Origin: a virus | Direction: 5' to 3' (one strand) | Length of the DNA stretch: 28,427 nt | Virus record (IMG/VR): IMGVR_UViG_3300036790_000800 | Location: 1 to 28,427 of that record | Shown here: one piece after another, positions 1 through 28,427 of the stretch | How the letters are laid out: each line of letters starts with the position of its first letter | How positions within the stretch are numbered: position 1 is the first letter of the stretch | Program-made: the position numbers and the translations under genes | The notes under the pieces: model-generated | Told to the model about the DNA's origin: nothing | What the model saw: the letters and a program-made list of their open reading frames with translations, nothing else | The model's database searches: none

Positions 1-678
1 TCAGCGGCTCCGGCGCCGCGGCAGATTCTGTTCTATTTCGTCGCACCACTCCTGGATTTGGACGACCAGCTCTCGAACGCGCCGCGATTCGTCGTAGGAG
101 AGAGCGCTGGCGAGCGGCCCCGCGGGATGCAGACGGATAAAAGCTGCAAAATTTCCAAGTCCGCGTGACGCCGTGAGCTCATTGTAAGCCGCGCTGGCGG
201 GACGGCGGCCCAGGTGTGAGTTCCTCTGCTTTCCTAGCTGTGCCAAATCGTGGACGCTGATCGGTGGCGATTGTTCAATTTTTTCGTTGCGGACGTGCTT
301 TGGCACCATTCCGATTGCCGTGATGCTCGCAAGATCGCCGTGACTTAGGCCTATAGCACGCGCCGCGGCCGCGCGACTGTTGGGGTCTAGAGTGCCTTTT
401 GGAACCTTGCCCCGGCCCTTCGCAGGCGGAATGGATGCCAATATTTCGGCCATGCGTTCGCGGGCGCGCAGTTTGATGCGCCTTGCCGCTTCCATCAAAA
501 ATGGTTCCTTGATTTGTCGGTAGTAGCTCGCCGCCGCGGCCGCGTGGTCCTCCCATGCTTTGCACTCATCCAGACGCTCACACTCGGCGAGCGCTTTTTT
601 TGCCGCTTCGTAGTTCACGGGTAGCCGCGCGTTTGGAATGTCGCGCTTTATAACCGCCGGAATTGTTGATATGCGCAT
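1..678 (-). CDS. Conserved phage hypothetical protein, last gene of the leftward operon
   Basis: A 225-residue protein that starts two bases after the integrase stop codon, so it is the last visible gene of the leftward operon. The N-terminal third is helical and charged: residues 23-80 hold a stretch of the type AAKKALAEC..LDECKAW followed by SYYRQ and ARRIKLRARERM. That pattern recurs in uncharacterised phage proteins that I associate with ParB-like or DNA-binding roles. The middle (about 80-115) is basic and rich in Ala and Gly. No enzyme motif, signal peptide or membrane segment is visible. The stop codon is at the first base of the window, so the gene is complete. Its function is unknown; a DNA-binding or partition accessory role is only a guess. 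Confidence 0.7.
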   Translation of the reverse strand: MRISTIPAVIKRDIPNARLPVNYEAAKKALAECERLDECKAWEDHAAAAASYYRQIKEPFLMEAARRIKLRARERMAEILASIPPAKGRGKVPKGTLDPNSRAAAARAIGLSHGDLASITAIGMVPKHVRNEKIEQSPPISVHDLAQLGKQRNSHLGRRPASAAYNELTASRGLGNFAAFIRLHPAGPLASALSYDESRRVRELVVQIQEWCDEIEQNLPRRRSR

Positions 679-680
679 TG

Positions 681-1673
681 CTAAGATTCCTCAAGAATTC
701 GAAGCGCCGGCGCGCGCCGCGGCAGCCGTCGATACACCCTGCGCGTCATCCTGACGTCGGCGTGCGCGAGCCGGTCGGCGGCCTCCTGGTCGCTGCCCGC
801 ATCGCTCGCCGACTTCGCGCGCAGGTCGTGGAAATGAAATCGCGCCGACAACCCAGCCTTCATCGCCCTGCGCATTAAACGCTGCCACTGGCTCTGAAAG
901 CCGTTCATAGAATACGGGCTGCCCTTGCGGTTGCAGATCAGCGCGCGCCGCATCTGCGGCCGCTCGCGCAGCAGCGCCTGCACTGTAAGGCGCAGCTCCT
1001 CGTTCCATTCAATCAGCTGGCGCTCGCCCATCTTGCGCCGCTCGAAGCTGATCCCCTCATCTGTCAGGTGGCGGCGCTCGAGTCTTCGAATCGTCCCCTC
1101 ATCCATCCCGCCCAACAGCGCCAGATCCATCGCGTACCCGATCATCGGCTGCGCGAGATCTCGCACCAGCAAAAACTCCTCATCTGTCACATACCGCTCG
1201 CGCGGCTTTGACTGCGGCAGCTGCAGGCCGAAGCACGGATTGGGTCGCGTGCGTGCTCCGATGCGCCGCGCGAACGTCAGCAGCGTCGATAGCGCCCGCA
1301 CTTCGTGCCTCGCCTGTTCCGTCGCGCCGCGCCGGCGCCAAAAGTTCCACACATGGTGCGGCTCGATCGTCTCGGCCGGCATGTGGCCGAAGACGCGCGC
1401 GATCATCTTGAATTCGCGTCGACGGCTTTTCCGCGTCTCCTCAGCCTTCGTGCTGAGCTCCTCAACGTCAAAGCGCGCGATCAACTGGTCGATCGAATTG
1501 CCGGGCGCGGCCGCGCCCAGAAGCGATGCGAGGCGGCGAAGCGCCTCGGCGTAGTCGGCGCCCAGGCGCTTCCAGCTGCCGGCTCGATCGACGTAGTAGT
1601 ACGATCCCGACCGGAAATACACGCGCTGCGGCAGGTGCCTGTCGCTTTTTCTTTTTCTCCCCACGCCTGACAC
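681..1673 (-). CDS. int: Tyrosine recombinase (phage integrase) with the first catalytic Arg replaced by Asp
   Basis: A phage integrase of about 330 residues. The N-terminal region (about 1-60, GRKRK then LPQRVYFRSGSYYYV) is the arm-binding type. A core-binding helical domain (about 60-155) and the catalytic domain (about 160-320) follow. Numbered from the GTG at 1673, the visible active-site residues are Lys214, His282-x-x-Arg285 (HDLR), His304 and the nucleophile Tyr314 (RVYRRLP). The position normally held by the first Arg (G-x-R) reads GGMDEG, with Asp191 encoded by GAT. The frame is open to an ATG at 1772, but that start would lie inside the DUF4224 gene. The GTG two bases after that gene's stop fits the operon better. 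The role is attP/attB recombination if active; the substitution makes activity doubtful. Confidence 0.88.
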   Translation of the reverse strand: MSGVGRKRKSDRHLPQRVYFRSGSYYYVDRAGSWKRLGADYAEALRRLASLLGAAAPGNSIDQLIARFDVEELSTKAEETRKSRRREFKMIARVFGHMPAETIEPHHVWNFWRRRGATEQARHEVRALSTLLTFARRIGARTRPNPCFGLQLPQSKPRERYVTDEEFLLVRDLAQPMIGYAMDLALLGGMDEGTIRRLERRHLTDEGISFERRKMGERQLIEWNEELRLTVQALLRERPQMRRALICNRKGSPYSMNGFQSQWQRLMRRAMKAGLSARFHFHDLRAKSASDAGSDQEAADRLAHADVRMTRRVYRRLPRRAPALRILEES

Positions 1674-1674
1674 G

Positions 1675-1878
1675 CTAATGCCTCGCCGGCAGCGCGTCAA
1701 AATTCGGCTCGATCGATGTCCTGGTCGGCCGGTCCGGAGCGATCGAATCGGCGCGCACGGTAGGGTGACCATCAGCCCGGACGAAATGCTGCACCCCGTT
1801 TTTTCTGAGCCACCCGATCTGCCGCGCCGGCTGGCGGTAGCCGGTGAGCTCCTCGAGCTGCTCGCGCGTCAGAAACAT
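1675..1878 (-). CDS. DUF4224 domain protein upstream of integrase
   Basis: A 67-residue protein beginning MFLTREQLEELTGY and continuing with a WLRKNGV..F segment, the signature of the DUF4224 family. That family usually sits directly upstream of a phage integrase, as here. The short helix-turn-helix-like N-terminus suggests a DNA-binding or recombination-directionality role, but none is proven for the family as far as I know. The frame is open further upstream to 2019, but that extension is low-complexity Arg/Ala/Pro sequence overlapping the neighbouring gene. The ATG at 1878, five bases after the previous stop codon, is the sensible start. The stop at 1675 is two bases before the probable integrase GTG. 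Confidence 0.8.
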   Translation of the reverse strand: MFLTREQLEELTGYRQPARQIGWLRKNGVQHFVRADGHPTVRADSIAPDRPTRTSIEPNFDALPARH

Positions 1879-1882
1879 GGTG

Positions 1883-2083
1883 TCAGGGATCAATTGCGCT
1901 CGCGCGCGCGATCCGCTCACCGGCCTTTCTGCCGCGCTCCCATTCGGCCGTGCTGGCCTGCGCGCTGAACCAGCTGAAGTGCGTATTCGCGCAATCCGAT
2001 CCATTGACGCCGGCGTCAAGGCCTGCGTCGTACGGTGTGCGGAATCGGCGTTGAGCGGCCGAGCGGCAGCTGCGAATTACCAC
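1883..2083 (-). CDS. Small phage protein, unknown function
   Basis: A 66-residue protein with a GTG start that overlaps the stop of the upstream zinc-binding gene by 7 bp. It ends 4 bp before the DUF4224 start. After a basic N-terminus it reads PYDAGLDAGVNGSDC...FSAQASTAEWERGRKAGE. The pattern of a Gly/Asp turn, then Asn/Cys, then a short helix ending W..G...G recalls small phage proteins loosely related to ribosome modulation factor-like sequences. That resemblance is weak. Tight packing between genes and a natural composition argue that it is real. The function is unknown. Confidence 0.55.
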   Translation of the reverse strand: MVIRSCRSAAQRRFRTPYDAGLDAGVNGSDCANTHFSWFSAQASTAEWERGRKAGERIARASAIDP

Positions 2084-2307
2084 GGGTGCGACGCCCAGGC
2101 CTCGGCGTGCTCAGGGCACAGGTCCTTGCCCGGCGCCGGCGAGGCTGTGCAACTGTCGCATAGGGCAGCATCGCAGGTGCGATCGCGGCCGAGTTTCCAG
2201 TCGCACTCTCGGGTGGCGATGCAGCCGCACTTTACACACGCGGCGATGCGGTGCTTGCCGCAGATAATCGCCCACGCGCCGCCGATCCGAACCCGGGTGC
2301 AACGCAT
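2077..2307 (-). CDS. Cysteine-rich phage protein, probable zinc binding
   Basis: A 76-residue protein with many cysteines: CVKCGC near residue 24, then EC, TC, LCDSC, and a C-terminal CPEHAEAW. The last two resemble paired zinc ligands (C..C and CxxH). Proteins with this ending, PAPGKDLCPEHAEAW, are common and uncharacterised in temperate phages of proteobacteria. The frame is open to an ATG at 2361. I chose 2307 because the upstream membrane-protein gene ends at 2315, leaving a 7-bp gap. The role is unknown; a small zinc-finger DNA- or protein-binding function is an inference from the cysteines. Confidence 0.72.
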   Translation of the reverse strand: MRCTRVRIGGAWAIICGKHRIAACVKCGCIATRECDWKLGRDRTCDAALCDSCTASPAPGKDLCPEHAEAWASHPW

Positions 2308-2314
2308 GTGCTTC

Positions 2315-2491
2315 TCAGGCGCCCGCAGGCGCGCGGCCGCGCCCAGCGGGCCGTGGCGCATATCCGCGAAACCCTATCTCGAGATTCTTCGGCCAGTCGG
2401 CGAAGAGCGATCCCCATTCGATCCAGATGAGGGCTCCGAAAATCGCGATCGCCACCAGCGCGCCGGCCTCAAAGCGAGCATCCAGGTACAC
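2315..2491 (-). CDS. Tiny single-pass membrane protein, first gene of the leftward operon
   Basis: A 58-residue frame with a GTG start. On the minus strand the GTG is preceded by AAGGGGA about five bases upstream, a good ribosome binding site. After YLDARFEAG there is a hydrophobic stretch (about residues 10-26, ALVAIAIFGALIWIEWG) able to span the membrane once, then a basic Pro/Arg/Gly tail. It is the first gene after the operator-controlled promoter at 2527-2555 and ends 7 bp before the zinc-protein start. The position resembles that of small early membrane proteins of other phages, for example those acting in host takeover or exclusion, but no homology is claimed. Unknown function. Confidence 0.6.
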   Translation of the reverse strand: MYLDARFEAGALVAIAIFGALIWIEWGSLFADWPKNLEIGFRGYAPRPAGRGRAPAGA

Positions 2492-2526
2492 GCGTTTCCC
2501 CTTGACGCAGATTGCGAAGGGAAGAG

Positions 2527-2555
2527 ATTAAACACCGCGTTTAATTGATCGTCAA
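2527..2555 (-). promoter_or_regulatory. Leftward (integrase operon) promoter
   Basis: On the minus strand TTGACG (2555-2550) and TTTAAT (2532-2527) are separated by exactly 17 bases, matching the sigma-70 consensus at five of six positions each. Transcription would start near 2520, about 28 bases before the GTG of the membrane protein. The 17-bp operator at 2528-2544 covers the -10 box and most of the spacer, so bound repressor would block RNA polymerase. Confidence 0.75.
2528..2544. promoter_or_regulatory. Operator OL (copy 4 of the 17-bp palindrome)
   Basis: The sequence is TTAAAC-ACCGC-GTTTAA, an inverted repeat with six-base arms and a five-base spacer. It matches the three operators in the repressor/cro intergenic region (core TAAAC-N5-GTTTA) but lies about 1 kb away, on the promoter of the integrase operon. 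It is probably bound by the repressor and/or the Cro-like protein. Confidence 0.78.
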
Positions 2556-2580
2556 CGTCCTGTTTATTTGCAACAGCCCG

Positions 2581-2970
2581 TCAGTGGGCTTCGGATGCAT
2601 TCCCCACGCCGGCGACGTAACGATTGAAGCCATCGAGCACGAGGCTCGCACTCGGGACGCAGCCAAACATGTTGTTGCAAAAAAAGGTGGCCACGATCGC
2701 GTAGGTGCCGTTCGGCTGTGGCGCCTTGTTCACGGTCGCCGCGAGTGCGGCGTCGCCAGGTCCTGGGTTGAACGTCTGCATGAAGTCGGGCGAGTAGGTC
2801 TGAATCTTGTATGCCGTGTTCTGCAGCACGTAGGTGCGCGCTGCGGCCCATTTAACAGTGCAGTCCGCGTCGCTCGAGCAGATCGGAGCAGGAGCGATCG
2901 GCGCGGACGGCGTTGTCGCGCAGCTGATCAAAGACGCGGCGATCGGCGCGGCGAGCATATTTCTGCGCAT
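2581..2970 (-). CDS. Secreted lipoprotein, possible lysogenic conversion gene
   Basis: A 129-residue protein with a short signal peptide (MRRNMLAAPIAASLIS) and a lipobox LISC, so Cys17 would be lipidated. The mature part has four more cysteines (CSSDADC near residue 31; CNNMFGC near 98) that could form disulphides in the periplasm. It belongs to a family of small hypothetical proteins I recognise by NPGPGD, a central YKIQT and NMFGC; no function is known to me. The ATG follows a very strong ribosome site (AAAGGGGGG, three bases away). The gene lies 120 bp downstream of the repressor on the same strand and may be read from the lysogenic transcript. A surface or exclusion role is speculation. 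Confidence 0.78.
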   Translation of the reverse strand: MRRNMLAAPIAASLISCATTPSAPIAPAPICSSDADCTVKWAAARTYVLQNTAYKIQTYSPDFMQTFNPGPGDAALAATVNKAPQPNGTYAIVATFFCNNMFGCVPSASLVLDGFNRYVAGVGNASEAH

Positions 2971-3090
2971 ATTCCCCCCTTTGTCGATCGTGCGTTTACC
3001 AGAAATTGCTACCCGGTGACACTGTCATTTCTAGCAGGTTCATGACCTGGACCTCATCCAGTAGGCTTGCGAAATTGGGCGCTGGTGCGT

Positions 3091-3501
3091 TTACCGTCTG
3101 GCCAGTTTGCTATGTCGCCGGTTCGGGCGAGACGCTTCCATCTCACACCCCTCGAGCGCCAGGCGCACGGCGATTCGAAAGTCTCGTCTCTGCTCCTCGG
3201 GAAGCGCCTCGTAGCGGTCAATTTCCCACTCGAAGGGCCACGCGGTGCGCACTGGCGCCTGCGGCCTGGGGGCCCCTCTATCGGGCACTAATCCAACGAG
3301 TTCATCCAGCGAGCGGCCCAGGACGGCCGCGCATGCAACCCACATCGTCGGCGGGATATCGCCCCCGCGACGCTTCCAGTTCGTTAGGTTCTGCGGCGCA
3401 AGATTCAGCTTTTTTGCCAGCGCGGCGACGTTCCAGCCCTTTGCACTGGCCCACCGAATTGCTCGGGCGAATTGCGTCTCCGTTTTGGGCGCTCTGGCCA
3501 C
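3091..3501 (-). CDS. Helix-turn-helix phage repressor (CI-like)
   Basis: A 136-residue DNA-binding protein with a GTG start at 3501. Residues about 20-46 form an XRE/lambda-repressor-type helix-turn-helix (KGWNVAALAKKLNLAPQNLTNWKRRG, with PQNLTNW as recognition helix). The C-terminal half is short and charged and lacks the Ser-Lys S24 peptidase domain of RecA-cleaved repressors, so induction would need another route. It is transcribed away from the Cro-like gene across three shared operators. The nearest operator ends nine bases before the start codon, and no Shine-Dalgarno is visible. It is expected to maintain lysogeny by binding the TAAAC-N5-GTTTA sites. Which of the two divergent proteins is repressor and which is Cro is inferred from strand and neighbours. 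Confidence 0.85.
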   Translation of the reverse strand: MARAPKTETQFARAIRWASAKGWNVAALAKKLNLAPQNLTNWKRRGGDIPPTMWVACAAVLGRSLDELVGLVPDRGAPRPQAPVRTAWPFEWEIDRYEALPEEQRRDFRIAVRLALEGCEMEASRPNRRHSKLARR

Positions 3502-3509
3502 GGGGAAAG

Positions 3510-3538
3510 ACTAAACAATCCGTTTAGGCATTTGTTAA
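3510..3538 (-). promoter_or_regulatory. Repressor promoter (PRM-like)
   Basis: On the minus strand TTAACA (3538-3533) and TTTAGT (3515-3510) are separated by 17 bases. A start 6-8 bases downstream of the -10 falls on or next to the repressor GTG at 3501, so the message may be leaderless. Operator 3511-3527 covers the -10 box, and operator 3535-3551 overlaps the -35 box. Confidence 0.6.
3511..3527. promoter_or_regulatory. Operator 1, repressor-proximal
   Basis: CTAAAC-AATCC-GTTTAG, a perfect inverted repeat with six-base arms. It begins nine bases upstream of the repressor start and overlaps the repressor -10 box, so binding here should shut off the repressor gene. Confidence 0.8.
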
Positions 3539-3551
3539 ACGCCGCGTTTGA
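3535..3551. promoter_or_regulatory. Operator 2, central
   Basis: TTAAAC-GCCGC-GTTTGA, one mismatch from a perfect inverted repeat. Its centre is 24 bp from that of operator 1. It overlaps the -35 boxes of both divergent promoters. Confidence 0.78.
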
Positions 3552-3577
3552 CTTTTTCTGTAAACGCGGTGTTTACT
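3548..3577 (+). promoter_or_regulatory. Early rightward promoter (PR-like)
   Basis: TTGACT (3548-3553) and TTTACT (3572-3577) are separated by 18 bases. Transcription should begin about 3584-3586, right at the Cro-like ATG at 3586, which has no Shine-Dalgarno; a leaderless transcript is likely. Operator 3560-3576 covers the spacer and the -10 box. Confidence 0.62.
3560..3576. promoter_or_regulatory. Operator 3, cro-proximal
   Basis: GTAAAC-GCGGT-GTTTAC, a perfect inverted repeat with six-base arms, centred 25 bp from operator 2. It ends nine bases before the Cro-like start codon, mirroring the nine-base gap on the repressor side. Confidence 0.8.
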
Positions 3578-3585
3578 CCGCGTCG

Positions 3586-3792
3586 ATGGATGGCCAGACC
3601 ACCGCCAGATTGATCGATGCCGCCGGCGGCGACACCGCGTTCGGCAAGCTCCTGGGCATCGGCGGAGAGGCCGGCTTTCAGCAGCGGGTGAACAACTGGC
3701 GCCGGCGCGGACTGCCGGCGGCCGTGGCGCTCGAGCATTACGACGTCGTCAAGAAACTGCACGCGAAAATAGGGCGCGGGCGCGCTCGCTAG
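3586..3792 (+). CDS. Cro-like helix-turn-helix regulator, first early gene
   Basis: A 68-residue DNA-binding protein. Residues about 8-43 (LIDAAGGDTAFGKLLGI then QQRVNNWRRRGLP) form the compact helix-turn-helix of Cro-type proteins, in which the NNW..RGLP motif is typical. The tail is basic (KKLHAKIGRGRAR). The frame extends upstream to 3472, but that would run through the operators and the repressor start, so the ATG at 3586 is preferred. It is the first gene of the rightward early operon and probably competes with the repressor for the three operators. No ribosome binding site is visible, in agreement with the predicted transcription start at or next to the ATG. Confidence 0.85.
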   Translation: MDGQTTARLIDAAGGDTAFGKLLGIGGEAGFQQRVNNWRRRGLPAAVALEHYDVVKKLHAKIGRGRAR

Positions 3793-3802
3793 CTGCAAGC
3801 CG

Positions 3803-4057
3803 ATGGCTCCCGCACGCAATCTCATCCGCTCACCGGCACGACTTAATCTGGCGCGCATCGCCAGCAAACCCCCGATTCGCGATCGCCGGCGACTGGCGCG
3901 CCAGGCCGCCGATGCCCTGGTCGCCTGGCGGCGGAAGTGGGAGCGCGAATTTTGCTCCGCGCCGAGTGAAGGCATGGGGCAGGGCGACGAGCTTCGGATG
4001 TGGCGGGTCGCCGGCCGCCTCATGGCGGCGCGAGGCATCCGGAGTCGGTTCGCGTGA
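3803..4057 (+). CDS. Small basic early protein, unknown function
   Basis: An 84-residue, Arg-rich and largely helical protein that starts 10 bp after the Cro-like gene and overlaps the next gene by 4 bp (GTGA). The sequence has no motif I recognise: a basic N-terminus (RNLIRSPARLNLARI), a helix with ALVAWRRKWEREF, and a C-terminal helix ending MAARGIRSRFA. Its position between cro and a ribbon-helix-helix gene is where phages often carry CII-like or other regulatory proteins, but no helix-turn-helix is evident. Real on grounds of packing; function unknown. Confidence 0.6.
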   Translation: MAPARNLIRSPARLNLARIASKPPIRDRRRLARQAADALVAWRRKWEREFCSAPSEGMGQGDELRMWRVAGRLMAARGIRSRFA

Positions 4058-4278
4058 GCGAGAAGCTCAAGGATTTTCGCGGCAAGATCACGCCGGAGAT
4101 CTATGTCGCGCTCGAGGCCGAATCGCGCGTCAGCGGACGCACGCACTCGGAGATCGCGCGAGAGGTTTTGCACCGTTGGGCCCTCGAAAAGCTGCACATT
4201 TCCAGCGTAGTCGAGGGGCTTGCCGCCGCTGAGGGAATCGGAGGGAGAGCGAGGGATCGCTCGCCCGGCGGGCGCTGA
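4054..4278 (+). CDS. Ribbon-helix-helix-like phage regulator
   Basis: A 74-residue protein. Residues about 6-45 (LKDFRGKITPEIYVALEAESRVSGRTHSEIAREVLHRWA, stated in parts: DFRGKITPEIYVAL, then ASGR-like turn, then EIAREVLHRWA) match a family of small phage proteins of the CopG/Arc ribbon-helix-helix kind. A beta strand is followed by two helices. The GTG start at 4054 overlaps the preceding stop in a GTGA. It probably binds DNA as a dimer; the target is not visible. The frame is open back to 4000, but that part overlaps the previous gene and has unlike composition. Confidence 0.65.
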   Translation: MSEKLKDFRGKITPEIYVALEAESRVSGRTHSEIAREVLHRWALEKLHISSVVEGLAAAEGIGGRARDRSPGGR

Positions 4279-4283
4279 CGACG

Positions 4284-4973
4284 ATGGCGCGACGTGACAG
4301 GGAAATCTCGGCAGCTGCGCCGCCGGTCGCGGGATCCACTGTCTTACCGATCTGGCCGCAGCGCCAGATCGCCCGCTGGCGTGACGCCATTCTCGACGAC
4401 GAGAAGCTATCCGCCGGCGAGAAGCTCACGGCCATGGCGATCGCGCGCTTCGCCGACAGCGCTTCCGCCAAGACCTTCGCTTCTGCGCCGCGCCTGGCGC
4501 GCCTGGCGAGCCTGGCCGAGCGCAGCGTGCGCACCCATACCCTGCGACTGATCGAGGCCGGCTACGTGCGTGCGGTGCGCAAGCCGCAGCGCTCCAGCCG
4601 CGCCTGGGCGACGCGCGAGCTGGTGCTGCTGCTGCCGCGAGGTGCGGCAAAAAACGACGCGAGGTGCGGCAAAAAACGACGCGAGGTGCGGCAACGGTTG
4701 CCTACTATCCCGTATATATCCAGATCTATCCCGGGGCCCGCCGCGCCGGCCGACTTTGCGGAGTCGGCCGCGCTGGGCCCGGAGATCGAGGCGCAGATCG
4801 GCGAGCTCGCGCACGCCGGCATGACCAGCGCGGCGATCGCCAAGCGCCTGCGCCGCGAGACCCCGCATGTCCTGAGCACCCGGCAGGTCGACGCGGTCCT
4901 GGCGCGCCAGCAGCGCTCGCTTCCGCTGGGGCCTTGCCTGGTGGCAGCGGACAAGCGGACGACTGGCAAATGA
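4284..4973 (+). CDS. Winged-helix replication initiation protein
   Basis: A 229-residue protein with an N-terminal winged helix-turn-helix (about residues 38-100: LSAGEKLTAMAIARF, SAPRLARLASLAERSVR as recognition helix, LIEAGYVRAVRK as wing) of the HTH_36 type found in phage replication proteins. A linker encoded by the 22-bp iterons follows, then a second small HTH-like segment (about 175-215, MTSAAIAKRLR..LSTRQVDAVLAR). The layout mirrors lambda O, where the initiator gene contains the origin. The expected role is binding the iterons and loading the host replisome; no helicase or loader gene follows. The stop overlaps the next start (ATGA). The alternative is a transcription regulator. Confidence 0.72.
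   Translation: MARRDREISAAAPPVAGSTVLPIWPQRQIARWRDAILDDEKLSAGEKLTAMAIARFADSASAKTFASAPRLARLASLAERSVRTHTLRLIEAGYVRAVRKPQRSSRAWATRELVLLLPRGAAKNDARCGKKRREVRQRLPTIPYISRSIPGPAAPADFAESAALGPEIEAQIGELAHAGMTSAAIAKRLRRETPHVLSTRQVDAVLARQQRSLPLGPCLVAADKRTTGK
4637..4694 (+). repeat. 22-bp tandem iterons, candidate replication origin
   Basis: Two identical 22-bp units (4637-4658 and 4659-4680) and the first 14 bases of a third (4681-4694). Each unit reads GCGAGGTGCGG followed by CAAAAAACGAC. An A/T-rich stretch with TATATAT follows at about 4708-4722 and would be a natural unwinding site. The repeat length is not a multiple of three, so each copy is read in a different frame and the repeats are unlikely to be kept for protein reasons. 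Confidence 0.7.
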
Positions 4974-6106
4974 GCGGCCGATACCAACGTGGCTCGCTGC
5001 GCCGCGAAGGGGACCGCTGGATCCTGCGCCGGCGCGTTGATGGCAAGGAACAGCGCCTGCCGATCGGCAAGGTGGCCGACCTGCGCACTGAAGGGGCGGC
5101 CAGGCGCGCGGCCGATGCGCTGCTCGAGACGATGGCCGAGGGCGCCCGGGCGGCAGGTGAGCGCATCACGTTCGAGCGCTATGCGACCTTTTTCCTCGAC
5201 AAGGTCTGCGCGCAGAAAAAGCCGGCGACCGTCGTGACTTATCGCAGCGTGATCAAGCAGCACCTGCTACCGCGGCTGGGCCGCGAACCGCTCACGCGCA
5301 TCGATGGACGGGCCTTCACGCGGCTGATCTCGGATCTGGAGGGCGAGCAGCTCTCACCGCGTACCGTGCGCCTCTCGGTCATTGTTCTGGCTCGGGCGCT
5401 GCGCAGTGCGCGATCGAACGGCTACGCGGCCGCGGATCCGGACACGAAGATCCTGCGGCTGGATTCCAAGCGATCGCTCGATCGGCCGCGGCGGGTTTTC
5501 ACACGCGAGGAGCTCGTCCGCATCGTCCATGGCGCCCCCTATCCGTGGCGCGCGCTGTACGCGCTGCTGGCGTATGCAGGCCTTCGCACCGGTGAGGCGC
5601 TCGGTTTGTCCTGGCCGGCGATCGACCTGGCCGGCGCGAGCATCACGATCTTTCAGGCCGCGTACATGGGCCAGATCCAGACGACCAAGACGGCCGAGTC
5701 GGCCGTGACGATCCCGATCATTTCGCACCTGGTCGAGGAGCTCGGCACCTTCCGCTATTGGTGGCAGGACAATTGTCGGCAGGCCGCGCCGCTGTTCGAG
5801 AACGCGCCTGGCGCGGGCCTGCTGTTCCCGTCGCCGCAGGATCCGGCGCGCGCCTGTCATCGATCGGGCGTGCATAAGCACCACTTCGTCCCGCTGCTCA
5901 AGCGCCTGGGGATCGAGCCGGAGGGCTTCCACATTTTCCGGCGCACCTACGTGACCGAGCTGTTCCGCGCCGGCGCGGCCGCGCCCACGGTTAAGCGCCT
6001 GGCTCGCCACTCGGATCTGAAAACGACGGAGCGCTACGCGCAGCTCAACGTTTCCGATCAGCGCGCAGCGGTCGAGGCCTTCGGACGCGCTTTGCCAGCG
6101 ACCTGA
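4970..6106 (+). CDS. Second tyrosine recombinase, catalytically complete
   Basis: A 378-residue site-specific recombinase. An N-terminal beta-rich arm-binding region (about 1-40, RYQRGSLRREGDRWILRRRV) is followed by a core-binding SAM-like domain (about 65-160, ATFFLDKV...TVVTYRSVIKQHLLPRLG). The catalytic domain has all expected residues: Arg206 (GLRTGEAL), Lys240 (TTKTAES), His321-x-x-Arg324 (HIFRR), His347 (ARHSDLKTTERY) and the nucleophile Tyr356. The ATG overlaps the replication gene's stop (ATGA). The longer frame from 4664 merely runs through that gene. Position inside the early operon, rather than beside the repressor, is unusual for an integrase. It may be the working integrase, a resolvase or an XerC-like resolution enzyme. 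Confidence 0.88.
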   Translation: MSGRYQRGSLRREGDRWILRRRVDGKEQRLPIGKVADLRTEGAARRAADALLETMAEGARAAGERITFERYATFFLDKVCAQKKPATVVTYRSVIKQHLLPRLGREPLTRIDGRAFTRLISDLEGEQLSPRTVRLSVIVLARALRSARSNGYAAADPDTKILRLDSKRSLDRPRRVFTREELVRIVHGAPYPWRALYALLAYAGLRTGEALGLSWPAIDLAGASITIFQAAYMGQIQTTKTAESAVTIPIISHLVEELGTFRYWWQDNCRQAAPLFENAPGAGLLFPSPQDPARACHRSGVHKHHFVPLLKRLGIEPEGFHIFRRTYVTELFRAGAAAPTVKRLARHSDLKTTERYAQLNVSDQRAAVEAFGRALPAT

Positions 6107-6163
6107 GTAGTACAGGCGACATACAAACAAATCTTGTCCGCACCGCGAAAGGGGAAAAGTAAA

Positions 6164-6673
6164 ATGAAAAGCACCGTTGAATCGACAACAGGCGCCGCGC
6201 GCGTGCGCAAGCCGAGCTCGCAGCGGCTGCTGCAGCTGGCCGGCGACTGCATCGACGACGCGATCGCGTTCGGCCCGCAGGACCTGCAGGATCTGCGCGA
6301 GGCACTCGTCGAGCTGATCGCGGCGCGCCGAGATCAGCGTAACGGCGAAGCTGACGCCGGCGGCGTGCCGGCATCGATCGCTCCGATCGCAGTGATCGAT
6401 CTCGCGGACCCGATGACTAATCTCGCGCCAGACAAGGTTCAGGCGCTCCAGAAATCCGCGTCCCTCGAGCTGCCGCTGCTCGCGTGGCTCGCAATCCACG
6501 GAAACGTGTGCCTGGGCCTGCGCCATCCGATGAACCGAGGGCCCTCGAGGGCGGTCACGCTTGAAGCGCTGAAAGGCATCGGCTCAGTGCTCGTCGATCA
6601 CGGCGTGCTGCTGCGCGAGCAGCTCGAGGCCGCCGAGCGCCTAGAGCGCGAACAGCAGGCCAGCACGTTGTGA
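6164..6673 (+). CDS. Early phage protein, unknown function
   Basis: A 169-residue protein starting at the ATG 6164, behind AAAGGGG about ten bases upstream. A mostly helical, charged first half (residues 20-75, SSQRLLQLAGDCIDD..DLREALVELIAARRDQ) is followed by a Gly/Pro linker. A second half (GNVCLGLRHPMNRGPSRAVTL...GSVLVDHGVLLREQLEAAERLERE) ends in a coiled-coil-like helix. The central block about NVCLGLRHP...R looks conserved and may bind a ligand or nucleic acid. No family recognised. It follows the recombinase after 57 bp and overlaps the Lar-like gene by 4 bp. Confidence 0.65.
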   Translation: MKSTVESTTGAARVRKPSSQRLLQLAGDCIDDAIAFGPQDLQDLREALVELIAARRDQRNGEADAGGVPASIAPIAVIDLADPMTNLAPDKVQALQKSASLELPLLAWLAIHGNVCLGLRHPMNRGPSRAVTLEALKGIGSVLVDHGVLLREQLEAAERLEREQQASTL

Positions 6674-6900
6674 CTGCCTCGCCCAAGCTCGTCCTGGCGC
6701 TCCTCCGGGCGGCCAGCTGCCCGTTCTGCGCAGGCGCCGCGCACAAGCTGGTCGAGCTGCCGAACGGGACGCACGTCGTCGTGTGCATGCGACCAGGTTG
6801 TCACGGCTGCGGGCCCGATGGCCGCGACTACGCCGACGCGGTCGATCGGTGGAATCGACGCTGCGAGCCAGCAGTGCCGGCGACCGGGCAGATCTCGTGA
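6670..6900 (+). CDS. Lar-like restriction alleviation / zinc-ribbon protein
   Basis: A 76-residue protein with the pattern of the Lar_restr_allev family: CPFC (Cys17, Cys20), then VVVCMRPGCHGCGPDG (Cys39, Cys44, Cys47), then YADAVDRWNRR, the A..AWN-type ending shared by the family. Rac-prophage Lar lowers type I restriction, apparently by modulating the host methylase. Many family members are uncharacterised zinc ribbons, so the anti-restriction role here is an inference. The GTG start at 6670 overlaps the preceding stop by 4 bp. Genes that evade host defence are common in this part of an early operon. Confidence 0.72.
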   Translation: MTASPKLVLALLRAASCPFCAGAAHKLVELPNGTHVVVCMRPGCHGCGPDGRDYADAVDRWNRRCEPAVPATGQIS

Positions 6901-7352
6901 GCTGGCTGCGCGCGCTGCTCGGGCTGGCCGCCGCAACGGCGATCGCGCGCGAGCTCGTCTACGTCACCTGGGCGCAGGCGGATCGGATGCTGCGCGACCC
7001 GAGCGGCGGCTGGTCGCTCGCTCCGGAGGAGGACCGCAACCGGGTGCTAGGGATGGCCTACCTCGAGCGCCGGCGGCCGCCGGCGGACCGCATGAGCGCG
7101 ATCAACCCGGCGGCTGCGCATCGCTGTCACTGGCCGGGCTGCAGCGCCCTGGTGCCCCCCGAGCGATGGGGCTGCCAGCCACACTGGTACGCGCTGCCGG
7201 CCGAGCTGCGCCGGCGGCTGTGGTCGACCTACCGCACCGGCCAGGAGATCTCGAAGACACCGAGCCTGGAATACCTGGCGGCCGCGCGCGCTGCCCAGGA
7301 CTGGATCCAGGCGCACGCCGCCGAGCTGCGCTCGCTGATGGTGGAACCGTGA
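6897..7352 (+). CDS. Early phage protein, possible fusion of two small phage modules
   Basis: A 151-residue frame from the GTG at 6897 (GTGA overlap). Residues 1-65 start with a weakly hydrophobic helix (WLRALLGLAAATAIARELV) and hold a region with WAQADRMLRD and GMAYLERRR. From Met66 (7092) the rest reads HRCHWPGCSALVPPERWGC..HWYALPAELRRRLW...GQEISKTPSLEYL...QDWI. I recognise that as a short cysteine/tryptophan-rich phage protein that normally stands alone at about 75-90 residues. So this is either a fusion or two genes read in one frame with an internal ATG; no good ribosome site precedes 7092. The Cys/His residues may bind zinc. Function unknown. Confidence 0.62.
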   Translation: MSWLRALLGLAAATAIARELVYVTWAQADRMLRDPSGGWSLAPEEDRNRVLGMAYLERRRPPADRMSAINPAAAHRCHWPGCSALVPPERWGCQPHWYALPAELRRRLWSTYRTGQEISKTPSLEYLAAARAAQDWIQAHAAELRSLMVEP

Positions 7353-7654
7353 CCAGGTCGGCCGAGCTCACCCCGACGATGTGCAAGGCGATCGCCTTCA
7401 TGCGAGCGCACGGCGATGTGATCGCCCGCTACCCGGGCGACTACTGGTGCGGGCCGCGGTTCGACCGGTACCGATCGTTGGAGAGCTCGACCGTGCAGGC
7501 CCTGGTCGATCGCGGGCTGGCCGAATACCACGCCTGGGCGGCGTATTCGCGCGGCAGCGGGCTTGAGCATTTCCCGATCGGGGCACGACTGACTGCGCAG
7601 AGTGCGGCGTATCTCGGCGAAGCGGCCGCAAAAAGGCCTATTTCTCCCGAGTAA
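7349..7654 (+). CDS. Early phage protein, unknown function
   Basis: A 101-residue protein starting at a GTG that overlaps the preceding stop. The sequence LTPTMCKAIAFMRAHGDVIARYPGDYWCGP..FDRYRSLESSTVQALVDRGLAEYH looks like a small winged-helix fold: two helices, a recognition helix at STVQALVDRGLAEY, and a strand. Phage proteins of this kind are common in early operons and usually unnamed. The frame is open far upstream to 6818, but only as a shadow of the previous gene. No catalytic residues are visible. Confidence 0.62.
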   Translation: MTRSAELTPTMCKAIAFMRAHGDVIARYPGDYWCGPRFDRYRSLESSTVQALVDRGLAEYHAWAAYSRGSGLEHFPIGARLTAQSAAYLGEAAAKRPISPE

Positions 7655-7695
7655 TTCGCAACGTCGCTTTATTGCTAACTTAATGGCACAGGAAA

Positions 7696-8133
7696 ATGAG
7701 CATGAGAAAAATCAGAAAGTCGCAGGGGAAAGTTAAAGTGAAGGGCGAACGCCCCCGGCCGCCCCCGGTCGATCCGGCGCCGATCTTCAGATCGTTGTGC
7801 GATGCATCGCCACTCAACCCACGCGGGGCCGACGAGCTGTTCCTTCGCACCTTCCGCCGCGGCTTCATCGAGCGCCAGGGCGCCGCCGGCTCCCCGCCGG
7901 TATGTGTCTGTATCGCCTGCGGTTGCGATGATCTGCACCCCTGCGACAGCGACCTGGGCAAGCCGTGCAGGTGGAGCTACCTCGCACCGCTCGCGGGCAT
8001 CAGGATCTGCTCGAGCTGCTTCCCGCGCGATGCCGAGGCCGCCTGCCGCCTCGGAATGGCTTTCGGCCGGATCGCAAAGCTGGTGCTCGAGCGCGATCCG
8101 CTGGCGCGGCGCGCCGCCAGGCGCGCGGCGTGA
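7696..8133 (+). CDS. Cysteine-rich early phage protein
   Basis: A 145-residue protein with a basic N-terminus (SMRKIRKSQGKVKVKGER) and a helix around residues 45-60. A cysteine cluster follows at about 69-105: CVCIACGCDDLHPC, then PCRWSYL, then ICSSCF. The pattern CxxCGC..D..PC...PC.W...CSxC is a recurring zinc-binding module in phage early proteins. AGGAAA lies just upstream of the ATG. The gene follows a 41-bp gap that is A/T-rich compared with its surroundings and may carry a promoter, though I see no clear -35/-10 pair. Function unknown. Confidence 0.62.
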   Translation: MSMRKIRKSQGKVKVKGERPRPPPVDPAPIFRSLCDASPLNPRGADELFLRTFRRGFIERQGAAGSPPVCVCIACGCDDLHPCDSDLGKPCRWSYLAPLAGIRICSSCFPRDAEAACRLGMAFGRIAKLVLERDPLARRAARRAA

Positions 8134-8411
8134 TGCAACTGTTGCTCGAGATCGGCCAGGCGGCGACCTTCGACGGGCTCGTGCACGGGACCGACGGGGT
8201 ACTCACGCTGCCCGAGGGGGCCGACCTGGTGCTGGCAACCAAGGACGGGGCTACCGAGTCCGGGCTGCCGGCCGCGGTGCTCGCCTTCACCGTCCAGCTG
8301 CCGGACGGGCGCACCGCCCGCGCGCGGACGGTGCTGACGGTGCGCCTGCTGATCATGACGCTCGTCGCCCTGCGCGGCCGCTACGGCCCGGACGGGAAGG
8401 GCGCGAACTGA
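8133..8411 (+). CDS. Early phage protein, unknown function
   Basis: A 92-residue protein, ATG at 8133 sharing a base with the previous TGA. Alternating hydrophobic and charged residues (QLLLEIGQAATFDGLVHG, LVLATKDG, AAVLAFTVQLPDGRTARARTVLTVRLLIMTLVALRGRY) suggest a mainly beta fold with a final helix. No recognised family. It sits in a tightly overlapping block with the next gene (shared A of TGATG), so translation is probably coupled. Confidence 0.55.
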   Translation: MQLLLEIGQAATFDGLVHGTDGVLTLPEGADLVLATKDGATESGLPAAVLAFTVQLPDGRTARARTVLTVRLLIMTLVALRGRYGPDGKGAN

Positions 8412-8590
8412 TGGCCCGGCGCGTCGGCAGCCTCAAGATCAGCGTGAGCCCACGCCTGCGCTCCTACCTTGATCGCCTGGTCGCGATCCAGGGCTACGGG
8501 TCGGATCGCCAGAAGGTGGCCGAGCGCTTTGTCTGGGACGGTGTTCACCGCCTGCTCGAGGCCGGCGTCCTGAAGGAGCGCGGACCCTGA
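8411..8590 (+). CDS. Small ribbon-helix-helix-like protein
   Basis: A 59-residue basic protein (MARRVGSLKISVSPRLRSYLDRLVAIQGYG...VAERFVWDGVHRLLEAGVL). A single strand (LKISVSP) followed by two helices resembles the CopG/Arc/ParD DNA-binding fold. The ATG at 8411 overlaps the previous stop codon (TGATG). It is the last rightward gene before the reversed block at 8591-9834. A DNA-binding role is inferred from the shape of the sequence only. Confidence 0.58.
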   Translation: MARRVGSLKISVSPRLRSYLDRLVAIQGYGSDRQKVAERFVWDGVHRLLEAGVLKERGP

Positions 8591-8799
8591 GCTCGTGTAC
8601 CGCAAAAAGTGCATCCCGGGGATGCAGATTGGCGGGGCGGCGAGCCGGGGCGCCAGGTTCTCGGCGCATCGCCATGCGAATTCAGCCTGGCGATCAATCC
8701 GGACGCTTTTCTTCAGTGAGTTTGCGAAATTGCGCAGGTCGCCGATTCGGCTGCCGCGGGCGAGCTCGGCGCGCGCAGGGCGTTCAATGCGCTCGGCGG
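8591..8799. other. Gene-free stretch with a palindrome; possible inserted or repeat DNA
   Basis: No gene is supported here. Frames are open on both strands, but none has a convincing start. The block opens with a perfect palindrome at 8610-8626 (arms TGCATCCC and GGGATGCA around one G), six bases after CGCAAAAAG. It also contains GCCGATTCGGCTGCCGCG (8741-8758), which recurs with one mismatch at 9693-9710, at the end of the integrase fragment. The translated minus strand gives me a vague impression of short hypothetical proteins seen in many copies in some genomes, which I cannot confirm. Confidence 0.4.
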
Positions 8800-9042
8800 T
8801 CAATTCTTTCTCGCGTAGTGCACCTTGCCCGTCTGCCCGCACTGCGCGCAGGTTGGGCGCAGGGCCGCCAAGATGTCATCGGGCATCTGGCCGTAGCTCG
8901 TAACCGTGATGGTCTCGCCGCTGAAGCCCTCCAGACTGAAGTGCTCCCACAGGGCGCTGTAGGGCTGATCGTTCTTGCGCAGGACGACAAAGCCCCGGTG
9001 GCCGCACTGGCAGACGATTTGACTGCGGGTGGTGGACGTCAT
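8800..9042 (-). CDS. Zinc-ribbon protein, paralogue A of a tandem pair
   Basis: An 80-residue protein on the strand opposite to the early operon. CQCGHRG near residue 11 and CAQCGQTGK near residue 67 form two C-x(1-2)-C knuckles, a zinc ribbon. Between them lies a conserved middle with FSLEGFSGETITV and ILAALRPT. About 60 percent of residues, counted by eye, are identical to the gene at 9213-9455, which has the same length. No family name recognised. The reversed orientation and isolation from the operon suggest a moron or cargo gene with its own expression, perhaps in the lysogen. CGGAG lies about nine bases before the ATG. Confidence 0.7.
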   Translation of the reverse strand: MTSTTRSQIVCQCGHRGFVVLRKNDQPYSALWEHFSLEGFSGETITVTSYGQMPDDILAALRPTCAQCGQTGKVHYARKN

Positions 9043-9212
9043 GGCTGCTGGCTCCGTCGGCCTCGGAAAACCGATGCGCGCGTAGCAAAAAAGAATAAGC
9101 AGCGCAGGAATTCAGGACGTGCGGCTTGTCACAGACCGGCGCTCTTCGGACTAACGGGCCCCCGATGAGCCGGCAGGCCTACAGGGGGCCGGGCATTAGC
9201 AGCCGTCGGCCA

Positions 9213-9455
9213 TCAACGTTTCGTCGCGTATTGGACCTTTCCTGTCTCCCCGCACTGCGGGCAGGTGGGCCGCAGTGCAGCCAAGATATCCGGGGGCGTG
9301 TCGCGGTAGCTCATGATCGTAATGGTCTCGCCGCTGAAGCCATCGAGACTGTACTTTTCCCAGAAGGGGGTGTCGGGCTGATCGCTTTCGCTGATCACCA
9401 AGTGGCCTGCGTTCCCGCACTGACAAACGATTGGGCGCTTAGTAAGCATGGTCAT
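9213..9455 (-). CDS. Zinc-ribbon protein, paralogue B of a tandem pair
   Basis: An 80-residue protein with the same layout as its neighbour: CQCGNAG near residue 11, SLDGFSGETIT in the middle, DILAALRPTCPQCGETGKV at the end. The start at 9455 (MTMLTK) gives exactly the length of the paralogue and follows AAGGGAAG about ten bases upstream. An open frame continues to 9851, but it crosses the integrase relic in antisense and is not a gene. A GGCCCCC...GGGGGCC inverted repeat (about 9159-9192) lies just downstream and could end transcription, though there is no T-run. The pair probably arose by tandem duplication followed by divergence. Confidence 0.7.
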   Translation of the reverse strand: MTMLTKRPIVCQCGNAGHLVISESDQPDTPFWEKYSLDGFSGETITIMSYRDTPPDILAALRPTCPQCGETGKVQYATKR

Positions 9456-9834
9456 CAGTGTTGGCTTCCCTTCATCTTTGCCGGGCAACGGCGCGCCCTG
9501 ACGAGGCGGCCTGCGATTTTTGTACCTGCAGCATGCCACACTCGCGCGCGGGAGGCCCTCGAGCGCGTCAGGCACTGCGCGCACGGAAGGGGACATGCAC
9601 ATCAGAGGATGAAGGCTGGACTTTCGGCGCGATTTCATTTCCATGACCTGCGCGCGAAGTCGGCGAGCGACGCGGATAGTGACCAGGAGGCCGCCGATTC
9701 GGCTCCCGCGCACCGCCGCCGCGCAAGAAATTTCTCTTTCCGATACCGCGGTTTGAAGTCGCACTCCGCGCGATTTTTTTCCGCCCGCCGTGGCGTCGTA
9801 GCAACTCAATCCGTCACCGACAGGAGGCAATCCC
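9456..9834. other. Intergenic stretch carrying an integrase relic
   Basis: These 379 bases hold no intact gene. The only recognisable content is the integrase fragment at about 9604-9704, annotated separately. A T-run (TTTTTTT) occurs near 9773-9779. The 3' end provides the excellent ribosome site AGGAGG (about 9823-9828) for the gene at 9835. I see no convincing promoter for either flanking gene. Confidence 0.5.
9604..9704 (+). pseudogene. Fragment of the integrase gene (3' part), inverted relative to the intact copy
   Basis: On the plus strand this stretch encodes MKAGLSARFHFHDLRAKSAS followed by DADSDQEAAD. That matches residues 271-300 of the integrase at 681-1673 with only one amino-acid change. 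At DNA level about 90 of 100 bases agree by eye. The match includes the catalytic HDLR motif and breaks off just before the catalytic His and Tyr. The rest of the domain is absent on both sides, so the piece is a relic. It lies in inverted orientation to the intact gene, about 8.8 kb away. Confidence 0.82.
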
Positions 9835-10053
9835 ATGCCCGAAGACATCACTGACGAACAGACCGCCGCCCTGGTGCGTTACCTCAGCCGAGCCGTGCTG
9901 GCCGGCCTGTGCGTGGCCGCAGCGCGCGCGAGCGCCGTCGCTCCGCTCGGCTCCGATCCGCAGGGCGCCGCCGTCGCGGCCGCCGCGGACGAGGGGCTTG
10001 CGCTGGCCGACGCGCTGCTTGAGCGCTTGGGCCCGGCGCCCTTGCCGACATGA
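9835..10053 (+). CDS. Small helical early protein, unknown function
   Basis: A 72-residue, Ala-rich protein (MPEDITDEQTAALVRYLSRAVLAGLCVAAARASAV...) predicted to form two or three helices. It is preceded by AGGAGG with ideal spacing, the strongest ribosome site in this part of the window. That suits the first gene of a sub-operon restarting after the reversed block. Its end overlaps the next ATG by 4 bp (ATGA). No family recognised. Confidence 0.6.
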   Translation: MPEDITDEQTAALVRYLSRAVLAGLCVAAARASAVAPLGSDPQGAAVAAAADEGLALADALLERLGPAPLPT

Positions 10054-10241
10054 GCCTGGTGAACGAGCTGGAGGCGGTCTCCGACGAGGAGCTCGCCGAA
10101 ATGATCGAACGCTGCCGACGGCGAGTGCAGCCCGGCTATTTCGAACGCTACGGCATGGATCTGCCGGCCGAGTCGGCCGCGACGCTGCGCGCGCTGCTAG
10201 AGCTGCAGCGCCGGCGACGACAGCAGCAGGTGGGCGCGTGA
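10050..10241 (+). CDS. Small charged helical protein
   Basis: A 63-residue protein (MSLVNELEAVSDEELAEMIERCRRRV..GYFERYGMD...ATLRALLELQRRRRQQQVGA). It contains two amphipathic helices, the second ending in a run of Arg and Gln. It overlaps both neighbours by 4 bp (ATGA and GTGA). No family recognised; it may act by binding a partner protein. Confidence 0.58.
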   Translation: MSLVNELEAVSDEELAEMIERCRRRVQPGYFERYGMDLPAESAATLRALLELQRRRRQQQVGA

Positions 10242-10660
10242 GCGGCCGCGGCCGGATCGTGCTGCCCGGAGAGGGCCCGGGCGGTCAGGACGAGCCGGGC
10301 GCGCAGCGCGTCTACACGATCGAGGCCGGCTCGGGCGTCGACCAGGTGCTGCTCGAGCGCGTGCGCCAGGTTTGCGCGGAGGGATTCGACGGCAAGCACG
10401 ACGCCAGGTGGACGAGCGACGAGCTCATCGGCGCGGCGATCGCGCTACTGCTATCGGCCATGTCGGGCGGCCACGACGTGGATGATGCGACGGCCGAAGG
10501 TCTGATCGAGATGGCGCGCGACTTCTGGCCGAGCGGGGCCGGCGAGCTCAAGCGCAAGACGCCCGATCGCGATCTGGTGCGTGCCGCGGCGTTGCTGCTG
10601 GCGGAGCTCGACCGGCGCTATCTGGCGCGCTCAGCCGAGCGTCCGGTGCTGCAGTCGTGA
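10238..10660 (+). CDS. Conserved phage early protein of unknown function
   Basis: A 140-residue protein with a GTG start in a GTGA overlap. After a flexible N-terminus the sequence holds VLLERVRQVCAEGFDGKHDARWTSDELIGAAIALL, then ARDFWPSG..ELKRKTPDRDLVRAAALLLAELDRR. The ending, W...ELK....DLV.A.ALL.AELDR, is typical of a small phage family often found near RyR-domain or nucleic-acid genes and lacking a known function. The longer frame back to 9998 is a shadow of the two preceding genes. Confidence 0.68.
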   Translation: MSGRGRIVLPGEGPGGQDEPGAQRVYTIEAGSGVDQVLLERVRQVCAEGFDGKHDARWTSDELIGAAIALLLSAMSGGHDVDDATAEGLIEMARDFWPSGAGELKRKTPDRDLVRAAALLLAELDRRYLARSAERPVLQS

Positions 10661-10929
10661 GCGCCGCCGACGGCAGCGAGCCGGATCCGGATGATCATGG
10701 CGGTCCGGGCATCGCCGCCGGCGAGGCCTTCGCCAGGGCGATGATGCCGGCGATCCGGATCTGCGTGGACAACGCCATGTCGCCCGCGCAGTTCTGGGCC
10801 GGCTTCGTGACGGGCGTGGCCGGCATGGCGATCGCCGACCTGGGCGGCTACACGGCCGCCGCGCTGCTGGAAACGGCCGCGCGCGTCGCCAAGCAGATCG
10901 CCGCCGAGCGCGACGGCCGGGTGAACTGA
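10657..10929 (+). CDS. Early phage protein, unknown function
   Basis: A 90-residue protein with a GTG start overlapping the preceding stop. An acidic N-terminus (DGSEPDPDDHG) is followed by helical, weakly hydrophobic stretches (GEAFARAMMPAIRICVD, FWAGFVTGVAGMAIADLGGY, AALLETAARVAKQIAAE). The central segment could touch a membrane but is short and interrupted by Gly. No family recognised. Confidence 0.57.
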   Translation: MSAADGSEPDPDDHGGPGIAAGEAFARAMMPAIRICVDNAMSPAQFWAGFVTGVAGMAIADLGGYTAAALLETAARVAKQIAAERDGRVN

Positions 10930-10930
10930 C

Positions 10931-11281
10931 GTGGCGAAGCTCTTCGGACTGGCTTGGCCGCAGCACCCGCACGAGCTGCCGACCGATCGGCGGATGCTGC
11001 TCCGGTTCGCGCTCGATGCCATGCCGGTGTTTGAAACTCGCGCGCGCTGCCGGATCGCGATGCTGCACGGTCTGGCCAGTTTCGAGCACGACAACGTCTA
11101 CCTGCAGGTGCGCGACGTACCGGAGGGCGAGCCACTGCTGGCCGGTCGAATCGTCTGGTCGGTCACCCTGGAGAAGCACGCGATCGCGCAGCTCGGCACG
11201 CCCACGCCAGTGTGGTTCGAGGACTGCCTGCACGCGAAAGAGATCTACGAAAGCGCCGAAAATCCCTGGAGACTGCATTGA
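10931..11281 (+). CDS. Early phage protein, unknown function
   Basis: A 116-residue protein with a GTG start one base after the previous stop. A basic, helical first half (LPTDRRMLLRFALDAMPVFETRARCRIAMLHGL) precedes a beta-rich part (VYLQVRDVPEGEPLLAGRIVWSVTLEKHAIAQL) and a charged end. The TTG of the following gene overlaps its stop (TTGA). No recognised domain; the composition is that of a small globular cytoplasmic protein. Confidence 0.57.
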   Translation: MAKLFGLAWPQHPHELPTDRRMLLRFALDAMPVFETRARCRIAMLHGLASFEHDNVYLQVRDVPEGEPLLAGRIVWSVTLEKHAIAQLGTPTPVWFEDCLHAKEIYESAENPWRLH

Positions 11282-11520
11282 TCAACGGACTGATCGAGAT
11301 CAAGCGCCTCGAGGATCTGCGATCGCGCGTCAAGCGACTGGCGCAGCACTACGCCGCGAGCCGCCCTGACATCACGCAGCTGCGCGTTGCGCGCGCGGAT
11401 TTCGAGCTGCTCGCGCGCGCTAGCCCTGCAGCCCTGGTCGGCGCCGGCATCGGCGAGCACCAGGGCCGTTTCTACATCCTCGAGGCCGCCCGGCGCTTCG
11501 AACTGGTGAGCTCCACGTGA
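11278..11520 (+). CDS. Small early phage protein, unknown function
   Basis: An 80-residue protein. I take the TTG at 11278 as start because it overlaps the preceding stop (TTGA), the junction type used throughout this operon. The frame is otherwise open to 11212 inside the neighbouring gene. The content is helical, with basic and leucine residues (INGLIEIKRLEDLRSRVKRLAQHYA) followed by ADFELLARAS and GRFYILEAARRFELV. It could be a small nucleic-acid-associated protein; nothing more can be said. Confidence 0.52.
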   Translation: MINGLIEIKRLEDLRSRVKRLAQHYAASRPDITQLRVARADFELLARASPAALVGAGIGEHQGRFYILEAARRFELVSST

Positions 11521-12266
11521 GTGCGATCGGCGAGGAGATCTCGCGCATCGGAGAAGCCCACGCGCGGATCCTGGACGAGCTCGGCGATCGGCCGCTCGAT
11601 CACGCGGAGCTGGCCGCGGCTACAGGCCTTTCCGGCTCGCTGCTGCTGAACTCGGTGCGCACGCTCGAGCGCGGAGGCCGGATCCGCTACGTGCGCGGCC
11701 GCTACGAACTCACAGGCTCGCCGGTCGCGCTGCGCGCGGATGACGAGGGCGGCATGGTGCTGTCGCCCGACCCGCGGCCGCGGCCGCGGCCGGAGCCACC
11801 GGCGCCGGCGAGTGCCTCGCAGGCCGCCGCGGCGATCGCCACGGCGCGCGCGACGCCAGGGCGGCGTGACGCAACGAAACCGTCAATCGATGAGACGGAA
11901 TCGCCTGTCGGCGCAACAAAGCCTGCGATTTCCGAGACGAAAGCCACGATTCATGAAACGCCGGCACCCGCCGGCGGCACTAGCCAGGAGACAGCCATGC
12001 CAAGAGGTGTTTACCCGCGGAAGCCCAAGACGCCCCGACCCGCAGCCGCACCGAATCCGCCGCGTCCACGACGAATGACCGCGACGGTATCCAGCGCATT
12101 CGAGCCGTTCCACATTCCCGCATCGCCCGCGCTGGCCGCAACATTTGAGGACGGGATCGTGAAGGTCGCCAACGATCCTGCACACCCGGTCGCGATGACC
12201 CTGGCGCAAGCGGACCAGTTCGCCGACTGGTGGAGGCGATCACGCGGAACAGCGACGGCGCTGTGA
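11517..12266 (+). CDS. Winged-helix protein with long disordered linker
   Basis: A 249-residue protein with a GTG start in a GTGA overlap. Residues about 10-68 (ARILDELGDRPLDHAELAAATGL, SLLLNSVRTLERGGRIRYVRG) form a MarR/IclR-like winged helix that should bind DNA. Residues about 80-160 are low complexity: a Pro/Arg stretch, Ala-rich sequence, then imperfect repeats with KPSIDET, KPAISET and KATIHET. From Met161 (11997) the tail begins MPRGVYPRKPK and ends VAMTLAQADQFADWWRR. That ATG has its own strong ribosome site (see the nested entry), so this may be a fusion that can also yield a short product. It overlaps RusA by 4 bp. Confidence 0.68.
   Translation: MSAIGEEISRIGEAHARILDELGDRPLDHAELAAATGLSGSLLLNSVRTLERGGRIRYVRGRYELTGSPVALRADDEGGMVLSPDPRPRPRPEPPAPASASQAAAAIATARATPGRRDATKPSIDETESPVGATKPAISETKATIHETPAPAGGTSQETAMPRGVYPRKPKTPRPAAAPNPPRPRRMTATVSSAFEPFHIPASPALAATFEDGIVKVANDPAHPVAMTLAQADQFADWWRRSRGTATAL
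11997..12266 (+). CDS. Possible nested gene: in-frame short product of the preceding ORF
   Basis: AGGAG (11986-11990) lies six bases before an ATG at 11997 that is in frame with the long protein. From it an 89-residue product could be made, starting MPRGVYPRKPK, the kind of opening often seen in free-standing phage proteins. Either the upstream winged-helix gene has fused with this gene, or both the long and the short form are translated. Confidence 0.4.
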   Translation: MPRGVYPRKPKTPRPAAAPNPPRPRRMTATVSSAFEPFHIPASPALAATFEDGIVKVANDPAHPVAMTLAQADQFADWWRRSRGTATAL

Positions 12267-12667
12267 CATTGCACCTGGTCGAGCGCAGCAGCGGCACGCG
12301 CCCGCCCGTACGGCTGACTTTCACGCTGCCTTACCCGCCGACGACGAATAACCTCTTCGCCGGCGCGTTCGGCGGCCGCCGGCTTTCAGTGACCGCCAGG
12401 GCGTACGTCAAGCGAGTGGCCGAGCTCGCGCTGATGAACGCGCAGCACATGCCGCGTTTCGTCCTGACCGGGCGCATCGGGATCGCGCTGGTCGCATCGC
12501 CCCCGGACGCGCGCGATCGCGACCTGGACAACCTGCTGAAGGCGCCGCTCGACGCGCTGAAAAAATGCGGCGTGCTGCGCGACGACTGCGACATCGACGA
12601 CATTCACATCCGGCGCGGCTCGATCATTCCAGGCGGCCGCCTCGAGGTCACGCTGTGGCAGCTTTGA
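12263..12667 (+). CDS. rusA: RusA-family Holliday junction resolvase
   Basis: A 134-residue endodeoxyribonuclease that resolves Holliday junctions during phage recombination and replication. Family signatures: LPYPPTTNNLF near residue 22, and DRDLDNLLKAPLDAL at about 85-99, where Asp87, Asp89 and Lys93 correspond to the metal- and junction-binding residues. A further acidic patch (GVLRDDCDIDDIHIRRG) follows, then a C-terminal strand. The frame is open back to a GTG at 12230. I chose the GTG at 12263 because it overlaps the previous stop in the same 4-bp manner as its neighbours, and the resulting length is usual for RusA. Placement just before the late regulator is also typical. Confidence 0.87.
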   Translation: MTLHLVERSSGTRPPVRLTFTLPYPPTTNNLFAGAFGGRRLSVTARAYVKRVAELALMNAQHMPRFVLTGRIGIALVASPPDARDRDLDNLLKAPLDALKKCGVLRDDCDIDDIHIRRGSIIPGGRLEVTLWQL

Positions 12668-12867
12668 ACCGACCGGATCCGCGCGGCGTGCGCGGCTACC
12701 TGGTACGCCGCCTGCGCGGCTGTCCGCGAAACCAGGTATACATTGTCCCGGGGTCTCCAGCCTCTAAGTGGTGGAATTTCAAGGACGGAATTGCCGTCGT
12801 GGACCAATCACTGACCGCCGCGCTCGAACAAGTCCACCGGTTGACGGGGAACGAAGCATGCACCTGA
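12655..12867 (+). CDS. Small early protein, unknown function
   Basis: A 70-residue protein. A GTG at 12655 and a TTG at 12664, the latter overlapping the RusA stop, are both possible starts. The sequence RGVRGYLVRRLRGCPRNQVYIVPGSPASKWWNFKDGIAVVDQSLTAAL is natural-looking, with beta strands and a final helix. Its stop overlaps the following ATG by 10 bp. No family recognised. Existence is supported by gene packing only. Confidence 0.5.
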   Translation: MAALNRPDPRGVRGYLVRRLRGCPRNQVYIVPGSPASKWWNFKDGIAVVDQSLTAALEQVHRLTGNEACT

Positions 12868-13316
12868 GAGGATGGATCGAGCCGCTGCTGCGCGACTTCG
12901 GAAATCAGAAACGTCGAGCCATCACCGGGATCCGCCACCTGCGAGGCGGGGGCACGCACGAGGACGGCTGGCCGACGATCTCGGCCGCCGCCTTTGCCAA
13001 GGAGGGCGGCATCACCCTGGCAGCCGGCGCGCCCCAGGCGCGCGGCCTCTACTACGGCGAGGTCTACACGAAAGAAGCGCTGGAAATTTGGAGGATTTAC
13101 GAACAGTTACCCTACGACATGCGCGAGATCATCTTCGCGCATTTCGTGGCCACCGAGGACGCTCCGGCTAAGGCGCGCGAGCTCGGGATCTCGGTTCGCA
13201 GCTACTGGGACCGGCTCAAGAATGTCTACTCGTTCGTCGCCGGCTACCTGATGGCCGCTGGCATCAAACCGCCGTCCGGGGCGCCGAAAACCGTGTGCAC
13301 GCCTGAAACGCAATAG
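12858..13316 (+). CDS. Q-like late gene regulator (antitermination-type)
   Basis: A 152-residue protein, last gene of the early operon. The C-terminal half has a sigma-region-4-like helix-turn-helix (about 100-140: LPYDMREIIFAHFVATEDAPAKARELGISVRSYWDRLKNVY, given in pieces: AKARELGISVRSYWDRL as HTH). Phage Q-type or ArpU-like late activators share this feature. The N-terminal part (ITGIRHLRGGGTHEDGWPTISAAAF) is less conserved. Directly downstream lie a promoter and a strong terminator, exactly the arrangement on which Q-type antiterminators act. The assignment rests on position plus this HTH. The ATG at 12858 was chosen because the upstream extension to 12768 overlaps the neighbour. Confidence 0.65.
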   Translation: MHLRGWIEPLLRDFGNQKRRAITGIRHLRGGGTHEDGWPTISAAAFAKEGGITLAAGAPQARGLYYGEVYTKEALEIWRIYEQLPYDMREIIFAHFVATEDAPAKARELGISVRSYWDRLKNVYSFVAGYLMAAGIKPPSGAPKTVCTPETQ

Positions 13317-13333
13317 ATTGCGCCCCGTCGGTG

Positions 13334-13363
13334 TTGCGCCTACAGGATCTTGTGCTGTATAAC
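13334..13363 (+). promoter_or_regulatory. Candidate late promoter
   Basis: TTGCGC (13334-13339) and TATAAC (13358-13363) with an 18-base spacer lie in the gap after the Q-like gene. Transcription would begin near 13370 and meet the terminator after about 40 bases, as in the lambda pR'-tR' pair that Q protein controls. Confidence 0.55.
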
Positions 13364-13406
13364 GCCCGGAACTTGCAATTAGGGCGATTTTCCCCATCGC
13401 TCAGTG

Positions 13407-13433
13407 AAGGCCCCGTTCGCGGGGCCTTTTCGT
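13407..13433 (+). terminator. Rho-independent terminator
   Basis: AAGGCCCC (13407-13414), a six-base loop GTTCGC, and GGGGCCTT (13421-13428) form an 8-bp GC-rich stem followed by TTCGTTT. It ends transcription from the early operon and from the promoter just upstream unless antiterminated. Confidence 0.82.
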
Positions 13434-13544
13434 TTCCGTTTCGCGTGCCGCGGCTCTTTCTCCCCTGCCGCGGCTTTCGGCCCGGCGCTCGTCGGGCCAG
13501 CTTCTTACATCGATCGCCGCCACGGCGCACAGGTGCCGTAACCG

Positions 13545-14246
13545 ATGGCGGTCTCATTCCAAAGCGTCCCGGTAGCAGCATGGGGCAACGCCCTAAGCCC
13601 TAGCGGCTCCGCAGCCTTCGCGCCCACGGCAGCGAGCGATCAGCTCCTATGCGTTGGCCTGAACGGATCGGGCACCGGCCTGAATGCGATATTCAGCGGC
13701 ACCGGCACGTTCACGTCGCTGACCTCGATCAACGACATCAACAACGGCAACAGCGTCACCGCATACGTCAACGCGGCATGCTCGGGAGCTTCTCAGACCG
13801 TTACCAACACCGGTGCAACCGGTCAGTTCATGTGGTCATGGGTGCTGGAATACATCGGCGCCACGACGGTTACGGCGGTAGCGAATCTATCGCACACGCC
13901 GGGCGCCGGTGCGGGCGCGATCTTGGGCACCAGTCAGAGTGTTCCGTCAGGGCAAATTCTTGTTGCGCTGTGCATGGACACGAGCGGCGGCACGACAGCG
14001 ATCAGCAGTCCGGGCGGCACGAATCGCGGTAGTGGGTCGCTCGGCGCAGGCACCAGCATCCCGTATTGCTGGACGGAGTACGCGGGAGCCGGAGCCGCGA
14101 TTCAGCCCAGCTTCACCTCCAGCTCCGGTGCCGCGCACAGTTTCGTCATCATTCAGTTTCTGCTGACGCCGCCGGCAACGAGCTTTCCGCCGGTCCCCGA
14201 ATCGCTTTCGCTCAAAAGCCAGGTCAACGCCCTATTGGTCAACTGA
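13545..14246 (+). CDS. Beta-rich putative virion or surface protein
   Basis: A 233-residue protein rich in Ser, Thr, Gly, Ala and Asn with few charges. Its strands (TASDQLLCVGLNGSG, FTSLTSINDINNGNSVTAYV, TVTAVANLSH, SGQILVALCMDTSGG, AHSFVIIQFLLTP) suggest a jelly-roll or immunoglobulin-like sandwich. Residues after 215 form a short linear tail. No export signal is visible, so a virion component (decoration, fibre or tail accessory) is the best guess. It is the first late gene after the terminator, with AGGTG about nine bases before the ATG. No family was recognised with certainty. Confidence 0.62.
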   Translation: MAVSFQSVPVAAWGNALSPSGSAAFAPTAASDQLLCVGLNGSGTGLNAIFSGTGTFTSLTSINDINNGNSVTAYVNAACSGASQTVTNTGATGQFMWSWVLEYIGATTVTAVANLSHTPGAGAGAILGTSQSVPSGQILVALCMDTSGGTTAISSPGGTNRGSGSLGAGTSIPYCWTEYAGAGAAIQPSFTSSSGAAHSFVIIQFLLTPPATSFPPVPESLSLKSQVNALLVN

Positions 14247-14260
14247 GGAGCAGTAGCACC

Positions 14261-14524
14261 ATGTCCCGATTCGTCATTCGCCACCCCAAGGGCGGCCTGT
14301 TCACTGAGGTCGACATCGTCGGCACCGTTAAGAGCACCGAGTCAGCTGGCCCTGATCAAGACGTCGTGCATCGGCGTCACAGCCTATCGCCGCGTTTCGA
14401 TGGTCTGCACCCGTCGCAGGCCTCGAAGTTCGATACCGCCGAGGACGCCACCGGCCTCATGGCGCACCCGCACCTGGCCGATGCCAAGGCGTTCGAGGGC
14501 TGCACGGTCGAGCCGGCGACCTGA
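14261..14524 (+). CDS. Small late protein, unknown function
   Basis: An 87-residue protein starting at the ATG 14261, preceded by GAGGAG about eleven bases upstream. The upstream open frame to 14066 is a shadow. The sequence has His/Asp-rich patches (VVHRRHSLSPRFDGLHPSQ, MAHPHLADAKAFEGC) and an initial beta strand (RFVIRHPKGGLFTEVDIVG). It resembles no family I know. It lies between two beta-rich putative structural genes and so is probably a minor virion or assembly protein. Confidence 0.52.
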   Translation: MSRFVIRHPKGGLFTEVDIVGTVKSTESAGPDQDVVHRRHSLSPRFDGLHPSQASKFDTAEDATGLMAHPHLADAKAFEGCTVEPAT

Positions 14525-14574
14525 AGCGCGATCGCGCACCGTTCCGCAAATCTCCAAACCTCGAGGAAATCGCA

Positions 14575-15162
14575 ATGATCCGTAACCTGTCGCGCGCGCG
14601 CCTGGTGCTCGGGCTGATCATGCTCGTGCTGCTCGCCGCCCTGCTGTTCGTACATCCGGAGCCCGGCCTGGCGCTGGCCATGTTCATCGGGCCGTGCTAC
14701 GCCGTCGTCAATAACGGCGTTTCGATTTCGACCGCGATCACGGCGGTGCAGTACAAGGCCGGCACCAACGGCGCCGCCGAGATCCTGCGAGCCTCGCTCA
14801 GCCAGGGGTCCAGCGCGAACAGTGCGCCGATCGCAGCGTCGCTCCTGCGCAAGACCGCCGGCGCGACCGTGACCACGGGCGTCGCCGGTACCACGGTTGT
14901 GAAGCAGAATCCGATCAATCCGACGACCGACGCGTCGCTCGGAACATCGGCCACCGGTATCACGGCCAGTGCCGAGGGCACCAACGGTGAGCAGTTCCTG
15001 AGCGACGGCTTCAATGACCTGAATGGCCAGACGTGGCTGCCCGCGCAAGAGGAGCGAATGCTGGTGCCGCAAGGCGGAATCGTCGGGCTGACGTTCCTGG
15101 CCGCGCCGCAGTCTGCGACCCGGTACGGCCGCATCGCCTGGCGCGAGCTTCGCGGCAGCTGA
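14575..15162 (+). CDS. Putative virion protein with an N-terminal membrane segment
   Basis: A 195-residue protein preceded by GAGGAAA. Residues about 9-29 (LVLGLIMLVLLAALLFVHP) are a clear membrane-spanning or signal-anchor helix. From about residue 36 the rest is uncharged, beta-rich and Thr/Ala/Gly-rich (VSISTAITAVQYKAG..., TAGATVTTGVAGTTVV). It ends QTWLPAQEERMLVPQGGIVGLTFLAAP...YGRIAWREL, a pattern I associate with phage structural proteins that carry the same ending without the membrane helix. The helix may be a fusion, or the real start may be Met36 (14680), which lacks a good ribosome site. Confidence 0.6.
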   Translation: MIRNLSRARLVLGLIMLVLLAALLFVHPEPGLALAMFIGPCYAVVNNGVSISTAITAVQYKAGTNGAAEILRASLSQGSSANSAPIAASLLRKTAGATVTTGVAGTTVVKQNPINPTTDASLGTSATGITASAEGTNGEQFLSDGFNDLNGQTWLPAQEERMLVPQGGIVGLTFLAAPQSATRYGRIAWRELRGS

Positions 15163-15164
15163 TC

Positions 15165-15527
15165 GTGCTTCGGTCGAACGTCTACAAGACGCCGCGACCG
15201 CACGAGATTGAGCTGCCCAGAAAGGACGACCTGGCGGAGATCCGGCGCTCGCACTGCGTCGCGGAATCCGGGCTGCTGCTCCAGGTCGTCGGCGACCCGC
15301 ACCTGTGCTATTGCCAGTGTGCGGATTGCGGTCAGGAGGTCACCGAGTATTTCGTCGAGGTTTACTCGCCCTGCGCGCAATGGTGGTTCAAGACGCCGGG
15401 CCCGTGGTTCTACCCGATCGACTGGCTCAAGCGCGTCGACCCGCGCGATCCGGTGCAATACGAGCGCGTGCGCAACTACATGCCGCTGTGGCCGACTGAG
15501 CAGCAGATCGCGCTGGCAAATCGATGA
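15165..15527 (+). CDS. Late protein with a cysteine cluster, unknown function
   Basis: A 120-residue protein with a GTG start two bases after the previous stop codon. A cysteine group CYCQCADCGQE (about residues 46-56) suggests a zinc knuckle. Aromatic sequence follows (WWFKTPGPWFYPIDWLKRV) and then a charged C-terminus. No family recognised. It overlaps the repeat-protein gene by 4 bp (ATGA). It may be a chaperone or minor structural protein. Confidence 0.52.
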   Translation: MLRSNVYKTPRPHEIELPRKDDLAEIRRSHCVAESGLLLQVVGDPHLCYCQCADCGQEVTEYFVEVYSPCAQWWFKTPGPWFYPIDWLKRVDPRDPVQYERVRNYMPLWPTEQQIALANR

Positions 15528-16558
15528 GCACATTTCGGCCGGTGCAGCCGCCGCAGCAGCCCGCGGTATTCTTTACACCTGGTGCTGCAGCGTCATTTCC
15601 GGCTGGCGCGCTTCAGCAGATCATCGGCAGATCTGGCTCGGACATCGCGGCACTCGATGAAGTACTGCCGCCGTTCATCGTGCAACCAGCGACGTCGCGC
15701 GTGATTTCGCCGCAACCCCTGCCGCCGATCGCGCCGCCGGCGCGCAGCGACCTGGCTGCGCTCGATGAAACGCTGCCGCCGTTTGTGATACCGATTCCGC
15801 CGCCGGCGGCTTCGAACGTGCCGCCGGCGAGCAGCTCGGCGCCGGCGACGTCGATTCGCGCCGATCTTGCGCCGCTGGACGAGGTGCTGCCGCCGTTCAT
15901 CGTGCAACCGGCGATGTCGCGCGTGATTTCGCCACCGGTGGCGCAATCGATCAGTCCGGCGGCGCGTAACGACCTGGCTGCGCTTGAGGAATCGCTGCCG
16001 CCGTTTTTCGTGCCGCTGCCTAGCGCGCCGCCCGCAAACGTGCCGCCGGCGAGAAGCTCGTCGATACCTGCGGCCGCGCGCTCGGAATTCGCGCCGCTGG
16101 ACGAGGTGCTGCCGCCGTTCATCGTGCAACCAGGGATGTCGCGCGTGATTTCGCCGCAACCCCTGCAGGCGATCGCGCCGCCGGCGCGCAGCGACCTGGC
16201 TGCGCTCGATGAAACGCTGCCGTATTTCACGCCGGCAGTAAGCGTCCCGCGCGGGATCGCGGTGAGCGCGATGATCCCTGCGCCGCGAGATTTCGCTGCT
16301 TACCAGCTGCCTCGATCGCCGTCACCTGGTCAGATTCCGCGCTTTGTGCCGGCTGGCAGAATTGCTGCACCGGCGTTTGCGACCCTTGTCGATCGCGCAG
16401 CGCTGCAGCGGCAGATTTTCGCGCCGATCGTTTTCGAGATCATCAAGCCACCTGCCGATCGCGTGCTCGAGGCGTTCTACCAATCGCGCACATTGGTCGC
16501 GGTGTACGGCGATCGCAGGATCATCGTCACCTACCGCACGCGCACGCTGGAGGCGTGA
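15524..16558 (+). CDS. Proline-rich repeat protein, putative virion or surface component
   Basis: A 344-residue protein built around a 74-residue repeat. Two full units and about half of a third start with LPPFIVQPxxSRVISP, continue with ARxDLAALxExLPPF and NVPPA, and finish with APLDEV. Six copies of the motif L-[DE]-E-x-L-P-x-F are spaced along residues about 43-235. The remainder (about 236-344) is non-repetitive: GRIAAPAFATLVDRAALQRQIF, then EIIKPPADRVLEAFYQSRTLVAVYGDRRIIVTYRTR, a small beta-rich end domain. The unusual Pro/Ala/Ser composition suggests an extended fibre, stalk or spacer. No family recognised. The ATG at 15524 overlaps the preceding stop. Confidence 0.6.
   Translation: MSTFRPVQPPQQPAVFFTPGAAASFPAGALQQIIGRSGSDIAALDEVLPPFIVQPATSRVISPQPLPPIAPPARSDLAALDETLPPFVIPIPPPAASNVPPASSSAPATSIRADLAPLDEVLPPFIVQPAMSRVISPPVAQSISPAARNDLAALEESLPPFFVPLPSAPPANVPPARSSSIPAAARSEFAPLDEVLPPFIVQPGMSRVISPQPLQAIAPPARSDLAALDETLPYFTPAVSVPRGIAVSAMIPAPRDFAAYQLPRSPSPGQIPRFVPAGRIAAPAFATLVDRAALQRQIFAPIVFEIIKPPADRVLEAFYQSRTLVAVYGDRRIIVTYRTRTLEA
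15665..16230 (+). repeat. 222-bp tandem repeats within the Pro-rich gene
   Basis: The DNA word beginning CTGCCGCCGTTCATCGTGC occurs at 15665, 15887 and 16109, exactly 222 bp apart (74 codons). The first and third units stay nearly identical for about 115 bases (about 15665-15780 against 16109-16224), while the second has diverged more. That pattern implies recent duplication or gene conversion between units 1 and 3. Confidence 0.88.
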
Positions 16559-16564
16559 AAATTG

Positions 16565-17050
16565 ATGGACGCACGCCCGCAGCCGTACCGCGAGTATCTC
16601 GCGAAAGTCGGATTAAAGGCGCAGTTCGCGATCGACTGGGAAGACGAGCTCTCAATCCGTTGGCCAGCTGCAGGTCGCTATATCAGCGCCGGCGTTGTGG
16701 TTCGTCCGTCGATGGCGACCGGATTCGAGTACCTGTGCGCGGTCGCTGGTTACACCGGCAGCGCCGAGCCAGCCTGGCAAACGACTGACGGCACCACGAC
16801 GGTCGATGGTTCGGTGCAGTGGACTGCACAGCCGGTGTCGAATGCGTCGCTGACATCCACGGTGCAGTCGTCAACCTGGGCGCCGGTGAGCGGCGTCAGC
16901 TTGACCGGTGGCGCGGTCAACCGGCAGGAAGCGATCGTAACTGCCGACTTCTCGGCCGCGACGTCGCCAACTGACTACGACCTGGTCAACACGGTGACGC
17001 TGGTTGATGGAACGACGCGCGTTGGAATGTGGCGAGTCAAGATCCGCTAG
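16565..17050 (+). CDS. Putative structural protein with a carbohydrate-binding-like module
   Basis: A 161-residue protein. The central part (VVRPSMATGFEYLCAVAGYTGSAEPAWQT, given in parts: GFEYLCAVAGYTG, AEPAWQTTDGTT, GSVQWTA) is a small beta module found repeatedly in phage tail and fibre proteins and shaped like chitin-binding domains. The C-terminal part (residues about 95-161) is another beta region (SGVSLTGGAV..QEAIVTADFSA...LVNTVTLVDGTTRVGMW) reminiscent of phage tail sheets. A TTG three bases before the ATG is an alternative start, and GGAGG lies nine bases before it. It overlaps the HNH gene by 22 bp. A role in adsorption or capsid decoration is inferred only. Confidence 0.62.
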   Translation: MDARPQPYREYLAKVGLKAQFAIDWEDELSIRWPAAGRYISAGVVVRPSMATGFEYLCAVAGYTGSAEPAWQTTDGTTTVDGSVQWTAQPVSNASLTSTVQSSTWAPVSGVSLTGGAVNRQEAIVTADFSAATSPTDYDLVNTVTLVDGTTRVGMWRVKIR

Positions 17051-17454
17051 CGATTCGAAACGCATCGCGACAATACGCCGAGCACGATCGTGACTACGGT
17101 CGACGCTGGCGAACGGCGCGCGCTCGTTTCCTGCGGCAGCATCCGCTTTGCACTTATTGCCAGCGGCAAGGATTTACGGTTGCAGCGACGTGCGTCGATC
17201 ATATCGTCCCGCACCGTGGCGACCTGGTGCTGTTCTGGGACGAGACGAACTGGCAGAGCCTGTGCCAGCCGTGCCACGACGGCGCTAAGGCCGAGCTCGA
17301 ACGCACTGGCAAGCAGCTGCGCGGCTGTGACGCCGGCGGCGCTCCAGTCGATCCTCAGCACCCCTGGGCGGCCGAGGACAACGAACGAAGGCCACCGGGG
17401 GCAGTGAAATCTCTGGCACCTGGCGGCCGGACACCGCACGGGACAAACAAATGA
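17029..17454 (+). CDS. HNH endonuclease
   Basis: A 141-residue HNH nuclease. Zinc ligands Cys41 and Cys44 (LCTYC) and Cys79 and Cys82 (LCQPCH) frame the active site. The ββα-metal motif is complete, with Asp57-His58 (VDHIVPH), Asn74 (DETNWQSLC) and His83 (CHD). HNH proteins directly upstream of terminase genes in HK97-type phages work with TerL during cos cleavage and packaging, and that role is likely here. The only in-frame start is the GTG at 17029, which overlaps the previous gene by 22 bp. The C-terminal 40 residues are disordered and rich in Pro and Gly. Confidence 0.85.
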   Translation: MASQDPLAIRNASRQYAEHDRDYGRRWRTARARFLRQHPLCTYCQRQGFTVAATCVDHIVPHRGDLVLFWDETNWQSLCQPCHDGAKAELERTGKQLRGCDAGGAPVDPQHPWAAEDNERRPPGAVKSLAPGGRTPHGTNK

Positions 17455-17475
17455 GATATCCCGCAAGAATTTTTT

Positions 17476-17904
17476 ATGGACAAACCGGGCAGAAAAAGCG
17501 CGGCCGAGCGACATCTGGCGTCGGTGACCGTGTTGCCGGTCGGGCAGCTCAAGCCGCCTGACGAACTGACCGAGGAGCAGGGCAAAATATGGACCGAGAT
17601 CGTTCAGTCAAAGCCTGACGACTGGTTCGGCAGGGATTCGCACGCGCTGCTCGTGAATTACTGCATTGCAGTTATTCGCCGGCGCGCGATCACACGCGAG
17701 ATCGAACGCAAGATGGGGCTGAAGCGCCCGAATGTCGGTCAGCTCGAGAAGCTCCACGAAATGGAGCGCCGGCAGATCGCAACGATTAGCTCGCTGTCGA
17801 CCAAAATGCGACTTTCGCAGCAATCTAAGTACGGTCCGAGGGCCGCGGACACTGCGAGCAAGCACTATCCTGGCGTTCAGAAACCGTGGGAACAAAGCGC
17901 CTAA
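17476..17904 (+). CDS. Terminase small subunit (P27 family)
   Basis: A 142-residue DNA-recognition subunit of the packaging motor. The region LTEEQGKIWTEIVQSKPDDWF..DSHALLVNYC, with a later helical segment (ITREIERKMGL..LEKLHEMERRQ), and the ending STKMRLSQQSKYGPRAA are typical of the Terminase_4/P27 small subunits. It starts 21 bp after the HNH gene and overlaps the large subunit by 19 bp. It should form a ring that binds the cos or pac site and delivers the genome to TerL. The ribosome site before the ATG at 17476 is weak (AAGAA). Confidence 0.88.
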   Translation: MDKPGRKSAAERHLASVTVLPVGQLKPPDELTEEQGKIWTEIVQSKPDDWFGRDSHALLVNYCIAVIRRRAITREIERKMGLKRPNVGQLEKLHEMERRQIATISSLSTKMRLSQQSKYGPRAADTASKHYPGVQKPWEQSA

Positions 17905-19418
17905 CGCGAGGCGATCGAAATATCGCGTGGATCGAGGCGCACTGCCGGATCCCGGAGGGCAAATTCATCGGGCAGCCGGTGAAGTTGCGGCGCTGGCAGC
18001 GCCGCGAGATAAAAAAGATCTACGACACGCCGACGCGGACCGCGATCATTTCCTTCGGCCGTAAGAATGGGAAAACAGCGCTGGCAGCGATGCTGCTGCT
18101 GCTGCACCTGGCGGGAATAGAGGCGCGCCAGAACGGTCAGCTGTACTCGGCCGCACAGTCGAAAGAGCAGGCCGGAATTGCATTCGCATTGGCAGCGAAG
18201 ATGGTCCGGCTCTCGCCCACCCTCAACGCGTGGATATTGATTCGCGACCACGAAAAGCACCTTTTCTGCCCAGGTGTGGGGACGCTCTATCGCGCGCTGT
18301 CGGCCGAGGTGAGGACGTCGCTCGGTCTTTCGCCGACCTTCATCCTGCACGATGAGCTCGGCCAGGTGCGCGGCCCGCGCAGCGAGCTGTACGAGGCGCT
18401 CGAGACCTCGACTGGCGCGCAGGATGACCCGCTGTCGATCATCATCTCGACGCAGGCGCCGACCGACTCCGATCTGCTGTCAGTGCTGATCGATGATGCG
18501 AAAACCGGTGCGGACCCAACCGTCAAGCTTGCTCTCTACACAGCGGGCGAGCAGCTCGATCCGTTCAGCGTGAAGGCGATGCGAGCGGCGAATCCGGCCT
18601 ACGGTGATTTCCTGAATCCATCGGGCGTGCGCAAGATGGCCGAGGACGCTCGGCGCATGCCCTCGCGCGAGTCAAGCTACCGCAACCTGGTGCTCAACCA
18701 GCGCGTGAGCCAGGCGGCGACGTTCGTTTCCCGGCGCGTCTGGAACAAGAACCGCGGCGAGCCCTCGGAAGCTGCGTTTGCGTCCTTTCCAGTCTATGCC
18801 GGGCTGGATCTATCGGCGCGTAACGACCTGACGGCGCTGGTTTTATGCTGCCAGGACGACGAGCTAGTCTGGCATGTGAAATGCGTCTTTTTCGCCCCGA
18901 CGATCGACCTGATCGAGCGCGCCAAGCGCGATCGCGTGCCCTATGACCTGTGGGCCCGCAAGGGGCTGATTACCCTGGCGCCAGGCGCGTCGGTCGACTA
19001 CGACTTTGTCGCCGATCGGCTGCTCGCCCTGGCCGATTCCTGCGACCTGCGCCAGATAGCGTTCGACCGCTGGCGTATGGACGTGTTCAAGGCCGCCTTG
19101 GCCCGGCGCGAGCGCGAGCTGCCGATGCTCGATCACGGGCAGGGCTACAAGGACATGTCGCCGGCACTTGACTCCCTCGAGGCCGAGCTCGTCAACGCAC
19201 GGCTTCGGCACGGCGCGCATCCGGTGCTGACCTGGTGCGTGTCCAACGCGATCGCGACCAAGGACGCCGCCGGCAACCGCAAGCTCGATAAGTCGAAAGC
19301 GACGGGCCGCATCGATGGCGCGGTCGCACTGGCGATGGCGATCGGCGCCGGCGCGCGGGCGGTGAACGATCCGAAGGTCACAAAGCTGGATCCCGGCTAC
19401 CAGGTGGTGAGCGCGTGA
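17886..19418 (+). CDS. Terminase large subunit
   Basis: A 510-residue packaging ATPase and nuclease. The P-loop is residues 58-64 (GRKNGKT, a deviant Walker A usual in this family). Walker B ends at Asp156-Glu157 (FILHDE). A coupling motif STQ lies at 188-190. The C-terminal RNase-H-like nuclease begins with Asp308 (YAGLDLSARND), and further acidic residues follow around 358-400. The GTG start at 17886 overlaps the small subunit. The protein cuts concatemers and pumps DNA into the procapsid through the portal encoded two genes downstream. Confidence 0.93.
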   Translation: MGTKRLTRGDRNIAWIEAHCRIPEGKFIGQPVKLRRWQRREIKKIYDTPTRTAIISFGRKNGKTALAAMLLLLHLAGIEARQNGQLYSAAQSKEQAGIAFALAAKMVRLSPTLNAWILIRDHEKHLFCPGVGTLYRALSAEVRTSLGLSPTFILHDELGQVRGPRSELYEALETSTGAQDDPLSIIISTQAPTDSDLLSVLIDDAKTGADPTVKLALYTAGEQLDPFSVKAMRAANPAYGDFLNPSGVRKMAEDARRMPSRESSYRNLVLNQRVSQAATFVSRRVWNKNRGEPSEAAFASFPVYAGLDLSARNDLTALVLCCQDDELVWHVKCVFFAPTIDLIERAKRDRVPYDLWARKGLITLAPGASVDYDFVADRLLALADSCDLRQIAFDRWRMDVFKAALARRERELPMLDHGQGYKDMSPALDSLEAELVNARLRHGAHPVLTWCVSNAIATKDAAGNRKLDKSKATGRIDGAVALAMAIGAGARAVNDPKVTKLDPGYQVVSA

Positions 19419-19579
19419 AGCTACGGACGATCGCTTACAACCTGTCGATAGTCGCCGGCGTGGCGCTGATCGGCATCGGCGCCGGGCTGCAGTTCGGCCT
19501 CGCGATAGGACTGATAACCACCGGAGCGTGCATCTTGGGCCTGACACTGCTGATGATTCGCGGCGCGCGCGGGGCCTGA
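19415..19579 (+). CDS. Tiny two-helix membrane protein between terminase and portal
   Basis: A 54-residue frame. The GTG at 19415 overlaps the terminase stop (GTGA), and the frame ends 5 bp before the portal start. The sequence KLRTIAYNLSIVAGVALIGIGAG, then a short loop, then LAIGLITTGACILGLTLLMIRG gives two membrane-spanning helices and a basic end. Small membrane genes at this position occur in some HK97-like phages. No function is assigned. Confidence 0.62.
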   Translation: MKLRTIAYNLSIVAGVALIGIGAGLQFGLAIGLITTGACILGLTLLMIRGARGA

Positions 19580-19584
19580 GAGCC

Positions 19585-21072
19585 GTGTTTTTCTTCCCGC
19601 GCGCGGAGGATCGCTCGCCCTGGGGCGACTTCTGGTTCACGCCGGTGGGCGCGCGCACGGCGACCGGTCAGCAGGTCACAGGCGAAAACGCGATGCGCCA
19701 TGCGGCAGTCTATGCCTGCGTGCGCGTGCTGGCCGAGACCTTCGCCATGCTGCCGTTTTCAATGTCGCGCATGGCCGGCGAAACCCTAAAGGCGGTGACC
19801 GATCACTGGCTTTATCGACTGCTGTCGAAACGGCCGAACGACTTTCAGACGCCCTTCGAGTGGTCCGAGATGATGATCGGTCACCTGGCGCTGCGTGGAA
19901 ACTGCTACCAGCAAATCCTTTCGAACGGCGCCGGCGAGGTCACGCAGCTGATCCCGCTGCATCCAGATCGTGTCAAACAGGAGGTCCTCGATAACGGCCG
20001 CATCCGCTACCGCGTGCGCAGCCGCGATGGCACGGAGACCGTCTTCCCGGCCGGCCAGATCTGGCACATCAAGGGGCTCTCGTCGGATGGCTTAATGGGT
20101 CTCTCGCCGATCGAGCTCGCAAGCCAGACGATCGGCCTGGGCCTGGGCGTGCAGGAATACGGATCGCGTTTCTTCCAGAACGATGCGCGCCCTGGCGGTG
20201 GCTGGATCGAACACCCCAGCCACTTCAAGGACAAGGAATCGCGAGAAATCTTCAAAACCTCCTGGCAGGAGTCGAATTCCGGGATCAATCGGCACAAGAC
20301 GTCGGTGCTCGAGTGGGGAATGAAGTACCACGACCTGCCGATCAAGAATAACGACTCGCAGTTCCTGGAGACGCGGCAGTTCCAGGTCATCGACATCGCA
20401 CGAATTTTCCGCGTGCCGCCGCACCTGGTCATGGACCTGACGCGCGGCACGTTCTCGAACATCGAGCAGCAGTCGCTCGAGTTCATGGCCTATACGATGG
20501 CGCCGTGGGCCGAGCGGCTGGAGAGCTCGATCGAGTTCAACTTCCTGCCCGACGAGGAGGACTGGACCACGGAGTTCGACATGCGCCACTTGATGCGCGG
20601 CGATTCCGCGGCGCGCGCCGGCTACTACACCAGCGGGATCAACGCCGGCTGGCTCACGCGCAACGAAGCGCGCGAAGCCGAAGGGATGAACAAGCTCCCG
20701 GGGCTGGACGAGCCGCTCACGCCGATGAACATGGCCGGCGGCGCGAAGCCGCCCGCGCCGCCGCCGCCGGCGGAGGCCTCGGCGCAGCGCGTCGTGATCG
20801 CCGCGGCCGAGCGCGTCGTTCGTAAGGAGGTCGCAGCTGTGCGAAAGGCCCTCGAGCGCGGCGCCAGCGCCAAGGCGGTCGGAGAATTTTACGAGGCGCA
20901 TATCCGCTTCGTCAGCGAGGCCTTTGCCGTCAGCGAGCAGCGAGCGCAGGCCTGGTGCGCCAACCAGGTCGAGCAGCTGAAGGCCTGCGCGGATGCGGTT
21001 GCGCTCGATTCGATGTTGCGCGACTGGGAATCAGCAGGGCCCGCGCGCCTGGCGCGTGCGATGTATCCGTAG
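19585..21072 (+). CDS. Portal protein (HK97 family)
   Basis: A 495-residue portal that forms the dodecameric ring through which DNA enters the head. Recognisable blocks: ENAMRHAAVYACVRVLAETFAMLPF near residue 36, GNCYQQIL, QIWHIKGLSSDGLMGLSPIE, and the conserved GTFSNIEQQSLEFMAYTMAPWAERLE around 290-315, followed by HLMRGDSAARAGYY and GWLTRNEAREAEGM. A C-terminal extension after a PPAPPPP linker holds a helical segment of about 90 residues. The GTG at 19585 was chosen because the frame upstream overlaps the small membrane gene. Confidence 0.93.
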   Translation: MFFFPRAEDRSPWGDFWFTPVGARTATGQQVTGENAMRHAAVYACVRVLAETFAMLPFSMSRMAGETLKAVTDHWLYRLLSKRPNDFQTPFEWSEMMIGHLALRGNCYQQILSNGAGEVTQLIPLHPDRVKQEVLDNGRIRYRVRSRDGTETVFPAGQIWHIKGLSSDGLMGLSPIELASQTIGLGLGVQEYGSRFFQNDARPGGGWIEHPSHFKDKESREIFKTSWQESNSGINRHKTSVLEWGMKYHDLPIKNNDSQFLETRQFQVIDIARIFRVPPHLVMDLTRGTFSNIEQQSLEFMAYTMAPWAERLESSIEFNFLPDEEDWTTEFDMRHLMRGDSAARAGYYTSGINAGWLTRNEAREAEGMNKLPGLDEPLTPMNMAGGAKPPAPPPPAEASAQRVVIAAAERVVRKEVAAVRKALERGASAKAVGEFYEAHIRFVSEAFAVSEQRAQAWCANQVEQLKACADAVALDSMLRDWESAGPARLARAMYP

Positions 21073-21085
21073 GAGGCTTATCGAT

Positions 21086-21997
21086 ATGCGTCACGCGCTG
21101 CTGGTATCCGAATTTCTGTCGACGCCCTGGGCGGTCGAGCATTCGCGCCTGGCGGTGTTCGCCGGTGTCGTGGCGCGCTGGGCGCACGGCGTACCGCGGA
21201 CCATGGAAGAGTACGACGACCCTTCCGAGATCCAGGCCCGGCGCGATGCGGCGCAGCGCCAGGCGAACACGCTCGGCGGTGGCGTGGCGCGGATCCCGAT
21301 CTTCGGGGCCATCACTCAGCGCGCCAGCATGATGTCGGATTGGTCCGGTGGAACCTCGACGCAGCAGGTCTCGCAGCAGCTCGCCGATGCGCTTTCCGAC
21401 GATTCGGTCGGCTCGATCCTGCTGGACATCGACTCGCCCGGCGGCTCTGTCATGGGAATTCAGGAGCTCGCCGACGAGATCCGCGCCGCCGGCGCGAAAA
21501 AGCCGGTCGCCGCGATCGCTAACTCGATGGCCGCCAGCGCCGCGTATTGGCTTGCGAGCCAGGCCTCGGAGTTCTACCTGACGCCCTCGGGCATGGTCGG
21601 GTCGATCGGCGTCTACGTGGCGCACGAGGATTACAGCAAGGCCCTCGACGAGATCGGCATCAAAACGACGCTGGTTTCGGCCGGCAAATTCAAGACTGAG
21701 GGAAACGACGTCGAGCCGCTGAGCGACGAGGCCAAGGCGCACATGCAGGCGACCGTCGACGCGTACTACCAGGCTTTTACCGGCGCCGTCGCCCGCGGCC
21801 GCGGCGTGCCGGTCGCGGAAGTGCGCGGCGGCATGGGCCAGGGCCGGATGCTGACGGCCGACGAGGCCAAAGCGGCCAAGATGGTCGATGGCGTGCAGAC
21901 GTACGCGCAGACGGTGAAGCTGATGCAGCGGCGAAACGCCGCGCCGGCGGCCGCGCGCGCCAGGGCGCGAAGCCTAGCGCTCCTCGAGCAATCCTGA
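21086..21997 (+). CDS. Capsid maturation protease (S49/SppA-like)
   Basis: A 303-residue prohead protease of the S49 (ClpP/SppA-fold) type. Visible motifs are the oxyanion-region strand DIDSPGG (115-120), the nucleophile Ser151 in NSMAASAAYW, and the Lys general base in SAGKFK (Lys201 or Lys203). These are the serine/lysine dyad of this family. It cleaves the scaffold-like N-terminal delta domain of the capsid protein during head maturation. A perfect AGGAGG (21071-21076) precedes the ATG at 21086. The longer frame to 20993 overlaps the portal gene and is rejected. Confidence 0.9.
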   Translation: MRHALLVSEFLSTPWAVEHSRLAVFAGVVARWAHGVPRTMEEYDDPSEIQARRDAAQRQANTLGGGVARIPIFGAITQRASMMSDWSGGTSTQQVSQQLADALSDDSVGSILLDIDSPGGSVMGIQELADEIRAAGAKKPVAAIANSMAASAAYWLASQASEFYLTPSGMVGSIGVYVAHEDYSKALDEIGIKTTLVSAGKFKTEGNDVEPLSDEAKAHMQATVDAYYQAFTGAVARGRGVPVAEVRGGMGQGRMLTADEAKAAKMVDGVQTYAQTVKLMQRRNAAPAAARARARSLALLEQS

Positions 21998-22100
21998 CGA
22001 ATTCGGGTCGTGCATTGACCCAGTGCCGCGCGCTCCGTTGAGCCGCGCGGTCTCGCCCGTCGGCGAGGCGATGCGTCGTTCAACTCACCAAGGACAAACC

Positions 22101-23432
22101 ATGAGTAAGGCATTGCGCGAGCTACAGGCTCGCAAGGCCAAGCAGGTCGCAGCCCTGCAGGCGATTAACGATGAAGCCGTGGCGGAAAGCCGCGAGCTGA
22201 GCGCCGAGGAGCAGACGGCATACTCCGCCGGCGAAGCAGCTCTTCGTGGCACCAACCAGGCAATCGTGCGCACTACCGCGCTGATCGCCGAGGAGACCCA
22301 GATTGACCGCGTACCGGAACAGCTGGTGGCTCGCATCGCGGCGACCGATCTGCAGGCCGAGCAGGATCCGAAGCGCGGATTCCGCAGCTTCGGCGAGTAC
22401 GCACAGGCGGTGCGCGCGTCGGTCAAAGGGCGGATCGATCCGCGCCTGGCGGCGATTGAGGCGGCCGCGCCGACGACCTACGGCAGCGAGGGATTGGGTC
22501 AGGACGGCGGTTTTGCGGTCCCTCCGCAATATTCGACCGACATCTACACGCTGGCGCTGACCGAGGATTCGCTGATCCCGCTCACCGACCGGACTCCGAT
22601 CAGCAGCAACTCGATGGTGTTCCCGAAGGACGAGACCACGCCCTGGGGGACCGACGGCGTGCGCGCTTACTGGCAGGCCGAGGCGGCGGCGGCCACACAG
22701 ACGAAGCCGAAGCTCGGCACCAACACGCTGCGGCTAAACAAGCTGATGGCGCTGGTCCCGCTGACCGACGAGCTCCTGGCCGATGCGCCGGCGCTCGGTG
22801 CGTATCTGACGCCGCTGATGGCCCGCTCGATCCGCTGGAAGACGAACGAGGGCATTCTGTTCGGCCCCGGCAACGGCCAGCCGCAAGGTGCTTTCGCTGG
22901 CGGCGCGGCGATCGTGCAGGCGAAGGATTTGGGCCAGGCGACCAAGACGGTCACCATCGGCAATATCACCAACATGGTCGCCCGACTGCCTCCCGGCATG
23001 TACAACGGCGCGATCTGGCTGGTGACGCCCGACGCGCTTCCGGCGCTGTTTCAGCTCACCCTGGGCAACTATCCGATCTATCTGCCGATCGGCGGCGGCG
23101 TCGGTGCGGTCCAGGGCGGTGCTGGAGTCGCGCAGAACGTGCAGGGCGGTCCGATCGGCATGCTGTTCGGCCGACCGCTGTTCCCCAGCCAGCACGCGGC
23201 CGCGTTCAGCGCGCAGGGCGACCTGCTGCTGGCGAATCTCAGCTGGTACCGCACGATCGAGAACTCGGACGGTGTCCAGACGGCAACCTCGATGCACCTG
23301 TATTTCGACGCGGACGCGACGGCCTATCGCGTGACGTTCCGCATCGACGGGTCGTCGAAAATCGCGGCGCCGATCTCCCAGGCGAAGGGCACGAACACGC
23401 TGTCGCCCTTCATTCAGCTCGCGTCGCGCTAG
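22101..23432 (+). CDS. Major capsid protein (HK97 family)
   Basis: A 443-residue HK97-fold capsid protein. Residues about 1-70 form the charged coiled-coil delta domain (ALRELQARKAKQVAALQAINDEAVAESRELSAEEQ). It is followed by a linker where the protease would cut and then the core (GSEGLGQDGGFAVPPQYSTDI, NKLMALVPLTDELLAD, LTPLMARSIRWKTNEGILFG). The ATG at 22101 follows AAGGA. The frame is open to 22023, but that extension lacks a ribosome site. It is expected to be the most abundant virion protein. Confidence 0.93.
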   Translation: MSKALRELQARKAKQVAALQAINDEAVAESRELSAEEQTAYSAGEAALRGTNQAIVRTTALIAEETQIDRVPEQLVARIAATDLQAEQDPKRGFRSFGEYAQAVRASVKGRIDPRLAAIEAAAPTTYGSEGLGQDGGFAVPPQYSTDIYTLALTEDSLIPLTDRTPISSNSMVFPKDETTPWGTDGVRAYWQAEAAAATQTKPKLGTNTLRLNKLMALVPLTDELLADAPALGAYLTPLMARSIRWKTNEGILFGPGNGQPQGAFAGGAAIVQAKDLGQATKTVTIGNITNMVARLPPGMYNGAIWLVTPDALPALFQLTLGNYPIYLPIGGGVGAVQGGAGVAQNVQGGPIGMLFGRPLFPSQHAAAFSAQGDLLLANLSWYRTIENSDGVQTATSMHLYFDADATAYRVTFRIDGSSKIAAPISQAKGTNTLSPFIQLASR

Positions 23433-23460
23433 TAGGCGTAGCTGCAGCTGAAACGGTAAG

Positions 23461-23488
23461 CCGAGCTCCGCCTGGCGGCGGGGCTCGG
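23461..23488 (+). terminator. Strong hairpin after the capsid gene, possible terminator or attenuator
   Basis: CCGAGCTCCGCC and GGCGGGGCTCGG pair over 12 bp (one T-G pair) around the loop TGGC. No long T-run follows, so it may be a partial terminator, or an RNA end-protecting or processing structure that sets capsid message levels. Confidence 0.5.
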
Positions 23489-23491
23489 TCC

Positions 23492-23518
23492 CTTCGAACA
23501 CTTCGAACACTTCGAGGA
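23492..23518 (+). repeat. Three tandem 9-bp repeats
   Basis: CTTCGAACA occurs at 23492-23500 and 23501-23509, followed by the variant CTTCGAGGA at 23510-23518, immediately after the hairpin and just before the next start codon. The third copy contributes to the ribosome-binding sequence GAGGAT. Confidence 0.6.
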
Positions 23519-23525
23519 TCAATTC

Positions 23526-23972
23526 ATGACTCCGAATGCACGTCCGACCGAGCATCTCAGCGTGCTCGCGAGCATCGATCCGATAAGCCAGGCGGCCGGA
23601 ACCGCCGCGACCGGATGGGTGCCCGTTTTGAATCACGATGCGCTCCTGGCTCTGATCGACGTTGGCGTCTTTGGCGCCAGCGCGACCGTCGACTCCAAGA
23701 TCCAGCAGGCCCAGGACGGCTCTGGCACCGGCGCGAAGGACCTGACCGGAAAGGCGATTACGCAGCTGCTGGCCGCCGGCGGCAACAATCGCCAGGCGGC
23801 GATCAATTTCCGCTCCTCCGACCTGGATACGAACAACGGCTTCGGCTGGGTGAAGCTGTCGGTGACCGTTGGAACGGCCGCCTCGCTGATCCAGGCACTG
23901 TTGCTCGGCTTCTACCCGACCTTCGAGACGGGCGAGCAGTTCAATCAGGCCGGCGTCGCCCAGATCGTCTAG
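23526..23972 (+). CDS. Head decoration or capsid-associated protein
   Basis: A 148-residue protein, mostly beta with little charge. The block FGASATVDSKIQQAQDGSGTGAKDLTGKAITQL followed by NRQAAINFRSSDLDTNNGFGWVKLSVTVGTA belongs to a common phage structural family whose genes lie next to the major capsid protein. Capsid decoration is the likely role. It is preceded by GAGGAT seven bases before the ATG, right after the three 9-bp repeats and the capsid-gene hairpin. Confidence 0.72.
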   Translation: MTPNARPTEHLSVLASIDPISQAAGTAATGWVPVLNHDALLALIDVGVFGASATVDSKIQQAQDGSGTGAKDLTGKAITQLLAAGGNNRQAAINFRSSDLDTNNGFGWVKLSVTVGTAASLIQALLLGFYPTFETGEQFNQAGVAQIV

Positions 23973-24021
23973 GGGCTAGTCCGATCGGCGGCCGCGCCCG
24001 CGGCGGCCGCCATCCCTCGCT

Positions 24022-24651
24022 ATGCCCCTGAAACTCACAACTCCGCCGGCGCAGGAGCCGGTCAGCGTCGAGGACTTCCGGGCCAATTCGCGCCTGGAAA
24101 GCGCGAGCGGCGATGATGAGCCGCTCCTGCAGCGGCTGATCACGGCTGCCCGCGTTCGGGTCGAGAATTACTGTAACCGCTCGCTGATTACGCAGGAGTG
24201 GTTGCTGACGCTGGACGCTTTCCCGGGCGCACAGACCGTCGGGTCGCAGATGATCCAGGCGCCCTACAACCTGCCCGACAACGCGGTGCTGCTCGAGCGC
24301 GGCCCGATACAGTCGGTTGATCAGATCGCCTATACCGACATGGGCAGCAACTCCCAGGTCACGGATCCGTCGATCTACACCGCCGAGCTGTCCGGCGACG
24401 TTGGCCGCATCACCCCGGTGTTCGGCCAGATCTGGCCGATCACGTTGCCGCAGATCGGCGCCGTGCGCATCGGCTTCACGGCGGGCTACGGGGACGCTGC
24501 TGACATGGTCCCGGGGCCGATCATTCAGGCGATCCTGATGCTCTGCGAGCACCTGTACGGCAATCGAGGCGTCGTGGCAGCCAGCTCGCTTAAAGAGCTG
24601 CCCTGGGGCGTCGCCGCGCTCCTGGACGACTACCAGGTCCAGCTCAATTGA
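24022..24651 (+). CDS. Head-tail connector (gp6-like)
   Basis: A 209-residue adaptor that binds below the portal ring. The N-terminus with PVSVEDFRANSRL, DEPLLQRLITAARVRVENYCNRSLITQEWLLTLDAFPG is the classic HK97 gp6/Phage_gp6 pattern. A variable middle (LERGPIQSVDQIAY) follows, then GFTAGYG...VPGPIIQAILMLCEHLYGNRG, conserved in the family. The stop overlaps the next gene's TTG start (TTGA). Confidence 0.88.
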   Translation: MPLKLTTPPAQEPVSVEDFRANSRLESASGDDEPLLQRLITAARVRVENYCNRSLITQEWLLTLDAFPGAQTVGSQMIQAPYNLPDNAVLLERGPIQSVDQIAYTDMGSNSQVTDPSIYTAELSGDVGRITPVFGQIWPITLPQIGAVRIGFTAGYGDAADMVPGPIIQAILMLCEHLYGNRGVVAASSLKELPWGVAALLDDYQVQLN

Positions 24652-24968
24652 TCGCCGCCGGCGATCTGGACCGGCAAATCGAGATCCTCAAGCGCCGCGT
24701 CGTCAAGAGCGACGCGGGCGAGGAGTCCGAGACCTTCGTGTCGGGCCTGACGGCCTGGGCCAAGGTCGTGCAACAGGCCGGCCGCGACTATTTCGCTGCG
24801 CGCCAGGTGCACGCCGAGGAGACCATGCAGTTCACGATCCGCTACCGGACCGACTTTGATCAGTTCGATCGGATCGGCTACCGCGGTCGCCAGTTTCGCA
24901 TCGCGCACATGGCCGAACTCGGCCGCCGCGAAGCCTGGGAGATCACCGGCGTCGTGGCGCAGAACTAG
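24648..24968 (+). CDS. Head closure / head-tail adaptor protein
   Basis: A 106-residue protein of the Phage_H_T_join kind, closing the head after packaging and joining it to the tail. It reads DLDRQIEILKRRVVKSDAGEESETF, AWAKVVQQAGRDYFAARQVHAEETMQFTIRYR and ends GRREAWEITGVV. The TTG start overlaps the connector stop by 4 bp. Length and position between connector and tail completion protein agree with the family. Confidence 0.87.
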   Translation: MIAAGDLDRQIEILKRRVVKSDAGEESETFVSGLTAWAKVVQQAGRDYFAARQVHAEETMQFTIRYRTDFDQFDRIGYRGRQFRIAHMAELGRREAWEITGVVAQN

Positions 24969-24974
24969 ACCGCC

Positions 24975-25325
24975 GTGGAGCTCGAGGACGTCCGCGATGC
25001 ACTGGTCGAATTCCAGCCAGTCACAGCACTGGTCGCCGGCAGCATCTATTACCTGCAGGTGCCCGAAAACTCGGCGGCGCCCTACATCGTGCTCAAGCGC
25101 ATTTCAACCGAGCCGCAGCGCTCCCTGACTGGGTCGACGGGCGAAGAGCCGACGCAGTTCATCGTCGAGTGCTGGGCGCCGACTTACACGGCCGTGATCA
25201 GGCTGCGCGATGCAGCCCGCGCGGCGCTCGAGCAGGCCGGCCTGCAGATGCAACTCGAGGCGGAGGAGTACGACAGCGTCGTGCGCCTTCATTCGGTCGT
25301 TCAACACTGGATCCTGTGGGACTAA
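24975..25325 (+). CDS. Tail completion/terminator protein (DUF3168)
   Basis: A 116-residue protein (VELEDVRDALVEFQPVTALVAGSIYYLQVPENSAAPYIVLKRIS, given in parts: DALVEF, PVTALVAG, APYIVLKRIS, and later TQFIVECWAPTYTAVIRLRDAARAAL). This is the DUF3168 pattern that caps the tail tube in siphophages. The start is a GTG at 24975, six bases after the previous stop. It lies directly before the tail tube gene, the usual place. Confidence 0.87.
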   Translation: MELEDVRDALVEFQPVTALVAGSIYYLQVPENSAAPYIVLKRISTEPQRSLTGSTGEEPTQFIVECWAPTYTAVIRLRDAARAALEQAGLQMQLEAEEYDSVVRLHSVVQHWILWD

Positions 25326-25337
25326 GGAGCTCACCCC

Positions 25338-25979
25338 ATGCCGAATACAAAGGCACAAGGCACAATCCTCTACGCCGAGTCGGCGCGCGCGGCTACAAAG
25401 CCGATAAGCGCCGTCACGAACGCAAATCCTGCGGTCGTCACGGCCACGGCCCACGGCTATTCGAACGGCCAGGTCGTATTTATCACCGGCCTGGTGGGCC
25501 CGACGCAGCTCAATGATCGCGCTTTCGTGATCAGCGGCGTCGCTGCCAACACGTTCACCCTGGGCGGTGAGGATTCCACGACCTACGGCGCCTATGTCTC
25601 GGGCGGCACGGCCGCGGCGCTCACGATGCAGAACGTCGGCCAGGTCTCCGACATCACGGCATTCGACGGCAAATCTTCCGAGGTCGACATCACGCACCTG
25701 CTGTCGGCCGCCAAGCAGTGGCAGCCCGGGCTGCCGGACTTCGGCAATGTCACCCTGCAGCTGATTACCGACAATGTCACGCCGGACACCGGCCAGGCGC
25801 TGCTGCGCTCGATCAAGAACCAGCAGAAGATCGTCGGCTTTCAGATCCAAACCGTGGACGGCAAAAACGCGGTGTTCACTGCCGGCGTCATGAGTTTCAC
25901 GGCAGACCTGAAAAAAGATAGCGTGCTTATGTCTCAGGTCGCGCTGCGCGTCTCCAATCAGCCGCAGTGGTTTGCCTGA
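25338..25979 (+). CDS. Major tail (tube) protein with an inserted domain
   Basis: A 213-residue tail tube protein. Residues about 90-213 (VSDITAFDGKSSEVDITHLLSAAKQWQPGLPDFGNVTLQL, then TGQALLRSIKNQQKIVGFQI, then GVMSFTADLKKDSVLMSQVALRVS) follow the usual tube fold. Residues about 21-90 (PISAVTNANPAVVTATAHGYSNGQVVFITGL...GVAANTFTLG) are a separate small beta domain of the kind repeated in many phage baseplate and surface proteins, probably displayed outside the tube. GGAG lies about eight bases before the ATG. Confidence 0.87.
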   Translation: MPNTKAQGTILYAESARAATKPISAVTNANPAVVTATAHGYSNGQVVFITGLVGPTQLNDRAFVISGVAANTFTLGGEDSTTYGAYVSGGTAAALTMQNVGQVSDITAFDGKSSEVDITHLLSAAKQWQPGLPDFGNVTLQLITDNVTPDTGQALLRSIKNQQKIVGFQIQTVDGKNAVFTAGVMSFTADLKKDSVLMSQVALRVSNQPQWFA

Positions 25980-26338
25980 TGACGCTGGCCACGCGCGAGC
26001 AGCTGCTGCGCGCGCAGCAGCAGAAGTTCGTCGACGTGCCGTGTCCGGAGATCGGCGAGGACGTCGTCGTGCGCGTCGGTCTTTGGACTGGCGCGCAGCG
26101 CGACGCCTTTGAGGCCGCGCTGTCCGATCGAAAGGAACTCGGCACGCTGCGCGAGAACGCCCGCGCGGTCATGGTGGTGCATTCGGCGCTGGACGAGCAG
26201 GGCAACCGCATGTTCAGCGACGCCGATCTGCAGGTGCTCAGCACGCTGCCCTGGTCGCTGCTGGATCGAATCGCCAATGCCTCGGGCAAGCTCAACGGCG
26301 TAGGGCCGGGGCAGGACGAGGCGGCGGCAAAAAACTGA
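25979..26338 (+). CDS. Tail assembly chaperone, short form (gpG-like)
   Basis: A 119-residue protein (start ATG overlapping the tail tube stop, TGATG) that would coat the tape measure during tail assembly. The sequence has DVPCPEIGEDVVVRVGLWTGAQRDAFEAAL, LRENARAVMVVHSALDEQGNRMF and LSTLPWSLLDRIANASGKLNG, matching phage chaperones of this position. Reading stops at TGA 26336-26338, immediately after the slippery heptamer A AAA AAC. Frameshifting there makes the long form. Confidence 0.83.
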   Translation: MTLATREQLLRAQQQKFVDVPCPEIGEDVVVRVGLWTGAQRDAFEAALSDRKELGTLRENARAVMVVHSALDEQGNRMFSDADLQVLSTLPWSLLDRIANASGKLNGVGPGQDEAAAKN

Positions 26339-26535
26339 GGGCCCAGCCGCATCGCCGGTTCACCTTCGAGCTGGCGCGCGAGCTGGGCATGACCAGGTCG
26401 GAGCTGCTCGAGCGTATGAGCTCGGCCGAGCTCACCGAGTGGATCGCGTTTTATCGCGTCCGAGGCGAACCGGCGGTCTCGCCGGTCGATTCAAAAATCG
26501 CAAAGATCTTCGCGAGGCCTGCCGGTGGCGGATGA
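25979..26535 (+). CDS. Tail assembly chaperone, frameshifted long form (gpGT-like)
   Basis: The same start as the short form, but a -1 shift at the heptamer continues into the overlapping frame and adds 66 residues (26335-26532) before TGA at 26533-26535. The product is about 185 residues. The extension reads HRRFTFELARELGMTRSELLERM, SSAELTEWIAFYRVRGEP, a typical gpT-like/DUF4035 pattern. This region is otherwise unannotated and has no start codon with a ribosome site, which supports its being reached only by frameshift. The short and long forms together act in tape-measure loading. Confidence 0.82.
26329..26335 (+). other. Programmed -1 frameshift heptamer AAAAAAC
   Basis: A AAA AAC in the required X XXY YYZ phase: the zero frame reads GCA AAA AAC TGA. 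The first A is the third base of an alanine codon, counted from the ATG at 25979. The new frame stays open for 66 codons. Confidence 0.85.
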
Positions 26536-26980
26536 AGTCGAAATTACCTTCAACGACCGCGACCTGGTTGCCGCGCTTCGGGAATTCACCGACACGGTCG
26601 CCCGCAAGATCGTTCGAGCCTCCCTGCGCCAGATCGCCTCGGTAATCCAGGGCGCGATCGCCGCGGCCGCTCCTCGCCGCACCGGCAAACTCGCCGACAA
26701 CATCGCCGTCACCACCTCGTTTTCCGCTTCGCGCGGGATCGTCAAATCGCGCGTTATCGTCCGGACGGAGGGAAAGGCCGGCGATGCACGAAACGCCTTT
26801 TACTGGCGCTTCGTCAATTTCGGCCACCGCACGCGCCCGGGCAAGCACGGTGCCCAGCACGAGGTGGCCGCGCAGCCGTTCGTAACGCAGGCCGGCGCCC
26901 AGGCGCAGAACTACGCGGCCGACCAATTCTTCTCCGACCTGGAAGCCGGCATAGACCGGCAATTCACCCGACAGGCCTGA
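26525..26980 (+). CDS. HK97 gp10-like tail component
   Basis: A 151-residue protein of the HK97-gp10 type. It shows FNDRDLVAALREFTDTVARKI, then AAPRRTGKLADNIAV (AP.RTG.L is a family hallmark), and FYWRFVNFGHRTRPGKHG..QPFVTQAG at the end. The GTG start at 26525 overlaps the end of the frameshifted chaperone by 11 bp. These proteins act at the head-tail interface or neck. Finding it after the chaperone genes, and not before the tail tube, is a small rearrangement. Confidence 0.82.
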   Translation: MADEVEITFNDRDLVAALREFTDTVARKIVRASLRQIASVIQGAIAAAAPRRTGKLADNIAVTTSFSASRGIVKSRVIVRTEGKAGDARNAFYWRFVNFGHRTRPGKHGAQHEVAAQPFVTQAGAQAQNYAADQFFSDLEAGIDRQFTRQA

Positions 26981-26981
26981 T

Positions 26982-28427
26982 ATGGCGTTATTCAACGTCC
27001 TGTTCGACATCGCTGCCCGCACGGCCTCGTTCGAATCATCGATGAATCGTATCGAGCAGCGCTTCAACTCCCTCACCAGTCTCGCCAAGGGCGCCGGCGC
27101 CGCCATCGGCGTCTCCCTGTCCGTCGAAGGCATCGTTTCCAAGTTCAACCAGGTCCTGGATTCCGCGCAGCAGATCTCCCGCGCCATGGATCGGATCGGC
27201 GCGAGCTCGGAGTCGCTTAGCCAGCTGCGCTACGCCGCCGGTACCGCGGGCGTGAGCTTCGAGCAGCTCAGCACGTCGCTTTCGAAAATGCAGCGCACGA
27301 TCAGCCAGAGCAACGGCGATGACACCGTGTTTGCAAAGATCGGCGTCGACCTGGGCAAGCTCAAGACCCTTTCGCCCGACAAGCAGTTCGAGGCCATCGC
27401 CGAGGCGATCTCCCGCATCAAGGATCCGTCCGATCGCGCCAACGCGGCGATCGCGATTTTCGGCCGCTCCGGGGCCGATCTCCTGCCGCTGCTGACGCAG
27501 GGCGCCTCGGGCATCGAAAAGCTGCGCAAAGAATCCGACACGCTCGGACAGACCCTCGACAAGCTGACGACCAAAAATCTTGCCGATGCGAAGGTCGCGA
27601 TCGACAAGATGGATAAATCCTGGAATGCGCTGTTCACGACCGTCGCCGCCAAGGTCGCGCCGGCGCTCACGGCGCTGGCCGATAACCTGCGCAAGCTCGC
27701 CGGCGGCGCCACCGATGTCGAGAAACTGCAGCAGCGCCTGCAGAGCCTTGAGGCGATGCTCAGCGGCGGCCGCACCAACGCGCGCGAGATCCCGGCCATT
27801 AAGGCCACGATCGATGCGGTGAAGCAGCAGCTGGCCGACGCGCAGGAGCTCACCGAAAACAAGCTCACACCCGTCGACATCTCCGACGTATTGACCAAGG
27901 CGCTCGGCTTCGGACCGGACCAGCTGCAGGAGATCCACATCTCGGCGACGCGGATGGAGACCAGCGTCCAGGACATCATCCGCGAGTATTACCTGGGCCT
28001 GCAGGACAGTACCCAAAGCGAAGTCGAGCACTTCGAATCGAAGTACACCGAATTTAAATTTCAGATCAATCAGCTGCTCGGCGCGGGTCTGATCAGCCCG
28101 ACCACAGCGCAGCAGCGGACCGATGCTTTCATCGCCGACAACCTGCTGCCGAACCTGCAGGAGATCCAGCCGCGTTTTCAGATGATGCAGACCGAGGCCC
28201 AGAAAACCTGGGCGGCGATCACCGACGCGGAGCACGCGGCCAGCGTGCAGATGGCCAACTCGTTCGAGCAGTTTTTCGCCAATCCGATGAAAACCGGCCT
28301 CAAGGGCCTGGGCGAGGCGTTCATTCAGACCATCGATCAGATGGTAGCTAAGGAGGCAACGCTCAAGCTCTTCGGCTCGGACTCGAGCAGCGGCGTGCTC
28401 GGTTCGATGTTTTCCAGCCTGTTCAGC
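26982..28427 (+). CDS. Tail tape measure protein, partial at the right edge
   Basis: The first 482 residues of a tape measure protein; the frame stays open to the last base. The start ATG follows the previous stop by one base. Long amphipathic helices dominate (MNRIEQRFNSLTSLAKG, SFEQLSTSLSKMQRTISQ). The motif AAIAIFGRSGADLLPLLTQG near 158-177 is characteristic of siphophage tape measures. So is the order: a start domain, then a coiled coil (KLQQRLQSLEAML), then a region ending KGLGEAFIQTIDQMVAKEATLKLFG. It sets tail length and is ejected with the DNA. The final visible motif is often near the C-terminus of small tape measures. Confidence 0.88.
   Translation, partial: MALFNVLFDIAARTASFESSMNRIEQRFNSLTSLAKGAGAAIGVSLSVEGIVSKFNQVLDSAQQISRAMDRIGASSESLSQLRYAAGTAGVSFEQLSTSLSKMQRTISQSNGDDTVFAKIGVDLGKLKTLSPDKQFEAIAEAISRIKDPSDRANAAIAIFGRSGADLLPLLTQGASGIEKLRKESDTLGQTLDKLTTKNLADAKVAIDKMDKSWNALFTTVAAKVAPALTALADNLRKLAGGATDVEKLQQRLQSLEAMLSGGRTNAREIPAIKATIDAVKQQLADAQELTENKLTPVDISDVLTKALGFGPDQLQEIHISATRMETSVQDIIREYYLGLQDSTQSEVEHFESKYTEFKFQINQLLGAGLISPTTAQQRTDAFIADNLLPNLQEIQPRFQMMQTEAQKTWAAITDAEHAASVQMANSFEQFFANPMKTGLKGLGEAFIQTIDQMVAKEATLKLFGSDSSSGVLGSMFSSLFS

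Follow-up and report, generated by a model that had tools for sequence, protein, structure and literature searches.

The 28,427-nucleotide viral DNA analysed here (the window, in the following always this whole stretch) contains what we read as a temperate-phage immunity region that follows the logic of lambda, in which a short CI-like repressor and a Cro-like protein would compete for five like sites. We put the probability of this reading, which is drawn from the DNA sequence, at about 85%. Two of the sites, OL1 and OL2, would control a leftward promoter into the excisionase and integrase genes, while OR1, OR2 and OR3 would lie where the repressor and cro promoters diverge.

Five operators in two clusters

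When up to one mismatch is allowed, the core TAAAC-N5-GTTTA occurs five times in the window. Dinucleotide-preserving shuffling of the whole window (1000 replicates) gives an expectation of 0.045 sites per shuffle, and none of the 1000 shuffles contains five or more. A pair of sites 22–26 bp apart is likewise seen in none of these shuffles, nor in any of 5000 shuffles of positions 2500–3800 alone. The five sites are the following.

2529–2543: OL1, TAAACACCGCGTTTA; one arm forms the -10 box of pL (site scan, shuffles)
2552–2566: OL2, TCAACGTCCTGTTTA, one mismatch; overlaps the -35 box of pL (site scan, shuffles; kept as OL2 in relatives)
3512–3526: OR3, TAAACAATCCGTTTA; one arm forms the -10 box of the putative pRM (site scan)
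3536–3550: OR2, TAAACGCCGCGTTTG, one mismatch in an outer base; shares bases with both -35 boxes, that of pR and that of the putative pRM (site scan)
3561–3575: OR1, TAAACGCGGTGTTTA; one arm forms the -10 box of pR (site scan)

The two clusters flank the repressor gene. The sites are 23 bp apart in OL and 24 and 25 bp apart in OR, and OL1 is identical to OR1 as a 15-mer when both are read in the direction of their promoters. The original prediction had listed four sites, each given as a 17 bp palindrome around the 15 bp core; all four are present, but the fifth, at 2552–2566, had been overlooked. The spacing of 24–25 bp that it gave for OR agrees with our measurement, and the layout resembles lambda OR as it had proposed. 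The operators at three promoters (repressor, cro and integrase operon) were also said to share one motif, and sites are indeed present at each of them. The 'integrase' site is an operator of this motif, although not a solitary one: it and OL2 together make up the OL/pL pair, which a gene in the rex position separates from the repressor gene.

A literal reading of the core as a 17 bp element (TAAAC-N7-GTTTA) shows no excess and was rejected. A candidate site at 25864 with two mismatches was also discarded, as it falls within coding sequence and does not exceed chance expectation.

Promoters built into the operators

Promoter elements were read by eye, and the rule for pL and pR was then tested by its conservation in relatives.

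2527–2555, minus strand: pL, TTGACG (2550–2555), 17 bp, TTTAAT (2527–2532); leftward xis–int operon (sequence, and the rule in 115 OL pairs)
3548–3577, plus strand: pR, TTGACT (3548–3553), 18 bp, TTTACT (3572–3577) (sequence)
3510–3538, minus strand: putative pRM, TTAACA (3533–3538), 17 bp, TTTAGT (3510–3515) (inferred from sequence)

Both pL and pR appear to be built into the operators, with an arm of operator 1 serving as the -10 box and an arm of operator 2 as the -35 box. With both hexamers in operator arms, RNA polymerase should be kept off these promoters by a repressor dimer bound at operator 1 or at operator 2. The central site OR2 overlaps the divergent -35 boxes TTGACT and TTAACA, just as the original prediction had described. 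It had further claimed that an operator arm forms the -10 box in all three promoters. This can be read so for each of them, and the rule is kept in relatives for pL and pR, but the geometry of pRM is not. In particular, OR3 and OR2 are 24–25 bp apart in the window and in Pantoea-type loci, whereas 21 of the 29 three-site OR regions of relatives among the matches listed have them 13 or 15 bp apart. Because of this difference pRM is the weakest and least certain of the promoter assignments. A sigma-70 scan of the window found no promoter, since the scan requires an A at position 2 of the -10 box.

The ATG of cro lies 8 nt past the -10 box of pR, and the GTG of the repressor gene lies 8 nt past the putative -10 box of pRM. 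The position of the cro ATG fits an mRNA that would be leaderless or nearly so.

Genes of the immunity region

The repressor and cro genes are divergent and both encode HTH proteins. Together with their neighbours they are arranged as follows.

681–1772, minus strand: tyrosine integrase, pL operon (profile matches)
1675–1881, minus strand: excisionase (DUF4224), pL operon (profile matches)
2581–2970, minus strand: gene in the rex position, between cI and OL (phrog_16082; N-terminus read by eye as a lipoprotein signal)
3091–3501, minus strand: CI-like repressor, 136 aa (N-terminal HTH, low-confidence linker 68–92, one predicted C-terminal helix, no S24 peptidase)
3586–3792, plus strand: Cro-like protein, 68 aa (phrog_8008, a DNA-binding family, E = 8e-12; weak YdaS resemblance)

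To the left of the cluster at 2529, on the minus strand, small ORFs are followed by the excisionase and tyrosine integrase genes. From int the region continues with xis, pL/OL, the extra gene, cI, pRM/OR/pR, cro and the O-like gene, the same succession as in lambda. The gene in the rex position is a candidate lysogeny-expressed exclusion or conversion gene.

The repressor matches HTH_3 in Pfam, above the cut-off, and repressor families in PHROGs, while no S24 peptidase match is found in it in Pfam, PHROGs or NCBIfam. The earlier description of a short repressor without a peptidase domain is thereby borne out. NCBIfam, including its DicA model, gives no match for this protein, and phmmer against the PDB gives no convincing relative of CI or Cro. 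The structural model of the repressor (eight sequences, mean pLDDT 62) consists of a five-helix HTH domain, the poorly predicted linker and a C-terminal helix spanning residues 102–124. Foldseek searches with this low-confidence model return HTH regulators, among them SinR, DdrO, P22 c2 and 434 repressor, with weak scores (best E = 6.5e-3), a list that supports an HTH repressor fold and nothing beyond it.

The Cro-like protein scores 16.3 bits against the YdaS family (PF15943), under the curated Pfam cut-off of 30, and is not placed in that family. The recognition-helix stretches of CI and Cro are alike (Q-x-[VIL]-x-N-W-x-x-R-G). Where the sites had originally been described as wired to one repressor, we propose that they are read by CI and Cro, the binding of both being putative.

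A second tyrosine integrase gene (4970–6106, plus strand; Pfam Phage_integrase, E = 3e-15) is present in the rightward early operon, and both integrase regions are near-identical in a sister contig. A small early ORF (4000–4278, plus strand) looks by eye like a ribbon-helix-helix protein and is a possible regulator of the switch; one relative of it adjoins the operators in another locus (L059, 921–1139). The O-like replication gene contains 22 bp tandem repeats, CGCGAGGTGCGGCAAAAAACGA, at 4636–4694 in the window and at 4637–4759 in L005. These are likely to be origin iterons as in lambda, and the sister contig has 66 bp more of the repeat. An ORF in the structural region (15524–16558, plus strand) carries repeated segments such as LDEVLPPFIVQPATSRVISPQPL.

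Conservation of the wiring in relatives

A search of viral contigs with a Cro alignment, which is independent of the operators, gives 27 loci; the corresponding scan of genome contigs gives no matches. A left pair and OR sites of the same motif are present in 18 of the 27 loci (14 distinct), and the nine loci without both clusters have Cro proteins that are among the most diverged. Scanning for the paired-operator pattern yields at least 120 viral and 96 genome stretches, many of them from Burkholderiales and Xanthomonadaceae and others from Pantoea/Erwinia, together with some probable AT-rich chance matches in other phyla. Loci retrieved in this way are biased towards operators and, because the pattern itself had selected them, the tests were limited to features outside the search pattern.

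Among the matches listed, GTTTA is followed by AT, giving TTTAAT as the -10 box, in 106 of 115 OL pairs and 58 of 63 OR pairs, and TTGACN is found at the arm of the second operator in 96 of 115 and 35 of 63, respectively. Arms of the GTTGA type stand at a distance of 23 bp (36/45 OL and 13/13 OR pairs among the matches listed) and those of the GTTTG type at 24 bp (62/69 and 48/49, likewise among the matches listed). The arm type thus co-varies with the site spacing, and as a consequence the spacer between the -35 and -10 boxes mostly stays at 17 bp (81/96 OL and 34/35 OR cases among the matches listed). With 18 bp, pR of the window is an exception. An ATG 5–8 nt past the -10 box is seen in 46 of 63 OR regions compared with 12 of 115 OL regions among the matches listed, in keeping with cro mRNAs that have no leader or almost none. 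The central five bases of OL1 and OR1 share 3.47 positions within a locus compared with 2.64 when the partners are shuffled (0 of 2000 shuffles; kinship among the loci is uncorrected), as expected if one protein reads both. Several genes of the window have no relatives in the locus set.

The paired TAAAC-N5-GTTTA core is a searchable signature that would mark immunity regions in many uncharacterised phages and predict the positions of their promoters.

Proposed mechanism and induction

In the lysogen, CI would occupy OR1–OR2 and OL1–OL2, an order of occupancy that we infer, and would transcribe its own gene and the gene in the rex position from pRM. Cro would be expected to prefer OR3, as in lambda. 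Repressors that are cleaved in the SOS response, such as those of lambda and P22, carry an S24 peptidase as their C-terminal domain. Since the window repressor has no such domain, RecA-dependent self-cleavage is unlikely, and induction would most likely depend on one of the two routes known for non-cleaved short repressors, namely a separate antirepressor or a CI/Cro switch that flips spontaneously or for physiological reasons.

This explanation can be narrowed to SOS-linked induction through a small LexA-controlled antirepressor, as in Gifsy. Such a route is known for this class of repressor, and the Rem–DicA pair of Qin is related. On the other hand, no exact LexA box (CTGT-N8-ACAG) is found in the window, although this consensus may not be that of the host. 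The seven one-mismatch boxes in the window are roughly at chance level or below by our estimate, and neither an antirepressor homologue nor a candidate gene is recognised in the window, the record of which may be incomplete (28.4 kb compared with 39.5 kb for the sister contig). We consider the LexA-controlled form a real possibility, at clearly less than even odds.

A reading in which the sites mainly serve Cro alone, or a different regulator of phage or host origin, and in which the 3091–3501 protein has no role as maintenance repressor is improbable. In its favour, it was through Cro that the phages were first linked, and the window repressor is a diverged partner, as the repressors of the relatives are about 20–43% identical to it and the best value, 43%, extends over 49 N-domain columns. 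Against this, an HTH repressor gene lies between both clusters in most loci with its start adjoining OR, and the layout equals that of CP-933P, a system in which the two proteins share their binding region.

Proposed exchange of the repressor C-terminal module

The repressors encoded beside these operators have the N-terminal HTH domain in common, while their C-termini differ, being either an S24 peptidase or one of various short types. S24 matches are found in the relatives L015, L075 and L251. The N-domains nearest to that of the window, those of L063 and L075, carry S24 domains, that of L063 scoring just below the Pfam cut-off. In a tree of 127 distinct N-domains (95 of the S24 type and 32 short, with L056 and L040 put in the S24 class by eye) there are at least 14 switches of this label, six of them forced by well-supported branches, counts that are indicative because the columns are few, many forks are open and a few short forms are possibly frameshifts.

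That the window repressor lost its peptidase by decay, leaving a locked, defective prophage and a short form that is no working variant, is improbable: a few short forms in relatives (L037 and L245) look frameshifted by eye, but in the sister contig the short form is intact and 99% identical, short C-terminal types recur (eight related Burkholderia-type and seven WPF-type repressors), and PaaR2, DicA and the Gifsy repressors show that a short form can function.

The S24-like repressor of L063 (11807–12475), on the same operators, reads GDTT where others read GDSM. It may therefore lack the catalytic serine, which would possibly be a further way of arriving at a repressor that is not cleaved. 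A WPF motif is present in the C-terminus of the window repressor, as in the seven other short repressors, but membership of its C-terminal 45 residues in this type is unsupported (E = 2.4 against the profile of the seven others, not above chance).

As a tentative proposal, about which we remain doubtful, one operator/promoter chassis (OL1–OL2, OR1–OR3, Cro and the repressor N-domain) may be common to many phages of Burkholderiales, Xanthomonadaceae and some other Proteobacteria, with the C-terminal induction module swapped repeatedly between SOS-cleavable and non-cleavable forms. Literature searches of open-licence papers found no description of this operator family and no earlier description of a conserved chassis with exchangeable induction modules. 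If the proposal is true, the non-cleavable repressor of a lysogen could keep a cleavable phage in the same cell repressed, since the operators stay alike, and a module swap would thereby change the winner in polylysogens. If the operators cross-react, cross-immunity is predicted among Burkholderiales prophages. How a phage alters its trigger of induction also becomes testable, with the wiring kept and the sensor exchanged.

Comparison with known systems

The immunity region of lambda is laid out as OL-rexBA-cI-OR-cro, with divergent pRM and pR, with pL directed into the recombination side and with sites spaced by about 24 bp. The window has in common with it the two clusters flanking cI, the spacing of about 24 bp, the divergent pRM and pR, pL towards the recombination side and a gene in the rex position. 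Given the OL/pL pair and this gene, the likeness covers the whole lambda immunity layout, beyond OR alone. Compared with lambda, the window repressor is short (136 aa) and has no cleavage domain, two OL sites are found instead of three, the -10 and -35 boxes of pR and pL both lie inside operator arms and the start codon of cro adjoins the -10 box.

Shewanella phage vB_Sb_QDWS (OK094664; L251) has the same operators, TAAACACCATGTTTA beside cro and TAAACACCACGTTTG and TAAACATGGTGTTTA across cI, and the same type of Cro and repressor N-domain as the window, whereas its repressor has an S24 peptidase domain. Its Cro (3632–3946 in L251) carries the annotation of an antitoxin, and databases apparently give YdaS-like Cro proteins wrong names, as toxin or antitoxin parts.

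Like the window repressor, DicA, GfoR, GtgR and RacR (Qin, Gifsy and Rac) are shorter than lambda CI (135 aa in the case of DicA) and have no RecA-dependent cleavage site, and lambda-like operators are described for dicA/dicC (PMC10448788, PMC3121763). The window repressor fits the format of this short class, which is about 130–140 aa with an HTH, a short C-terminus and no peptidase. The short, uncleaved DicA is relieved by the antirepressor Rem, or by spontaneous flipping and stress (PMC10448788), and the Gifsy repressors GfoR and GtgR, also short and uncleaved, are relieved by the antirepressors GfoA and GftA (PMC3121763). The window differs in that no homologue of Rem, GfoA or GftA is identified in it, and resemblance to DicA is seen as weak scores in the relatives L012 and L256 and not in the window protein.

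In CP-933P of E. coli O157:H7 the CI-like PaaR2 has no peptidase motif, is not mitomycin responsive and is leaderless, while YdaS is Cro-like; the PaaR2 and YdaS footprints overlap at OR and PL is repressed by both (PMC8630535). The window resembles this system in its short CI without a peptidase motif, in the Cro-like protein on the divergent operon and in the operators at pRM, pR and pL, and the leaderless cI mRNA of CP-933P has its counterpart in the repressor GTG close behind the putative -10 box. CP-933P differs in its own operators (consensus half GTTTAGTAA, 18 bp palindromes, four at OR), in the toxin–antitoxin pair behind paaR2 and in the CII-like YdaT, of which no equivalent is recognised in the window.

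As no NCBIfam or convincing PDB match is found for the window repressor, its likeness to PaaR2, DicA and the Gifsy repressors is taken as functional and it is not filed as their homologue. The absence of the peptidase groups it functionally with this uncleaved class, and by analogy it would work like these repressors. This absence is not anomalous, since non-cleaved short repressors with OL and OR are known by experiment. On this reading the window element belongs to a functional kind that is already known, that of lambda-like switches whose repressor is not cleaved.
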